A stretch of 64,000 bases of DNA. It comes from an uncultured Sunxiuqinia sp. (GTDB lineage Bacteria > Bacteroidota > Bacteroidia > Bacteroidales > Prolixibacteraceae). The translations under genes and the position numbers were made by a program. The stretch is from assembly GCF_963678245.1 (NCBI RefSeq), contig NZ_OY782767.1, forward strand, positions 310,001 through 374,000, read 5' to 3'. Shown here piece after piece: positions 1-64,000 of this stretch (its first letter is position 1; each line of letters opens with the position of its first letter). Below the pieces are notes generated by a model. That model ran no database searches. It was not told the origin of the DNA and saw nothing but the letters and a program-made list of their open reading frames with translations.

Positions 1-357
1 GGTCATGTATACATTGCAAATGGAGATTTTCATTTAGTTGTGAAAGAGCGGGCTAATGATTATGTTTGTGACCTTGTTAATGGAGAGCTAGTTAACCGAC
101 ACAGACCATCTGTCGATGTACTGTTCGAATCACTGACTCGCATAAGAGGTAGATTCATGGGGGTGCTCTTAACCGGAATGGGGAAGGATGGAGCAAGGGG
201 TTTACTTGAACTTAAAGAGAAAGGAGCGGTTTGCATTGCTCAAAACGAAGAATCATCTGTCGTTTTTGGGATGCCCAAAGAAGCAATACAGCTTGGTGCA
301 GCCGAATTTGTGGGGGACCCGTTACAGATAATAAACTGGATCAATAATTTTGCCTAA
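1..357 (+). CDS. cheB: CheB-type protein-glutamate methylesterase, C-terminal part
   Basis: This is the 3' end of a gene that starts before the window; the frame is open from base 1. The residues GHVYIANGDFHL match the CheB catalytic domain, and TGMGKDGARG contains the Asp of the Ser-His-Asp triad. The Ser and His motifs and any receiver domain would lie upstream. CheB removes methyl groups from chemoreceptors, or acts as an esterase in alternative signalling systems, in the cytoplasm. It ends 6 bases before a hybrid kinase gene, so the two are probably cotranscribed. No receptor gene is visible, so a chemotaxis role is not shown. Confidence 0.9.
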   Translation, partial: GHVYIANGDFHLVVKERANDYVCDLVNGELVNRHRPSVDVLFESLTRIRGRFMGVLLTGMGKDGARGLLELKEKGAVCIAQNEESSVVFGMPKEAIQLGAAEFVGDPLQIINWINNFA

Positions 358-363
358 CTAGAA

Positions 364-1932
364 ATGGGATCAACTAAAAACGTACCTAGAATTTTGATCG
401 TTGAGGATATGCCAATTAATATTGACTTGATGAAGTCAATACTGGCTAAACGTGACTATCAGATTGTTGCCGCAAAGAATGGTAAGTCGGCTATTTCAAA
501 AGCTAAAGCTAATCGATTCGATCTTATTCTTTTAGATATAATACTTCCGGATATTGATGGCTTCGAAGTTTGTCGTGAAATAAAAAACGACAGTGCGAAT
601 AGTGCCACTCCAATCATCTTTTTAACAGGGCAACGCGATAATGACAGTTTAGTTACGGGTTTTGAATTAGGAGCTGTTGACTATATATTGAAGCCTTTTA
701 GCGAACAAGAGTTTTTAGCTAGGGTAAACCTTCATCTGACCTTATCGCAAACTCAAAGGGAGCTAAACGAAGCAAAAGAAGATGCCGAACAGGCTGCTAA
801 AGAAAAGGCGATGTTTTTAGCCAATATGTCCCACGAAATTAGAACTCCGTTGAATGGAATTGTGGGGATGATAGATATTTTGAAAGGTACCGAGCTTGAT
901 GAGCAACAAAAGGAATACCTTGAAATTGTCGATATTTCGAGCGAAACGTTATTGATGATCATCAACGATATCCTCGATTTTTCGAAAATAGAGGCTGGAC
1001 AAATTACCTTTGAAAGAATCACGTTTAAACTTGAGCGAGAAATCAATGAGGTCAAAAAGCTCTTAAATTATAAAGCTGAGCAGAAAGGTCTTGAGCTAAT
1101 CGTTGAAATAGACGAAAGTGTCCCTAAAATGATCCTCGGAGATCCACTTCGGTTGAAGCAAATTTTAATCAATCTAACCAATAATGCGATTAAGTTTACT
1201 GAAGCAGGCTTTGTGAAAATGAAAGTAAAACTAGATAAAAATTTAGGTGATAAAAACAGATTGCGTTTTGAAGTTATAGATTCAGGGATAGGTATCTCTG
1301 AGGAGAATCAGAAAAAGCTATTCAAATCATTTTCTCAGGCTGATACCAGTACAACGCGTAAGTTTGGTGGTACTGGTCTGGGCTTGGCAATTTCAAAACG
1401 ATTATCAGGTCTTATGGGAGGTGAAATTGGAGTAACTAGCGATGAAGGAAATGGTTCGATTTTTTGGTTTACTGCAGTTCTAGATATTCCAAAGGAGATT
1501 TCAAGTAAAGACGATTTAGACCAGATTGAAGTTTCTCTTGAAAAGAGTGATAAAATTGTCTTAAATATTTTATTAGCTGAGGATAATGCTATAAACCAGA
1601 AAGTGGCGATGCTAAATATTAAGAAACTCGGACACCATGTTGAATTGGCGTACAATGGAGTTGTTGCAGTAGAAATGTTTGCCAAGAAACAATTCGATTT
1701 TATCTTGATGGATATTCAAATGCCCGGCATGGATGGTATGGAAGCGACAAAGGCGATTCGAAAAATAGAGCGAGAGAGAAATGAGCAAGATCCGATTCCG
1801 ATTATAGCGCTAACCGCCAATATGTATAAAGACGATATTAAACTTTTTTTGGACTCAGGAATGAATGCTCATTTGGGCAAGCCATTTAAACCTGACGACC
1901 TGCAAGATATTATTCAAAAGAATGTGTTATAA
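364..1932 (+). CDS. Hybrid sensor histidine kinase with two receiver domains
   Basis: The 522-residue protein has an N-terminal receiver domain (about 8-125, phospho-acceptor D58), a short helical linker, a HisKA domain with the H-box FLANMSHEIRTPLNG (H157), a HATPase domain (N-box NLTNNAIKFT, G-boxes DSGIGIS and GGTGLGLAIS) and a C-terminal receiver (about 395-520, D450 in LMDIQMPGMDG). It has no signal peptide or membrane segment, so it is a soluble phosphorelay kinase whose input is probably the phosphorylation state of its own first receiver. It sits between a cheB end and a stand-alone receiver gene, which suggests one operon. The cognate output is not visible here. Confidence 0.93.
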   Translation: MGSTKNVPRILIVEDMPINIDLMKSILAKRDYQIVAAKNGKSAISKAKANRFDLILLDIILPDIDGFEVCREIKNDSANSATPIIFLTGQRDNDSLVTGFELGAVDYILKPFSEQEFLARVNLHLTLSQTQRELNEAKEDAEQAAKEKAMFLANMSHEIRTPLNGIVGMIDILKGTELDEQQKEYLEIVDISSETLLMIINDILDFSKIEAGQITFERITFKLEREINEVKKLLNYKAEQKGLELIVEIDESVPKMILGDPLRLKQILINLTNNAIKFTEAGFVKMKVKLDKNLGDKNRLRFEVIDSGIGISEENQKKLFKSFSQADTSTTRKFGGTGLGLAISKRLSGLMGGEIGVTSDEGNGSIFWFTAVLDIPKEISSKDDLDQIEVSLEKSDKIVLNILLAEDNAINQKVAMLNIKKLGHHVELAYNGVVAVEMFAKKQFDFILMDIQMPGMDGMEATKAIRKIERERNEQDPIPIIALTANMYKDDIKLFLDSGMNAHLGKPFKPDDLQDIIQKNVL

Positions 1933-1972
1933 TTCATTGTTTTTGTTTTATCTTCAAGGTAAAAAGGAGACT

Positions 1973-2359
1973 ATGGCTGCTGAATCATCCGATCTTTCAT
2001 CGAAAACAGTACTCGTTGTTGAAGATAACAATACAAGTACAATTTATTTTAAAGCTGCACTGCAGAAGCTGAGTATTCAATCTGTTTTGGCTACCACCGG
2101 GGTTGAAGCTGTCTCTATTTTTCGTAAAAATAGACATATTGATCTGGTTTTAATGGATTTAAATATGCCTGAAATGGATGGCTTTGAGGCAACCAAAATT
2201 ATGAAATCTATCCGTCCGGAGGTCCCGATTATTGCACAAACCGCATTTGTGTTGTCCGGTGAAGAAGAACGTAGTATGAAAGCTGGGTGTGATGAGTTCT
2301 TATCGAAACCAATCCGCCTCAATCTTTTAACTGAAATGCTTTATCGTTATTTAAAATAG
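1973..2359 (+). CDS. Single-domain CheY-like response regulator
   Basis: This is a 128-residue receiver domain without an output domain: the acidic pair is in VVEDN, the phospho-acceptor is D62 in LMDLNMPEMDG, and a conserved Lys lies in FLSKPIRL. The frame extends upstream into the kinase gene, but I chose the ATG at 1973 because AAGGAGA lies just before it and the domain begins there. It follows the hybrid kinase by 40 bases and probably receives phosphate from it. The last 9 bases overlap the 3' end of the convergent gene on the other strand. Confidence 0.9.
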   Translation: MAAESSDLSSKTVLVVEDNNTSTIYFKAALQKLSIQSVLATTGVEAVSIFRKNRHIDLVLMDLNMPEMDGFEATKIMKSIRPEVPIIAQTAFVLSGEEERSMKAGCDEFLSKPIRLNLLTEMLYRYLK

Positions 2360-3571
2360 ACGGATATAAGCTCCAAATTTGCTGTTTTTTGATGGTGAAG
2401 TTAAGGCGACAAAGCCTTTTCTTAAAAGTCGATCCTCTGTTGCTGGAGGATTTTGTTTTGTTTCGAGCTTTGCAAAGTCCAAAAAGTTTTGCTGGGGATT
2501 ATAGTAGATTCTAAATTGACCGCTACTTTCAGGATGAATCTTTTGTTCTATCCGTTTGCTTAAGATCCCCATATTGCATCTTGGATTTATTTCGAGACAA
2601 GGGTGAATTTTCACCTGCTTTTTATCCACAAAAATCAAAGCATCTATTCCCAGAAAACCTCTGTAATGGCTTGAAAATAGACTATGGTGAAGTCCGTTGA
2701 GTAATTGCGTTGTCAATTCGGTTAAGAGTCTGGCGCTAAAGTATTGAGTCGGTTGATCCGGCGAAGGATTTAAGTAATGACCTAGATATTGACCATTTTT
2801 GTTGGTTTTAAATTGACTTATCCCATGAAAAATAACTTCGGTCTTACTCTTGATCTCAAATTGAAATGATAAGTCTGCCAGCTTATCAAAAAGAGGTTCT
2901 CCAACCAGATATTTTTGCTGTTTTAAGTTTGTGTTGATCCACTGGATGTTAGAAGTGTTTAGTCGATTTTTTCGGATCACTTGTAATCCTCTGCCACTCG
3001 AGCTTAGTGGCGATTTTAAGACGATTTGTTGCTTCTGCAGCAAAAAGCTTTCGACTTCTTCTACCGAATGGAGTATTTGTGGCTGTTGATGCTTCTCGGG
3101 GAAGAGAGAATTTGGGTGTTCTTCGGTTAATTGAGTTAAAAATCGGATCGCGTGTTTACGTTCGAAAAGGTCACTGTTTACCGTTTTTTTGGTGTATACT
3201 TTTTGCTCCTTTATTTGATTGTATGCAGATAAATAATAGACTTCTGCCGGACTCCAGCCCCAGGGAGCGAGTTCAACAGTTTCATTGTGCGATAGCGCTA
3301 AAGACTTCTTTTTAGAGATCAGTTTCACTTCTGCAAGTCCAAATAGATCTAATGTCTTTCTGAAGTTTTCGTGAACATCCATTTCTTTAAGAACATGGTC
3401 GCAGCTATTCGCAAAAAAGACCATCAGTGGGGCCAGCTCCTCCTCAAAGTTAGCCAACAGCTCAGGTGCATTGTAATAAGGCGATTGATTTGCTATAGCA
3501 ATTTCACAAGTTGGATTGAAATCGAATATTTTTCGGGTTTTTGTCACATCGTTCAATATTGAAACCCTCAA
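2351..3571 (-). CDS. ATP-grasp-like protein of unknown substrate
   Basis: A 406-residue cytoplasmic protein with no signal peptide. Two motifs point to an ATP-grasp fold: a nucleotide-binding strand and glycine-rich loop at K186 (KSPLSSSGRGL), and a metal-binding C-terminal motif EINPR (E327, N329, R331). ATP-grasp enzymes join a carboxylate to an amine or thiol through an acyl phosphate. The N-terminal half (FDFNPTCEIAIANQSPYYNAP) is not one I can assign. It stands alone on the minus strand and converges on the receiver gene, so context gives no substrate. The family call is an inference from motifs only. Confidence 0.6.
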   Translation of the reverse strand: MRVSILNDVTKTRKIFDFNPTCEIAIANQSPYYNAPELLANFEEELAPLMVFFANSCDHVLKEMDVHENFRKTLDLFGLAEVKLISKKKSLALSHNETVELAPWGWSPAEVYYLSAYNQIKEQKVYTKKTVNSDLFERKHAIRFLTQLTEEHPNSLFPEKHQQPQILHSVEEVESFLLQKQQIVLKSPLSSSGRGLQVIRKNRLNTSNIQWINTNLKQQKYLVGEPLFDKLADLSFQFEIKSKTEVIFHGISQFKTNKNGQYLGHYLNPSPDQPTQYFSARLLTELTTQLLNGLHHSLFSSHYRGFLGIDALIFVDKKQVKIHPCLEINPRCNMGILSKRIEQKIHPESSGQFRIYYNPQQNFLDFAKLETKQNPPATEDRLLRKGFVALTSPSKNSKFGAYIRLF

Positions 3572-3772
3572 AAATAGTTATTTTAAGGCTTTTTAGGGGT
3601 GATGGTCAAATCTAAATCTAAATACTTCAGTTTTTTTGATCATTCTATCATTCTTATTTCAAATTTATATTGTACATAAAAGACATAATTTGTACTTTCA
3701 CGCTAAGACTTTCTGTTTTTTAATCCCATTTATAAAATGATTCGTGAAAATGGACGTTAATAAAGCAGATTT

Positions 3773-5716
3773 ATGAAATTACTAACTTCAATATTGGTAT
3801 TCTTTTTGGCTTTTACACTTTCTGCCCAAGAATTATCGACAAAGGATAAAGGAGCCAAGAAGCATTTTCAAAAAGCTATTCTTTTTTATCAGGCGAAAGA
3901 AAATCTGGATGCGATTAGTCAATTGGAGCAGGCTTTGGATGAAGATCCTGCATTTGTTGAGGCGGCATTGCTTTTGGCTGACGTTTACAACGAAATCAGA
4001 GAAGATAGTTTGCAAGTGGTTTATCTTGAAAGGGCTTTAAAAATAGATTTAGGCCATGCCGACAAAATAAATTACGTGTTAGGGAATACTTACTATCGAA
4101 TGGGAAAGTACCAGCTAGCGTTAGATGCCTATCATCGTTTTATCGAAAAAGCAACAACAGATCACCCGTTCTATGGCAAAGCAACGGAAAAGGTGAAGCT
4201 TTGCCGATATGCAGTTACCTTGTTAAGTAATGCGACTGTTATCAATGCCATTAACATGGGACCAGAAATTAACTCCTCTTATGACGAATATTGGCCGAGT
4301 CTGACTGTGGATGGTAAAACGATTATTTATACCCGCTTAGTTCCTGTGAGGAACGGTATTCTTGCAAATCAGCGATTTCAGGAGGACTTTTATGTTGCCA
4401 GTCAACGGAATGGAGTATGGCAGAAGTCTCGACCGATGGCATCCATAAATACGGTTTATAACGAAGGGGCTCAAAGTATTTCGGCTGACGGTAAATTATT
4501 GTTTTTTACGGCTTGTACACAAAATGACGGGTATGGAAGTTGCGATATTTATTATTCCAGAAACAAAGGAGCTATTTGGTCAAAACCTCAAAATGCAGGA
4601 TTCCCAGTAAATACCGCGTCGTGGGAATCTCAACCGTCGATTTCGGCAAATGGTGAGTATCTTTATTTTGCCAGTAATCGGAAGGGGGGCAAAGGTGGAA
4701 TGGATATTTGGCGTTGTCGGCTCAAAGGTTTTTACACTGCTGGAGATCCCCGCTGGAGTGAACCTGAAAATTTGGGCGATTCAATAAATACCTCGGGTAA
4801 CGAAACCTCACCTTTTATTCATGCAGATGGACGGACACTGTACTTTTCGTCTGACATGCACCCTGGGCTTGGTGGCTCCGATGTTTTTTATTCTCGTTTG
4901 ATGGGCGATTCAACCTGGAAGACTCCTGAGAATATGGGTTATCCGATCAATACCCATAAAGATGAGCAGGGGCTGATTGTAAATGCAGCCGGTGAAACGG
5001 CCTATTTTTCATCCGATAGGCCCGGATCGGAAGGCTTAGATCTATATCAATTTGAGCTAACAGAGAATATGCGTCCTACGCCAGTTTCCTATGTGCAGGG
5101 AAGAGTTTATGATAGGGAGAGTGAACGTCCGCTATGTGCGCAGATTGAGCTAATTAATCTAGATAATAATCAAGTTATTGCAAAAGCTGAATCATGTTGG
5201 GAACGGGGTGAGTTTTTAATGTGCCTGCCATTAGGAAAAGAATATGCCTTTAATGTTTCAAGAACCGGTTATCTTTTTCATTCCGAAAATTTTGCTCTTA
5301 AACAAGTTCGAAAAGCGGACAATCCAATTAAACTAAGTATTCCGCTTAGTGCTATCAAGATTGGAAATACCACTGTTCTTCGGAATATTTTTTTCGAAAC
5401 GGGTAAATACAATTTACTACCACATTCTAAAACTGAATTGGAGAAGTTAATCGTCTTTTTGAAAAATAATCCACAGGTTAAAATTGAAATAGGGGGACAT
5501 ACTGACCATGTAGGAGGAGAAGAAATGAACCAAATGCTTTCGGAAAAACGAGCAAAATCAGTATTTGATTATCTTGTTGAAAATCAAGTTAGCCAGGATC
5601 GATTGACTTACAAAGGATACGGATTTTCAATACCTATTGAGAGTAACGAAACCAAAGAAGGGAGAGCAAAAAACCGCCGAACTGAGTTTAAAATTATTTC
5701 AACCAATAAAAGATGA
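3773..5716 (+). CDS. PorE-like OmpA-family protein (TPR, propeller, CRD, OmpA)
   Basis: A 647-residue exported protein with signal peptide MKLLTSILVFFLAFTLSAQ. The domains in order are TPR-like helices (about 25-150), five PD40 beta-propeller repeats (about 165-430, each with a core like SISADGKLLFFTA), a carboxypeptidase-regulatory-like beta domain (about 435-520) and an OmpA peptidoglycan-binding domain (about 531-645; GHTD, RAKNRRTEF). This order is that of PorE, the T9SS-associated periplasmic protein described in Porphyromonas. Other Bacteroidota OmpA/PD40 paralogues share it, so orthology is not certain. Three T9SS cargo proteins in the window agree with an active system. The gene ends in a hairpin. 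Confidence 0.8.
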   Translation: MKLLTSILVFFLAFTLSAQELSTKDKGAKKHFQKAILFYQAKENLDAISQLEQALDEDPAFVEAALLLADVYNEIREDSLQVVYLERALKIDLGHADKINYVLGNTYYRMGKYQLALDAYHRFIEKATTDHPFYGKATEKVKLCRYAVTLLSNATVINAINMGPEINSSYDEYWPSLTVDGKTIIYTRLVPVRNGILANQRFQEDFYVASQRNGVWQKSRPMASINTVYNEGAQSISADGKLLFFTACTQNDGYGSCDIYYSRNKGAIWSKPQNAGFPVNTASWESQPSISANGEYLYFASNRKGGKGGMDIWRCRLKGFYTAGDPRWSEPENLGDSINTSGNETSPFIHADGRTLYFSSDMHPGLGGSDVFYSRLMGDSTWKTPENMGYPINTHKDEQGLIVNAAGETAYFSSDRPGSEGLDLYQFELTENMRPTPVSYVQGRVYDRESERPLCAQIELINLDNNQVIAKAESCWERGEFLMCLPLGKEYAFNVSRTGYLFHSENFALKQVRKADNPIKLSIPLSAIKIGNTTVLRNIFFETGKYNLLPHSKTELEKLIVFLKNNPQVKIEIGGHTDHVGGEEMNQMLSEKRAKSVFDYLVENQVSQDRLTYKGYGFSIPIESNETKEGRAKNRRTEFKIISTNKR

Positions 5717-5744
5717 GCTGCATATTTCTCCTGTTGCAGCTCAT
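5713..5744 (+). terminator. Intrinsic terminator-like hairpin after the PorE-like gene
   Basis: ATGAGCTGC at 5713-5721 pairs perfectly with GCAGCTCAT at 5736-5744. The hairpin overlaps the stop codon and lies between two convergent genes. There is no strong U-tract, as is common in this phylum. Confidence 0.6.
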
Positions 5745-5767
5745 TACTATTCTCAACTTCTTATCTG

Positions 5768-6424
5768 TCAGATGGTTTTCAAAATCGCTTTGATTACATT
5801 ATTTGCACCTGTTGCAATTTGCTCAATGTTTGCATCCAACATGTAGCATGGTGTTGTAAAAACCTTGTACTTTTCGTCGTATACCACCTCGCCGTGAGTT
5901 GTATTTGTATGCTTGCCTCCCATTTTTTCAATAGCTCCAGCCGTTCCCGAATCATTGCCGATAGTCACTTCCACATCTTTCAATACTTTGGTTATCACAG
6001 CAGGAGCAATACAAATTGCGCCAATTGGCTTGCCGGCATCAACAGTTTCAAGCACTGCTTTTTCAACATCAGAATTAACGGTACAGTCCGGGCCATCAAA
6101 CGCAAAGGTGCATAGGTTTTTAGCCGCTCCAAATCCTCCCGGAATCACCAACGCATCAAAATTTTCAGCTTTGTAAGTATTTAAATCAGCGATTTTGCCA
6201 CGAGCTATTCTGGCTGATTCCACCAAAACATTTCGTTTTTCGGGCATCTCCTCTCCGGTGAGATGGTTGATTACATGAGCTTGCTCAATATTGGGAGCGA
6301 ATATTTCGTAGCTGGCTCCTTGTTGTACAATAGCAAGCATGGTTAATGTTGTCTCATGAATTTCAGATCCGTCGTATACGCCATTGCCGGAAAGGACAAG
6401 GGCTATTTTTTTCTTTTCTGTCAT
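5768..6424 (-). CDS. elbB: Glyoxalase ElbB, DJ-1/PfpI superfamily
   Basis: The 218-residue protein matches the ElbB family in length and along its sequence: it begins KKIALVLSGNGVYDGSEIHE, has VIPGGFGAAKNLCTFA in the middle and GAICIAP with the nucleophilic Cys (C138) at the elbow. ElbB proteins are DJ-1-like glyoxalases once annotated as isoprenoid biosynthesis proteins; they convert glyoxal to glycolate in the cytoplasm. The gene lies 68 bases downstream of metA on the same strand and may be read from the same transcript, though no functional link to methionine synthesis is evident. Confidence 0.88.
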   Translation of the reverse strand: MTEKKKIALVLSGNGVYDGSEIHETTLTMLAIVQQGASYEIFAPNIEQAHVINHLTGEEMPEKRNVLVESARIARGKIADLNTYKAENFDALVIPGGFGAAKNLCTFAFDGPDCTVNSDVEKAVLETVDAGKPIGAICIAPAVITKVLKDVEVTIGNDSGTAGAIEKMGGKHTNTTHGEVVYDEKYKVFTTPCYMLDANIEQIATGANNVIKAILKTI

Positions 6425-6492
6425 CGCATTGAATTTTTGGTTCGCTTAAAATTAATGAATTTTCAAGAACCATAAAATTACAAATACGGTGA

Positions 6493-7410
6493 TTATCGAA
6501 TATCTTCTAGATCGTAAGGCGTTAGCTGATAAACATAATAGTTAAGCCAGTTGGAAAATAGTAAGTTGGCTGCAGATCGCCATTTCATGATCGGTTTTTG
6601 TGACGGATCATCATTTGGGAAATAATTTTTGGGAACTTCAATTGGAAGTTTTTTCTTCAAATCGCGGTGATATTCATTACTCAGGGTTTCTCTGGAATAT
6701 TCAGAATGCCCTGTAATGAACAATTGACGTCCGTTTTTGGCTATTACCATATTCACACCCGATTCTTCTGATGTGGAGATTACTTCCAACTCAGGAACTT
6801 TGTCAATATCCTCTTTTCTAATTTCGGTATGTCGTGAGTGGGGTACAAAATACTCATCATCAAAACCCCTGAAAATGGGAATCTTATTATCAGAAGGTCG
6901 ATGTTTAAATACACCAAATGTTTTCTTTTCCAAGTCATATTTTGGAATGCCGTAGAAATGATACAAACTGGCTTGCGACCCCCAGCAAATGAATAGGGAA
7001 GAGGTAACGTTGTGGACTGACCAATCCATAATTTCTTTCATCTCATTCCAGTAGGTCACTTCCTCAAAAGGAAGCTGCTCAACCGGCGCTCCGGTAATGA
7101 TCATGCCATCATATTTGTTCTTCTTGATTTTATCAAAAGTGGTATAAAAAGCCCGCATATGTTCTGCAGAGGTGTTTTTATGGCGATGACCTTTGATTTT
7201 CAAAAAATCAATTTCAACCTGCAACGGAGTATTCGATAATAGACGCAATAAATCGGTTTCCGTTGAGATTTTTAATGGCATCAGGTTTAAGATGACAATT
7301 CTCAGTGGACGAATATCCTGATGAGATGCTTTGGTTTTGTCAATGACAAAGATGTTTTCCTTTTGAAGCAACTCAATTGCCGGTAATTGATCTGGAATAT
7401 TTAATGGCAT
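6493..7410 (-). CDS. metA: Homoserine O-acyltransferase MetA, predicted acetyl-specific
   Basis: The 305-residue protein is a full-length MetA. The triad is visible: C142 in FICWGSQAS, and H235 and E237 in TGHSEYSR. MetA acylates homoserine, the committed step of methionine synthesis. Acyl choice in this family depends on residue 111: Gly goes with succinyl-CoA (E. coli), Glu with acetyl-CoA. Here [10 protein letters not shown] places Glu at position 111, so an O-acetylhomoserine product is predicted. That fits the neighbouring metY, whose enzyme uses O-acetylhomoserine. It is the third gene of the operon, 58 bases after metY. Acetyl specificity is inferred from one residue plus context. Confidence 0.95.
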
Positions 7411-7468
7411 TTTTCTTTGTTTTAAAAAGTCTTCCGGATGTCAGTTCTGAGCATCCGGAAGCTATTTG

Positions 7469-10137
<2,669 letters not shown>

Positions 10138-10158
10138 AAATCTTCAATTAAATTAAAC

Positions 10159-10232
10159 GAAAAGGTTGTGATGTGATGAGTGAAATTGTGAGGTGCCTTC
10201 AATCCGTACTTATGACAATACTGAATGAAGGC
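10159..10232 (-). promoter_or_regulatory. Attenuator-like RNA segment before the methionine operon
   Basis: On the minus-strand transcript, directly after the leader stop codon, GCCTTCA (10232-10226) pairs with TGAAGGC (10201-10195), with two more pairs after a mismatch. Then comes a stretch of 37 bases without a single G (10195-10159), rich in CC and UC dinucleotides, ending about 20 bases before the aspartokinase-like start. There is no U-tract after the hairpin, so a classical intrinsic terminator is not evident. G-poor, C-rich RNA is the type on which Rho loads. The position suggests control coupled to leader translation; the mechanism is inferred. Confidence 0.5.
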
Positions 10233-10333
10233 TATCGCATGCACATAACTGCGCATGGCATGGACATAGACATTTCAGCAGCACTGATGAAAAGAGCTGT
10301 ATAATTTTGCTGATATGTTATTGGGTTATCCAT
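10232..10333 (-). CDS. Met/Cys-rich leader peptide, 33 residues
   Basis: A short ORF lies between a good promoter and the met operon: ATG at 10333, TAG at 10232-10234. Its C-terminus is MSMSMPCAVMCMR, with five Met and two Cys in 13 codons. A shorter version could start at the ATG at 10273. The leader coding sequence also contains a hairpin (CATGCGCA with TGTGCATG, one G-U pair, loop GTTA). Runs of the codon for the pathway product directly before a biosynthetic operon are the hallmark of translation-coupled attenuation, as in trp, his and thr leaders. Starvation for charged Met-tRNA or Cys-tRNA would stall ribosomes here. No experimental or database support was available. Confidence 0.7.
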   Translation of the reverse strand: MDNPITYQQNYTALFISAAEMSMSMPCAVMCMR

Positions 10334-10353
10334 TTTTGTCTTTGATAGAGATG

Positions 10354-10384
10354 CAAACCTATGTATTTTTATTTAAAAACAAAA
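10354..10384 (-). promoter_or_regulatory. Bacteroidota-type promoter of the methionine operon
   Basis: Read on the minus strand, TTTTG (10384-10380) is followed after 18 bases by TAGGTTTG (10361-10354), a perfect match to the -7 consensus TAnnTTTG with a -33 element. Transcription would start near 10347, about 14 bases before the leader ATG, giving a leader RNA of about 210 bases. Confidence 0.65.
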
Positions 10385-10456
10385 GTTATTTAGAAAAAGT
10401 TTGAATAGCTGTTGGAGAAGTCTTAAATACATAGGGGGAGCTGGAATTGGGTATTC

Positions 10457-11185
10457 TTAATACGGAGAGTGTTGATCTTGTCTGAAAATCATTTCAATCT
10501 GATCGTCATCTACAGGTAGGATCAGTTTTATAAATTGTGCACTCGGTACTGACTTAAAAAAGACTTTTCCTTGCATCGAATAATTACTCTCAAGTGTCGT
10601 TTTTCGAACCGTACTGTTTGCCCAATCTTCGCGAAGCATATTTAAATTTTGGGTTTCAATTTCATTTTCGACACCGTCAATCTGGGTGGTTTCAAAGAGG
10701 TGAGTTCGCCAGTGATCATTTCGAGGATTATCATCACTTATTACTGCAATTCCTGTTACAATATCGACACCTGCAGCAATTAAACTCAATCCCAATTGGT
10801 TTTTCGAACGAGCCTCGTTAGCCGATAAACTTTTGTCTATTCCCATGATTTCTTCTTCCGGGTCAATGGCACTCATTGGTTCCACGAGTTGTTTATTCAT
10901 GAGTGTATCGTAGGCCATGTACGAAAAGTTAACAGGATCAACCAATATTGGCATATTGGATCGGTTGATGACGTGAAAGTCGAACCAGTATTCATCATTT
11001 ACAGTTCGGTCAAAACCAACTTCGTAGATAATCCCGTAGAGTGAATCAACAGCAAATGATTGTCCAAAAAGCCATTTTATATCTTCATGTTGAGGCTCGA
11101 GTTTGATAATGTTTTTTGGAGCGCTGCACGAGCTCAGGACCAAAACCATCAACCAGAGAATGGAATAGTTACGATTGCTTTTCAT
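10457..11185 (-). CDS. Predicted lipoprotein of unknown function
   Basis: The frame is open from 11233, but I start at the ATG at 11185 because a lipoprotein signal peptide begins there: MKSNRNYSILWLMVLVLSSC, with the lipobox Cys at the end. The mature protein (about 220 residues) has no domain I recognise. It has alternating charged and hydrophobic stretches and a C-terminal part (FFKSVPSAQFIKLILPV) that looks like beta strands. It is probably anchored in the outer membrane or periplasm. It is on the same strand as the methionine operon but is separated from it by that operon's own promoter. Confidence 0.6.
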   Translation of the reverse strand: MKSNRNYSILWLMVLVLSSCSAPKNIIKLEPQHEDIKWLFGQSFAVDSLYGIIYEVGFDRTVNDEYWFDFHVINRSNMPILVDPVNFSYMAYDTLMNKQLVEPMSAIDPEEEIMGIDKSLSANEARSKNQLGLSLIAAGVDIVTGIAVISDDNPRNDHWRTHLFETTQIDGVENEIETQNLNMLREDWANSTVRKTTLESNYSMQGKVFFKSVPSAQFIKLILPVDDDQIEMIFRQDQHSPY

Positions 11186-11802
11186 CGTGTTTTGTGTTTT
11201 TGCTCCAAGCACCAAATACAGTGCCAAATTCAATATTGAAAAAGACCCAACTGATTCCTATTAAATCGACCAGAAAAAATCAGCATTTTTTGTGATCAGT
11301 AAATGAAGATTTTGGATTTTGTTTATCCATTAAAATCAGCTTTTTATAGAAGTCTAAAAGTTTTGTTCTCGGTAAAGTCTCTCTTATATTTCAGCAATAT
11401 CATTTATATAATCAATATAGGTAATTTGTATTTACTAGTCAGTTGTAATTTTAGAAACATTTATCACTTTTTTCCATGCGCTTCATTGTATTTGTTAAAA
11501 GTGGATTGGATATAGGCTGACTTTGCAATTTTGATGTCACCAAAATGAACAAGGGCTATTTTAATTTCGAAAATCCGAATAGCATTCATTGGATTGCATG
11601 CACAAACTGTCAACGGGAAGATTGGCCTGAAAAGCAGAGAAGAAAATAGCAGCTTCGAAAATATTGTCACTGACAATGATTTAATTAAAGTTAAAAAAAA
11701 ACTGTTTGAACATTTAATAAGCCTACAAACAAAGCAATTAGTATAATTTTAATATCTTGTAATGGTCGCAAAATAATTGGAATTAATTACAGAAATTTAA
11801 AC
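11186..11802. other. Gene-poor AT-rich interval
   Basis: I see no convincing gene here. Two open frames (11303-11515 plus, 11464-11676 minus) overlap each other on opposite strands and lack recognisable domains, signal peptides or conserved motifs. The last 100 bases are very AT-rich and probably carry the promoter of the HAD gene at 11803, but no TAnnTTTG match stands out. Confidence 0.4.
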
Positions 11803-12516
11803 ATGAGTACTTTTGAAAGTAGGGAGAAAAAATATAAAGTTCTTTTTTTTGATTTGGATCGGACTTTATGGGATTACAGGGAGAATTCGGAGCAAACATT
11901 GAAAGAACTGATCAAAAAACATATCCCCGAGCTAGGTGAGAAATTTGATGAGTATCTGTCGATATTTTACGATGTAAATGAGAGCTTATGGTTGGAATAC
12001 CGGGATGGGCGACTTTCAAAAGAGCGCTTGAGCACTCAACGATTCATTGACTCTTTTAAGTTTCTAGGGGTTGATGCAGAGCCCTTTGTGGATGAGTTTA
12101 GTGTTGATTACATTAAGGAAAGTCCGAATAAAACCAAATTGTTTCCTAAAACAATTGAGACTTTAGAATATTTAAAGAATGCAGGCTATCGAATGTATCT
12201 GTTGACCAATGGTTTTGTTGAAGTCCAAAAAGTTAAAATCAGAGATAGTAAGCTAGAACCTTTTTTTGAAAGGATGATAACTTCGGAGGAAGCTGGATAC
12301 CAAAAACCAGATAGGAGAATATTTGAGTTTGCACTAAATATCGTAAAGTCAAAAAAAGCCGATTGCTTAATGATAGGTGACGATTTGGAAAGTGATATTA
12401 AAGGAGCTCAAAATTTTGAAATTGATACTGTATTTTTCAACCAGACTGGAGCAATACATAACCATACCCCTACTTTTGAAATCAAACAATTAGACGAATT
12501 GAAAATGTTTTTATAG
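11803..12516 (+). CDS. HAD hydrolase, YjjG-like nucleotidase family
   Basis: The 237-residue protein has the haloacid dehalogenase motifs in order: the nucleophile pair D17 and D19 in FFDLDRTLWDY, motif II in LLTNGF, the motif III Lys in EEAGYQKPDRRIF and motif IV in MIGDDLESDI. The RTLWDY variant and the overall length match the YjjG/YfnB group, which removes phosphate from pyrimidine nucleotides and related compounds in the cytoplasm. The substrate cannot be fixed from sequence. It has no obvious operon partner; downstream DNA is decayed. Confidence 0.85.
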   Translation: MSTFESREKKYKVLFFDLDRTLWDYRENSEQTLKELIKKHIPELGEKFDEYLSIFYDVNESLWLEYRDGRLSKERLSTQRFIDSFKFLGVDAEPFVDEFSVDYIKESPNKTKLFPKTIETLEYLKNAGYRMYLLTNGFVEVQKVKIRDSKLEPFFERMITSEEAGYQKPDRRIFEFALNIVKSKKADCLMIGDDLESDIKGAQNFEIDTVFFNQTGAIHNHTPTFEIKQLDELKMFL

Positions 12517-12993
12517 ATTTAAATCTTACTGAAATTGGAAACATCGCTTTTGCTATCATTTTTACAGCCTTAGATGATTTATATAATTCAGGGAAGTTTA
12601 AAAAGGTAATGGTAAGATCCTACTTTTAGTGATGGAAAGCGGCAGATTCTATTATGGAATGGTTTTGTTGACAGTAAAATATCTTCCTTAATCTTTCAGA
12701 AAAGACACTTTTTAGATTCCGGAACTTTGACAAGTATCTGGAATTGAAAGATCAGGATAAATATTCAGATGTAATTCAATGGCTATTGCGTATTATAAAA
12801 GAAAAATACGATACTATCCAGAAAATTCGAAGACAAACATATGAAATAAGCCGATCGGTTTTCGTATTTGGTTATGTTTAATTTTGAAGAGGAGCTTCAC
12901 GCAAAAGACGAATTTCTGTCTGGAAAGGCTTTAAAAGGCTGTTCGTTAATTGAAATACACTATTGTTGCAGACAAACAATTATTTATAACAAA
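12517..12993 (+). other. Decayed coding DNA upstream of the HU pseudogene
   Basis: No intact gene. Two open stretches read like protein but have no proper start. One is 12678-12881 (includes DVIQWLLRIIKEKYDTIQKI) and the other is 12874-12990 (includes EEELHAKDEFLSGKALKG). They are in different frames and could be remnants of one or two lost genes. I do not recognise the families. Together with the HU pseudogene just downstream they mark this as a degenerating patch. Confidence 0.35.
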
Positions 12994-13266
12994 ATGAATA
13001 AACAGGAATAAGTAGCGGCTATGACCGATAAGTCAGGTTTTAGTAAAGTCAATAGTGAGAAATTTGTAGATGCCTTAGAAGAAACGGTAAAGGAGGCATT
13101 AAGTAAAGGAGAAAGCATTTAGTTAATTGGATTTGGAACTTTGTCGGTTTCTGAATCTCCCGTAAGCACAGATAGAAATCCGCAAACCTGAAAAGTATTG
13201 CAAATTGCCGTCAAGATTGTTGTGTAATTTAAAGTCGGGAAGACTCAGTATGAAACGTTGAATTGA
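12994..13266 (+). pseudogene. HU-family DNA-binding protein pseudogene with four in-frame stops
   Basis: Reading one frame from the ATG at 12994 gives an almost complete HU/IHF-like protein of about 90 codons: MNKQE, then VNSEKFVDALEETVKEALSKG, then LIGFGTLSVSE, DRNPQT and FKVGK. These match the HU core (start MNKAEL, LIGFGTF, GRNPQTG, FKPGK). Stops interrupt it at codons 6 (TAA), 43 (TAG), 66 (TGA) and 77 (TAA), with no frameshift. Each stop lies where a single substitution would restore a typical HU residue. A terminator hairpin still follows. A pseudogene is by far the simplest reading. Confidence 0.8.
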
Positions 13267-13281
13267 TTTGAGGAGAATATA

Positions 13282-13306
13282 AAAAAGCGAGATTCCCCCG
13301 CTTTTT
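13282..13306 (+). terminator. Intrinsic terminator after the HU pseudogene
   Basis: AAAAAGCG (13282-13289) pairs with CGCTTTTT (13299-13306), followed by ATCTTTTT. It is placed where the HU gene's terminator should be, which supports the view that this was once an expressed gene. Confidence 0.65.
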
Positions 13307-13402
13307 ATCTTTTTAAGGGTGATTATTCTTTCTGTGTAACGTTGACACCTGAACGGAGCCGGTCAGAAGCAATAAAAAAGCGACATTAAATGATTCTAAG
13401 TA

Positions 13403-13441
13403 TAAAAAGCATGTAAATATATTGTTATCAACATATTTACA
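13403..13441 (-). terminator. Intrinsic terminator of the agaS-kbaZ operon
   Basis: On the minus strand TGTAAATAT (13441-13433) pairs with ATATTTACA (13420-13412), and GCTTTTTATA follows. The hairpin overlaps the stop codon of the 108-residue ORF, which suggests that ORF is the last gene of the transcript. Confidence 0.6.
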
Positions 13442-13763
13442 AAAAGTGAATCTGTAAAATTTTACGATCAGGATACATCAAATAAAAAACAGCCTCAACA
13501 ATTTCAATCCCATATTCATAGGTAAAAAAAATGCTACTTCCTCTTTCTCCTGAAGGTTCCGCTATCCATAACACCTTAAAGTCCGGTTTAATTGAGTCAT
13601 CAATATTCGGATTCTTGATTTCTATCTCTTTTTCCATGACGTTCATATTTGGAATAATCTGAATACTATATTCTATTAGTAACTTTTGCGGCTGATTTTG
13701 TACACACTCTAAAGAATTCCTAGCAGATGTATCAGGTTTGTTCAGATATGATATTTGTTCCAA
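13437..13763 (-). CDS. Small hypothetical protein at the end of the agaS operon
   Basis: A 108-residue ORF 38 bases after kbaZ, ended by a hairpin terminator. There is no signal peptide and no motif I recognise. The C-terminal half (VLWIAEPSGERGSSIFFTYE) reads like a compact alpha/beta domain. It could be a truncated remnant of a larger protein, but the operon position and the terminator favour a transcribed gene. No function is proposed. Confidence 0.4.
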   Translation of the reverse strand: MEQISYLNKPDTSARNSLECVQNQPQKLLIEYSIQIIPNMNVMEKEIEIKNPNIDDSIKPDFKVLWIAEPSGERGSSIFFTYEYGIEIVEAVFYLMYPDRKILQIHFL

Positions 13764-13801
13764 TTGTTCTATACTCGGATAAAAAGTGACTTGCTACAAT
13801 T

Positions 13802-15172
13802 TTAACTTGATAAACCACAAGCTCTGGAGTATTTTCCTGTAACAATTTGAATATAACTGTATACCAATTCTTTTGGCGAAGTAGTTATTAGGCCTTCGCA
13901 TACTTGGTTAAACTGGACAGGCATGTACTGACTCAACACAGATGGTGGAATTCTGTATTTTTTCAGGTTATCAAATAGACGGTTTCGTGCAGCATCAACT
14001 TCAACCATTGGCCAGTAGTATCTTAAACGGTCAGAAAAACTATATTTACGTTTAAAAAGTTTTAGTTTTTCATCGCCTAGATAATATTTTTCCCAATATC
14101 GTGGTTCTTCTAGCATCGATTTTTCAATGGCATCTCTTAGTTTCGATAAATTTGGATTGTCTTTCCCCAATATTTCTATTTCCATTGCTTCCAGGGCAAA
14201 CAAAGCTTCGCGATAAGCAAAGGTTAGCCACGGCCCCACTTTTAAAATACAGAAGTGGTCTTCAACTAGCGCTTTTAAATTCGACTCGGTCTGATAATCA
14301 GTAGAATGTGCTTCGTATACGAGAGTGTCGAATTTTGTTATTGTTTTACTCAGTCCCGCGGCGTTTTTCCGTTGATACTGAAACACCTGATCATCCCCAA
14401 ATTCAACGCCCGGTTGTACAACAACTCCGATTACACGAGTCCACGCATCGGATAAACCTGTTTGGGAAAAGGAGTATTTTATTGAATCAACCGTTTGAGT
14501 AAGAGCTTTGGGTGATGTTGGAATAATTTCATCTTCTTTTTCTTGAGCTCCACCGGGCACAGGAACTTCTGTACCAACAATATATATGGGTTTCGGATTT
14601 CCCTGTTGATATTTTTCCCAGGCTTCTTCGGCCACTTTGCATAAAAAAGAGGTCCTTTCTGCAACAATATTGTCATCAAGGGGATTTTTTCTGTCACCAG
14701 CATCATCCTTACAATACATACTGGTATCTAAATGAATTTTTAAATATCCGGCCTTTATATATTCTTCGATAAGAACTTTGGCATTCGACATAGCCTCTTG
14801 CGCAGGAAGGTGTTGCCATGCATTGGGCCCTAAATGGTCACCGCCGAGTAAAACTTTGTTTTTGGGAAATCCGATTGTGTTGCACAATGAGTACACATAA
14901 GATACAAAATCGGCTGGTTTCATTCCGGTATATCCACCAAATTGATCAACCTGGTTCGATGTTGATTCAATGAGTAATATGCTGTTGTCTGCTTTAGCTT
15001 GCATAATGCACGCTATAAGAACATCGGAATTGGCCGAACAAACCGAATATAAGCCTTTTTTTATTCCCCGGCGATTCTCCGAAATTAGGTCTAAAAAAAT
15101 ATCAACTACACAGGATTCTTCTTGTATTGTATTTGTTATAGTTGTTAAATTACTTTTATGAGAACTATTCAT
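13802..15172 (-). CDS. kbaZ: Tagatose-bisphosphate aldolase subunit KbaZ/GatZ family
   Basis: The 456-residue protein matches the KbaZ/GatZ family along its length: IKKGLYSVCSANSDVL near the start, then GGDHLGPNAWQHLPA, LKIHLDTSMYCKDD and YIVGTEVPVPGGA. In E. coli this protein is needed for stability and activity of the class II aldolase KbaY/GatY, which cleaves tagatose 1,6-bisphosphate. No KbaY/GatY gene is next to it here. It follows agaS by 44 bases, and the pair points to galactosamine 6-phosphate or N-acetylgalactosamine breakdown. Kba and Gat paralogues are hard to tell apart; the AgaS neighbour favours the kba/aga type. Confidence 0.87.
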   Translation of the reverse strand: MNSSHKSNLTTITNTIQEESCVVDIFLDLISENRRGIKKGLYSVCSANSDVLIACIMQAKADNSILLIESTSNQVDQFGGYTGMKPADFVSYVYSLCNTIGFPKNKVLLGGDHLGPNAWQHLPAQEAMSNAKVLIEEYIKAGYLKIHLDTSMYCKDDAGDRKNPLDDNIVAERTSFLCKVAEEAWEKYQQGNPKPIYIVGTEVPVPGGAQEKEDEIIPTSPKALTQTVDSIKYSFSQTGLSDAWTRVIGVVVQPGVEFGDDQVFQYQRKNAAGLSKTITKFDTLVYEAHSTDYQTESNLKALVEDHFCILKVGPWLTFAYREALFALEAMEIEILGKDNPNLSKLRDAIEKSMLEEPRYWEKYYLGDEKLKLFKRKYSFSDRLRYYWPMVEVDAARNRLFDNLKKYRIPPSVLSQYMPVQFNQVCEGLITTSPKELVYSYIQIVTGKYSRACGLSS

Positions 15173-15216
15173 ATAATTATATTTTTGATTTAATCTGTCT
15201 AGTTTATTTTTATTGA

Positions 15217-16386
15217 TTATTTTTCCATTTGATAGATGTTGACTCCTTTTACAACCCGGCTTATTGCGTTGCTTTTTGATGGAGAATCGGGAGATAACCC
15301 AAGATTCAAAGATTTATAAAATCCGATTATTTGAGCAGGAAGAATATAGAACACGGTTAGAAACTCTTCAGGAAGGGTGTTTGCTGCCTTAGTGAATTGC
15401 ACTGAATAGTCAAAGTCTGACTTTTTCTCTGAAAAGATATTTCCGATAGCTACAGAAACCTCTTTTGCTTTGGTTTCTTCCACTGAATTTATCAAATCGC
15501 GCTCATAAAGATTAGAATATGAGTTATTTGAGATAAGGTAGACGATTATTGTGGATTCGTTAACAATTGCTTTTGGGCCATGTCTAAAACCGAGAAACGA
15601 ATCAAATTTGCAGATGATTTGTCCGTCTGTCAGCTCCTGAACTTTCAGATGCGATTCATGAGCGATGCCCAGTAACGGACCAGAGCCCAAAAACACCATG
15701 CGTTTGCAATCGTGCTTTGCAATTTCTTTCAGAGTTTGAAGACCTTCTGAAAGAATTGAATTGGCTAGTTCCTGTATGGTTCCAATTACTGGTGCTAATG
15801 AATCAAGTTCGTGAACATATAGAAGGAGCAAACCAGTGAGCAGCATAGATGAAAAAGAACTTGTCATTGCGAGCGACAGGTCGTTTGTTCGTTCCGGAAG
15901 TAAGAACGTGTACGAATTCTCATTATTAGCCTTTTGAGCCAACTCACCGTCTTTATTACAGGTAATGTTTAATTCATATAAATTATTGCAATGTGTTCTT
16001 GCCAGTTCAACAGCAGCAGTGCTTTCGGGGCTATTGCCCGAGCGGGCAAATGAAATAAGTAATGTTGGTTCTGACGAAATGAAATAATGGTCGGGATGGG
16101 TTATTAGATCGGTAGTTCCTATTGCCTGACAATTGACTTGCATTTTTTTTATGTAGACACCTTCAAGTGCTTCTCCGATAAATGCCGATGATCCGGCACC
16201 AGTGAGAATTACTCTTAGTGTTTGATGCGCAAATACTTTATCGAGAAATGTAATGATTTCACTTCTCTCTTTCTGGAATTTGCTATAAGTCTGCTCCCAC
16301 ATTTCGGGTTGACTGCATATTTCCCTTGCAGTGTGAATACCTCCATTGGAGTTTAGTTCCTCGGTAGAATAATTTAAATAACTCAT
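15217..16386 (-). CDS. agaS: SIS-domain galactosamine-6-phosphate deaminase/isomerase AgaS
   Basis: The 389-residue protein has two sugar-isomerase (SIS) domains. The first (about 45-200) includes VILTGAGSSAFIGEALEG and ARSGNSPESTAAVELA; the second (about 215-370) includes MVFLGSGPLLGIAHESHLK and FRHGPKAIVNEST. This is the AgaS pattern. AgaS converts galactosamine 6-phosphate to tagatose 6-phosphate and ammonia in the cytoplasm. It is the first gene of a minus-strand operon with kbaZ. A PTS is absent; import would probably go through SusC/D-type systems with a separate kinase. Confidence 0.87.
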   Translation of the reverse strand: MSYLNYSTEELNSNGGIHTAREICSQPEMWEQTYSKFQKERSEIITFLDKVFAHQTLRVILTGAGSSAFIGEALEGVYIKKMQVNCQAIGTTDLITHPDHYFISSEPTLLISFARSGNSPESTAAVELARTHCNNLYELNITCNKDGELAQKANNENSYTFLLPERTNDLSLAMTSSFSSMLLTGLLLLYVHELDSLAPVIGTIQELANSILSEGLQTLKEIAKHDCKRMVFLGSGPLLGIAHESHLKVQELTDGQIICKFDSFLGFRHGPKAIVNESTIIVYLISNNSYSNLYERDLINSVEETKAKEVSVAIGNIFSEKKSDFDYSVQFTKAANTLPEEFLTVFYILPAQIIGFYKSLNLGLSPDSPSKSNAISRVVKGVNIYQMEK

Positions 16387-17111
16387 TTTAATGTATTTTT
16401 TTCAGCAGTTATATCCCGAAATAGCAACTTTCCCTAGTCGACCAATAGTGAACTACAGATTTAATTTTTGAGTTTTTCATTAAATGGAGCTGAGAGAAAC
16501 GGAGTATTTACATACGCCAGATAATAGTTAAGAAACCATTACTTATGGCTTAAAAGAGTACTGTACGTGGATAAAAAATCCTGATATAAAATATGAAGCA
16601 CACATAAAAGGAATGAGAAAGTGAGCACTACAGTAAATTATGTTAATATAGAGCTTGATGATTCGAGATGGGCTGTAAGTATATTTTCCTTTTTCCATTG
16701 AATATATTGGAAACTGATTAGGTGTATTGGTTGCTGGTTGAATTAAGCTTAAAGCTCTCTGTATTTTTTAAGTCTCTTCAATTTTACATCAGTATACTAT
16801 CAGAAATGCTACAAAATCAGCATATAGTATAAAGTATTAGAACTAATGTCGTCAAAAAAAAATACAATAGCTGTACTAGGGAAATATAGAAACCTTGGAT
16901 ATAGTATGTAAGAAAAATAATCCTTATTCAATGGAAAAAAATATTGAAGACCGTTTTGATCGATTTCCTGAAATTGGGAAAACCTCTCTTACTATTCCCC
17001 TTTTGCATGGAAATTTATCGATGATATTTAAACTTTATTTTAGATACAAACTGCCTTTTTCTTGGCATTTGTATACATGTTTTCAGATTCATTAACATAA
17101 AATTAACTCTT
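16387..17111. other. Intergenic region with degenerate fragments
   Basis: This 725-base interval lies between the divergent agaS operon and a T9SS protein gene and has no intact gene. From the ATG at 16482 a frame with two in-frame stops encodes peptide-like text (ETITYGLKEYCTWIKNPDIK) that I cannot assign. Further on is a possible PfkB-kinase start fragment, listed separately. Promoters for both flanking genes must lie here, but no TAnnTTTG box with a good upstream element is evident. Confidence 0.4.
16940..17032 (+). pseudogene. Possible remnant of a PfkB sugar kinase N-terminus
   Basis: The translation NIEDRFDRFPEIGK and following residues resembles the N-terminus of the PfkB kinase at 21553 (NRIDRFPEMGK). 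By eye, 24 of 33 bases match over the core, and the later text HGNLSMIF parallels LGSSSAIF. It stops soon after. It may be a broken copy of such a kinase, or chance similarity over a short stretch. Confidence 0.3.
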
Positions 17112-18902
17112 ATGAAAAGAAAATTACTTTTTTTGTTTGCTTTAGTATTTGTGCTTCTATCTAGTGCAAATGCACAAAAGAAAACCATTGCCTTTGTTGA
17201 AGATCCATCCAATTTTTCCACTTTACAAGATGGAGTAAAAAATGCACTTACGGCTGCAAACTACGATGTCACAACTATTTCGGTAGCTGATGGTATTGAT
17301 TTTGATGTTTTGAATAATTTTGGAGTAGTTATAATGAGCAGGACGATTACCAGTAATGCGGTAGCTGAAGCAGCCAGCTGGGCACAATTGGATGTTCCGA
17401 TGCTTGTTATGAGTCCTTACGTATTGGGCTACGATAAGCTAAACTTTCTAGGAGGAATAGATAATACTTATGTAGGTAAATCGGAAGATGGCACAGCCAC
17501 TACCATAACGCAAGCTACACCATTAGTTGAGGATGATGTATTTCAAGGAGTAACAAGCGATGGCGCAGATTTCGATTTCTACACCTCTTTTTACAATATT
17601 CCTTATTACAAAGTTGCAGATTTTACTGCTTATGATAACTCGGGAATTCCTATGGTTGCCATTAAAGAGGGCTCAGCTCTTGGAGGAGATGGTTCGGTAA
17701 TTATGGCCCGTTGGCCTGCAAACAAAGAAACCTATCCTGGTTCGGGAACTACACCGGTAGCTGCTCGCTCTTATATTGGAATTGGAGCCGACGTTTGGGG
17801 AGGCCCTTATAATTACGATAACTATACTGATCAGTCAAAGCAACTTCTCTTAAATGAAGTGAGTTATTTGATGAGCCTTTCAAAAAATGGTAACGTTTCA
17901 GGTGGAAACTCAAATGCAACCATTGCATTTATTGAGGATCCTAACAATTTTTCCACTTTACAGGACGGAGTAAAAGAGGCTTTGACTGCTGCAAACTACA
18001 ATGTTACAATTATGTCAGTAGATGATGGATTCGATTTTGATGTATTAGCAAACTATGGAGTAGTTATAATGAGCAGAACGATTACTAGTAACGCAGTAAC
18101 TGAAGCGGCCAGTTGGGCCGAATTAGATGTTCCTATGCTTGTAATGAGTCCCTATGTACTAGGCTATGATAAGCTAAACTTTCTTGGAGGAATAGACAAC
18201 ACTTATGTAAATAAATCGGAAGATGGTACAGCCACTACCATTACACAAGCTACACCATTAGTTGAGGATGATGTATTTGAAGGAGTAACAAGCAATGGCG
18301 CAGACTTTGATTTCTATACATCTTTTTACAATATTCCTTATTACAAAGCTTCAGACTTTACAGCTTATGAAAATTCAGGAATACCGATGGTTGCCATCAA
18401 GAATGGCTCAGTTCTTGGAGGAGATGGGGCGGTAATTATGGCTCGTTGGCCTGCAAACACAGAAACCTATCCTGGTTCGGGAACAACTCCGGCAGCCGTT
18501 CGCTCTTATATTGGAATTGGAGCCGACGTTTGGGGAGGGCCTTATAATTACGATAACTATACTGATCAGTCGAAGAAACTACTCGTGAACGAAGTAGGTT
18601 ATTTAATGAGTTTATCAACCGAGACTCCTACAAGTGTTAATCATTCGCTATTTAGTACAGAAGCCTCTGTTAATGTCTATCCGAACCCTTCAATCGATGG
18701 AGAAATTATGTTAACACTAACAGAGAAAACTCAGAAATCTGCCATTTTAAAAATACACTCTATTACCGGTCGGATGGTATATACAACAGATTTAGGGTAC
18801 GAAGACAACTATACCCTAAATATCAACTTAAATAAAGGAATTTATCTGGCAACAATTATCCAAGATGGTAAAAAAACAAGTAAAAAAATAATAGTTCAGT
18901 AG
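17112..18902 (+). CDS. T9SS-exported protein with a tandem 245-residue duplication
   Basis: A 596-residue secreted protein with signal peptide MKRKLLFLFALVFVLLSSANA. Two nearly identical modules follow (about 25-257 and 270-502), each beginning TIAFVEDPxNFSTLQDGVK and containing VPMLVMSPYVLGYDKLNFLGG and YIGIGADVWGGPYNYDNYTDQS. The C-terminal 75 residues are a type A T9SS sorting domain (VNVYPNPSIDGEIMLTL, ending KKIIVQ), so the protein should reach the cell surface. The modules look like an alpha/beta (flavodoxin or glutaminase-like) fold, but I do not recognise the family. No catalytic motif is evident. It is monocistronic, with a hairpin downstream. Confidence 0.8.
   Translation: MKRKLLFLFALVFVLLSSANAQKKTIAFVEDPSNFSTLQDGVKNALTAANYDVTTISVADGIDFDVLNNFGVVIMSRTITSNAVAEAASWAQLDVPMLVMSPYVLGYDKLNFLGGIDNTYVGKSEDGTATTITQATPLVEDDVFQGVTSDGADFDFYTSFYNIPYYKVADFTAYDNSGIPMVAIKEGSALGGDGSVIMARWPANKETYPGSGTTPVAARSYIGIGADVWGGPYNYDNYTDQSKQLLLNEVSYLMSLSKNGNVSGGNSNATIAFIEDPNNFSTLQDGVKEALTAANYNVTIMSVDDGFDFDVLANYGVVIMSRTITSNAVTEAASWAELDVPMLVMSPYVLGYDKLNFLGGIDNTYVNKSEDGTATTITQATPLVEDDVFEGVTSNGADFDFYTSFYNIPYYKASDFTAYENSGIPMVAIKNGSVLGGDGAVIMARWPANTETYPGSGTTPAAVRSYIGIGADVWGGPYNYDNYTDQSKKLLVNEVGYLMSLSTETPTSVNHSLFSTEASVNVYPNPSIDGEIMLTLTEKTQKSAILKIHSITGRMVYTTDLGYEDNYTLNINLNKGIYLATIIQDGKKTSKKIIVQ
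17184..17882 (+). repeat. Tandem duplication inside the T9SS protein gene, copy 1
   Basis: Copy 1 aligns with 17919-18617 at a constant offset of 735 bases (245 codons) with no visible indel. Most differences are single bases. Long identical stretches suggest a fairly recent duplication or continuing gene conversion. Confidence 0.9.
17919..18617 (+). repeat. Tandem duplication inside the T9SS protein gene, copy 2
   Basis: Second copy of the 735-base-period duplication; it begins ACCATTGCATTTATTGAGG and ends just before the linker to the sorting domain. Confidence 0.9.
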
Positions 18903-18944
18903 ATTAACTAAGATTATTGTTCTATTAGAAAGTTTTTATTAATT

Positions 18945-18979
18945 AATGGTGATTCTCGTATAAAACGAGGATCACCATT
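18945..18979 (+). terminator. Intrinsic terminator-like hairpin
   Basis: AATGGTGAT-T-CTCGT (18945-18959) pairs with ACGAG-G-ATCACCATT (18965-18979), a long stem with one mismatch, 40 bases after the stop codon of the duplicated T9SS gene. Confidence 0.65.
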
Positions 18980-19398
18980 GGTTTACTGGATAAAAAATTT
19001 AAAATCTTAGAATTATAGCAAGTATTTAATTATGTGGAGAAGATTTTATCTGATAATGAGTGTGCCGAAATTATAAACTGGGGAAAATTGAAAACTGGGT
19101 AATGATTTTATTTGAATTTTTTTTATCATAATCGTTGACGGAAAATAATTTTCTTCGAACTTGGATACTTGAAAATGGAAACATGATATGTTCAATAACT
19201 GAAAGGAGGAGCGGTCCTGAAGTGAGGGACATTACAAATGGGTTTCTACTTTTTCTTCATAAAACCATAATGAAAATATCATAATTTTCACCACTTCAAA
19301 TACGAAAACAAAGGAGAAAGAATAAAATTAAAGTGAGTTACTAAATAACCTTTTACGAAAACCCAGAATTTAGGTTAAGAATCAAAAAAATTAATTAA
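18980..19398. other. Non-coding interval before the beta-helix gene
   Basis: No ORF worth reporting. A purine-rich stretch (GAAAGGAGGAGCGG at 19201-19214) is too far upstream to be the ribosome binding site of the gene at 19399. No promoter is assigned. Confidence 0.4.
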
Positions 19399-21198
19399 AT
19401 GAAATTACAAACATTACATCAGATAAAAAGAAGTTTACTTTTTATTCCTTTATTAACATTATTGGGAATTAGTTTTACTACTAGTGCAAATCGCATGTCC
19501 AGTGTTTCATACGATTCGCCTAGTTACCTGAGTTCTTCAAATGCACAAACAGAAGATTTGGATACTACAGTTGTGGTGAATACGGTTGAGGGGATTACTG
19601 AAGCTATTGCTTCACAATTACTTAAGGGGCATATAACTATTCTGTTGGAGGATGGAATTTACGAATTTGAAAGACCTTTAAGCATTTTTACTCCTTCAAT
19701 TACAATTAAAGGGAAAAGTGGTGTTCGGGAGAATGTTATTATTCAAGGAGATGCAATGAGCAGTAGCGCAAAGGTAAAAGGCTTAATCCGTGTTTCAGGC
19801 AATGATTTTCATTTGGCTGATTTGACCTTAAGAAATTGTGGCACCCATTTGTTGCAAATAGCAGGAGAGCAAGATGCTGACAGACCTATAATTGACAACG
19901 TAGTCTTCAGAGATTCTTATGAACAAATGTTGAAAATTACATATTCTGCTCAGAAACCGGATGTTTCATCTGATTCGGGGATTGTTCGAAACTGTCTTTT
20001 TGAATACACAGCGGGTGTTGGGCCGCAATATTACATTGGTGGAGTTGATGGACACCAAACAAAAGACTGGGTTATTTCAGGAAATGTTTTTAAGGGAATA
20101 ACCAGCCCCGACGCTCAAATTGCGGAACATGCTATTCATTTCTGGTCAGATAGTAAAAACACCATCGTTGAAAATAATCTGATTGTTAATTGCCAGAGAG
20201 GTATAGGTTTTGGTCTGACTTCCTCCAGAGGACATATTGGAGGTATTATACGAAACAATATTATCTATCATGATGGAATTTTTCGATATGACGGGACTTT
20301 TGCTCACGACGTTGCTATAGGAGTGGAGGCATGTCCAAACATACAAATTTATAACAATACTGTTTATCAGAAAGGAACCTATCCCAATAGTATTGAACTA
20401 AGATATGACATTTCTACAAATGGAAAAATTTACAATAACCTTTGTAATAGAGCCATCAAATTAAGGGATAACTCATCGGCAGATGTAAGTAACAACATAA
20501 ACAATGCCGACTCAGCATGGTTTGTAAGTACAGAGGATATCAACTTTCAGCTTCTCCCAACAGCGGTCAATGTCATCGATGCCGGATTAAGTGTAGATAC
20601 CGTTAAGGTTGACTTTGTGGGGAATAAACGTCCATGGGGAGTCACTTATGATATTGGTGCGCATGAATACAATGGCATTAACTTTTATGCTAGCTCGTAT
20701 CAGGTAAAAAAAGGGGAATCCGTGACACTGAATTGGCAAACGTATAACTTGGAAAATGTAACAGCTTATGGTGCATGGTCAGACTCGCAAGAGCCCTCAG
20801 GTAGTATTGTAATTACACCCGATTCGTCATCTGCATATGGAATTTATGGTATTAGTGGAGAAGATACAGCACGTTTTATTGTTTCTATTGATGTTGTGCC
20901 TGAAATGGTTGTAACGAGTATTGTACCAATTAAAGCGAATAGACAAGAGTTAAAAGTATATCCAAATCCGGCGGTAGGTGCTGTTTTTGTAGAACTCCCT
21001 GAAAAAGGAGACATTAACCAACAGGATATGAGTTTACAGCTCTATTCTGTAACAGGTCAAAAGATAAGAGTTCCGTATTCTTATGCCGGGAATAAATTGA
21101 TTGTAAATACCTCAGGTATTCCCGAGGGAAAATATGTATATCTGGTTAGCAATAAAAATGAATACATCGGCTCGGGTAAATTGATTGTCAGGCATTAA
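19399..21198 (+). CDS. Secreted right-handed beta-helix protein with T9SS sorting domain
   Basis: The 599-residue protein starts with a long signal sequence (MKLQTLHQIKRSLLFIPLLTLLG). From about 50 to 420 it has repeating parallel beta-helix rungs: ITIKGKSGVRENVIIQGDA, then FHLADLTLRNCGTHLL, NTIVENNLIVNCQRGIGFG and IQIYNNTVYQKG. This fold is common in polysaccharide lyases and surface glycan-binding proteins. A linker and a type A T9SS sorting domain follow (about 515-599; LKVYPNPAVGAVFVELP, ending GKLIVRH). No catalytic Lys/Arg pair of a known lyase family could be assigned, so an enzymatic role is not claimed. It stands alone and ends in a strong terminator. Confidence 0.8.
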   Translation: MKLQTLHQIKRSLLFIPLLTLLGISFTTSANRMSSVSYDSPSYLSSSNAQTEDLDTTVVVNTVEGITEAIASQLLKGHITILLEDGIYEFERPLSIFTPSITIKGKSGVRENVIIQGDAMSSSAKVKGLIRVSGNDFHLADLTLRNCGTHLLQIAGEQDADRPIIDNVVFRDSYEQMLKITYSAQKPDVSSDSGIVRNCLFEYTAGVGPQYYIGGVDGHQTKDWVISGNVFKGITSPDAQIAEHAIHFWSDSKNTIVENNLIVNCQRGIGFGLTSSRGHIGGIIRNNIIYHDGIFRYDGTFAHDVAIGVEACPNIQIYNNTVYQKGTYPNSIELRYDISTNGKIYNNLCNRAIKLRDNSSADVSNNINNADSAWFVSTEDINFQLLPTAVNVIDAGLSVDTVKVDFVGNKRPWGVTYDIGAHEYNGINFYASSYQVKKGESVTLNWQTYNLENVTAYGAWSDSQEPSGSIVITPDSSSAYGIYGISGEDTARFIVSIDVVPEMVVTSIVPIKANRQELKVYPNPAVGAVFVELPEKGDINQQDMSLQLYSVTGQKIRVPYSYAGNKLIVNTSGIPEGKYVYLVSNKNEYIGSGKLIVRH

Positions 21199-21306
21199 TT
21201 ATTTCATTGTTAAACAAACGATTTACGAATAAAAAATTATCACTATGGATTTATGATTAGTCTGAAATAAGTGTAAATGATTCTGTGACTAATATAATAG
21301 GCTCAC

Positions 21307-21345
21307 AGTTCGTTTCAAAACTCGTTTTGAAACGAACTGTCTTTT
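21307..21345 (+). terminator. Strong intrinsic terminator
   Basis: A perfect 14-base stem: AGTTCGTTTCAAAA (21307-21320) pairs with TTTTGAAACGAACT (21325-21338), loop CTCG, followed by GTCTTTT. It ends the beta-helix transcript. Confidence 0.85.
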
Positions 21346-21552
21346 ATAGCTTTCTATTTTGATGACAATTTGTTTATGCATTTGTTGTGGCGTTCACATT
21401 TCATACGACCAGAGAAAACTGGTCTATAGTTTACCAGACACCAATTAATAAGAATAGAATCAATAAAGCGACTATACTAAATCCTCTAGTAGTCAATAGA
21501 ATTGATCAAGAGAGAGACATGTGTCTCTATTAAAACATACAATTTTGGACAA

Positions 21553-22503
21553 ATGAAAGAAATAAACACAATAGTAGTTGGCGAACTTAATGTGGATATC
21601 ATTCTAAACCGCATCGATCGTTTTCCTGAAATGGGGAAAGAAATTCTGGCAGAGTCACTTGATCTTACGCTCGGAAGCTCATCTGCAATTTTTGCAAGCA
21701 ATCTTAGTTCACTGGGATCAAATGTTGCTTTTATTGGAAAGATTGGAAAAGATGGTTTTGCATCCACGGTTTTGGATAGCCTTCAATTAAAGAAGGTTGA
21801 TACTTCAAAAGTTTTACAGTCTGAAACCTTAAACACCGGAGCAACAATCGTTCTAAATTTTGATCAGGATAGAGCTAATGTTACTTATCCGGGTGCAATG
21901 AAAGACTTAAAGTTTGATGATCTTGACTGGGAATTTATTAAAAAAGCAAATCATCTTCATTTTTCTTCCATCTTTTTACAACCCGGAATAAGAAGTGATT
22001 TACCCAAAATGTTTCGAAAAGCAAAGGAAATGGGACTAACAACTTCTCTCGATCCACAATGGGATCCTGCAGAAGAGTGGGATATAAATCTACAAGAATT
22101 ATTGCCGCAGTTGAATATATTTATGCCCAATATTTCTGAATTCCTTTTGATAACCAAATCATCCACTTTAAAAGAAGGAATAGAAAAAGTAGAAGAATAT
22201 GCGCCGGATATAATACTCATTATAAAAGATGGCGCAAACGGGGCATTTGCGTGGAAAGAGAATAATCTAATTCACCAACCGGCTTTCCTGAATGAAAATG
22301 TTGTGGACTGTATCGGAGCTGGAGACAGTTTTAACGCAGGTTTCATACACAAATTCACTCAAGGCTGTTTACTAACAGAATGCCTAAAATATGGAGCACT
22401 AACTGGTGCTGTTTCAACCACAAGAGCAGGAGGTACTGGCGCATTCTCTAATCTGGAAGCGATTCAAAATATTGCGGTTGAACATTTTTCCATCTTGATA
22501 TAA
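21553..22503 (+). CDS. PfkB-family carbohydrate kinase
   Basis: The 316-residue protein has the two PfkB signatures: an N-terminal glycine-rich region (LTLGSSSAIFASNLSSLGSNVAFIGKIGKDGF) and the C-terminal DCIGAGDSFNAGF motif with the catalytic Asp. The frame opens at a TTG at 21502, but the ATG at 21553 begins the conserved first strand. It would phosphorylate a sugar or nucleoside in the cytoplasm. The substrate is not readable from sequence; ribose, fructose, keto-deoxygluconate and tagatose 6-phosphate kinases all belong here. It is the first gene of an operon with an S9 peptidase, an EamA transporter and alanine dehydrogenase. Confidence 0.85.
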   Translation: MKEINTIVVGELNVDIILNRIDRFPEMGKEILAESLDLTLGSSSAIFASNLSSLGSNVAFIGKIGKDGFASTVLDSLQLKKVDTSKVLQSETLNTGATIVLNFDQDRANVTYPGAMKDLKFDDLDWEFIKKANHLHFSSIFLQPGIRSDLPKMFRKAKEMGLTTSLDPQWDPAEEWDINLQELLPQLNIFMPNISEFLLITKSSTLKEGIEKVEEYAPDIILIIKDGANGAFAWKENNLIHQPAFLNENVVDCIGAGDSFNAGFIHKFTQGCLLTECLKYGALTGAVSTTRAGGTGAFSNLEAIQNIAVEHFSILI

Positions 22504-22532
22504 TTGACAGAAATAATCTTTACTCGAAATAC

Positions 22533-24500
22533 ATGAAGAAAAGCAAGGATAGAAATAAACGACCTTTTAGTGTTGAAGATCATTATAAGATCAAGAATGT
22601 TGGTAGTCCTCAGATATCTCCTGATGGTAAACAAATTTTATATGTCATCACCTCAACCGATGCTTCAGAAAACTGTAGAAAAGATCAAATTGCCTTGCTA
22701 AACATAGCGGACAAACACTTCCAAATTCTCGTGGAAGGAAGTTCTCCTGTCTGGTCTCCAACAGGATTGCAAATAGCTTTTGAGGCAAATAAAGATGGAA
22801 AAGATGGAATCTGGATTTACGATTTAGAAGATAGCTCTGAAAATTTTCTTACTCCAATTTATCATTCGTCCTACTTTATTAATCATTTGGAAGACAAAAG
22901 CTTTAAATGGTCGCCCAATGGAAAACAAATTGCTTATGTGAGCACTTTACCAACAAAAAAGACGGATGATAAAAAAATGGAAGTTATGGTTACCAACCGA
23001 CTTTTATACATGTCGAAAGGAGGAAGAGGACGGTCATATTTTGTTGACGAATCACGCATGCATCTCTGGACTGTTTCGGTTGATGGTGGAGTACCAAAAC
23101 AATTAACTTTTGGCGAATATGACGATCATTCACTACACTGGTCTCCGGATAGTTTGCAAATTGCATTTATCAGCAACCGAACTGCCGATCCCGATAACAA
23201 TCAATACTGCGATTTGTGGAAAGTAAATACCGAAAGCGGAGAAATTACGAGGCTTACGCATGATTTAAAAACTGCTTTTCAGCCGAGATGGTCGTCAAAT
23301 GGAGAGTTTGTCGCCTATCTTGGAACATCAGGTGCGTTAAGTACAAACGACAGCCAATCAGACGATACCCACTTGTACATTGTGCCTGGCGTTGGCGGGG
23401 AATCTCTTTGCCTCACAAAAGCATTCGACCGAAGAATCGAAAATATAAATTGGCACCCACTTGAAGAAACAATCTTTTTTAATGCGGGAAATCATGGTCG
23501 AACGCCTCTATTTCAAATACACATTAATTCGGGCAAGATAAAAACAGTTATTGAAGGAGATTGCCACATTTTGGATTATTCTATTAGTTCAGATGCTGGT
23601 AGGATTGCTTATTTGCATACTGACATCGTTAACCCTCCGGAAATCTTTACTAGAAGAAAAAATCAGACTGAATCAACTCAAATTAGCAATCACAATGAAG
23701 CACTTTTGCAGGAATGTCTTTTTCAGGATGTAAAAGAATTTTGGGTTAAAAGTTTCGACGGAGTTCCTGTTCAGGGTTGGATAATGAAACCTGTTCTGTT
23801 TAATTCGGAGAAAACCTATCCACTCATACTGGTTATTCATGGTGGCCCTCATAATATGTTTGGGTACGATTTCGAGGAACGGATGCAGTTGTTATCTGCT
23901 CACGGTTATGGCGTTCTATTTATGAATCCACGAGGTAGTCATGGTTACGGGCAAGCTTTCTCAAATGGGAATTTACTGAACTGGGGAGGTGGCGATTACA
24001 AAGATTTAATGGCTGGTGTTGATTATGTTATCAACAAATATAAATGGATTGACAAGGAACGACTGGGTGTTACCGGTCAGAGTTATGGAGGCTACATGGG
24101 CAACTGGATAATTACTCAAACCAATCGATTTAAAGCTGCCGTTGTTGACGGTGGCATAAGCAATTTGGTAAGTTTTGCCGGCACATCAATCTATCATTCC
24201 TTAACAGAATCGGAGTTTAACGGAAGTGCGTACGATAACTTTGAACTCATTTGGCAATGGTCTCCATTAAAAAATGTCAAAAAAGTGACTACTCCAACCT
24301 TGTTTCTTCATGGGGAGATTGACAATGAAGTTCCGGTTACACAAGCAGAAGAAATGTACGTTGCATTAAAGAAACTTGGCGTTGAAACTACTTTGGTTCA
24401 GTACCTGGGAGAAGGACATGGTTGGCGTCCAGACCTTAAACCAAATAACAGAGTTGATTTGGGAAGTCGTATGTTGTCCTGGTTTGATAAATATCTATAA
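22533..24500 (+). CDS. S9-family serine peptidase (acylaminoacyl-peptidase-like), cytoplasmic
   Basis: A 655-residue protein with an N-terminal beta-propeller (about 20-390; cores like SPDGKQILYVITS and SPNGKQIAYVST) and a C-terminal alpha/beta-hydrolase domain. The triad is S517 in GQSYGGYMG, D597 in GEIDNEVP and H629 in GEGHGW. S9 enzymes of this layout cleave short peptides, with the propeller restricting access. No signal peptide is present, unlike many Bacteroidota S9 peptidases, so it probably acts on imported peptides in the cytoplasm. It starts 29 bases after the kinase and 21 before the transporter gene; the downstream alanine dehydrogenase fits amino acid catabolism. Confidence 0.9.
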   Translation: MKKSKDRNKRPFSVEDHYKIKNVGSPQISPDGKQILYVITSTDASENCRKDQIALLNIADKHFQILVEGSSPVWSPTGLQIAFEANKDGKDGIWIYDLEDSSENFLTPIYHSSYFINHLEDKSFKWSPNGKQIAYVSTLPTKKTDDKKMEVMVTNRLLYMSKGGRGRSYFVDESRMHLWTVSVDGGVPKQLTFGEYDDHSLHWSPDSLQIAFISNRTADPDNNQYCDLWKVNTESGEITRLTHDLKTAFQPRWSSNGEFVAYLGTSGALSTNDSQSDDTHLYIVPGVGGESLCLTKAFDRRIENINWHPLEETIFFNAGNHGRTPLFQIHINSGKIKTVIEGDCHILDYSISSDAGRIAYLHTDIVNPPEIFTRRKNQTESTQISNHNEALLQECLFQDVKEFWVKSFDGVPVQGWIMKPVLFNSEKTYPLILVIHGGPHNMFGYDFEERMQLLSAHGYGVLFMNPRGSHGYGQAFSNGNLLNWGGGDYKDLMAGVDYVINKYKWIDKERLGVTGQSYGGYMGNWIITQTNRFKAAVVDGGISNLVSFAGTSIYHSLTESEFNGSAYDNFELIWQWSPLKNVKKVTTPTLFLHGEIDNEVPVTQAEEMYVALKKLGVETTLVQYLGEGHGWRPDLKPNNRVDLGSRMLSWFDKYL

Positions 24501-24521
24501 TAATTTAAATTTTATTTCAAG

Positions 24522-25427
24522 ATGAGAAAATCCAGCAACTGGCTCAAATTCGTATTGATACATGTACTTTTTATGGGCGTTTGGGGAGCCTTAATTGAAA
24601 TTCCTGAAAAAAACGGGTTCCCGGCTACCTTGGGTTATGTTGTTTGGTCGTTAACAATGATACCTGCAGCGATTGTTGGACTGCTGAAAATGAAAGGAAA
24701 ACTCGAAGTTGATAAACGGTCCATTTTTTATGGTAGTTTAGTCGGATTTCTTGGTTCAGTCGGACAATTAATTCTTTTTCTCGCTTTACAGAAAGCCCCT
24801 GCATATCTTGTTTTTCCAATCCTGTCGTTAACTCCTGTAGTAACAATTTTGCTTGCAGTAGTTTTTCTAAAAGAAAGAACAGGAATACTTGGTTGGATAG
24901 CTATTGGAATTGCCATAATCGCAATCTTCCTTCTTTCGTACCAGCAACCCGGAAGTGAAGGGCCAAGTGGGTATTTGTGGCTTGTATTAACAATTATTCC
25001 TTTGCTGGCATGGGGAATTCAAGGATTTGTAATGCGTTTTGCAAATGAATCAATGAAAGCTGAAAGTATCTTTTTCTACATGATGCTCAGTTCGATAATA
25101 CTTACACCAGCTGCCTTATATATGACCGATTTTTCACAGCCAATAAACTGGAGTTTTAATGGACCTTATCTGGCAGCCGGTATTCAGATTTTAAATGCAT
25201 TTGGAGCACTTTGTTTGGTTTATGCTTTTAGATATGGCAAAGCTATAATCATAGCACCGATGACTACTGCACTATCTCCGGTACTAACAGTATTAATTTC
25301 ATTGGCAATTTATGCCGTTATTCCTCATACATTGATAATAATTGGAATGCTGGCAGCTATTATTTCAGCCTTCCTGATGGGGATAGAAGAAACAAAAATG
25401 GATGAACGAGCACAAAGAAAACAATAG
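24522..25427 (+). CDS. EamA/DMT-superfamily transporter
   Basis: The 301-residue protein has about ten hydrophobic segments in two similar halves, as in the drug/metabolite transporter superfamily. The first half ends with FPILSLTPVVTILLAVVFLKERTG, the typical EamA end-of-repeat motif, and the second half has the matching ITTALSP-like segment (PMTTALSPVLTVLI). It is an inner-membrane carrier, often exporting amino acids or other small metabolites. Between an S9 peptidase and alanine dehydrogenase, export or import of an amino-acid-derived compound is plausible but not shown. Confidence 0.85.
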   Translation: MRKSSNWLKFVLIHVLFMGVWGALIEIPEKNGFPATLGYVVWSLTMIPAAIVGLLKMKGKLEVDKRSIFYGSLVGFLGSVGQLILFLALQKAPAYLVFPILSLTPVVTILLAVVFLKERTGILGWIAIGIAIIAIFLLSYQQPGSEGPSGYLWLVLTIIPLLAWGIQGFVMRFANESMKAESIFFYMMLSSIILTPAALYMTDFSQPINWSFNGPYLAAGIQILNAFGALCLVYAFRYGKAIIIAPMTTALSPVLTVLISLAIYAVIPHTLIIIGMLAAIISAFLMGIEETKMDERAQRKQ

Positions 25428-25464
25428 TCGTTAAAAAGTAAAATCAAATTAAAATAGTAGCAGA

Positions 25465-26565
25465 ATGATAATTGGAGTACCAAAAGAAATTAAAAACAAC
25501 GAAAACAGAGTTGCCTTAACTCCCGCAGGTGTTGCCGAGATGGTAAAGAACAACCATGAAGTTTATGTGCAATCAACAGCAGGTTTAGGAAGTGGATTTA
25601 ATGATGAAGATTATGTTACTGCAGGCGCTGCAATTCTTTTAACAATTGAAGAAGTATATTCAATCGCCGAGATGATTATTAAGGTAAAAGAACCTATTGC
25701 TCCTGAATATGAACTAATTCGAAAAGGACAGATCGTATTTACTTATTTTCACTTTGCTTCGAACAAAGAACTTACTGTAGCAATGATGGAGAGTGAATCG
25801 ATTTGTCTGGCATACGAAACAGTTGAAATGCCTGACCGATCGTTGCCTTTGCTGATCCCCATGTCGGAAGTAGCGGGTCGAATGTCGGTTCAACAAGGTG
25901 CTAAATACCTTGAAAAAACCTTTGGTGGATACGGTGTACTACTGGGAGGAGTTCCAGGAGTGTTGCCTGCAAAAGTGCTAATTATTGGTGGTGGTATTGT
26001 AGGAACCGAAGCTGCAAAAATGGCTGGCGGTTTGGGTGCCGATGTGACAATACTCGATGTAAGTTTGAAACGTCTGCGCTACCTTGATGACATTATGCCG
26101 TCAAATGTGAAAACCATGATGAGTAACGAATATAACATTCGGGAGATGGTTCGCACACATGATGTGATTATTGGTGCTGTTCTTATTCCTGGTGCTGTTG
26201 CGCCTAAGTTGGTAACGAAAGACATGCTTAAAACCATGAGACCGGGAACTGTTTTGGTGGATGTTGCTGTTGACCAGGGTGGATGTTTTGAATCTACTGT
26301 TCCGACAACTCACGATAGTCCAACTTTTGTAATCGACGAAGTAATTAATTATTGCGTTGCAAATATGCCAGGGGCAGTTCCACGCACATCAACGCTGGCA
26401 TTAACCAATGCAACACTACCTTATGCTATTCAGATTGCAAATAAAGGTTGGGAAAAAGCTTGTGCCGAAAATAATTCATTAAATAAAGGGTTAAATATTG
26501 TGAAAGGGGAAATTGTATATCGTGAAGTGGCCGATGCATTTGACCTGCCATTTAGTGTTTCGTAA
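25465..26565 (+). CDS. ald: Alanine dehydrogenase
   Basis: The 366-residue protein matches alanine dehydrogenase in length and motifs: start MIIGVPKEIKNNENRVALTP with R15, K75 in IIKVKEPIAP, H96 in YFHFAS, the NAD loop VLIIGGGIVGTEAAKMAGGLGA, and DVAVDQGGCFE with the catalytic Asp. It interconverts L-alanine with pyruvate and ammonia using NAD in the cytoplasm. It is the last gene of the operon with the PfkB kinase, S9 peptidase and EamA transporter, and it is followed by a strong hairpin shared with the convergent esterase gene. Confidence 0.95.
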   Translation: MIIGVPKEIKNNENRVALTPAGVAEMVKNNHEVYVQSTAGLGSGFNDEDYVTAGAAILLTIEEVYSIAEMIIKVKEPIAPEYELIRKGQIVFTYFHFASNKELTVAMMESESICLAYETVEMPDRSLPLLIPMSEVAGRMSVQQGAKYLEKTFGGYGVLLGGVPGVLPAKVLIIGGGIVGTEAAKMAGGLGADVTILDVSLKRLRYLDDIMPSNVKTMMSNEYNIREMVRTHDVIIGAVLIPGAVAPKLVTKDMLKTMRPGTVLVDVAVDQGGCFESTVPTTHDSPTFVIDEVINYCVANMPGAVPRTSTLALTNATLPYAIQIANKGWEKACAENNSLNKGLNIVKGEIVYREVADAFDLPFSVS

Positions 26566-26593
26566 ATTTCAGTTAGGAGAACCAGAAACGATA

Positions 26594-26641
26594 AATAATA
26601 ACAGGAGAATTGGTAATTAATCCAATCCTCCTGTTATTATT
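26594..26641. terminator. Bidirectional intrinsic terminator
   Basis: AATAATAACAGGAG (26594-26607) pairs with CTCCTGTTATTATT (26628-26641), with ATTGG/CCAAT extending the stem after a mismatch. It lies between convergent ald and the esterase gene, with U/A-rich flanks that would work both ways. Confidence 0.85.
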
Positions 26642-26663
26642 TTAAGCAAGCTATTATTACAAT

Positions 26664-28682
26664 TCAATTAGTTTTCTGGTTTTTAACTTTAACTTTGAAC
26701 GAAACTCGCTTTTTGTATTTTATAAAAGAAGTTGCAGCTTGATTGTCTCTCCGAATATCACCGATAGCAGGGTAATCATATTCCCCATAGAAGTTAATTA
26801 CATGTCCGTCCGGACAAGTTGGTTTAATGTAGATTTCAGATGTTGACCGCATTGCACCAGACCAATCATTACGATTGTTAAATTTCATTTCTTCTTTATC
26901 AGAGTCAACAAATGGATCATCGGTATATACTTTTAAACCATACCAGTTGGGATTATTATCGACTTGCGTTAAAAAGCTAATTTTCTCACCAGCTTCAATT
27001 ATTCCATTGCCGTTTCCTTTTCCAAAGAAACTATCTTCCGTTGAAGATGCTTCTTGCTGAAAATAGTTACCATCGGCAATACTAAACGACTTTAACTCAA
27101 AATCAGAGTTATAAAAAGGAACTTCTAACCTAAAAATCTCAGAGTTCTGATTGTATTTAAGTTTCAGTTTTAACACTACTGATCGAACATTGGGATCTAA
27201 TGCGATAATTTTAAATTTACTTTTAGTAAATATGCTTGTTTTAGAGATGTAGTCAATGGTATCTGGTAAACTTAATACTTTAATATTAGCATCGTTTGAA
27301 ATAAGCTCCACCCTAATATTGGATAAATTCTGTCCCCCTTTATTGAAAAGAATGGGTGCAATTTCAAGTTCTTTCCCAAACTCAGGCATATCATCACTCA
27401 TTTTAAATCCTGACATAGATAATAATCCGGGATCTTCTTTTTGGTAAATACCAATATCTGTTGGAGTTCCATCACATGTTATATTTATTCTACCTTGCTC
27501 GTTTGCTTCAACTGTTTGTTCTACTATTTTACTATAAGGAGATTGTGTTCTAACCACCTGATAATTTTTACCAATTTCATACAGACTATCAGTAAGAATA
27601 TGTATAGTTTGATTTGCAATAGGAGAACCATCGGGAAGCCACTTTCGGCTTGAAATTTTAAAACCCTCTTTTTGTATATCTTCCAATATAACAAAGCCAG
27701 GCACTTCCCTATCGCTTTTTATGGTATACCCCCAAACATCAAAATTGGGAAAGACATCGATGTGGTGCCATTTTTCTGGTCGGGCAGTTGGATTTCTAAA
27801 GTTTTTCATGTGAAAATCGAATTGACCCTTCACGTTTACAACATTGTGAAATCCATTAAAATAACTACTTCCATATTGCCAACTTTCATAGGCCAGGTCA
27901 TATTTCTTAAATGCTTTGTCAATTGCATAATGATATTGACGCAGGAAATCATTTTTACCAATATGCATTCTGATTGGCAGTCCCACATAGTTTATCTTCA
28001 TATCTTTCATTGGAGTAAAAACCTGTAGTTCTTTTGGTCCTATCGAAAATCCGCCTGAGGGACAAAAAAACGATGCACTTGAAATTAGATGTGGAAACTT
28101 TGCTGCCATATTCATTGATGTAAAGCCTCCCATACTCAATCCGGACACAGCCCTGCCTTCTCTTTTTGCAATAGTTCTGTAATTGCGATCAACTATATTG
28201 ATAAATTCTTTAAAATATTCTGTAAATTGAATATCTAATTGCACAGGTCCAATATCATATGGCCGGGGGTATTGTTCTTTCACATATCCGTCCCATTTAG
28301 CTACAATTACATCATTGTTGCGAACAAATTCCGCAATATTATCCAACGAATCAGGTCCACATCGTTTCACATTACCATTAAACTCATCGTAGTACCTTGC
28401 TTCTGCACTTACAGATGATTCACCATCAGCGGGACCATTAAAACGTCCGCCAAATCCATGAAAGAAATAGATTACCGGGTATCTTTTATCTGTTTTGGAA
28501 TAGTAATCAGGTGGCAAAAATATTCGGTAATGGCGTTCTTCCTGAAAAACCTTACTTTCATGCACACGATCTTCTATTATCGCTTTTCTGCTTACAGAAT
28601 TACCCAAATTCATGCATCCAAAACAAAACGCAATAGCAACAAGCAGAGGAAATCTCACTAGAAATACTAATCGAAGCTTCAT
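26664..28682 (-). CDS. Secreted esterase lipoprotein with C-terminal beta domains
   Basis: A 672-residue lipoprotein (signal ending AFCFGC, lipobox C23). Residues 45-320 form an alpha/beta-hydrolase of the esterase D type: YRIFLPPDYY, then YPVIYFFHGFGG as the oxyanion strand, and nucleophile S183 in SGLSMGGF. The rest (about 320-672) is beta-rich and resembles bacterial Ig/CARDB-like modules (NGIIEAGEKISFLTQV). Such enzymes remove acyl esters from glycans or lignocellulose. It is the last gene of a minus-strand set with a DUF4091 protein and two propeller proteins, placed back to back with a SusC/D locus, so a role in deacylating the locus's glycan is likely but unproven. Confidence 0.8.
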   Translation of the reverse strand: MKLRLVFLVRFPLLVAIAFCFGCMNLGNSVSRKAIIEDRVHESKVFQEERHYRIFLPPDYYSKTDKRYPVIYFFHGFGGRFNGPADGESSVSAEARYYDEFNGNVKRCGPDSLDNIAEFVRNNDVIVAKWDGYVKEQYPRPYDIGPVQLDIQFTEYFKEFINIVDRNYRTIAKREGRAVSGLSMGGFTSMNMAAKFPHLISSASFFCPSGGFSIGPKELQVFTPMKDMKINYVGLPIRMHIGKNDFLRQYHYAIDKAFKKYDLAYESWQYGSSYFNGFHNVVNVKGQFDFHMKNFRNPTARPEKWHHIDVFPNFDVWGYTIKSDREVPGFVILEDIQKEGFKISSRKWLPDGSPIANQTIHILTDSLYEIGKNYQVVRTQSPYSKIVEQTVEANEQGRINITCDGTPTDIGIYQKEDPGLLSMSGFKMSDDMPEFGKELEIAPILFNKGGQNLSNIRVELISNDANIKVLSLPDTIDYISKTSIFTKSKFKIIALDPNVRSVVLKLKLKYNQNSEIFRLEVPFYNSDFELKSFSIADGNYFQQEASSTEDSFFGKGNGNGIIEAGEKISFLTQVDNNPNWYGLKVYTDDPFVDSDKEEMKFNNRNDWSGAMRSTSEIYIKPTCPDGHVINFYGEYDYPAIGDIRRDNQAATSFIKYKKRVSFKVKVKNQKTN

Positions 28683-28712
28683 TTATAGGGACTTAGTAAG
28701 TATTTTGAAGTA

Positions 28713-30632
28713 TTACTTTGACATATTATCGATTAGTTCACCTAATTGAATACGGGCATTTGCCCATTTCTCCGGATCAAAATCCCAAACATCAATTACA
28801 CCAATTCCTTCTTTTCCGAATGGTTCATTGATAATTTCATCGACAATTTTATTTGCTTGCTCTTTGTTGCCATTCAATTCACTTATCTTTCGCATGTATT
28901 CATATTCCTGAACTCCATTTCGAAGCATTTTTAACCGAATGGAAGCGCATGGTTCATCTACATTTGGAATAATACCTCCAGAATAGATAAGCATACCGTT
29001 TCCATTTAATTTTTTATAGGGAAAATTGATGTCAGACCCGGAGCTTGCTTTGTACGCGTCTTTCCATGTTTCCGGATCATACCAGGCTCGTTTCCATCCC
29101 GCACCAATGCCCCAACTTAGCCACGAATGCGCATCGTATTTCCAGCAAGCCCAGCTTATTGCCCGGTCGTTTACCAGTGGCATATCAATAAAGGTAGAAC
29201 TTCCAACCCAGCTGTTTACTTCGCTTTCGTAGAGCATTGGACCGTACAACCAATCTCCAATACCTTTCTCCTGATATTCTTTAACTTTTTCGTGATTATA
29301 ATTGATTGTGTGTGATCCCCAATAATCAATAGAGTTACTTACATATTCCATTGCCTCGTCGCTATATGCGCCATCAATTCTGAAATGTGCTTCAGGATAA
29401 TGTTCGTGAAACAGATCACCAAAATACACCATTCGGCTCCATGCTTCCTTAAAATAGGACTCGTCAAGGCCATTTAGATAAATAGTAAGATCTGTTTTTA
29501 GAGGATTAAAAATAGGCTTCAGGTGACTCCGAAATTGTTTTACAGCATCAATATACAATGCAATATTTTCCGGATTTCGTTCAACCTTGGGTTTGCCAAT
29601 ATTGGGCCAACCATCCGTATTATACTTCCCATAAACATCGAAAGGCAATACAAAATTTTCAATTGGTTCGCCATAGCCAGGACCGTATTCATAACCATAT
29701 TTGCTGGTAAAGGCTTCGCCGGTGAAGTATTTTTTTAGTTGATTGTCAAACAAATTCCAATCATAATTTATTTGTTGATTTTTGAGGTTAAGTAAAGGCT
29801 TATAAGTTGGATCCATTACCGAAATCCGATTCCTTTTTAATAACTGGTAGACACCAAGAGCATCTTCGTCATTCATTTGACTCACAAAACCTTCTTGTTG
29901 TAAACTTGCGCCCAGCATATTCTGATTTGATATTTCAAAATCCCAAACACTTAGTTTTATTGGTATTAACTTAATCTCATCATCAACTGTTACATTAATG
30001 GTTGACTGATAAACTCCGGGCTTTGCGTTAATTCGCTCTAAAGGCACGTATTGGTCTATCCAAACAACTAATGATTTCTGGTTTTCAATTCGGTTGTTAA
30101 AATCAGGAATCCACAACGGGTAGGTCCATCTTTGTACTTTTGAAGAATCCATCTGGATGTATTTAAAAGGAATAAGTGCATCGGGATACCATCCTTTCCC
30201 TAACGAAGTTTTAGGATATCCGGTTGAAGGAGTTATAACTTTGACAGACCATTCAAGGAATAGTTCAGGCTCAATATTTAATTTCCCATTTGGACCTTCG
30301 AAATTTGACATTTCAATTTTAATGTTTGACAATGGAAGTTCCTGTTGGTTGGTCAAAATCAATTGAAAGGAAACATATTCTCCTCTTGCTGAATGGATTG
30401 ATACTTTTTCGCCGTCATAAATCCAATTGCTTTTCAATAAATTGTTTTGGGCGTTTTTGTCACTATTAATAAATCGCTGTTCAATAATTTCATTGCTTGT
30501 TGGATCCAGACGAACTGAAGGTGGAAGAATTGATAAACTCCATTTGCTGTCAGTTATACTTTTACTCTTTGGGGTGCAACCGAAAAATAAAGTGCTTGTA
30601 AAAAGCAGGATTAATATGTAAATGGTCTTCAT
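28713..30632 (-). CDS. DUF4091 glycoside-hydrolase-like lipoprotein (GH123-like)
   Basis: A 639-residue lipoprotein. I start at the ATG at 30632 (an in-frame ATG lies 18 bases upstream), where MKTIYILILLFTSTLFFGC is a good lipoprotein signal. The N-terminal 220 residues are beta-rich; the middle resembles a TIM barrel (DVYGKYNTDGWPNIGKPKV, LDESYFKEAWSRM); the C-terminus has the DUF4091 signature (IRLKMLRNGVQEYEYMRKI). DUF4091 proteins are related to GH123 beta-N-acetylgalactosaminidases. Catalytic residues cannot be assigned by eye, so the activity is a family-level guess. It starts 30 bases after the propeller gene in the same operon. Confidence 0.75.
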   Translation of the reverse strand: MKTIYILILLFTSTLFFGCTPKSKSITDSKWSLSILPPSVRLDPTSNEIIEQRFINSDKNAQNNLLKSNWIYDGEKVSIHSARGEYVSFQLILTNQQELPLSNIKIEMSNFEGPNGKLNIEPELFLEWSVKVITPSTGYPKTSLGKGWYPDALIPFKYIQMDSSKVQRWTYPLWIPDFNNRIENQKSLVVWIDQYVPLERINAKPGVYQSTINVTVDDEIKLIPIKLSVWDFEISNQNMLGASLQQEGFVSQMNDEDALGVYQLLKRNRISVMDPTYKPLLNLKNQQINYDWNLFDNQLKKYFTGEAFTSKYGYEYGPGYGEPIENFVLPFDVYGKYNTDGWPNIGKPKVERNPENIALYIDAVKQFRSHLKPIFNPLKTDLTIYLNGLDESYFKEAWSRMVYFGDLFHEHYPEAHFRIDGAYSDEAMEYVSNSIDYWGSHTINYNHEKVKEYQEKGIGDWLYGPMLYESEVNSWVGSSTFIDMPLVNDRAISWACWKYDAHSWLSWGIGAGWKRAWYDPETWKDAYKASSGSDINFPYKKLNGNGMLIYSGGIIPNVDEPCASIRLKMLRNGVQEYEYMRKISELNGNKEQANKIVDEIINEPFGKEGIGVIDVWDFDPEKWANARIQLGELIDNMSK

Positions 30633-30662
30633 AATGTGTTTAATTAGCATCCTGATATGAAT

Positions 30663-31865
30663 TTATTTTACAGTAAAAACGAGTAGGTGACTTAAGGATT
30701 CATCTTCACCCATTACAATATACTTCCCATCTTCTGATGCCGAAATTGTAGCAAGTTGATAACCACGCCAATAAATTCCTTGTTCTATGCCCGGAGCTAC
30801 CATCTCAAATTCTGGATTTCCATAATCTTTAAATCCATTTCTATCGTCGTAACTAAAAAGATGTGCATAGCCTGGTTTCTCCCCGGCAGTGCCATAAATT
30901 TTGCCATCTGCTCCTTCGACTAATCCGGAAATCCCAGGCATCATTATTGGTTTGCCAATATTTTTAATCTGTTTTGTTATCGGATTAAGTTCAAAAAGTT
31001 GCCCATCGGCACGATTCCCTCCGTACACTTTACCTGTTCTTGTTTTAACCCACGATTGAACTTGCCCTAAAGATCTCCTTCCCCAAACTTCTGGCAATTC
31101 CATTTCCAGTTCGTTTAGTGTCTCTGAATTTGGATCGAAGTAAAATAGTTTCCCGAATGGCAAACTTCCGTATACCAAACCCTGATTATCTACTATTAAT
31201 GCATTGCTCAATAAATCTTTTGGTTCCAGAGAAAATTGATTATATAAAGAGCTGACGACGGTCTCTGATAGTGCTAAATCTTTATATATTTTGGTTTGCC
31301 TCGATTCAATTTCGTAAGCAAAAAAGTATCCTGAAGGGTAGCTGATTCCATAGATCTTGCGTTTGTCGTTACTTCCTACAATTGTAAAAATCCCCTCATT
31401 TGCAACGGGAATACCTAAATCTTCTGCGGATAATTGAGAATTATTATCAATTTTTATTTTTAGCAGATGCCCGCCGGATTGGTTTAATTCGTTGGGAATT
31501 GTTCCAGCATATAATTGGCCTTTAGAATCCTTCACAAACCCGCTTCTGATTTTACTTTGGCCTTTAATAACCTCATTCAAATCAAGGAAGTTTGTAAGTT
31601 CTCGCTTTTCCAAAGATGCTAAAAACAAGTATGGGGACATGTTGTCTTCAGCAGTTGTACCTCCAACTACATTTCTATTTATAACAGATAAAGAAGTTAT
31701 GGCATTGCGGTAGATTGGAAGTCTTTTTAGTTCCGTATTCTCCATTGAAACTTCAATAGCAAAACTTCCCACCGGTCTAAAAAAAGTATACTGTGCAAAA
31801 GCACTGCTGTTGCTTTCTAAAAGGAACAGAATTAATAATGTCGAAATATATGCTGTTATTTTCAT
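30663..31865 (-). CDS. Secreted beta-propeller protein
   Basis: A 400-residue exported protein with signal peptide MKITAYISTLLILFLLESNSSAFA. The remainder is repeats of about 50 residues ending in strands such as GKVYGGNRADGQLFELNP and GKIYGTAGEKPGYAHLFSYD, the pattern of a six- or seven-bladed beta-propeller. No lyase or lactonase catalytic residues can be assigned. Its start overlaps the end of the preceding frameshifted propeller gene by one base (TAATG), which indicates translational coupling and a shared role. It may bind or process the glycan targeted by the locus. Confidence 0.7.
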   Translation of the reverse strand: MKITAYISTLLILFLLESNSSAFAQYTFFRPVGSFAIEVSMENTELKRLPIYRNAITSLSVINRNVVGGTTAEDNMSPYLFLASLEKRELTNFLDLNEVIKGQSKIRSGFVKDSKGQLYAGTIPNELNQSGGHLLKIKIDNNSQLSAEDLGIPVANEGIFTIVGSNDKRKIYGISYPSGYFFAYEIESRQTKIYKDLALSETVVSSLYNQFSLEPKDLLSNALIVDNQGLVYGSLPFGKLFYFDPNSETLNELEMELPEVWGRRSLGQVQSWVKTRTGKVYGGNRADGQLFELNPITKQIKNIGKPIMMPGISGLVEGADGKIYGTAGEKPGYAHLFSYDDRNGFKDYGNPEFEMVAPGIEQGIYWRGYQLATISASEDGKYIVMGEDESLSHLLVFTVK

Positions 31866-33129
31866 TAGTGCAATTCTTTTTCTGGATTAAACTTGATTAT
31901 AAATGGTATGGATATGTTATCGTCTAAGGTCGGAAGTGATTCTTTCATTTCTTTTGTTTTAGGAAATTTTTGTCTTCCTGCGTAATAAAGATTTCCATTT
32001 TTGTCTACCACTCCTGATCCAGTAACTTCGCTTACCTCTTCGGTAGAAAACTCCAAAACAATTCTTTTCTCTTTTGTTTTTGGGTCTAACTCCATAAGAA
32101 CGGAGGTATCTTCCTTAATATAGTTTCCGTGCCCGCCAACAAAGTAATATAGCTTGCCATTTTTTCCTAGATTTAGGTTTGGTACATAAGGTTTCCAAAT
32201 GATTGAATCGGCTAGATCATAACATGCGCCAAGATCATCAACAGGCCCAATACCTTTTTTTTGAGGATGAAAAGCCAATACCTTTGCTCCATAGGTGACA
32301 AGGTAAATTGTATTGTTTACTTCATCTTTCGCATAACTTGTAATGCCAGTGATAATGAATGCACCGGGAGTGCCTTCAAATGCAGGAAGGCTTTCCTTTC
32401 CAAAAATTAACTTGTTTGTTACCTTCTCATATTTCACAAGGCGTTGACGCCAATCTACATAATAACAATTTCCCCAATTATCAGTAAAAAGAACTCTCGG
32501 GACGTGCGAACTGGCAAGCCTGCCGTAATCATTTTGTTCATTACTCTTTGGGTCGTAAGTAATAAAATGGGCTTGCGGATAAGTGATCGCATAAAGTTTT
32601 CCTGTCTCAATATCCACATCTACATCTTTTATGCTCTCATATTGCATTGGAACTCCTAGGTTCTTAAGCGAATTGGTTTTGTTATCCCATGACATTAAAA
32701 ATCCACCTGCATAACCACGCGGATGATTCATTAAATATTCTTCTCTCGATTCACCTCCATCTGTTCCGAAATATACTTTCCCTTTTGAGTCAAAAACAAT
32801 CTTAGTATGGATTTTTCCTTGCCATTGATAATCGCGCAAATGTCCCATTTTGTCAATAAATCCCTTCAGTTCTATCTCTTTCGATTGAACATTGTACTCA
32901 TAAAGCCCAACTTTATTTTTGTGATTTGTTACACCCACGTAAACACAATTAGTACGGGATTAAAACCAATACTACCCCAGGTTGAATTTGCGTCAGGGAA
33001 ATCAGGATAATATATAAACTCTATATTCTTTTCTGAAATCGGGTTGGCTTGTGCTTGCGCATGTATTTGCCACAACGGAATCGTCAGAATAAAAAAGCAA
33101 GCAGATAATATGTATGTTTTTATTTTCAT
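31865..33129 (-). pseudogene. Secreted beta-propeller protein gene broken by one frameshift
   Basis: The N-terminal part (ATG 33129, signal peptide MKIKTYILSACFFILTIPLW, then IEFIYYPDFPDANSTWGSIG) is in one frame. The rest, from VGVTNHKNKVGLYEYNVQ through propeller repeats to the stop at 31865, is in the next. The break is near 32950, where GTACTAAT replaces a likely GTAACTAAT; restoring one A gives a continuous protein of about 421 residues. Propeller blades such as GKVYFGTDGGESREEYLM resemble the downstream gene. The remaining frame is long and undamaged, so the mutation is very recent or is a sequencing/assembly error. Confidence 0.75.
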
Positions 33130-34256
33130 ATAATGTATAATATGTATTAAAAAAATATTTATTTTTTCTATATCATTTGGACCTATTTTACCCAAATCTT
33201 ATGTGTTTAAACTAAATAAAGATGTTTAAAGGCTTTTGTCTGAAGTGTTGATTCAGCTAATCCTCTGAGCCAACTATTTCCAATTAACAAAACCAACCAT
33301 GGTAACAGGTTGACATTTTTATTTTTTATTTGAATGTCCAAATTCTGATAATTGTATTTTGTTCATTTAAGTTAAATTTGTTTCGATTATTATATCCTAA
33401 TATACTTGATATCCCTAGTCAAAATATTTCTTTCTGAATGTCCGTTTTCGAGAATAATTGAACTAATTCTATTCATGATTTTGAAATAGCAATTATAATA
33501 TACGTTGAAGTTTAGGTATTTACATGTATCATATTCTTTCGCATTTCGGGATTTAAATCCGAAATGACAGTTAGCGGGCATTCAATTTTTTTTTACTGGG
33601 ATCTTATTTGTTTTTCTCAACGAAGTGAAGATTTAAATTTAAGGAGGGGTTTCAGAGCTGTCCTTAATTTGGGGGAATTAAATTATCTGTTCCATTTTAT
33701 TGGAGATTCAGGCAAATTTTTCATGTTTTCAAAAAACAATCCCTCAATCAAATAATTTATCAGTCTCTGCTCTAGGAAAAGCTTATGTTATACAGGCAAC
33801 GTTGGTAATTGAAACTATTCGTCAAATGGAACAAACAATATTTGAAAGTCAAATCCTTTGGGGGACACTCTGAAAATGCCGTGCGAATACAGATATACTC
33901 CGCAATTGTTGGTGAAGAACTAAAATCAGAGCTTTTAATCTACGAAATTCTATAAATTTTAGACATGTCATTGGTTAAAAAAAGTTGTATATGAATTTGT
34001 TACGAATATGAATTGCAAAGACGTCAAAAAACTAAATTACAAACAACCGAGAGTCCACTATCTTTAAGTAAAGGCTAGCGGTAATTTATATTAATATGAA
34101 AATTAAATAATAGTATATTAATGATACTATGACAATAGATTTCTTTTTACTATAATTGCACTCGATGTGATTTCAATTTAATGTTAGAATCGACCATTAA
34201 TATTAGGGTAAAGCCAATTTTCGTATCTAAATTCACTTTAATTTGAATATCTAAGC
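33130..34256. other. Long gene-poor interval between divergent operons
   Basis: About 1.1 kb without a convincing gene, between the propeller operon (minus) and the sigma/FecR/SusC operon (plus). The open frame 33564-33755 has no recognisable content. Around 33755-33870 a short stretch reads like protein (SALGKAYVIQATLVIETIRQ) but is closed on both sides, so a decayed gene is possible. Promoters of both operons should be here; none matches TAnnTTTG with a proper -33 element by eye. Confidence 0.4.
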
Positions 34257-34854
34257 TTGAATAAACCTAAAAAAGATACAGACTCAGATTTAATAAGAGG
34301 CTTAAAAAAGGATAATCATGATTCTTTTCAAGACTTGTTTGATCATTATAGTAAAATTCTATTTCAGTTTTCTATAAGTTATTTAAAATCAAAGGAATCA
34401 GCAGAAGAGGTTGTTCAAGAGGTTTTTATTAAAATATGGGATAACAGAAAAAAGCTGAAAACCGACACCTCATTTAAGTCATATTTGTTTACAATAGCAT
34501 TGAATTCAATTCGAAACAGTTTAATAGGCAAACAAAACAGACTAAATTAGAACACGACATATTGCATGAGTTTTCAAGTAATAAAAATGAATTTGATGAT
34601 AATCCGGATTATCAGATGCTATTAGATAAACTAGAGGAGTTTATTCAATTAATGCCAGAAAAACGCAAGCAGGTTTTTATTAAAAAGAAAATAGAAGGTA
34701 AGTCTCTAAAGAAATCTCGGAAGAGTTGTCGATTACTACAAAGACGGTTGAATATCATGTAACAGAGGGAATGAAATACTTGAAGAAGAACTTTGAAAAA
34801 TTCAAACTTAATGGTATGTTCTTTTTCTTCCTTATGATTAGAGAGGAATTTTAG
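34257..34854 (+). pseudogene. ECF sigma-70 factor gene with two frameshifts
   Basis: Region 2 is in the first frame (TTG start 34257; DSFQDLFDHYSKILFQFSI, SAEEVVQEVFIKIWDNRKK). Region 4 continues in a second frame (QLMPEKRKQVFIKKKIEGKS) and then a third (EISEELSITTKTVEYHVTEG, stop 34852-34854). Restoring one base near 34543 (AGACTAAA to AGAACTAAA) and one near 34710 (before GAAATCTCGG) gives a normal SusC-linked ECF sigma factor of about 199 residues. It would pair with the FecR anti-sigma gene downstream to induce the SusC/D operon. Two single-base losses in one gene mean decay or assembly error. Confidence 0.82.
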
Positions 34855-35135
34855 TATTTTTTCCGATAACATCTCCTCCCCAATATTATATTCGATTAAG
34901 TCGTCAAATAGCACTACTATTTGTTTTGCTATTGGGTCAGATACCTTCCTCTGTAATCGAAAAACAGAACGATCATTTTTATTTCTTATTAATCTACGAC
35001 AAAAAAGAACTTCGAAAACTAGGGATTTGAAGTGTTAGTGGATATAAAGTGTAAACGAGCGGGAAATACTGTAAAAGTTTATTATTTTACTTGAACAAGA
35101 AAATAAACTATTTAAAGTTTTACAACGAAGAGGAC

Positions 35136-36188
35136 ATGAAGAAGAATATTGATTATGAGGTGCTTGTGAATTTCTCAAAAGGGAAGTATTCGTATAATGA
35201 TTATTTGAAAGTCAAAAATTGGTTTCAACAAATTGAAGAACACGAAGGAGTGAAACAACACCTAATAACACACTGGGACGAATTATCGAGCAATATGGAT
35301 AAAAGGAAGGAGGAATCTTTGCAACATATTTTTGAAAAAATACAACATGGTATTTTACTTGAAGAAAAGAGGGCTTCCAAAAATAATTTCATTTGGAATT
35401 TTTATAGAACTGCTGCTGCGATTCTTTTAATACCGGTTTTAACATTCTCGGTATGGTATTATACAAATTCAATATCATCAAAGTATACTGCCGAGGTTGA
35501 GCACATTGAACAAGCATGGGTCGAAATAAATGCACCTGATGGTGCTAGAGTTCAATTCTCGTTGCCAGATGGATCTTCAGGGTGGCTAAATAGCGGTGCA
35601 AAATTGAGGTATCCTTCAATTTTTAATAGGCATAGAAGGGTTGAATTAACAGGAGAGGCATATTTTGAAGTACGCCATCGGGATAGTACGGAGTTTATAG
35701 TTAGCATTCCTGATATGGATATCAAAGTATTGGGAACAAAGTTTAATGTTTCAGCCTATGCAAGCGATTCCTTTTCCGACGTTGTGCTAAAAGAAGGAAA
35801 AGTAGAAATTAAAGGGAAGGCTGATAGTTTTAATCATAGGCTTATTCCCGGAGAAAAAATAAATTTTAACCGCGAAACCAAGTCATTGAACCTATATAGT
35901 GTTGATGCAAACCGATATACTGCATGGAAAGATGGATATCTGATAATTGAGAATGAAAACTTAGGACAGATTGTTGGACGAATAGAACGCTGGTATAATG
36001 TTGATATAATAATTAAGGATAAAAAATTGATGAATTATAGGTTTAAGGCAACTTTTAAAGATGAACCCTTGGAAGAAGTGCTAAGGCTATTAGCTAAATC
36101 AACTCCTATAAAACACAGAATTCAAGAACGGAAAATGAATTCAAATGGAGTATTACTTAAAAGAGTTGTAACAATAGAATCGAAATAA
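35136..36188 (+). CDS. FecR-family anti-sigma factor
   Basis: A 350-residue protein; a TTG at 35091 in the same frame could add 15 residues, but the ATG at 35136 has AGAGG just upstream. It has a cytoplasmic N-terminus, one membrane segment (AAAILLIPVLTFSVWYY), a periplasmic FecR domain (VEINAPDGARVQFSLPDGS, VELTGEAYFEVRH, DIKVLGTKFNVSAY) and a C-terminal DUF4974 domain (YNVDIIIKDKKL, KDEPLEEVLRLLAKS). It senses substrate-loaded SusC through the latter's N-terminal STN domain and releases the sigma factor. Its own sigma partner is frameshifted in this sequence. Confidence 0.93.
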   Translation: MKKNIDYEVLVNFSKGKYSYNDYLKVKNWFQQIEEHEGVKQHLITHWDELSSNMDKRKEESLQHIFEKIQHGILLEEKRASKNNFIWNFYRTAAAILLIPVLTFSVWYYTNSISSKYTAEVEHIEQAWVEINAPDGARVQFSLPDGSSGWLNSGAKLRYPSIFNRHRRVELTGEAYFEVRHRDSTEFIVSIPDMDIKVLGTKFNVSAYASDSFSDVVLKEGKVEIKGKADSFNHRLIPGEKINFNRETKSLNLYSVDANRYTAWKDGYLIIENENLGQIVGRIERWYNVDIIIKDKKLMNYRFKATFKDEPLEEVLRLLAKSTPIKHRIQERKMNSNGVLLKRVVTIESK

Positions 36189-36195
36189 ACTGCTA

Positions 36196-36223
36196 GCAGG
36201 AAAGTGCTGGAACACTTTCCTGC
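36196..36223 (+). promoter_or_regulatory. Perfect hairpin between fecR and susC
   Basis: GCAGGAAAGTG (36196-36206) pairs perfectly with CACTTTCCTGC (36213-36223), loop CTGGAA, 8 bases after the fecR stop and 55 before susC. It could end the sigma/fecR transcript or set the ratio between it and susC. Confidence 0.6.
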
Positions 36224-36277
36224 ATTATTTGCAGAGCAAGACAATAATTAATTTATTCACTCTTACATGACAAATTT

Positions 36278-39200
36278 ATGAAAAAAATTCGAAATCAATG
36301 GATGCGTAGAATTTCTGTATTTAAGGGAAATTCCGGGCACAAAAAAACTTTAAGAATGGTACGTCTTACAATGTTTTGTTTTTTTATAGGTCTTAGTCAA
36401 ATATTTGCTATTGACTCTTATTCACAAATGACAAAAATGTCATTAAGAGTATCCAATGAACGTCTTGAAAATGTTCTTAGAATGATCGAAGATGATTCAG
36501 ACTTTTTCTTCTTATATAACAAGGACTTAGTTGATGTTGAGCAGAAAGTTAAATTGGAAGTATCAAATAAAACCATTGATAGAATACTTGATGACCTTCT
36601 TGATGGAAAGAAAATTGGTTATGATATCAATAACCGCCAAATAGTGCTTTATAGCCTGCAGGCAAATACAGACATAAGAAATCAGAAGAAAGATATCAAA
36701 GGTAAAGTTACAGATGAGAAGGGAAACACATTGCCTGGGGTGACTATTCTTATTAAAGGGACAAATAAAGGAACTGTAACAAATATAGATGGAGAATTTC
36801 AGATTCAGGCTGAGGCCGATGATATATTGGTTTTCTCTTTTATTGGTTTCAATAAGTTAGAGTTACCTGCGAATTTAAGCGATTTCATGAATGTTGAGTT
36901 GGAAACGAATGTTCAGCAACTTGATGAATTGGTTATTACAGCTCTTGGTATTTCCAGACAGTCCAAGGCACTTCCTTACAACACTCAAACAATTTCAAGT
37001 GATGAACTAGCTGAAGTTCGGGATGCTAACAATGTTATGAATTCCTTGCAAGGTAAAGTTGCCAATGCCCTGATTACTCAAAGTTCATCAGGTGTTGGAG
37101 GAGAGGCTCGAATTGTACTTCGCGGAAACAGTTCTATTAGTGGAAGTAACAGTGCACTCATTGTTGTTGATGGAGTCCCGAATAGTAGAGGTGTAAATAT
37201 TAATCCCGATGATATTGAGTCGATGACCATTCTTAATGGTTCAGCTGCTGCAGCTTTATATGGTAGTGAAGCAGGTAACGGAGTTGTGGTAGTTACCACA
37301 AAAAAGGGAAACAAGGAAGCGGCGTCAATTAGCCTAAATTCGGGTTTGACATTTAATACTGCTTTCTCTTTACCCCAATTCCAAAATGAATATGGACAGG
37401 GTTATAATGGTTCTTTCTTTCCTACTCAGGGGAATAACTGGGGCGAATTAATGACTGGCGAAGAATACACCAATTATTTAGGTGAAGTCAGAAATTATAG
37501 TGCAGAACCTGACAATGTTAAAGATTTTTTTAATACTGGTATAAATGCTAACAATAGCATTAGTATATCTGGTGGTGGAGAGAAGTCTCAGGGGTATATG
37601 TCTTATACAAATAATAAAGTAGAAGGTATTGTCCCCAACAATACAATGCAAAGCCACAATTTCAATTTAAGGTTAACAAATCAACTTACCAAAAAATTAA
37701 GTACCGATGCCAAGGTAACTTATTATACTGCAAATGTTGATGGCATTTTAAGAGCAGGTGAAGGAAATACAGCCGTTTTGGATGCGTATCAAATTCCGCG
37801 AAATGTAAGTATTGAAGACGTAAAAAAGTTTGAGACAGTCGATTCATTTGGTGTATTAGCAGCAGAAACTTATCCTTCTCCTATTGACTCGAGGTATCAA
37901 AACCCATACTGGGTGGCTAATTACGACAAACTTTCAGAAGAAAGAAGCCAAATATTTGGTTATGTTTCTGCACAGTATAAAATAACTGATTGGTTATCGG
38001 TTAAAGGACGTGCAAATATCGATAGAGCAAGTGTTCTACATGAACAAAAAACCAGCGAGGGAACTGTTGGGATGGAGCTTAAATCAGGAGGTTTTTATAA
38101 AAGAACATCTTCTGTTATTACAAATGAATGGTATGATTTTTCTTTTGATGGGAGTAATGATATTAACGAATTGCTAAAAATAGATTACCATTTGGGAGGT
38201 ATTTATCAGGATAAAAAATATTCTGAAAATACCTTAACAGCAAACGGCTTAAATATCAGGAATAAATTTTCTTCAAATTTTGCAACAAATCCAATTCCAA
38301 CTCAAAGTGGTACTCGTATTAAAACTCAATCGTTATACGCACTCGTAAATCTTTCTTACAAAAATTCTTTTTATCTTGATGCAAGTATAAGGGGTGATTG
38401 GGATTCAAGGTTGCCGTCACCACACTCGTATCAATATTTTTCTGTTGGTGGTTCAGCAATTATTTCAGAAATTGTCAAACTTCCTTCAACTATTTCTTTT
38501 TTGAAAGCAACAGCCAGTTATGCTGAAGTAGGGAATGGTGGTCAATTTGGATTGTTGGAGACTACTTATGGCTATTCTGCTGGAACAGCTCATGGGTATA
38601 TATCCAGATCAGGAACATATTCTATTCCTGATTTGAAGCCAGAAATTGTTCAGAGCAAGGAATTTGGATTGGAAGCTAAGTTCTTTGATAATCGACTTTC
38701 TGTGGAGGTTTCCTACTACCAAAACAATTCGAAAAATCAGTTATTATCAATTGGAATGCCTTTCGCGACAGGTTATAGTACGCAATATATTAATGCTGGA
38801 AATATTGAAAACAGAGGATTCGAAATAGTACTTTCTGCTGATGTTATTAAGCGTAGAGAGTTTAATTGGGGCGTTGGTTTTAACGCTGGATTTAATAAGA
38901 ACGAAGTAATTGAATTATCTGAAGGGTTGGATGTTGTTTATCAGGGCTTTGGGGATTGGGGAGGAAGACCTCAGATTGCAGTTGGAGGAAGTTACGGAGA
39001 CTTAGTAGTTAGCAAATGGGCACGAAATGATGACGGACAATTCTTAGTTACCGAGAATGGACTTCCTGTTACATCTGGAGCTGCTGGAGAGCAACCTTCA
39101 CTTATAGGTAACTTTAACCCTGATGCTGTTTTGGGTTTAACAAACACATTTAAATATAACGATATTTCGTTAAGAGTGCTAATTGATGGACGAGTAGGAG

Positions 39201-39673
39201 GTGTTGCTATTTCAGGAACAGAAGGAAACCTGTCTCACAGCGGAATTACTGAAAGTACATTACCATATAGAGAAGGAGGATGGAATCTGGGAGGTGTTAA
39301 TGCCGAAGGACAGGCAGTAGATGCAGAAATAAATGCCCAGCAATTTTGGCAAACTGTTTCAGGTAAACGTTTTGCTACAGGCGAATTTTATACCTATGAT
39401 GCAACAAACTTTAGAATCAGAGAACTTGCACTCGGGTATGATATTCCATTGTCAAAAGTATTCTTTATTAAGTCTGCCTCATTTTCAGTGGTTGCCAGGA
39501 ATTTGATGTGGTTATACCGCGGAAAATCAGTACTTAAAATTCCTGGGGTAGAAGAACGAACCATGTGGTTTGATCCTGACATTAGCTTGGGGCATACGAA
39601 TAATTTTCAAGGTATTGAATATGGCATGCCTTCTACCAGAAGTATTGGGTTCAACCTTAGTTTGAACTTTTAA
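36278..39673 (+). CDS. SusC/RagA-type TonB-dependent outer-membrane transporter with STN domain
   Basis: The 1131-residue protein has a signal region (about 25-50), an STN signalling domain (about 52-118; MSLRVSNERLENVLRMIED), a carboxypeptidase-like beta domain (about 138-215; ITGKV-type start DIKGKVTDEKGNTLPGVT), a plug (about 222-340; RIVLRGNSSISGSNSALIVVDGVP) and a 22-strand barrel ending in an aromatic residue (SLNF). It imports oligosaccharides across the outer membrane with SusD as lid. The STN domain fits control by the upstream FecR/sigma pair. The next gene is 26 bases away. Confidence 0.96.
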   Translation: MKKIRNQWMRRISVFKGNSGHKKTLRMVRLTMFCFFIGLSQIFAIDSYSQMTKMSLRVSNERLENVLRMIEDDSDFFFLYNKDLVDVEQKVKLEVSNKTIDRILDDLLDGKKIGYDINNRQIVLYSLQANTDIRNQKKDIKGKVTDEKGNTLPGVTILIKGTNKGTVTNIDGEFQIQAEADDILVFSFIGFNKLELPANLSDFMNVELETNVQQLDELVITALGISRQSKALPYNTQTISSDELAEVRDANNVMNSLQGKVANALITQSSSGVGGEARIVLRGNSSISGSNSALIVVDGVPNSRGVNINPDDIESMTILNGSAAAALYGSEAGNGVVVVTTKKGNKEAASISLNSGLTFNTAFSLPQFQNEYGQGYNGSFFPTQGNNWGELMTGEEYTNYLGEVRNYSAEPDNVKDFFNTGINANNSISISGGGEKSQGYMSYTNNKVEGIVPNNTMQSHNFNLRLTNQLTKKLSTDAKVTYYTANVDGILRAGEGNTAVLDAYQIPRNVSIEDVKKFETVDSFGVLAAETYPSPIDSRYQNPYWVANYDKLSEERSQIFGYVSAQYKITDWLSVKGRANIDRASVLHEQKTSEGTVGMELKSGGFYKRTSSVITNEWYDFSFDGSNDINELLKIDYHLGGIYQDKKYSENTLTANGLNIRNKFSSNFATNPIPTQSGTRIKTQSLYALVNLSYKNSFYLDASIRGDWDSRLPSPHSYQYFSVGGSAIISEIVKLPSTISFLKATASYAEVGNGGQFGLLETTYGYSAGTAHGYISRSGTYSIPDLKPEIVQSKEFGLEAKFFDNRLSVEVSYYQNNSKNQLLSIGMPFATGYSTQYINAGNIENRGFEIVLSADVIKRREFNWGVGFNAGFNKNEVIELSEGLDVVYQGFGDWGGRPQIAVGGSYGDLVVSKWARNDDGQFLVTENGLPVTSGAAGEQPSLIGNFNPDAVLGLTNTFKYNDISLRVLIDGRVGGVAISGTEGNLSHSGITESTLPYREGGWNLGGVNAEGQAVDAEINAQQFWQTVSGKRFATGEFYTYDATNFRIRELALGYDIPLSKVFFIKSASFSVVARNLMWLYRGKSVLKIPGVEERTMWFDPDISLGHTNNFQGIEYGMPSTRSIGFNLSLNF

Positions 39674-39699
39674 TTTTACAATCTTAAAATCGATTAATT

Positions 39700-41265
39700 A
39701 TGATCAAAATATATAGACATGTAAAGATGAAGGTTTCACTCTTGATGTTGTCATTATTACTAATGGTAACATCGTGTACCGATGATTATTCAGAAGTAAA
39801 CAAAGATCCGAATAGTATAGCTTCGGTAGGTAAAGCTGAATTACCTTTTTTATTTACCAAAGCTCTAAATTCGACTAGTTGGGGGGGCCAAATCGACGAA
39901 AACCTCTTTTCTGCTCAATATTGTCAGTATTTTGCAAATCTTGCTGATTATTTCCCTACTGATCAATATGAGATTGTAATGGAATGGGTGGTAAGTGTTT
40001 GGGAAAATCACTATGTGAATGCAATGCCTCAGTTGCAGACCATAATGGATAATACGGAACCAACTTCGGGCGAATATGCGCTGGCCAAAATTTGGATGGC
40101 CTATTCAACACATAAGGTTACTGATTACTGGGGACCAATTCCATATTCAAAGGCTGGAGTCCCTGCACTGACTGTCCCTTACGATACTCAAAAGGACATA
40201 TATTACGATTTATTTAAAAAACTGACTGAAGGAGTAGCTACCCTTGAAGGAATGAGAGGGCAAAACTTATTTGGTGATTATGATATAATATATGGTGGAA
40301 ATGTTGATAAATGGATAACATTTGCAAATACCCTTCGACTAAGACTAGCGCTAAGGATATCGAATATTGATCCTGCAAAAGCAAAAACAGAAGCTGAAGC
40401 AGCTTATGCTGCAGGTGTAATGGAATCTAATGATGATAATGCTACTGCCCAAAATAGTATAGCCAATATTAATAGCATTTCCAGGATGTCTGAGTGGAAT
40501 GAATTTAGAATGAGCGCAGCAATGGAATCAGTAATGACCGGATATAATGATCCCAGAATTTCCAGATATTGGCTACCGGCTGTTGGCTCAGGAACCTATG
40601 AAGGATTAAGAAATGGACTTTCTGCCGTTCAGTTGGGTAACCCAAAGAATAAAGCTAAAACAAATTCACATATTGGTCCACGATGGACAGCGCCAGAGTC
40701 AGGAGGCATTGATAGTTATTTGACTACTCCAAGCATTGTAATGAGTGCCGCTGAGGCTTACTTCTTAAGAGCTGAAGGTGCTTTGTTGGGGTGGAACATG
40801 GGCGGAACTGTAAAGAATTTATATGAAATAGGGATTACAATGTCTATGAACCAATGGGGTGTGACGGACCAAGGTGATATTTTAGCATACCTTTCAAGCA
40901 CAAAAGTGCCAATTGCTCCAAATGATTATCTAAATTCTCCAGCGTTAAACGATATCACTATCAAGTTTGATAATACAGATGCAAATAAGCAGTTGGAACA
41001 AATTGCCATGCAAAAATGGCTTGCTTTGTTTCCTGACGGTTTTGAAGCATGGGCTGATTATAGGAGAAGACCCTCCATCAACCTTTATCCGGTTGCGAAC
41101 TCCAAAAACCCGGATATACCTGATCCAACGAAAGAATACATTCGAAGAATACCATTTTTGGTATATGAATATCAATCGAATACTTCTGCTGCAGAAGATG
41201 CAATTCAACTATTAAAGGTTAAAGAAGATAAAATCACAACACCACTTTGGTGGGATGTAAATTAA
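39700..41265 (+). CDS. SusD/RagB-type glycan-binding lipoprotein, copy 1 (SusD-like_2)
   Basis: A 521-residue lipoprotein. The signal peptide probably begins at the in-frame ATG at 39727 (MKVSLLMLSLLLMVTSC). It belongs to the SusD-like_2 group: FTKALNSTSW at the N-terminus, TPR-like helices (FANTLRLRLALRISNIDPAKA) and a conserved C-terminal LALFPDGFEAWADYRR. It binds oligosaccharide at the surface and closes over SusC. A close paralogue follows 44 bases downstream; the two share long identical stretches but differ in the central region, which may be the ligand site. Confidence 0.94.
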   Translation: MIKIYRHVKMKVSLLMLSLLLMVTSCTDDYSEVNKDPNSIASVGKAELPFLFTKALNSTSWGGQIDENLFSAQYCQYFANLADYFPTDQYEIVMEWVVSVWENHYVNAMPQLQTIMDNTEPTSGEYALAKIWMAYSTHKVTDYWGPIPYSKAGVPALTVPYDTQKDIYYDLFKKLTEGVATLEGMRGQNLFGDYDIIYGGNVDKWITFANTLRLRLALRISNIDPAKAKTEAEAAYAAGVMESNDDNATAQNSIANINSISRMSEWNEFRMSAAMESVMTGYNDPRISRYWLPAVGSGTYEGLRNGLSAVQLGNPKNKAKTNSHIGPRWTAPESGGIDSYLTTPSIVMSAAEAYFLRAEGALLGWNMGGTVKNLYEIGITMSMNQWGVTDQGDILAYLSSTKVPIAPNDYLNSPALNDITIKFDNTDANKQLEQIAMQKWLALFPDGFEAWADYRRRPSINLYPVANSKNPDIPDPTKEYIRRIPFLVYEYQSNTSAAEDAIQLLKVKEDKITTPLWWDVN

Positions 41266-41309
41266 TCCCTATTTGTTATTTCTATAATTAAATAATAATT
41301 CTGATCAAT

Positions 41310-42866
41310 ATGTATAAACATATAAAAATGAAAGCCTCATTTTTGATGCTGGTATTATTACTAATAGTAACATCGTGTACTGATGATTATTCTGAAATAA
41401 ACAGAGATACCAATAGTATAGCTGTTATTGGTGAGGCAGAATTACCATTTTTGTTTACCAAGGCTTTAGATGCAATTAATTGGACTGGGCAAACCAGTGA
41501 AAATCTCTATTCTGCTCAATATTGTCAGTATTTTGCAAATCTCACCTCATATTTTCCTACTGATCAATATGAGATTGAAATGAGTTGGGCTTTACATGCC
41601 TGGCAGAACCATTTCGTGAACGCAATGCCTCAGCTTCAAACCATAATGAAAAACACAGAACCAACTTCTGGCGAATATACGCTTGCCAGAATCTGGATGG
41701 CCTATTCAACGCATAGGACCACTGATTATTGGGGACCAATTCCATATTCTCAGGCAGGAGAACCTGCTCTGACTGTCGCTTACGATAGCCAAAAAGACAT
41801 TTATTACGATTTATTTAAAGAACTTACTGAATCCGTAGCTGTCCTTGAAGGAATGAAAGGGCAAAATGTATTTGGAGATTATGATATAATTTATGGTGGC
41901 GATATTAATAAGTGGATAAAATTTGCAAACACACTTCGACTAAGGTTAGCACTAAGGATATCGAATATTGATCCTGCAAAAGCAAAAACAGAAGCTGAAG
42001 CAGCTTATGCGGCTGGTGTAATGGAATCTAATGATGATAATGCTCGTGCTCTCAATTCAATAGAAGATGATAATTTCCTCTCACATTCGTCAGAATGGAA
42101 TGAGTTTCGAATGTCTGCAGCAATGGAATCAGTAATGAAGGGATATGATGATCCCAGAATTTCTGTATATTGGATACCAGCGTTTGCATCGGGCACCTAT
42201 GAAGGTTTGAGAAATGGACTTTCTGCTGTTCAGTTAGGTGATCCTAAGAATAAAGCTAAAACAAATTCACATATTGGTCCACAATGGACCTCCCCAGAAT
42301 CAGGAGGTATTGATAGTTATTTGACTACTTCACATTATGTAATGAGTGCAGCTGAAGCTTATTTTTTAAGAGCTGAAGGTGCTTTGTTGGGGTGGAACAT
42401 GGGCGGAACTGTAAAGAATTTATATGAAACAGGAATTACAATGTCTATGAACCAATGGGGTGTGACGAATCAAGGTGCAATTTTTGCTTACCTTTCAAGC
42501 ACAAAAGTGCCAATTGCTCCAAATGATTATTTAAATTCTCCAGCATTAAATGATATCACCATTAAATTTGATAATACAGATACAAATAAGCAATTGGAAC
42601 AAATTGCCATGCAAAAATGGCTAGCACTTTTTCCTGATGGATGGGAGGCATGGTCAGATTATAGGAGAAGACCTTCAATTAACCTTTATCCGGTTGCAAA
42701 CTCTAAAAACCCGGATATACCCGATCCAAGGAAAGAATACATCCGAAGAATACCATTTTTGGTATATGAATATCAATCGAATACTTCTGCAGTAGAAGAT
42801 GCAATTCAACTATTAAAGGTTAAAGAAGATAAAATCACAACACCACTTTGGTGGGATGTAAATTAG
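41310..42866 (+). CDS. SusD/RagB-type glycan-binding lipoprotein, copy 2
   Basis: The 518-residue tandem paralogue of the preceding gene (alternative start at 41328). The last 170 residues differ at only about nine positions, while blocks such as the region around 243-260 (ALNSIEDDNFLSHSSEWNEF versus NSIANINSISRMSEWNEF) and 280-290 differ more. The lipobox MLVLLLIVTSC is conserved. Only one SusC is present, so the two SusD proteins probably share it or compete for it. A terminator hairpin follows. Confidence 0.94.
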   Translation: MYKHIKMKASFLMLVLLLIVTSCTDDYSEINRDTNSIAVIGEAELPFLFTKALDAINWTGQTSENLYSAQYCQYFANLTSYFPTDQYEIEMSWALHAWQNHFVNAMPQLQTIMKNTEPTSGEYTLARIWMAYSTHRTTDYWGPIPYSQAGEPALTVAYDSQKDIYYDLFKELTESVAVLEGMKGQNVFGDYDIIYGGDINKWIKFANTLRLRLALRISNIDPAKAKTEAEAAYAAGVMESNDDNARALNSIEDDNFLSHSSEWNEFRMSAAMESVMKGYDDPRISVYWIPAFASGTYEGLRNGLSAVQLGDPKNKAKTNSHIGPQWTSPESGGIDSYLTTSHYVMSAAEAYFLRAEGALLGWNMGGTVKNLYETGITMSMNQWGVTNQGAIFAYLSSTKVPIAPNDYLNSPALNDITIKFDNTDTNKQLEQIAMQKWLALFPDGWEAWSDYRRRPSINLYPVANSKNPDIPDPRKEYIRRIPFLVYEYQSNTSAVEDAIQLLKVKEDKITTPLWWDVN

Positions 42867-42925
42867 ATCTCAATTATTAGTTTGAATTTAATACGAAATA
42901 CACTGTAAAATGTGAACCTGCTTTA

Positions 42926-42967
42926 AATAAGGGGCGCTTCTATAAAATATTAGAGACGACCCTTATT
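42926..42967 (+). terminator. Intrinsic terminator after the second susD
   Basis: AATAAGGG (42926-42933) pairs with CCCTTATT (42960-42967), followed by TTAAT. It could lower transcription of the downstream enzymes relative to susCD. Confidence 0.6.
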
Positions 42968-43125
42968 TTAATAGGATAATGAAAATACTAACCTATTCTG
43001 GTTTATTTATCAAAATAGCATTTCGACACAAGGATAATTATGCGGATGCTAATCTGTCTTTTTGTTTGAGCTGCAACTTATTGTTATTGCGGGTCTTAAT
43101 AACGTTTATACTCAATTTCCAATCC

Positions 43126-46100
43126 ATGAATTATAGTTTCTTTTATAAAAAAAGTTACCTCCCGATAATTATCTGTGTACTTCATGTAACAACAGTTTTA
43201 GCACAAGTTAAGGTTTGGGAAGAACCAGTGGTGATTCCTACTTTAAAGGTTGGCCAGCTATCAGAACATCCTACATTTAAGGCTGAAATTGATATGCGGG
43301 CCGATGACGACCAAATTTATCCATACGTTTATAATTATAAAATTACGAATGAATATGAAGATAGGTCGTACAAGGGATGTTATTTGGAAAATGAATATAT
43401 CAAGGTCTTAGTTACTCCCGAAATTGGTGGCAAACTATATGGAGCAGTAGATAAAACCAACGGATATAACTTTTTTTATTGGCAACCAACTGTTAAGCCA
43501 GCTCTTATAAGTTTGACTGGCCCATGGGTTTCAGGTGGAATAGAATGGTGTTTTCCCTCCGGTCACAGGCAAACTGGGTTCCAAGAAATTGGTTATCGGC
43601 TTACTGAAAATTCCGACGGCTCTAAAACAATCTGGGTTGGAGAAACCGAATGGGTGCATGGATTACGGTGGCTGGTTGGTTTAACTGCATATCCGGGTAA
43701 GAGTTTGTTAGAGGCAAAAGTAAGATTGATGAATCCTGAGAATATGCCTGAGTCTCAATATATGTGGGCAGTAGCTGCAACCCATGCCGATTCTAGTTAC
43801 CAGCTTATTTATCCAACCGAACAAATGACAGATCATAATAGGGCATCTTTTACCAACTGGCCAATTTCGAAAGGGAATGATATTTCATGGTGGAAAAACA
43901 TTGCAAATGCATCAAGTTATTTTGCCGAGGATATAGGCAGCTTCTTTGGCGGTTACAATCATAATCAGGAAGCTGGAACTGCTTTTGTTGGAAATAAGCA
44001 TTTAATGACTGGTAAAAAATTCTGGTCTTGGGGAGCGTCACCCTCCGGACGGCTATGGGATTGGGTACTTTCTGATGGTGGTGGACCATATGTTGAACCA
44101 CAGGCAGGATTTTATACCGATAATCAACCTGATTTTCACTGGCTAAATCCAGGCGAAATTCGGGATTTTAGCCTATACTTTTTTCCCGTGAAAGGAATTG
44201 GAGCCTTTAAAAAAGCTAACATTAACGGGGCACTCAATCTGGAGGTCAATGGCGACAGCATCCAGCTGGGAGTGTATTCAACGTCAAAGATTACTAACGC
44301 AATAATTCGACTGAATTATCAGAATAAAATTGTTGAAGAAAGAATAATTTCAATAGATCCATCCGCTCCATATTTACAATCTGTTCCATACAATAAAGAG
44401 GTTCAGAATGATTTTAATCTTTCTCTTCTCGATGCTTCCGGAAAGACATTAATTAGTTATTCTCCCACGCCTGAGAAAAATAATCAGTTACCTGAATCTG
44501 TGGAGCCCATAAAATCTCCATTAAATTATGGGCATAAGGATGAAATCTGGAATCTTGGCGAGTATTTGTATCGCAACAGAGATAAAAGTCGGGCTGAAGA
44601 ATTCTTTAGTGTTCTACTTGAAGATGATTCATTGGATATCAGAGCAAATATTTCAATGGCACAAATGAGCATTGAAAAGGCCGAGTTCGAAAAAGCTTTA
44701 TATCTGCTAAACAATGCACATGCCCGGAATCGTGATAACGGTAAAATATACTATTTAAGAGGAGTTGCCAATCTTTATCTCGGAAACCTGGATGATGCTT
44801 ACAACGCGTTTTACAGAGCAACACATTACTTGGAATTTGTTGCGTCAGGATATCATCAAATCGCTCAGATTGATTTAATGAATGGAGATGTTACATCAGC
44901 TGAAACGCATATTGAGAAAGCACTGGAACGAAATGCAAAAAGCCCTGATCTTCTAACACTGAGAGCAATTTGTAACCGATTAAAACAAAACTATAAAGAA
45001 GCAGAAGAAGCTATTTCATTGGCACTGGAATTCGACCCAATGAATTTGTGTGCACTTAATGAAAAAATAAAAATTTTAGAACTTCTCAAACAACCAACGT
45101 TTGAAGATCAAAAGATTTTGAAACAGTTACTTATCGACGATTATCATTATTATATTCAGCTTTGTCTTTCCTATATTGAAGTAGGATTGTATGAGGATGC
45201 CTTAGAGGTGCTTAGAAGGTTTCCAGCTACTATATTAGAAGAAAAAACTCTTCTTGAATATTACAAAGGTTACTGTTATTATAAACTCAATGATAAGAAA
45301 GCTGCAGAACAGTCATTTTCCAATGCCAGGATTAGTTCTATAGATAAAATACTTCCATTCAGAAAACAATCTATTGATGTTTTAAAAACTGCTTTAAAAT
45401 TCGAAGCCTTGGATTTTAATGCCAATTACTTTTTGGGACTTACCTATGCAGGTCTCTTAAATGGGAAGAATGCTTATCGTAACTTACTTAAAGCGTCTGA
45501 GATAAATCCAAATCAGGCAAAAGTTTGGCGAAACTTAGGGTATTTAAAATATGGCTATCCCGGTATTTCAAAGGATCTGGCTCTTGCTCGAAAATATTAC
45601 GAAAAAGCGTTTGAATTGGCTCCTCATGATGATTTAATTTTGATGGAATTCGATAAAGTAAAAATGGATTTGAAGGAAGATGCGTTTGACCGTTTACGTT
45701 TCTTGAAAAAGCATGCTAAAATTGTTGAAACAAATGATAATTTATTGGCTACAATGCTCGACCTAATGGTTGCTTTTGGAGAATTTGAAACACCATTAAG
45801 ATTCTACACCGAACACTTTTTTAATAACCGTGAAGGGAAATATGGTATCCATAATTCGTATATGAGTGCATATATTGGGCTGGCTCAGAAAGAGAAAAAT
45901 CCTGAAAAAGCTCTGGATTTTTATAAAAAAGCTTGCGAATATCCCGACAATCTAAAAGTAAAACCCAGAAATCCGAATCTACGAGGATTTCTTTATTATC
46001 CTATGGCTTTGCTTTACCGGGAAATTGGAAATGAAATAGAGACAAAAAGGCTATTGCAAATTACAGCTGACGAACAAACACTTATTCCAACAGTTGCAAA

Positions 46101-46389
46101 TTATTATAAAGCTCAGGCAACTAGGGAAATGGATGCTGACAGATCAAAATACCAACAAATAATTGCCGAACTGGAAACAGAAGGCACCAAATTAATTAAC
46201 GGCAAGAAAGATGGATATATAGGGAAAGATGAAGACTTTTTGCAAGCCCTGGGGCACTACTACATTTCACTTTCATACCAGTTTAAAGGAGAAAAAAAGT
46301 TAGGTGAGAGTGAATTTGAGAAGGCTAGAGATATTTTACTAACCATAGAACAAGATGCAATTAAACTTGCACAGGAAAAATTTAAATAA
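43126..46389 (+). CDS. Secreted DUF5107 protein with TPR repeats
   Basis: The frame is open from 42979, but I start at the ATG at 43126, where a signal peptide begins (MNYSFFYKKSYLPIIICVLH, cleavage after VLA). The 1087-residue protein has an N-terminal DUF5107 beta-sandwich (about 30-430; VWEEPVVIPTLKVGQL, GGKLYGAVDKTNGYNFFYWQ, SGGIEWCFPSGH) and then about 12 TPR helices to the C-terminus. DUF5107-TPR proteins recur in Bacteroidota glycan loci. The sandwich resembles aldose-epimerase-like folds, and a catalytic role is suspected but not established. It is periplasmic or at the surface, between SusD and a GH88/105 enzyme. Confidence 0.85.
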   Translation: MNYSFFYKKSYLPIIICVLHVTTVLAQVKVWEEPVVIPTLKVGQLSEHPTFKAEIDMRADDDQIYPYVYNYKITNEYEDRSYKGCYLENEYIKVLVTPEIGGKLYGAVDKTNGYNFFYWQPTVKPALISLTGPWVSGGIEWCFPSGHRQTGFQEIGYRLTENSDGSKTIWVGETEWVHGLRWLVGLTAYPGKSLLEAKVRLMNPENMPESQYMWAVAATHADSSYQLIYPTEQMTDHNRASFTNWPISKGNDISWWKNIANASSYFAEDIGSFFGGYNHNQEAGTAFVGNKHLMTGKKFWSWGASPSGRLWDWVLSDGGGPYVEPQAGFYTDNQPDFHWLNPGEIRDFSLYFFPVKGIGAFKKANINGALNLEVNGDSIQLGVYSTSKITNAIIRLNYQNKIVEERIISIDPSAPYLQSVPYNKEVQNDFNLSLLDASGKTLISYSPTPEKNNQLPESVEPIKSPLNYGHKDEIWNLGEYLYRNRDKSRAEEFFSVLLEDDSLDIRANISMAQMSIEKAEFEKALYLLNNAHARNRDNGKIYYLRGVANLYLGNLDDAYNAFYRATHYLEFVASGYHQIAQIDLMNGDVTSAETHIEKALERNAKSPDLLTLRAICNRLKQNYKEAEEAISLALEFDPMNLCALNEKIKILELLKQPTFEDQKILKQLLIDDYHYYIQLCLSYIEVGLYEDALEVLRRFPATILEEKTLLEYYKGYCYYKLNDKKAAEQSFSNARISSIDKILPFRKQSIDVLKTALKFEALDFNANYFLGLTYAGLLNGKNAYRNLLKASEINPNQAKVWRNLGYLKYGYPGISKDLALARKYYEKAFELAPHDDLILMEFDKVKMDLKEDAFDRLRFLKKHAKIVETNDNLLATMLDLMVAFGEFETPLRFYTEHFFNNREGKYGIHNSYMSAYIGLAQKEKNPEKALDFYKKACEYPDNLKVKPRNPNLRGFLYYPMALLYREIGNEIETKRLLQITADEQTLIPTVANYYKAQATREMDADRSKYQQIIAELETEGTKLINGKKDGYIGKDEDFLQALGHYYISLSYQFKGEKKLGESEFEKARDILLTIEQDAIKLAQEKFK

Positions 46390-46410
46390 GAAACTTAAAG
46401 CTAATCCATT

Positions 46411-47691
46411 ATGAATGTTAAACAACCATTTATGAAAAACACAAATAAAACTATTGTGATTATATTTCTTCTGTCCATATGCTATTTTGGCAAGGCTCAA
46501 TCTATACATCCTGATCCACAGAATGAGATGGAGATAGTTCTGCAGAATATTGCAGGAAATGTAATAAGGAACACCTCATTTAAAGTTATTAATACAGAAA
46601 CCAAAGAAACTTTCACAAAAACAGAGGGGCTTCCAATTAGCGATAAATACAGGGTTGAAAGTGTAAATAACACGTGGAATTACTGGAATGGAGTACTAAA
46701 TATGGCTTTTTTGAAATTAAGCGAGACACTTGATGATGATAAGTATCGTGACTTTGTAAAACGAAATGTAAGTTTTTTATTTGACCACGAACCCTATTTT
46801 AGGAAACAATACGAAGCAGGTGTATGTGCCGATGATATGAATCAACGTTTTAGGTTTAATATGCTGGATCATTGTGGTGCGATCGGTGCAAGTATTATTG
46901 CTAATCAAGCCAATGATCCACAGGAGCGATACAGAGCATATATTGATCTTGCGGCCGACTACATCATGTACAAGGAGCATCGTCTGGAGGATGGCACATT
47001 CGCCAGGACTCCCGAAGAGATGAAAGTATGGGCCGATGACCTTTACATGAGCGTGCCTTTTTTAGCCAGAATGGGAACACTAACAGGCAATCCGAAATAT
47101 TTCGATGAGGCTGCAAATCAAGTTATCCTGTTTAATAAAACATTATGGGACGAACAAACAAGGTTGTTTTTTCATGTTTGGTATGATGATACCAAACAAC
47201 ACGGAGTTGCACATTGGGGCAGAGCAAATGGCTGGACTACTGTTGCTCAGGTCGATCTGTTGGAGCGTTTACCTCTTGACCATCCTAAGCGTGATACTTT
47301 AATTTCTCTTCTAACCCGGCAAATTGTCGGGCTTAGTCGTTACCAGGATGGGTCAGGCATGTGGCATCAATTATTGGACAAGGAAAATACTTTTTTAGAG
47401 ACTTCGTGTACAGCTATGTTTACTTATGCGATTGCAAAAGCGGTAAATGAAGGTTGGCTTCACAAACGTTACGCACATGTTGCCGCCCAAGGTTGGAAAG
47501 GGATTGAAACCAGAATTACACCAGACGGGCAAATAAAAGATATTTGCCAGGGTACGGCAGTTTGTACCGCAAATTATTATTATACCGAAAGAAATACTCC
47601 TCTTAATGATCTTCATGGTATTGGTGCTGTTTTGTTGGCAGGCAGTGAAGTAAAGAAGTTGCATGAAAATGGAATTAAATATCAATGGTAA
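46411..47691 (+). CDS. GH88/GH105-family unsaturated glycuronyl hydrolase
   Basis: A 426-residue protein with signal peptide (alternative ATG at 46432; MKNTNKTIVIIFLLSICYFG, cleavage after KAQ). The (alpha/alpha)6 barrel carries the family's motifs: WADDLYMSVPFLAR with the catalytic Asp, HWGRANGWTTVAQVDLLERL and GSGMWHQLLD. GH88/GH105 enzymes remove the 4,5-unsaturated uronic acid left by polysaccharide lyases, from rhamnogalacturonan, ulvan, glycosaminoglycans or similar glycans. No lyase is obvious in this window. It lies 21 bases after the DUF5107 gene. Confidence 0.92.
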   Translation: MNVKQPFMKNTNKTIVIIFLLSICYFGKAQSIHPDPQNEMEIVLQNIAGNVIRNTSFKVINTETKETFTKTEGLPISDKYRVESVNNTWNYWNGVLNMAFLKLSETLDDDKYRDFVKRNVSFLFDHEPYFRKQYEAGVCADDMNQRFRFNMLDHCGAIGASIIANQANDPQERYRAYIDLAADYIMYKEHRLEDGTFARTPEEMKVWADDLYMSVPFLARMGTLTGNPKYFDEAANQVILFNKTLWDEQTRLFFHVWYDDTKQHGVAHWGRANGWTTVAQVDLLERLPLDHPKRDTLISLLTRQIVGLSRYQDGSGMWHQLLDKENTFLETSCTAMFTYAIAKAVNEGWLHKRYAHVAAQGWKGIETRITPDGQIKDICQGTAVCTANYYYTERNTPLNDLHGIGAVLLAGSEVKKLHENGIKYQW

Positions 47692-48017
47692 GATTAATTA
47701 GCAGTTCAAAAGCAAAGCACAAATAAACCGTAATTTATGTATAAACTGTTCATTTTGTATACTCTGTATGTAAATTGATAGTAGCTTATACATCGATAAA
47801 ATAGACTCATTAACTAGGGATCTTTTTTATGATGGGGGACACCATGGACAAGCGATTCAAAATAGATGGTTCGATTTACAGATTTATTTTGATAAGAAAG
47901 CAACCATTAATTTTTATTCAAACAGAAACAAAGGTTAAAACTAAAACAAACCAGGTGATATGAAAATGATAGGATGAAAGACCTTTAAGTAAAAAAAACA
48001 GGCTAAATTTAAAACGA
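47692..48017 (+). other. Non-coding interval before the FAD oxidoreductase gene
   Basis: About 325 bases with no ORF of interest, no clear hairpin and no clear TAnnTTTG promoter. The break suggests that the oxidoreductase may have its own promoter. Confidence 0.35.
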
Positions 48018-49940
48018 ATGAAACGAAGACAATTTATCGGTCTGATAGGAAATTCAAGTCTAGTTCTATTGGCCGGTGGTTTATCTGCATGTGGGAATGC
48101 TAACAAAAAACTGGTAAGTGAAGAATTTGTTTTTGTTGAGGCGGAAGCATTCGAGAATTACGGAGGTTGGTCTCTTGATCAACAATCGATGGAACACATG
48201 GGCTCACCTTATCTTCTAGCACATGGACTTGGTATTCCGGTAAAGGATGCTGAGACACAAATAAAACTCCCATCGGCTGGGAAATACCGTGTTTGGGTTC
48301 GAACACGTGATTGGGTTGCACCTTGGCAGGCTCCGGGAGCTCCGGGCAAATTTCAATTGCTGCTAAATAATAAAGTTCTTCCCGAAATCTTTGGTACAAA
48401 AAACGCAGAGTGGCATTGGCATAACGGCGGAACTGTTGATCTAGCTGAGCATGCAACCTTGGCGTTGCACGACCTTACTGGTTTCGAAGGGCGTTGTGAG
48501 GCAATTCTGTTCTGTAAGGATGTAAGTTTTGAACCGATTAACGATGTTGCTGCTTTGCGTGTTTTTCGGCGTCATATTTTAGGTTTCCCAGATAAGCCTG
48601 ACGATGGGGGAAGTTTTGATTTGATTGTAGTAGGTGGTGGTCTTGCCGGTACCTGTGCAGCAATTTCAGCGGCGCGAAATGGTGTAAAAGTCGCTCTTGT
48701 ACAAGATCGGCCAGTACTCGGAGGAAACTGTAGCTCTGAGGTGCGGGTTGGTCCGGCAGGTCTTACAAACATCGCCCCCTTTCCTCATATTGGTGATATT
48801 GTTAATGAAATTCTACCACCAGAAAGGGATACTAAAGGAAAAATAACCAATGCCGCAGTTGCTGATTTCTACGATGATGTGCGTAAACTGAGAGTTGTAC
48901 ACGCCGAATCGAATATAACACTTTTAACCGATCACCGAGCGATTGAGGTTGAAAGTGAAAATAATGTCATAACAGCAGTAACAATTGAAAATACTCGAAC
49001 GGGAAGGCAAAAACTACTGAAAGGAAAATTGTTTGCTGATTGTACAGGTGATGCTACTATTGGTTTTAAAGCAGGTGCCGATTTCGAATATAAAATTGAG
49101 AATCTAATGGGTAGCTCCAATCTTTTTAGCCTTGTGAACGCGTCAAAACAAGATGAAGTGTTGGGGTGTGAATGCCAGGATAAAAGCGCCCTACTCTCGA
49201 AATACGAAAAAGGAGAATTTGAGCAGCCATTTCCCAGATGCCCCTGGGCACTTGATCTTTCAGATAAACCATTTCCCGGGAGGAAGAAAAAAGGCGAAAA
49301 AGTTGATGCAAATGAAGGACCAGAAGAATTCGCTCACATGTGGTTTTGGGAGAGTGGATTTAATAAAGATCAGATTGATGAAATTGAACTTATTCGTGAC
49401 CATAATTTTAGAGCGATGTACGGAGCATGGGATGCCCTTAAAAACATTGAAAAACTCTATCCAAACCACCGCTTAGGTTGGTCAGCATATATTGCGGGAA
49501 AGCGTGAGTCTCGTCGTTTAATGGGTGATATCGTTCTTGATGCCGAAGACTTCAAGCAACAACGCAAATTCAAAGACCCGGCATTCCCCTGTACCTGGCA
49601 TGTCGACCTCCATTTCCCAAAAAAAGAATTCCAAAAAGGCTTTGAAGGCAATGAGTTTATTGCAGATTATGATAAGAATATCAGCAAGGACTATGATTAC
49701 GGAGGGCTGTTTTGGGCTCCTTATCGCTGCTTGTATAGTCGCAACATCAAAAACTTGTTTATGGCTGGCCGCGATATTAGTGTTACCAAAACGGGGCTTG
49801 GTCCAGTACGGGTAATGAAAACCTGTGGGATGATGGGAGAGATTGTTGGAAAGGCTGCATCGGTATGTGTAAAATTTAAAGCTTCTCCACGAGAAGTCTA
49901 TGAAAATTATCTTATTGAATTGCAGGTTCTTATGAGTTAA
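48018..49940 (+). CDS. FAD-dependent oxidoreductase lipoprotein with N-terminal beta domain
   Basis: The 640-residue protein begins MKRRQFIGLIGNSSLVLLAG with the lipobox at LSAC. The RRQFIG pattern resembles a Tat signal, so it may be exported folded with its cofactor. Residues 35-170 form a beta domain (KYRVWVRTRDW, ALHDLTGFEGRCEAI) like those that bind sugars. From about 200 there is an FAD-binding fold (LIVVGGGLAGTCAAISAARNG, VLGGNCSSEVRVGP) ending with LFMAGRDISVTKTGLGPVRV, the FAD_oxidored family. Proteins of this type recur in glycan loci, where oxidation or dehydration of a sugar is suspected. The substrate is unknown. Confidence 0.88.
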   Translation: MKRRQFIGLIGNSSLVLLAGGLSACGNANKKLVSEEFVFVEAEAFENYGGWSLDQQSMEHMGSPYLLAHGLGIPVKDAETQIKLPSAGKYRVWVRTRDWVAPWQAPGAPGKFQLLLNNKVLPEIFGTKNAEWHWHNGGTVDLAEHATLALHDLTGFEGRCEAILFCKDVSFEPINDVAALRVFRRHILGFPDKPDDGGSFDLIVVGGGLAGTCAAISAARNGVKVALVQDRPVLGGNCSSEVRVGPAGLTNIAPFPHIGDIVNEILPPERDTKGKITNAAVADFYDDVRKLRVVHAESNITLLTDHRAIEVESENNVITAVTIENTRTGRQKLLKGKLFADCTGDATIGFKAGADFEYKIENLMGSSNLFSLVNASKQDEVLGCECQDKSALLSKYEKGEFEQPFPRCPWALDLSDKPFPGRKKKGEKVDANEGPEEFAHMWFWESGFNKDQIDEIELIRDHNFRAMYGAWDALKNIEKLYPNHRLGWSAYIAGKRESRRLMGDIVLDAEDFKQQRKFKDPAFPCTWHVDLHFPKKEFQKGFEGNEFIADYDKNISKDYDYGGLFWAPYRCLYSRNIKNLFMAGRDISVTKTGLGPVRVMKTCGMMGEIVGKAASVCVKFKASPREVYENYLIELQVLMS

Positions 49941-50355
49941 TCTGCTTGGGACGAAATTTGATAGGCGAACATTAAACATTTCTAAGCCAATACAGAGCTG
50001 ATTTTCGCCTATCATTCAAAAATTTAGAACTTAGTCTATTGGTCTGAAATACGGAATTTTTCCTGAAATTGGATGCGATAGCTAAGACGAGGATAAGTGC
50101 GAGTTTGATGAATCCGCTGAATATGAATATCTCAAAGAGTCTAAAATTTCAAATTAAGAATACGAATGAAAAAGACTTCTATGATATTCTTCTTTCTTAA
50201 AAAGGTGAGTAAAAATGAATGAAATTATAATATAACACTTGACCATGTGATTAATGAAATTACTGATTCAGTTTTAAAAAAAACCTATTGAAAATATGGC
50301 AGAGCAATATTCTAAGTACACATTAGTTGAAAAAACAATTTTAAACATTTTATAA
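49941..50355. other. Intergenic region with a terminator-like hairpin
   Basis: No gene. GATAGGCGAA (49961-49970) pairs perfectly with TTCGCCTATC (50005-50014) around a 34-base loop, probably ending the SusCD enzyme transcript. The rest is AT-rich leader for the GH97 gene with no clear promoter match. Confidence 0.45.
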
Positions 50356-52305
50356 ATGAAAAAATTATCTTTATTGATTACCCTCATGGCTCTTGTTTTC
50401 TCACTTTCGGCCAAAGAATACTCTGTTGAATCTCCTTCGGGAAAAATACAGGTTAAGGTGAATGTTGACAAAACTGTTACCTACTCGGTGTTGCAAAACG
50501 GAATTACAATTGTTGCTCCGTCTCAAATTTCGATGGAATTGTACGATGGAACAGTTTGGGGAGTGAACGCCAAAGTACGCAAAGCAAAAACGACCGGTGT
50601 GTCGCAGGTGCTTACGCCGGTGGTTCAACGCAAAAGTGCTACGATAAAAGACGAATACAAAGAACTAATCTTGTCATTTAAAGGTTATGTGCTTCAGTTC
50701 AGGGCGTACGACGATGGAGCTGCTTACCGTTGGGTGTCGGATAAAAATGGCGAATACAAAGTTAAAAGCGAGCTAGCTACGTTCACTTTCCCGGGCGACA
50801 AAAAACTTTGGTTTCCAGAAGAAGAGAGCATGATGACACACCAGGAGCGGGAATACCTGCGCGATACCTTATCGAATATTGGTAGCGATCGTTTTGCCTC
50901 AACCGGTTTGCTGGTTGATTGTGGCAACGGCGTTAAAACCTATATCTCGGAGTCGAACCTGATGGATTACCCGGGAATGTATTTGCGTGGTAGCGATGAT
51001 AACGAATATGCTTTGATTGGGAAATATCCGGGTGTTGTGCTGGAGACTGAATTGCTGAGTGACCGCGATGAAAAACCAACAAAATATGCCGATTATATTG
51101 CCGAATGTAATGGTCCTCGTGAATTTCCGTGGCGTGCCATAGTCGTTACCGAAAACGATGTGCAATTGATAGAAACAGAAATGATCTACAAACTGGCTTC
51201 TGAGTGCCGGCTTGAGGACACAGACTGGATAAAACCGGGTAAAGTAGCATGGGACTGGTGGAATGCCAATAACATTTACGATGTTGACTTTGTGGCCGGC
51301 GTTAATACCGAAACTTACAAATACTACATCGATTTTGCATCGGAATACGGATTGGAATACATCATTCTGGACGAAGGCTGGTATGAACTTTCTGATATTC
51401 TGAAGCTCGAAAAAGACGTGGATGTAAAAGAAATCATCAACTACGGAAAAGAGAAAAATGTTGGGGTAATTCTTTGGGTAGTTTGGAAAACCATGGATAA
51501 CAAACTCGAGGCTGCACTCGATCAGTTTCAGGCGTGGGGTGCAAAAGGTATTAAAATGGACTTTATGCAACGCGACGACCAGTGGATGGTAAATTTCTAC
51601 GAGAAAATTGCACGCAAATGTGCTGAGCACGAATTGTTGGTTGATTTCCACGGAGCATACAAACCCAGTGGTTTGGAGCGTGCTTACCCGAACGTAATTT
51701 CGTACGAAGGCGTTAAAGGTTTGGAAAATGCCAAATGGTCGAACTTACCCGATCCGGAGCACGATGTAACTTTGCCCTTTATTCGTATGGTTGCCGGTCC
51801 AATGGACTATACTCCGGGTGCAATGATCAACAAAACAAAAGAGAATTTTACACCGATATTTACTGAACCAATGAGCCAGGGAACACGCTGTCACCAGTTA
51901 GCGTTGTACCCTGTTTTCGAAAGCCCACTGCAAATGCTTTCCGATAATCCATCGAACTATTACCGTGAGCCGGAATGTATGGAGTTCCTTGCCGCAGTAC
52001 CATCGGTTTGGGACGAAACCCAAGTGTTGGAAGCTAAAGTAAGCGACTACGTTGCCGTTGCTCGACGTTCGGCCGACAAATGGTTTGTGGGTGCTTTAAC
52101 CGACTGGGATCCACGCGAAATGGAATTAAAACTTGGTTTCCTAGGTGAAGGAACTTACACTATGAAAGTATGGAAAGACGGACTGAACGCCGATAAACAT
52201 GCGGCCGACTTTTCACAGGAAACGGTTGAAGTTACTTCCGATTCAACTGTGAAAATTGAAATGGCTCCTGGTGGTGGCTGGGCTGCTATTATTCAGGAGA
52301 AATAG
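50356..52305 (+). CDS. GH97-family glycoside hydrolase, predicted retaining (alpha-galactosidase-like)
   Basis: A 649-residue protein with signal peptide MKKLSLLITLMALVFSLSAK. The N-terminal beta-supersandwich (about 20-280) and TIM barrel (about 285-540; GKVAWDWWN, YIILDEGWY) are those of GH97. D402 in GIKMDFMQ sits where retaining GH97 enzymes have their nucleophile and SusB-type inverting alpha-glucosidases do not; E451 in SYEGVKG is the probable acid/base. Retaining members are alpha-galactosidases or related. Two 60-base samples of this gene are 47% GC, against 33-40% in two nearby genes, so transfer or codon selection is possible. It stands alone. Confidence 0.9.
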   Translation: MKKLSLLITLMALVFSLSAKEYSVESPSGKIQVKVNVDKTVTYSVLQNGITIVAPSQISMELYDGTVWGVNAKVRKAKTTGVSQVLTPVVQRKSATIKDEYKELILSFKGYVLQFRAYDDGAAYRWVSDKNGEYKVKSELATFTFPGDKKLWFPEEESMMTHQEREYLRDTLSNIGSDRFASTGLLVDCGNGVKTYISESNLMDYPGMYLRGSDDNEYALIGKYPGVVLETELLSDRDEKPTKYADYIAECNGPREFPWRAIVVTENDVQLIETEMIYKLASECRLEDTDWIKPGKVAWDWWNANNIYDVDFVAGVNTETYKYYIDFASEYGLEYIILDEGWYELSDILKLEKDVDVKEIINYGKEKNVGVILWVVWKTMDNKLEAALDQFQAWGAKGIKMDFMQRDDQWMVNFYEKIARKCAEHELLVDFHGAYKPSGLERAYPNVISYEGVKGLENAKWSNLPDPEHDVTLPFIRMVAGPMDYTPGAMINKTKENFTPIFTEPMSQGTRCHQLALYPVFESPLQMLSDNPSNYYREPECMEFLAAVPSVWDETQVLEAKVSDYVAVARRSADKWFVGALTDWDPREMELKLGFLGEGTYTMKVWKDGLNADKHAADFSQETVEVTSDSTVKIEMAPGGGWAAIIQEK

Positions 52306-52446
52306 AAAGCTAAACAAACATGTCGGAGATAGCACTTTACTTATAATAAGATGGCATTTTTTGTAGGAATTGGTATTAATATAAACGGATAAAGTAAAAT
52401 ACTTGAAGAAATAAAGGAGAAAATAAATTCATAACAAAATTAAGAA

Positions 52447-52609
52447 ATGATAAAAATAGTTTTTGAAAAGATAGCTTATCCTGCTTTATTGGCTAACAAT
52501 TATTGTGTTAGCTAGTTGCGGTGAGTACAACAAACAAGCCAATAAAATTGCAGTATTACAAACCAATGGAAGCTGGGAAAGCTTATCATTGTGCAAAAAA
52601 ATAGGGTAG
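52447..52609 (+). pseudogene. Decayed lipoprotein gene start
   Basis: From the ATG at 52447 one frame reads MIKIVFEKIAYPALLANN. From 52502 another frame reads IVLASCGEYNKQANKIAVLQ with a good lipobox, closing at TAG 52607-52609. Joining them by one frameshift gives a standard lipoprotein N-terminus, and the rest of the gene is missing. The original protein cannot be named. Confidence 0.5.
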
Positions 52610-52660
52610 GACGTTTGCGTTCGCTATAGTACTCAAATAATAAGTTCCGTTATGTTTTTA

Positions 52661-52686
52661 AAGATGTGTGTTTGAACACACATCTT
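52661..52686 (+). terminator. Terminator-like hairpin
   Basis: AAGATGTGTGTT (52661-52672) is followed after two bases by its exact reverse complement AACACACATCTT (52675-52686). It lies between the decayed lipoprotein remnant and the amino-sugar operon. Confidence 0.6.
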
Positions 52687-52796
52687 ACAATAAAATTTCC
52701 TCTATTGAAAAACACGGCATGTTTTAGCACCATGAATCAAGCTTGTAAAAGTCAAGAAAAAAGAAATATGAAACGCTTCATAAATTAAGTAAAATA

Positions 52797-54707
52797 ATGA
52801 ATACTAAAGATTTAACTGCATTAACTGAAAAAATACCATTACGGATTTTTAATAACAAAGAAGAAGGTTCAGTTTTTATTGCCATCCAAATCGCAGCCGT
52901 TATTAGATCGAATAATGAGCTTGGACAAAAAACTGTATTAGGATTGGCTACCGGAAGCTCTCCACTGCTAATTTATCGCGAACTGATTCGGCTTCACAAG
53001 GAAGAAGACTTGAGTTTCAAAAATGTTTTCACTTTCAATTTGGACGAATACTATCAAGTTGAATCTGAAAATAAGCAAAGTTACCACCATTTTATGTACG
53101 AACACTTTTTCAATCATATCGACATTGATCCAGAAAATATCCACATCCCAAACGGCATGTTGCCGCCATCTGAAATTGAGAACTTTTGCCTGGAATACGA
53201 CCGGAAAATTGCTTCACTGGGTAATATCGATATTCAACTCTTGGGAATCGGACGTTCTGGGCACATCGGGTTTAACGAGCCTGGGGCTACTGAGACCGCC
53301 GCTACCCGGTTGGTTAAATTAAATAAAATAACTATTGAGGATGCAGCCGAAGCTTTTGATGGCGAAGAACATGTTCCGCTTCGGGCGATTACCATGGGGG
53401 TAAAAGCGATTATGAACGCCAAAAAAATTTTCATGGCAGTTTGGGGAGAATCCAAAGCCGAAATATTGGCCAATGCCATTGAAGGGACTTTAGGCAGTGA
53501 TGTTCCCGCCTCATACCTGCAAAAACACCCGGATGTACTTTGCGTTGCCGACCAGCCTGCCGCTTCCAAGTTAAGTCAATTTCAAACTCCCTGGCTGACC
53601 AACTTTTGCATCTGGAACAGCTATATGAAGAAAAAAGCGGTGATCTGGCTTTCGCATAAAACCAACAAGCCCATGTTGAAGCTAACGGATAATGACTACA
53701 AGCAATGGGGCTTGGCAGACTTACTGAAAACAGCCGGCTCAGCTTACACGCTGAATATTGAAATTCACAATCAGATTCAGCAAACTATAACCGGATGGCC
53801 CGGTGGTAAACCGGACACTGACGACAAAGTACGCCCCGAACGGTCCAATCCCTATCCAAAGCGATCGATTGTTTTTAGTCCACATCCCGATGATGATGTT
53901 ATCTCAATGGGTGGAACCTTAATACGTCTGGTTGATCAGGGGCACGACGTGCATGTCGCCTATCAAACATCTGGTAACATAGCTGTTTTTGATGATGATG
54001 CCCATCGTTTTACGGACTTCCTACTCGCATTTTCAAATAAATTCAATATTGCTGAGGAGTCAATTCAAAGCTTGCATCACGAGATTGTTGACACCATAAA
54101 AAGCCCCAATAAAGAATCGAACAGCAATGTAAAAGTTCTGAAAATAAAAGGACTGATCAGGCAGGGGGAAGCATCAGCTGCCTGTCGATTTTGTGGCGTG
54201 AAAGATGAAAACGCCCATTTCCTCGAATTACCTTTCTATGAGACAGGGCACGTGGCAAAGAATGATTTATCAGAAGTCGATATTGATATCATTGTTAACC
54301 TTCTGCAAGAAGTAAAACCACACCAAATTTTTGCAGCCGGCGATTTGCATGATCCGCATGGAACGCACGCGGTTTGTCTGAATGCCATCTTCACAGCAAT
54401 CGATCGACTGAAATCCGAAGATTGGATGAAAGACTGTTATGTTTGGCTCTATCGCGGTGCATGGCACGAATGGAACATTGAAGATATTGAAATGGCTGTT
54501 CCGATTAGTCCGGAAGAGTTAATGAAAAAACGGAAAGGAATTTTCAAACACCAGTCGCAGAAAGATTCACCGGTTTTCCCAGGAAAAGATAAACGCGAGT
54601 TCTGGCAACGAGCTGAAGACCGAAACCGAAATACAGCCAAGCTATATGATAAACTTGGCCTGACGGAATATGAAGCGATCGAAGCTTTTAAAAGGTACAA
54701 ATTCTAA
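52797..54707 (+). CDS. nagB: Glucosamine-6-phosphate deaminase fused to LmbE/PIG-L deacetylase domain
   Basis: The 636-residue protein carries a NagB isomerase/deaminase domain (about 10-270; VLGLATGSSPLLIYREL, FNLDEYYQ, GRSGHIGFNEPG) and an LmbE/PIG-L deacetylase-like domain (about 355-620; zinc motif SPHPDDDVISMGG and GDLHDPHGTH). The long form is known in Bacteroidota. NagB turns glucosamine 6-phosphate into fructose 6-phosphate and ammonia. In E. coli NagB the ring-opening group is D141-H143-E148; here it is S154-H156-E161, so the Asp is Ser. The LmbE domain may deacetylate N-acetyl sugars, but this is inference. It is the first gene of an operon with a hexosamine-kinase-like gene 11 bases downstream. 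Confidence 0.9.
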   Translation: MNTKDLTALTEKIPLRIFNNKEEGSVFIAIQIAAVIRSNNELGQKTVLGLATGSSPLLIYRELIRLHKEEDLSFKNVFTFNLDEYYQVESENKQSYHHFMYEHFFNHIDIDPENIHIPNGMLPPSEIENFCLEYDRKIASLGNIDIQLLGIGRSGHIGFNEPGATETAATRLVKLNKITIEDAAEAFDGEEHVPLRAITMGVKAIMNAKKIFMAVWGESKAEILANAIEGTLGSDVPASYLQKHPDVLCVADQPAASKLSQFQTPWLTNFCIWNSYMKKKAVIWLSHKTNKPMLKLTDNDYKQWGLADLLKTAGSAYTLNIEIHNQIQQTITGWPGGKPDTDDKVRPERSNPYPKRSIVFSPHPDDDVISMGGTLIRLVDQGHDVHVAYQTSGNIAVFDDDAHRFTDFLLAFSNKFNIAEESIQSLHHEIVDTIKSPNKESNSNVKVLKIKGLIRQGEASAACRFCGVKDENAHFLELPFYETGHVAKNDLSEVDIDIIVNLLQEVKPHQIFAAGDLHDPHGTHAVCLNAIFTAIDRLKSEDWMKDCYVWLYRGAWHEWNIEDIEMAVPISPEELMKKRKGIFKHQSQKDSPVFPGKDKREFWQRAEDRNRNTAKLYDKLGLTEYEAIEAFKRYKF

Positions 54708-54718
54708 TTATTAAGAAA

Positions 54719-55834
54719 ATGGATTACACTACATTAAACGCCATCATTGATCATTTTGAAGTGCAGGGTGAAATAGGTGACCTGCAAACTTACGGATCAG
54801 GACATATCCACGATACCTATCGATTGAAGAATAAACAAGCAGGATACCCCGACTACATTCTTCAAAAAATCAATAATTCAATCTTCACCGATGTAGATAA
54901 CCTGATGCATAACATTGAAAGGGTCATTAATCACATGCAACAGAAAGAAGAGAACCAGACTTCACGAGACACTGAAGACAAAATGCTGTCACTGGTTCAA
55001 ACCAAAGCCGGGAAAAGCTACTATCAACATGCTGACGGTAGTTACTGGCGAATGTACCTGTTTTTGAAAGGAACAAAAGGGTACGACCTGATCGAAAACG
55101 AGAAACAAGCGCGTGAAGGTGGGCGGGCTTACGGACAGTTCATGGCCGACTTATCAGATCTCGATCCGACCAAGATTCATGAAGTTCTGGTTGATTTCCA
55201 CAACATTGAACATCGATTAAATCAGTTGAATCAGGCCATGACCAAAGACCCGAAGAAGCGATTGAAAGATCTGTCTCCGGAGGTTGATTTTGTAACAGCA
55301 AGAACCGAACAAATGAAACAAATCAAGCAAATGGGCGATGCCGGGAAATTGCCTTTAAGAATAACACATAATGACACCAAGTTTAACAACGTGTTGTTAA
55401 ATGAAAAGGACGAGGCTCAATGCGTGATCGACTTGGACACCATTATGCCCGGTTATATGGCCTATGATTTTGGAGATGCTGTCCGGACCATTATTAATAC
55501 AGCAGAAGAGGATGAGAAAGATCTGGAAAAAATCCAACTCAACATGGGATTATTCAAAGCTTTTGCTGAAGGCTTTATTGAAAAAACAAAGGATATCATC
55601 ACCGAAAATGAAGTTTACTCGTTGGCGCAGAGCTGCTTGTTGCTTCCTTATATAATGGGGGTTCGTTTTTTAACCGATTACATTGACGGAGATCACTATT
55701 ATAAAATTCATTCGCCACACCACAACCTACAGCGTGCCCGGGCCCAGTTTGAATTGGTGAAAAAACTAGAAGGAAGGTTTGATGAGATACAAAAGACTAT
55801 TCAAAACATAAGCAAAAAATACTCATGTCACTAG
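54719..55834 (+). CDS. N-acetylhexosamine 1-kinase-like phosphotransferase
   Basis: A 371-residue protein of the aminoglycoside-phosphotransferase fold, closest by pattern to NahK-type kinases: GSGHIHDTYRL near the start, YWRMYLFLKGTKGYD, the catalytic loop RITHNDTKFNNVLL and the metal-binding VIDLDTIMPGYMAYDFGD. NahK phosphorylates N-acetylgalactosamine or N-acetylglucosamine at C1. Next to the NagB-LmbE fusion, amino-sugar salvage is a good fit. Choline or other sugar kinases of this fold remain possible. Its last 10 bases overlap the next gene. Confidence 0.8.
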   Translation: MDYTTLNAIIDHFEVQGEIGDLQTYGSGHIHDTYRLKNKQAGYPDYILQKINNSIFTDVDNLMHNIERVINHMQQKEENQTSRDTEDKMLSLVQTKAGKSYYQHADGSYWRMYLFLKGTKGYDLIENEKQAREGGRAYGQFMADLSDLDPTKIHEVLVDFHNIEHRLNQLNQAMTKDPKKRLKDLSPEVDFVTARTEQMKQIKQMGDAGKLPLRITHNDTKFNNVLLNEKDEAQCVIDLDTIMPGYMAYDFGDAVRTIINTAEEDEKDLEKIQLNMGLFKAFAEGFIEKTKDIITENEVYSLAQSCLLLPYIMGVRFLTDYIDGDHYYKIHSPHHNLQRARAQFELVKKLEGRFDEIQKTIQNISKKYSCH

Positions 55835-56463
55835 AAATTCCTAAACTCAATTTTGCCGTTCATCACATCAGTGAGCTGAAGACTGTTTTTAAAGCTTTAC
55901 CTAAAATTTCGTTGGCTTGCTTTTCTTGGGATGCGCCTTATTCGAAGCCCGAAGTTGGTTTTAAGATGGCTCACAATAATGAGGCGATATTTGTATGCTA
56001 CCAGGTTTGTGAGGATGAAATGCTTGCCCGCTACAGCCAACACAATCAGCCTGTTTACACGGATAGCTGTGTCGAGTTTTTTATAGCTTTCAACGAAGAC
56101 TCCAACTATTACAATTTCGAGTTTAACAGCTTGGGAACCTGTTTGGCAGCTTGGGGACCTGATCGTAATCAGCGACAGTCAACCGCCCCCGATTTACTCG
56201 ATCAGATTCGGACCAGAACAACAGTGAGCAGGCTAAATCAAGGACAATCGCCTCGCTTCGAGTGGCAGATTTGCATTCAATTGCCGGTTTCAGTTTTCAT
56301 CCACAACAAAATCACCAAATTATCAGAAACCAAGGCACGAGCCAATTTCTACAAATGTGGCGATGACCTTTCTGAACCTCATTTTGTCAGTTGGAAAAAG
56401 ATTGAAACCAATACCCCGGATTTTCATCAGCCCTCTTTTTTTGGAGAATTATCATTTTTGTAG
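55825..56463 (+). CDS. Cytoplasmic CBM9-like protein
   Basis: A 212-residue protein starting inside the end of the kinase gene (10-base overlap), which implies translational coupling. The sequence follows the carbohydrate-binding-module-family-9-like pattern: NNEAIFVCYQVCEDE, VYTDSCVEFFIAFNED and YYNFEFNSLGTCLAAWGPDR, ending FGELSFL. There is no signal peptide, which is unusual for a carbohydrate-binding fold and suggests that it acts on or with a sugar or sugar phosphate inside the cell. The function is unknown. Confidence 0.7.
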   Translation: MSLEIPKLNFAVHHISELKTVFKALPKISLACFSWDAPYSKPEVGFKMAHNNEAIFVCYQVCEDEMLARYSQHNQPVYTDSCVEFFIAFNEDSNYYNFEFNSLGTCLAAWGPDRNQRQSTAPDLLDQIRTRTTVSRLNQGQSPRFEWQICIQLPVSVFIHNKITKLSETKARANFYKCGDDLSEPHFVSWKKIETNTPDFHQPSFFGELSFL

Positions 56464-57387
56464 ACCAAGGGTAGACTCAACAAACAACACAACAAGAGAA
56501 TTTTAAAGGCTCCAAAATGGAACAAGATCATAATAGTTATCTCCTTGCTTTTGCTCATTTTAGGCTTTCTTTTGCGCTTGTTCCCTAAACCATGTTGAAA
56601 TAGCTTTTAGGATAATTTAAAATCGACTTTAGGCAATGGTCTGTAAAAAGTGTTGCGTGACCACGTAAGTTCATTTCAATTTCTTGTGTAAACCACCTTA
56701 AAAGTATTTTATCACCCTTATATATAAAAAATGAAATTTCTTCAACAGGATTTTTTGTTGTGATTTTTAATAATATATCATCAGATAATCAGTCTATTAA
56801 TGGACTAAACAAAGTTGGATTTTTACCAAATATTTTATCTGTAAAAGCATCTATTTAAGATAATTAAAGTTTCATTTTTGCTGTTTTTTTATATTTAATA
56901 TTAAATATAAAGATTGCAGTGGGTTTTGGAGGTTGGTGAAGCCTTGATTTTTTCCATAAGAATTTTTGACTTTTTGTGCCTGATACAATTTTAACTGGTA
57001 AAAACGACTTGAAATGAAATTGATTATGCTGGGAAACACGCGGAAACGGCCTGCTCATAGTGCTTCTTTATGGTACACTTCGGACGCAGGGAGCAGCTTT
57101 TGCAAGCCGTAGTGGTGTAGCATTGAAAAAGGAATGCTGGTATTCTACCCTTGTTCTAATGTTTGTGCCAGGTGTTGTTGTATGAAGTTAGCTTTTTCTC
57201 CGGCTGTGTAACTGTCTTTTTTTTATGGGTTGTATGCTAAAAGTAGGTGGTTGAGAACCACAAGTCTTTCGGTCGTAAATAGAATATAAAATAGTCTTAA
57301 GACATTGATTTTGATGTTTTTTCGCCTACTTTTTATATTCTTTGTTGTCTGTTGACATTTCTGGAAGCTTGCAAAATGACATTCTAT
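56464..57387. other. Gene-poor region with a membrane-segment remnant
   Basis: About 0.9 kb without an intact gene. Directly after the CBM9-like stop the same frame stays open for about 43 codons and encodes basic residues followed by a hydrophobic segment (KIIIVISLLLLILGFLLRLF), like the N-terminus of a lost membrane protein. It has no start codon. The frame 56864-57058 on the minus strand has no recognisable content. The stretch 57059-57200 is richer in GC than its surroundings but remains unexplained. Confidence 0.35.
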
Positions 57388-57406
57388 TTATTTTGCGAGT
57401 TTCCAG
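57361..57406 (-). terminator. Long hairpin at the end of the DsbA-like gene
   Basis: Bases 57361-57377 pair with 57390-57406 over 17 positions, two of them G-U type, with a 12-base loop. The hairpin overlaps the stop codon of the minus-strand gene and probably ends its transcript. Confidence 0.6.
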
Positions 57407-58395
57407 ATAGAGCCATTTTTAGTTGTCTGTTTTTTTAAGCTCCTTTTTTCTGAAAGCGCATCCAATACTCTTTCACTTTCTATTCTTGGAGTTTCTGAAA
57501 GTACGGAAAACTCTTTAGCCGTGAGTGAGTTATATATCGAAAAAAGTGTTTTCCAATTTTTAAGATATTCATTTTTAATTATTGTAGGATCAATTTTTAA
57601 GATAGCTGCTTCGTATCGGTCATATGGTTTTGAACCGTAAATATTTTTTCTGATACCAGTGTTGTCTTCAAAGATAATGGTTGGAAACCCTCTTACGCCG
57701 TAATCTCTTGCCAATGTTAAATCATCTTCAAATAAGTTTTTAGCCTTTCCTTTAAAATCATTTTTTAATTGCTCAACATTAAGCCCTACGTTTTTTGCAG
57801 CAGTTTTCAAATGCTCCCATTTTGCAATATTTATCTTTTTCAAAAATACCATTTCACGAATTTCCCTCATAAATAAGTAGGCTTTTTCGTTATTTTGTAA
57901 TTGGGCTGCCTTAAAAGCGATGGAAGGAGGGTAGGATGAGTTGAGAGGATCTTCTAGCCATAGATCTCCATCAATGGGCATATCGTAATAAACACTAACT
58001 TCATCCCAGTGATGAGCGACGTCTGAAGGTTTACTAATTCCACCACTATTGTAACTCCAGTCTGGTAACAGACCACCCATTCTGTATTCTATCTCAATGT
58101 ATTTATCATACTCTAATTTTAGTTTTCTTAGTTGCGGTTCAATGCCCCAGCAAGAAGAGCAAATAGGGTCTGTAAAATAAACTATCTTTATTTTTTTATC
58201 GGTGGATTGATGAATTTTTGTAGAATCTGCTGTTTCATTGATTGGCATTTCACACATTCCTGTTTCAAGGTCGCACAATAGGGGATTGGTATTTGTCGTT
58301 TTCTTCTTCATATCTTTTCTTTTTTGTTGACTCTGACAAGCTGTAATACATAGCAGAGATAAGATAAATGGCATGAGATGTATTTTAGTTATCAT
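57388..58395 (-). CDS. DsbA/SpxH-like thioredoxin-fold lipoprotein
   Basis: A 335-residue lipoprotein (signal MITKIHLMPFILSLLCITAC, lipobox C20). The thioredoxin-like domain begins IKIVYFTDPICSSCWGIEP with the redox pair C79/C82 and has an inserted helical domain and the cis-Pro loop GVRGFPTIIFED, as in DsbA/FrnE and SpxH (YjbH) proteins. Two further Cys lie in the linker (CDLETGMC). It is probably a periplasmic or outer-membrane disulfide oxidoreductase. It is divergently transcribed from an HxlR regulator, with an operator between them, so it is likely to be that regulator's target and redox-controlled. Confidence 0.82.
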   Translation of the reverse strand: MITKIHLMPFILSLLCITACQSQQKRKDMKKKTTNTNPLLCDLETGMCEMPINETADSTKIHQSTDKKIKIVYFTDPICSSCWGIEPQLRKLKLEYDKYIEIEYRMGGLLPDWSYNSGGISKPSDVAHHWDEVSVYYDMPIDGDLWLEDPLNSSYPPSIAFKAAQLQNNEKAYLFMREIREMVFLKKINIAKWEHLKTAAKNVGLNVEQLKNDFKGKAKNLFEDDLTLARDYGVRGFPTIIFEDNTGIRKNIYGSKPYDRYEAAILKIDPTIIKNEYLKNWKTLFSIYNSLTAKEFSVLSETPRIESERVLDALSEKRSLKKQTTKNGSIWKLAK

Positions 58396-58422
58396 TGTAA
58401 TCTCTGATTCTTGCTAACAACA

Positions 58423-58430
58423 CAAAGATA
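58423..58430 (-). promoter_or_regulatory. Candidate -7 box of the DsbA-like gene
   Basis: Read on the minus strand this is TATCTTTG, an exact TAnnTTTG match, 28 bases upstream of the ATG. No good -33 element is visible, which would fit a promoter that needs an activator. Confidence 0.4.
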
Positions 58431-58444
58431 ATTTATTAAAAGTG

Positions 58445-58452
58445 TATATTTG
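58445..58452 (+). promoter_or_regulatory. Candidate -7 box of the HxlR gene
   Basis: TATATTTG matches TAnnTTTG exactly. Transcription would start near 58459, just before the operator, so a bound regulator could block its own gene. No clear -33 element is present. Confidence 0.4.
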
Positions 58453-58460
58453 ATATGGAT

Positions 58461-58494
58461 TTCCTTTTAGGAAGTAGTTTCCTATAGGAAACTA
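58461..58494. promoter_or_regulatory. Palindromic operator pair, probable HxlR binding sites
   Basis: A perfect 20-base palindrome TAGTTTCCTATAGGAAACTA lies at 58475-58494. A shorter site with the same arms, TTCCTTTTAGGAA, lies at 58461-58473; the centres are about 17 bases apart. Both are between two divergent genes, one of them an HxlR-type regulator. Confidence 0.75.
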
Positions 58495-58536
58495 TCAGGA
58501 AGGAATTATTATTAAAGTTTTACATTTTATCTAATA

Positions 58537-58893
58537 ATGAGAAAGAAAGCAATAGTTAACGACACACTTGTTTGTCAAGTTAGGATGCAGGCAATTAGCG
58601 ATACAATGAGTATTTTGTCTGGCAAATGGAAATTTCATATCCTGGGAACACTTATAGAAGGCAATAAATTGGGTTTTATGGATTTGTTGAGAGAAGTAGA
58701 CGGAATAGGGACTAAAATGCTTTCTAAAGAGCTACAAGATTTAGAAATGAACAAATTAGTTAGCCGAACGGTAATGAATACAAAACCAATAACAGTTCAA
58801 TATTCTCTTACTGAATATGGTGCAACTCTTTCGCCACTTATTGATGAAATAGCAAAATGGGGAATTGAATATAGAAAATCAATTTACAAATAG
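58537..58893 (+). CDS. HxlR-family winged-helix regulator
   Basis: The 118-residue protein has the HxlR layout: SGKWKFHILGTLIEGNKLGFMDLLREVDGIGTKMLSKELQDLE, the beta-wing VSRTVMNTKPITVQYSLTE and a C-terminal helix LIDEIAKWGIEY. HxlR dimers bind palindromes and often sense reactive electrophiles or oxidants through a Cys near the N-terminus; here one Cys (VNDTLVCQV) is in that position. It is divergent from the DsbA-like lipoprotein, with a palindrome between them. Confidence 0.93.
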   Translation: MRKKAIVNDTLVCQVRMQAISDTMSILSGKWKFHILGTLIEGNKLGFMDLLREVDGIGTKMLSKELQDLEMNKLVSRTVMNTKPITVQYSLTEYGATLSPLIDEIAKWGIEYRKSIYK

Positions 58894-58914
58894 CACTATC
58901 TCATAAGGAGTCTT

Positions 58915-59985
58915 TTACTCCAATAAATAATACAGTCTTTTTTGTTATACCATATTTCTGCCCATTCAAAGACTTTTGATTTGGCACCCTCAATAGATTC
59001 GAACTTATTGCCATCTACTAATTCTGATTTCAAGGTATAGAAGAAGGATTCTGCTACTGCATTATCCCAGAAAATGTTTTTTCCTGCTCATTGATTGAGA
59101 GATGAAAGAATTGGTATTAATAGTTTTCTAAATTCTCTGGAGGCGTATTTTATCCCCTATCAGAATGAAAAAGCATCGATTGTGTTGTTTTCCTTTTTCC
59201 TAGAGCCATTCTCCAGACTGCAATAATCGTTTTCTGAGTACATAAACTTGTACTTTATGAGCAACTCATGATTTACCTATCATATCTATCCATGATAGGA
59301 TGGTTAAGTACAACCATCCTTTTTGAGTTTTGATATAGGTAATATCTGATACCCAGACTTGGTTTTATTTGTTTGATTTAGAATTGTGATCCAGTAAATT
59401 TTCACACTCAGGATAACTATGATCACTGTAGGTCGTGACTTCAACCTTCTTTTTGTATTTACTGCCCAAGCCATTTTTACTCCTGATTTTGGCTACCCTG
59501 CGTCCTGAGATTTTATAGTGTTTGCGTTTCAACCCTGTTATGCGAGTAGATCCATAAGTAGCCTGACTAGCATCAAACTCCTTCTTAATTAAATCTGCAA
59601 ACAAATTACGCTGCACTGATCCTTTGGAAGGACTCTGGCTAAACCACCGGTATATAACTACTCCGATTTACGTTTAAAACCCTGCACATCCTTTCGGTGG
59701 AATATAAATGTCGATACGCCGCTATAAATTGGTAGATTTCCCATCGCTCCTGTAAAAGATGTGAACGGTCTTTTTAAAGTTTCAATTCATTTTCCCTAAG
59801 AGCCTTACGCAATTTTTTAACCTCGATTGATTCTTCAGGTAAGTTTGCTTTTACTGCTGTTGCTGGATCAGAGTTTACCCATTTATGCCAACTGTACAGT
59901 TTTTATACCTAATTCTTTGGCCAATTTTATATTTTATCGCTGATGACTTAAACGTACCGCTTGTTCTTCAAGCTCGTTACTGTAA
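58915..59985 (-). mobile_element. Decayed IS3-family insertion sequence
   Basis: Minus-strand fragments of both IS3 genes are present. OrfA pieces lie about 59985-59775 (NSDPATAVKANLPEESIEVK). OrfB pieces lie about 59753-58915: STERMCRVLNVNRSSYI, then ATYGSTRITGLKRKHYKISG in the one open stretch (59365-59616), QVWVSDITYIKTQKGW with the first Asp of the DDE triad, and WDNAVAESFFYTLKSEL. Several frameshifts and stops separate them, so the element is dead. Terminal inverted repeats could not be fixed by eye, so the ends are approximate. Confidence 0.8.
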
Positions 59986-60138
59986 ACATGTTATTTTATT
60001 TCTCTCGGATATTTGTTTATGAGCAAATAGTCTTGAATATGCAGTTCGAGTCAAAGTACCTATTCCCTAAAGGCATTATAAAAAGATGCAACAGATGGTG
60101 GCTGAATCCATACCCGAATCTGCTGCATTTTAAACAGC

Positions 60139-62577
60139 TTAGTTCTTTATAAAACTTCCGCTGAATTGATTACTGTTGTCGTCTGTTATTACGTATTTAT
60201 AAAATCCACTTCGAAGGTTGCGCGGTCTGTATTCAACCGTTGTATTTCCGAAGATTATTGTCATATTTTGAGCGTCAACAATTCTTCCCGAGAGGTCATA
60301 TACTTTGATGTTTACCTGCTGTGTTGGCTCTTGCAATTCTATGGTTGTATAGCTGTCAAACGGATTAGGAAAAATCTTTAATTCCTGCGATTGATCAAGA
60401 GAAACTTTTACATTCGAAGTCAAATCAGAATTGAAAGCCATTTGATTTACACTCAGGTGAAACGGAGCAAAGTTTTGATAGTTTCCGATGACTGAGAAAA
60501 CAACTCGTTGAACGTCATTGATTGTCGCTTTATTTCCTGCTCCATCCACGAAATCTTCAAAAGCAATGGCGTAAAATGTTTCGGTCGAACTGGCCGGAAT
60601 GACTTTGCGGAAACGATTCGACCAATCACCTCCATTTTTCGGCATCACTACCACTTCAATTGCATGAGAACTTTCAATATTAAATTGGATGGAATGATAT
60701 TCGGTCACGTCCAGAGATTGGTCGCCGGGCAAAATCTGGCGAAACAGGTTCACAGTGCCTTTTACTTCTCCTGAGATGTTTGGGTGTCTTTCAACACAAT
60801 ACAACCAGCTGTTAAAATCGGTTTCGTAATTGTCAATTTCAAACTGTTGTATTTTCACATCCTCGGACAGGTAATCTACAGCCCACGGCCCATCAGCCAG
60901 ATAGAGAGCATCGTGTTGCGTTGATCCTTCGGAATAAATCGACAACCCAATATCAAATAGACTTCCTGTGTAATACGAAACACTTTCGTGCCAGCTGCCT
61001 GATAATTTTATTTTGTTCGTAGCATCAACATGACTATCTTTTTCCGTTGGAGAAATGCTGCTTTGTACCGAGATTTCCTGCACGGCATATTTATTGATAA
61101 GGTTTAGGTGAACTTCTCCGTTGGCATAATATCCTGAGCGAACAAAAACATTTGGAATTTTATCTTCTGATGATTCGCTAATCATTGGTTTTTCTTCGTT
61201 GAATGAGTCAATGATGTGGTTGGCAATTGAAAATACTTGGGAGTAGGAGCTGCCCCAAATCTGGAAATTGTAATAATCTCCTTCCGGATATTGCGCAATG
61301 TTCCAAAAACTGAACAGTTCATTCTGAGTTTCGCCAAGTCTGACTGAGAAACTGAGTGAGTTTTCAATTTCTCCGCCAGCCCGTTGTATTTTTGCACTGA
61401 TGATTTGATGCCCGCGTACTAATACGGTTCGAATATCTTCCAGGCTCGAGCTGTTTAAACGATCGCATATCACTTTAGAATGATCGTAAATTGTGCCTTT
61501 TGTCTCAGTGGCTAACACGGCTGAAATACGCACGTCGTCAAGGTAATAATCTACCGAAAAAACTTTTTCAGCATTGGTAATTGCAATCAAATCTTTCGGG
61601 CTCGAAATGTGTGCTGTTTCGGTGCCGTACATGCCGCTTTCGGGGATGTAGGTTTCCAGTGCTTTAATTTGGGCACTTTTCAGTCCAAATTTATCAATTG
61701 CCCGAAATTTTAGTTGAATATCCTTTTTATCGATTTGGTTTTGAAGTTTATTCCTGGTGAAATTACGATTGGCAATCAGTCCAGCTAATTTCCCGTTACT
61801 TTCCAAACCACCGGCATTGGCTGAGGTTACGTTGGTGGCGCTGTTAACATCAGTTAGGTTCACTGTTTTAATGGCCGTGTATGGATTCGCTGTGACATAG
61901 AAAATTGCATCATTAAAATCATTATCACATGAACTCCAGTCACGACGGATATCTTCAAAACCAAGGAAAACACGTTTGTTCTCCGGGTCGGCAAGCAATA
62001 CGTTGTGGTAACGTAAGCTCGGATCAGATTCCGGGTTATAATCCGGGTTGGAGTAGACTTGCCATTGTCCTGAAGTCACTTTACTTCCGTTCCAGCCATT
62101 GGCTAAAAGAACCCAGCCAATTCCAGTCCCCGCAGGAAAAGAGCCTATTTTCACTTTGTCGCCAGCTTTTAAACTACCGCCGGAACCTTCTGCTGATACA
62201 TTTGGAAAAATAATTGTAATATCTTCCGGCTGAGGTTTAGGAACTGATTTCGAAGAAATGTCGTAGGTGTAAAATCCTAGCACGTTTTTGTACCCAGCAC
62301 CTTCTTTTACAAATGTTACATATACATCAGCTTGTTCATATAAAATAATATCGGTATCATAGCCTGAAGAGATGTAATGCGGATTGTAATCCGATACCGG
62401 ATAGCCTTCGGGCAGAGAGTTATTGATCAAAGTCATCGTTGTAGAGGTTACTTTATCACGATTGGGTTCAAGATAAAGTGGTGTTCCGTCGCTGGTGTAG
62501 TCACCCAGAAAATTGTAATTCTGAGCCAACAGAATGTTTGTTAATAACATCAAAGTAAGGAATGTAAACTTTTTCAT
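60139..62577 (-). CDS. T9SS-exported DUF4114-domain protein
   Basis: I start at the ATG at 62577 (the frame opens at 62649), where the signal peptide begins: MKKFTFLTLMLLTNILLAQ. The 812-residue protein has a DUF4114 domain (about 80-245; VTFVKEGAGYKNVLGFYTYD, GIGWVLLANGW, FEDIRRDWSSCDNDFNDAIF), a long beta-rich middle and a C-terminal type A T9SS sorting domain (about 735-812; LKIFPNPFDSYTTIEL, ending SGSFIKN). The acidic CDNDFNDA motif is typical of DUF4114 and probably binds calcium. It should be a large surface or secreted protein with a binding or adhesion role. It is divergent from the H-NOX cluster. Confidence 0.85.
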   Translation of the reverse strand: MKKFTFLTLMLLTNILLAQNYNFLGDYTSDGTPLYLEPNRDKVTSTTMTLINNSLPEGYPVSDYNPHYISSGYDTDIILYEQADVYVTFVKEGAGYKNVLGFYTYDISSKSVPKPQPEDITIIFPNVSAEGSGGSLKAGDKVKIGSFPAGTGIGWVLLANGWNGSKVTSGQWQVYSNPDYNPESDPSLRYHNVLLADPENKRVFLGFEDIRRDWSSCDNDFNDAIFYVTANPYTAIKTVNLTDVNSATNVTSANAGGLESNGKLAGLIANRNFTRNKLQNQIDKKDIQLKFRAIDKFGLKSAQIKALETYIPESGMYGTETAHISSPKDLIAITNAEKVFSVDYYLDDVRISAVLATETKGTIYDHSKVICDRLNSSSLEDIRTVLVRGHQIISAKIQRAGGEIENSLSFSVRLGETQNELFSFWNIAQYPEGDYYNFQIWGSSYSQVFSIANHIIDSFNEEKPMISESSEDKIPNVFVRSGYYANGEVHLNLINKYAVQEISVQSSISPTEKDSHVDATNKIKLSGSWHESVSYYTGSLFDIGLSIYSEGSTQHDALYLADGPWAVDYLSEDVKIQQFEIDNYETDFNSWLYCVERHPNISGEVKGTVNLFRQILPGDQSLDVTEYHSIQFNIESSHAIEVVVMPKNGGDWSNRFRKVIPASSTETFYAIAFEDFVDGAGNKATINDVQRVVFSVIGNYQNFAPFHLSVNQMAFNSDLTSNVKVSLDQSQELKIFPNPFDSYTTIELQEPTQQVNIKVYDLSGRIVDAQNMTIIFGNTTVEYRPRNLRSGFYKYVITDDNSNQFSGSFIKN

Positions 62578-62594
62578 TGTGCTTGTTTTTTTTT

Positions 62595-62602
62595 CAAATG
62601 TA
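62595..62602 (-). promoter_or_regulatory. Candidate -7 box of the DUF4114 gene
   Basis: On the minus strand this reads TACATTTG, matching TAnnTTTG, 17 bases before the ATG at 62577. The implied leader is very short and no -33 element is evident. Confidence 0.3.
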
Positions 62603-62810
62603 TGATGCATTTGAAGCGGTTTGGTTTTTATTCGTTTTTTGGAAGACAAGTGTCGACCAGTGGTAGTGTAGCATGCTTAATTGGTTTCGCCAAAAGAGCA
62701 AATACCATTCGTCGATACTTTTTTGCCGTCTAACGAACATTCCATAACTTTAAACGAATATTATGATTTCTCAGAAAATCTATTGTCAAATTTGTCTAAA
62801 GTAAAAATCA

Positions 62811-63242
62811 ATGAAAACAAGTAATGAGATGGCAAAAAAACTTTCAATTCTATTGATTGAAGATGATATGATAGAGATCATGAAACTCAATCGCACAATT
62901 TCCAAACTAGAACTCCCTCACCAGATTGTTGAAGCACACAATGGCGAAGAAGCGTTGGAGCAGTTGAAACAAAAGGACCGGTTACCGGAAATTATCCTAT
63001 TGGATTTAAACATGCCCAAAATTAGCGGAATCGAATTTTTGAAAATCCTGAAGAATGATCCTATCCTCAGATATATTCCGACAATTGTTTTAACGACTTC
63101 AGCAAATCATAAAGATATGTTGGAGTGTTACAAAATTGGGATTGCCGGATATGTAATCAAGCCTCTGAAATATGAAGATTATGTACAGAAATTGAAAGCA
63201 GTAATGGAATATTGGACTGTTAATGAACTAATAAAAGCCTAA
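62811..63242 (+). CDS. Receiver-domain response regulator
   Basis: The 143-residue single receiver domain has the acidic pair in LIEDDM, D65 in ILLDLNMPKISG, the Thr/Ser switch in VLTTSAN and a Lys in YVIKPLKYEDY. The longer loop and C-terminal helix (VMEYWTVNEL) are like Rcp1-type regulators of phytochrome kinases. Its stop is 3 bases before the H-NOX start, so the two are translated from one transcript. It is probably phosphorylated by the kinase that begins at 63805. Confidence 0.93.
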   Translation: MKTSNEMAKKLSILLIEDDMIEIMKLNRTISKLELPHQIVEAHNGEEALEQLKQKDRLPEIILLDLNMPKISGIEFLKILKNDPILRYIPTIVLTTSANHKDMLECYKIGIAGYVIKPLKYEDYVQKLKAVMEYWTVNELIKA

Positions 63243-63245
63243 CTG

Positions 63246-63791
63246 ATGAAAGGAATTGTTTTTACTGAATTGTTGGAAATGGTCGAAGACAAGTTTGGAA
63301 TTGAAATGGTGGATGATATGATCCAACAATCCGACTTGAAGTCAGAAGGAGTTTACACTTCGATTGGAACGTATGATTTTTTTGAGATGCAGCAGCTGCT
63401 AGCGGTTCTTAGCACAAAAACAGGGATTTCAATTGATGATTTGGTGTACACATACGGACTCTTCTTTTTTAGTGTGTTGTACAAGCATCATCCCAATATT
63501 TTTGAGCTTTATCATGATCCGTTAGAGTTTCTTGCTTCTATCGAAAACCACATTCATGTTGAAGTACGAAAAATGTACCCCGACGCCGAACTTCCCACAT
63601 TTGAAGTTCTCTTAAAAGATGACAGACAGATTGAAATGATCTATTCGTCAGAAAGATCAATGTATATGTTTGCCAAAGCACTCATGGAAAAAACTTTTGA
63701 GCATTACAATCAGCCTGTGAAATTGACCATGGAAAAATTAAACGAACAAGGTACAAAGGTTTATTTTAAGCTTGCCTCGCTAAATCAATGA
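63246..63791 (+). CDS. H-NOX (heme nitric oxide/oxygen binding) sensor protein
   Basis: The 181-residue stand-alone H-NOX domain starts MKGIVFTELLEMVEDKFG. It contains the proximal heme-ligand region NHIHVEVRKMYPDAELPTF (H102 or H104, most likely H104 by the IH pattern) and the diagnostic heme-propionate motif YxSxR (Y133, S135, R137). A distal-pocket Tyr like that of oxygen-binding members is not evident, so NO sensing is more likely than oxygen sensing (inference). H-NOX proteins usually inhibit a partner histidine kinase or cyclase when NO is bound; the kinase gene follows 13 bases downstream. Confidence 0.94.
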   Translation: MKGIVFTELLEMVEDKFGIEMVDDMIQQSDLKSEGVYTSIGTYDFFEMQQLLAVLSTKTGISIDDLVYTYGLFFFSVLYKHHPNIFELYHDPLEFLASIENHIHVEVRKMYPDAELPTFEVLLKDDRQIEMIYSSERSMYMFAKALMEKTFEHYNQPVKLTMEKLNEQGTKVYFKLASLNQ

Positions 63792-63804
63792 TAAAATCTC
63801 TTTC

Positions 63805-64000
63805 ATGACAGAACTAACTAAAAAGATAGAAATTCTTGAACGTGCATTAAAAAGAGAAAAATCAGCTCGGCGTTTAGCTGAAGCGATTCTGGAGAGAAAG
63901 TCGTCTGAACTATTCGATCTTTCGCAGGCTTTGCAAGACTCCAATAGCCAGTTGCAGGAATTGCTTTCGGAGCAAACTTCGGAGTTGGAAGGTGTTTTTT
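63805..64000 (+). CDS. Start of a histidine kinase, cut off by the window end
   Basis: The ATG at 63805 opens a frame that runs off the window (65 codons). The text MTELTKKIEILERALKREKS and SELFDLSQALQDSNSQLQEL is a long coiled coil, the usual N-terminus of the soluble kinases encoded next to H-NOX genes in Bacteroidota. The kinase domain itself is not in view, so the call rests on the coiled coil and the context. Confidence 0.65.
   Translation, partial: MTELTKKIEILERALKREKSARRLAEAILERKSSELFDLSQALQDSNSQLQELLSEQTSELEGVF

Follow-up and report, generated by a model that had tools for sequence, protein, structure and literature searches.

In this study, we observed a short leader ORF rich in Met codons, with a conserved hairpin at its stop codon, upstream of the methionine operon of an uncultured Sunxiuqinia sp. 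and across the family Prolixibacteraceae. The element is likely a ribosome-mediated methionine attenuator. We infer, with good support, that stalling of the ribosome at the Met codons is the sensor. The variant feature is the conserved stop-codon hairpin, which replaces the intrinsic terminator of classical attenuators. Leader peptides that are rich in the amino acid of their pathway mark ribosome-stalling attenuation (trp, his, thr, leu, ilv and phe in Proteobacteria). Methionine genes are usually viewed as being under the control of SAM riboswitches, T-boxes or repressors.

Genomes and loci

The window is the whole stretch of 64 kb that was analysed, and G000 is the genome it comes from. The genera of the family were numbered g1 to g23, and the window belongs to g1. 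Orthologues of the window's aspartokinase were sought in 140 Prolixibacteraceae genomes and 90 upstream regions were read (30 + 60 loci); somewhat over 20 aspartokinase places lie beyond these. Counts over 89 regions leave out L076, which is without the hairpin, and include near-duplicates, while the Met counts over 76 rows refer to distinct leaders, with L036 and duplicate 48-mers left out. The nearest named aspartokinases belong to Sunxiuqinia indica (94%) and S. elliptica (72%), and other relatives to Mangrovibacterium, Gaoshiqia, Draconibacterium, Maribellus, Mariniphaga, Prolixibacter and MAGs, many of them labelled Prolixibacteraceae. By these relatives, the window most likely belongs to Prolixibacteraceae, and there to Sunxiuqinia or a genus close to it.

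The methionine operon and its leader

In the window, the element and its operon lie on the minus strand. A TAnnTTTG promoter motif (TAGGTTTG, 10361-10354), which we take to be the Bacteroidota -7 consensus, precedes a leader ORF of 33 codons (MDNPITYQQNYTALFISAAEMSMSMPCAVMCMR, 10232..10333), both read directly from the sequence. The ORF starts with ATG at 10333-10331, ends in MSMSMPCAVMCMR with the stop codon TAG at 10234-10232, and has Met codons at -2, -4, -9, -11 and -13 counted from the stop. The stop-codon hairpin (10195..10232) was established by covariation and by a covariance-model match. The first base of its GCCUUC strand is the G of UAG, GCCUUC pairs with GAAGGC, and the upper helix is variable. 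The spacer up to the aspartokinase gene (10138..10194) is G-poor and lacks an intrinsic terminator, according to direct reading and a terminator scan; a G-free stretch of 37 bases occupies 10195-10159, 36 of them within the spacer. The first gene of the operon encodes an aspartokinase-like protein, assigned to its family by AA_kinase and ACT domains (8791..10137). It is followed by metY for O-acetylhomoserine sulfhydrylase (7469..8773, TIGR01326) and metA for homoserine O-acetyltransferase (6493..7410, NF047918), after which a DJ-1/PfpI gene comes next. An earlier note on this DNA had described the promoter motif, the 33-codon ORF, this hairpin and another one within the coding region, and the G-free stretch, all of which are in place; the families of its aspartokinase-like - metY - metA operon were confirmed as well. 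A short ORF with five Met in its last 13 residues did not occur in any of 2000 dinucleotide-preserving shuffles of 10138-10384 (shuffle maximum 3), and folding of the 212-nt leader RNA gave z = -2.87.

The leader is associated with methionine synthesis. In all 20 family loci compared, metY follows the aspartokinase gene, and metA follows in 19, the twentieth being ended by its contig. An orthologue of the window's aspartokinase was not found in four genomes (G083, G088, G090 (g10), G096 (g11)), in which leader and hairpin lie approximately 190-245 nt before the metY match. Thus, the leader tracks methionine synthesis and not aspartokinase as such. No leader ORF of this kind was seen by eye in 20 regions upstream of thrA, and in several of these regions hairpins with T-tracts lie between thrA and the preceding gene.

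Conservation of the leader peptide and its Met codons

The earlier note had proposed to check its reading by conservation among relatives, and by this check the leader ORF and its Met codons are conserved across the family, as are promoter motif and stop-codon hairpin. M-x-M stands directly 5' of the hairpin in 87 of the 90 orthologous upstream regions. The full pattern ATG-NNN-ATG-NNN-stop is present in 80, with TAG as stop in 80/80. The ten remaining regions comprise six without the stop, the variant L036, two g9 regions with a single Met ahead of the stop, and L076, which has neither leader nor hairpin. In the six genomes without the stop (three of g2 and three of g6), M-x-M-[R/H] is kept and TAG is replaced by GAG, CAG, AAG or CTG. 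L036 (g14) reads MCM, with the stop TGA and a compensated stem GUCUUC/GAAGAC. In the genome of L076 (G134) the aspartokinase is present, and the model search likewise gave no match. Wherever the hairpin is present (89 regions), an open frame leads up to it, with a start codon 12 or more codons upstream of the hairpin. The ORF continues into the hairpin in L014, L015, L026, L043, L054 and L055, where a sense codon takes the place of the leader stop and M-x-M is kept.

The Met codons are bound to the reading frame. Over the last 48 nt, ATG triplets are distributed 385/20/6 over the three frames, leader frame first (89 rows, near-duplicates included), compared to 136/142/143 in a control stretch further upstream. 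Among the 76 distinct leaders, Met occupies -2 in 76, -4 in 74, -9 in 58 and -6 in 49. Codon -3 varies among I, C, S, F, A, T, R and G, and this free variation of the residues between the Met is as codon sensing predicts. The earlier note had also considered charging of Cys-tRNA as an input. This part was dropped, given that Cys occupies -3 in 16 and -14 in 36 of the 76 leaders, versus Met at -2 in 76 and at -4 in 74. A TAnnTTTG motif precedes the hairpin by 60-220 nt in 83/89 regions, 70 of these at 118-127 nt, compared to 8/89 in a control window; the loci without it are the four of g18, that of g14 and one of g9. Judged by sequence, a short and apparently translatable ORF, rich in codons for the end product, thus lies between promoter and operon. 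With Met codons and stop-codon hairpin found family-wide, the Met leader peptide of the attenuation type that had been claimed for the window is probably a property of the family.

TnaC and plant CGS1 act by nascent-peptide arrest, and the M-x-M-R end could in the same manner sense Met or SAM within the ribosome tunnel. In favour of this, Met at -2 and -4 is nearly invariant and R is found at -1 in 60/76, adjoining the stop codon. However, residues -1, -3 and -5 are variable, the stop at the leader end is missing in six genomes, and the other Met leaders of the family end in unrelated peptides. Arrest by the peptide is therefore unlikely.

The stop-codon hairpin

A conserved RNA hairpin is present at the leader stop. 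In 45 aligned sequences, 92.3% of cells are paired and 7/12 pairs have changed on both sides; none of 500 shuffles equalled these two covariation values, and slid registers pair 31-50% of cells. RNAalifold alone returned the base stem only, and the upper helix was read from single folds and then tested by covariation. The base stem GCCUUC/GAAGGC is near-invariant in sequence and the upper helix is variable. At the third position of the stop triplet, which takes part in the lowest pair of the stem, 88/89 regions have G, even where the stop was lost. The stem therefore accounts for the G of UAG, but not for its U and A. Since the flanking AUGC/UAG is almost invariant along with the base stem, the element might be one of RNA only, a riboswitch or a protein-binding hairpin with an incidental ORF. 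This is very unlikely in view of the frame-specific ATG bias and of the unrelated Met-rich leaders in sister genera; besides, no Rfam 15 family matches the element.

The covariance model R1 matched 112 of the 140 family genomes (92/103 among those of good quality). In the window's genome the match is a single copy with E 5.9e-11. At E 0.01 there is one copy per genome, except for a second weak match in G105 (E 0.0011). The match in G120 was judged to be due to chance. With G120 set aside, the element is present in 16/23 genera according to R1, and in g14 in addition by eye. The 28 family genomes without a match include the g14 variant seen by eye (L036), two with a contig-cut aspartokinase gene, and others that are represented among the nine informative metY loci described below. 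In 393 genomes of the order, five family members matched with E 3.8e-4 or better, and at E 0.001 to 1 there were weak matches in 63 of the 388 non-family genomes. Of these weak-match loci 25 were read, and in none of them does a Met-rich ORF end at the hairpin; 8 of 12 that were re-inspected sit in open frames of at least 266 codons. No convincing R1 match was obtained elsewhere in the order. The exact motif occurs in 2/395 genomes of the phylum, namely the window's own and G175. The latter match was rejected as coding, since it lies within open frames that overlap one another, the longest of them with 212 codons.

The hairpin was matched with E < 1e-6 in 58 of 64 named aspartokinase loci. The exceptions are L219 and L220 (contig-cut gene), L224, L227, L232 (a distant relative) and L234, which has a hairpin at E 0.0005 and a Met-rich leader. 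At L224 and L227, aspartokinase relatives in MAGs labelled Spirochaetales, a Met-rich leader is absent. The aspartokinases of these two loci share 32-34% identity, and horizontal transfer or misbinning may explain their presence.

Two further hairpins deserve mention. A small one lies just 3' of the conserved hairpin in L081, L083, L091 and L144-L146 (g10), L082 and L087 (g3) and L078 (g18). In g10 it shows seemingly compensating changes, and by eye it is not obvious in the other genera inspected. The other is the hairpin inside the leader coding region (10236..10263, approximate ends, minus strand), which the earlier note had listed as part of the element. In the window it folds with -11.4 kcal/mol over 39 nt, and in the closest relative L003 likewise with -11.4, but over 89 relatives the median is -2.9 and the mean z versus shuffles is +0.48. 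It is not conserved and was rejected as a working part.

Proposed mechanism of sensing

Transcription presumably starts just upstream of the leader ORF of approximately 30 codons. When charged Met-tRNA is scarce, the ribosome would slow down at the Met codons before the stop. The slowed ribosome would leave the strand from UAG onward (UAGCCUUC) free to pair with GAAGGC, and the hairpin would form. When Met is plentiful, a ribosome at the stop codon would cover the 5' arm of the hairpin. The hairpin would accordingly be the starvation (ON) structure. This ON/OFF polarity is an analogy and not a result; the hairpin is read as ON because of the analogy with his, trp and the terminator-type Met leaders of the family. 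UAGCCUUC at the Met leader stop would correspond to the first strand of an antiterminator, of which the last strand of the terminator is missing.

Constrained folding of 78 distinct leaders gave a base stem probability of 0.96 with the ribosome at -9 and of 0.79 at -4. With the ribosome at -2 or at the stop the probability is 0, by construction. A ribosome stalled at -2, the most conserved Met, covers part of the 5' arm, which is a poor fit to the proposed polarity. Counting against the attenuator reading are also the six g2/g6 genomes without UAG, G134 without a leader, and the Thr-rich leaders of g9, which keep the hairpin.

Output of the element

Classical attenuators have an intrinsic terminator that is exclusive with an antiterminator, and this was not found here. 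A scan for terminator-like sites between 9700 and 10450 of the window gave none. A run of five T within 12 nt after the hairpin occurs in 1/89 relatives (L041); the missing U-tract, which the earlier note had remarked on in the window, is thus borne out in the family. Positive controls were the leaders of his and trp in the same genus, and because these do have hairpins with T-tracts, the absence of the U-tract is meaningful.

Leaders like MYNKLGHYGHHHNNLFIGRP precede hisG in 7/7 genomes of g1 (L251, G000:C4 near 335460, and the six genus relatives L245-L250), each followed by a hairpin and a T-tract, which is interrupted in one locus (L247). The end strand of the his leader, read from the sequence, pairs with the 5' arm of the terminator, so that a ribosome at the his leader stop would favour termination. 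Leaders like MNQIMLTSWWWRNNFSQYRGER precede trpE in 6/6 genomes of the genus, again with hairpin and T-tract (L254, G000:C4 near 1320766, and L252, L253 and L255-L257; SWWWRNNFSQYRGER type). No Rfam match was obtained in two loci scanned for each, L250 and L251 for his and L253 and L254 for trp. A second conserved inverted repeat, ATATGGCTTCCGTGG...AATAGCCATATTGG, was noticed upstream of the trpE leader. Like three of the Met leaders in the family, these leaders have the form of classical attenuators, and by their example a terminator might have been overlooked at the Met leader of the window. With 0 sites in 9700-10450 and the T run in L041 alone among 89 relatives, this is hardly credible.

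Alternatively, the element could be a translational switch, in which translation of the aspartokinase is blocked when its start pairs with the end of the leader or with the arms of the hairpin. No alternative pairing of the 3' arm was found family-wide when duplex energies of 75 distinct leaders were compared to dinucleotide shuffles. The mean z values were -0.38 for upstream ORF and 3' arm, +0.24 for 3' arm and spacer, +0.36 for ORF and spacer, and -0.62 for 5' arm and spacer, the last being strongest in g18 and g16 and positive in g2. Complementarity of the 5' arm to the aspartokinase start is seen in g18 (-19.9 and -24.9 kcal/mol, two loci) and g16 (-14.9 to -21.9 kcal/mol, three loci). A swap between genera gave no sign of coevolution (p = 0.53), at a power that is low because the hairpin arm is nearly invariant. 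The mean accessibility of the start is equal in all ribosome states (0.453-0.459, n=78), and the leader is retained in the four genomes without an orthologue of the aspartokinase. From the shuffle z values, the genus swap and the unchanged accessibility it follows that masking of the initiation site is not general, and as an output of the element it is quite unlikely. In L078 and L086 (g18) and in L008, L009 and L012 (g16), the complementarity of the 5' arm might represent a lineage-specific extra switch.

As a first guess, and one in which we have somewhat less than even confidence, the same sensor might act on premature Rho-dependent termination. Without the hairpin, the naked, pyrimidine-rich and G-poor spacer would load Rho, which would end transcription ahead of the aspartokinase gene or within it. 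Consistent with this, an intrinsic terminator is lacking from 9700-10450 and the T run follows a single hairpin in 89, though T-tract hairpins are present at his, trp and several thrA regions. The spacer contains 6.6% G and 17.2% C (n=89), compared to 15.1% G and 14.1% C in 20 genes of the window; relative to 66 pooled family start regions, G is lower (p ~5e-10) and C slightly higher (p 0.006). Rho was also proposed for the terminator-less Cys leaders of Actinobacteria, in the accessible part of that work (Seliverstov 2005, PMC1262725). However, the C excess is small, the unstructured stretch comprises only about 50 nt, and the aspartokinase start comes directly after it. Moreover, the 53 nt before metY are equally G-poor (8.2% vs 8.0%), though they are intra-operon. 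The earlier note had taken the G-free RNA as a pointer to Rho; the stretch is real, but because the region upstream of metY is as G-poor, the spacer is weak evidence for Rho, also as a candidate for the rut-like region that the leader ribosome exposes or hides in Rho-dependent attenuators of the tna type.

A trans-acting factor on the near-invariant stem is the next candidate. Since the stem is near-invariant, a protein or RNA polymerase may read the hairpin. It is tempting to speculate that a hairpin with a near-invariant stem, gated by the ribosome, is the signal to which Rho, RNA polymerase or a trans-acting factor responds, and that the charging of Met-tRNA is in this way turned into expression of the operon, a reading that we consider possible and put forward tentatively.

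Other Met leaders and the SAM riboswitch in the family

The regions upstream of metY were surveyed in 22 genomes without a convincing R1 match. A metY-like match was obtained in 15/22, and 7/22 had no metY match at E 1e-60. Ten loci were read, relatives of 34-37% being left out, and nine of them were informative, G120 among them. In six genera without a stop-codon hairpin of the R1 type, other Met-rich leaders precede metY. In g4, g5 and g20 (six loci, L260-L264 and L266) these resemble MNIRIKNITSSLIMSPMAMMMRMLLRMSK and are of the type ...MMMRMLxRMSK; the leader end GCGCAUGAGCAAAUA pairs with downstream UAUUUGUGUACAUGCGC, which gives a stop-spanning hairpin without a U-tract. In g15, g19 and g21 (one genome each), leaders with Met runs (MMMSMMMAMFMMM and similar; L267, L268 and L269) precede metY and are followed by an intrinsic terminator. 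These terminator-type leaders (G103, G116 and G125) share the family and the Met-rich leader before metY with the element described here, and differ from it in that a hairpin and a run of eight or nine T come next.

The leaders of g9 are Thr-rich (e.g. MITMTTITRTSISML). They have lost most Met codons and retain the hairpin, and the operon is unchanged in two loci. Just upstream of the g9 leader, a SAM riboswitch (RF00162) was detected in all three genomes examined (G074, G075 and G077) with 55.7-58.3 bits at a cut-off of 44.4. Among 36 loci scanned for RF00162, only g9 loci gave a match and 15 + 16 others gave none. The change is confined to one clade and thus perhaps represents one event. Among natural cases, g9 provides the best test of the role of the Met codons, since most of them have been lost where a riboswitch senses SAM. 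In the g9 loci L097, L125, L077 and L089, the SAM riboswitch lies ahead of a Thr-rich leader and the hairpin, possibly providing two inputs, SAM and Thr. In the window no Rfam riboswitch was detected, and around the leader nothing came near the gathering score. RF00521 was found in 0/60 family genomes, with no match in the control genomes either. The view of the earlier note that the operon is not under a SAM riboswitch therefore holds for the window, and has to be qualified for the family by g9, where this riboswitch stands beside a Met-poor leader.

Discussion

The best-known cases of leader-peptide attenuation come from Proteobacteria and Actinobacteria. Like classical attenuators, the Met leader has a promoter-proximal short ORF with pathway codons near its stop, where a ribosome would mask one hairpin arm; unlike these, it uses Met, lacks an intrinsic terminator and has a stem of near-invariant sequence. 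The SAM riboswitch RF00162 and the Met-tRNA T-box likewise are RNA controls of methionine genes. In these, the metabolite or the tRNA is bound by the RNA itself and no translating ribosome is involved. The SAM riboswitch of g9, however, precedes the same hairpin as is found with the Met leader. Cysteine leader ORFs of Actinobacteria are reportedly treated in Canestrari 2020, and Lopatovskaya 2010 is said to be a comparative survey of attenuation.

Within the Bacteroidota, the Bacteroid-trp RNA (RF01692) contains a leader ORF with Trp codons, as stated in the accessible part of its description (Weinberg 2010, PMC2864571). We read ten RF01692 loci (L235-L244, two of them below the cut-off), which have WW or WWW leaders and, by eye, a hairpin with a T-tract next. 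Bacteroid-trp thus differs from the Met leader in its amino acid and in the T-tract hairpin that follows; no match to RF01692 was found in the window or in G000. The Cys leader ORFs of Actinobacteria resemble the Met leader in that they concern a sulfur amino acid, have their codons near the stop and lack a terminator hairpin, and in that Rho was suggested (accessible text of PMC1262725). For Mycobacterium, that paper reports no conserved hairpin fit as a terminator (Seliverstov 2005, PMC1262725). The Met leader differs in its amino acid, in the covarying stop-codon hairpin and in the phylum. A map of B. thetaiotaomicron, in its accessible part, refers to sORFs in long 5' UTRs "reminiscent of leader peptides" (PMC7366714). 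As far as the accessible text goes, the best-matching PMC literature (including PMC2965389, PMC13236596 and PMC4833913) does not describe methionine leader peptides from Bacteroidota; Lopatovskaya 2010 could hold such a prediction.

If the hairpin is a signal gated by the ribosome, which is conceivable but falls short of probable, the mechanism would be undescribed for amino-acid leaders, and the same family would have given rise to Met leaders of the terminator type as well and, on one occasion, would have changed over to a SAM riboswitch. In summary, one family appears to control its methionine operon by Met-codon leaders in three RNA architectures. Together with the riboswitch of g9, these provide a natural series for studying how, in the absence of an intrinsic terminator, transcription could be controlled by a hairpin that the ribosome gates, a question that is directly testable in cultured marine bacteria.
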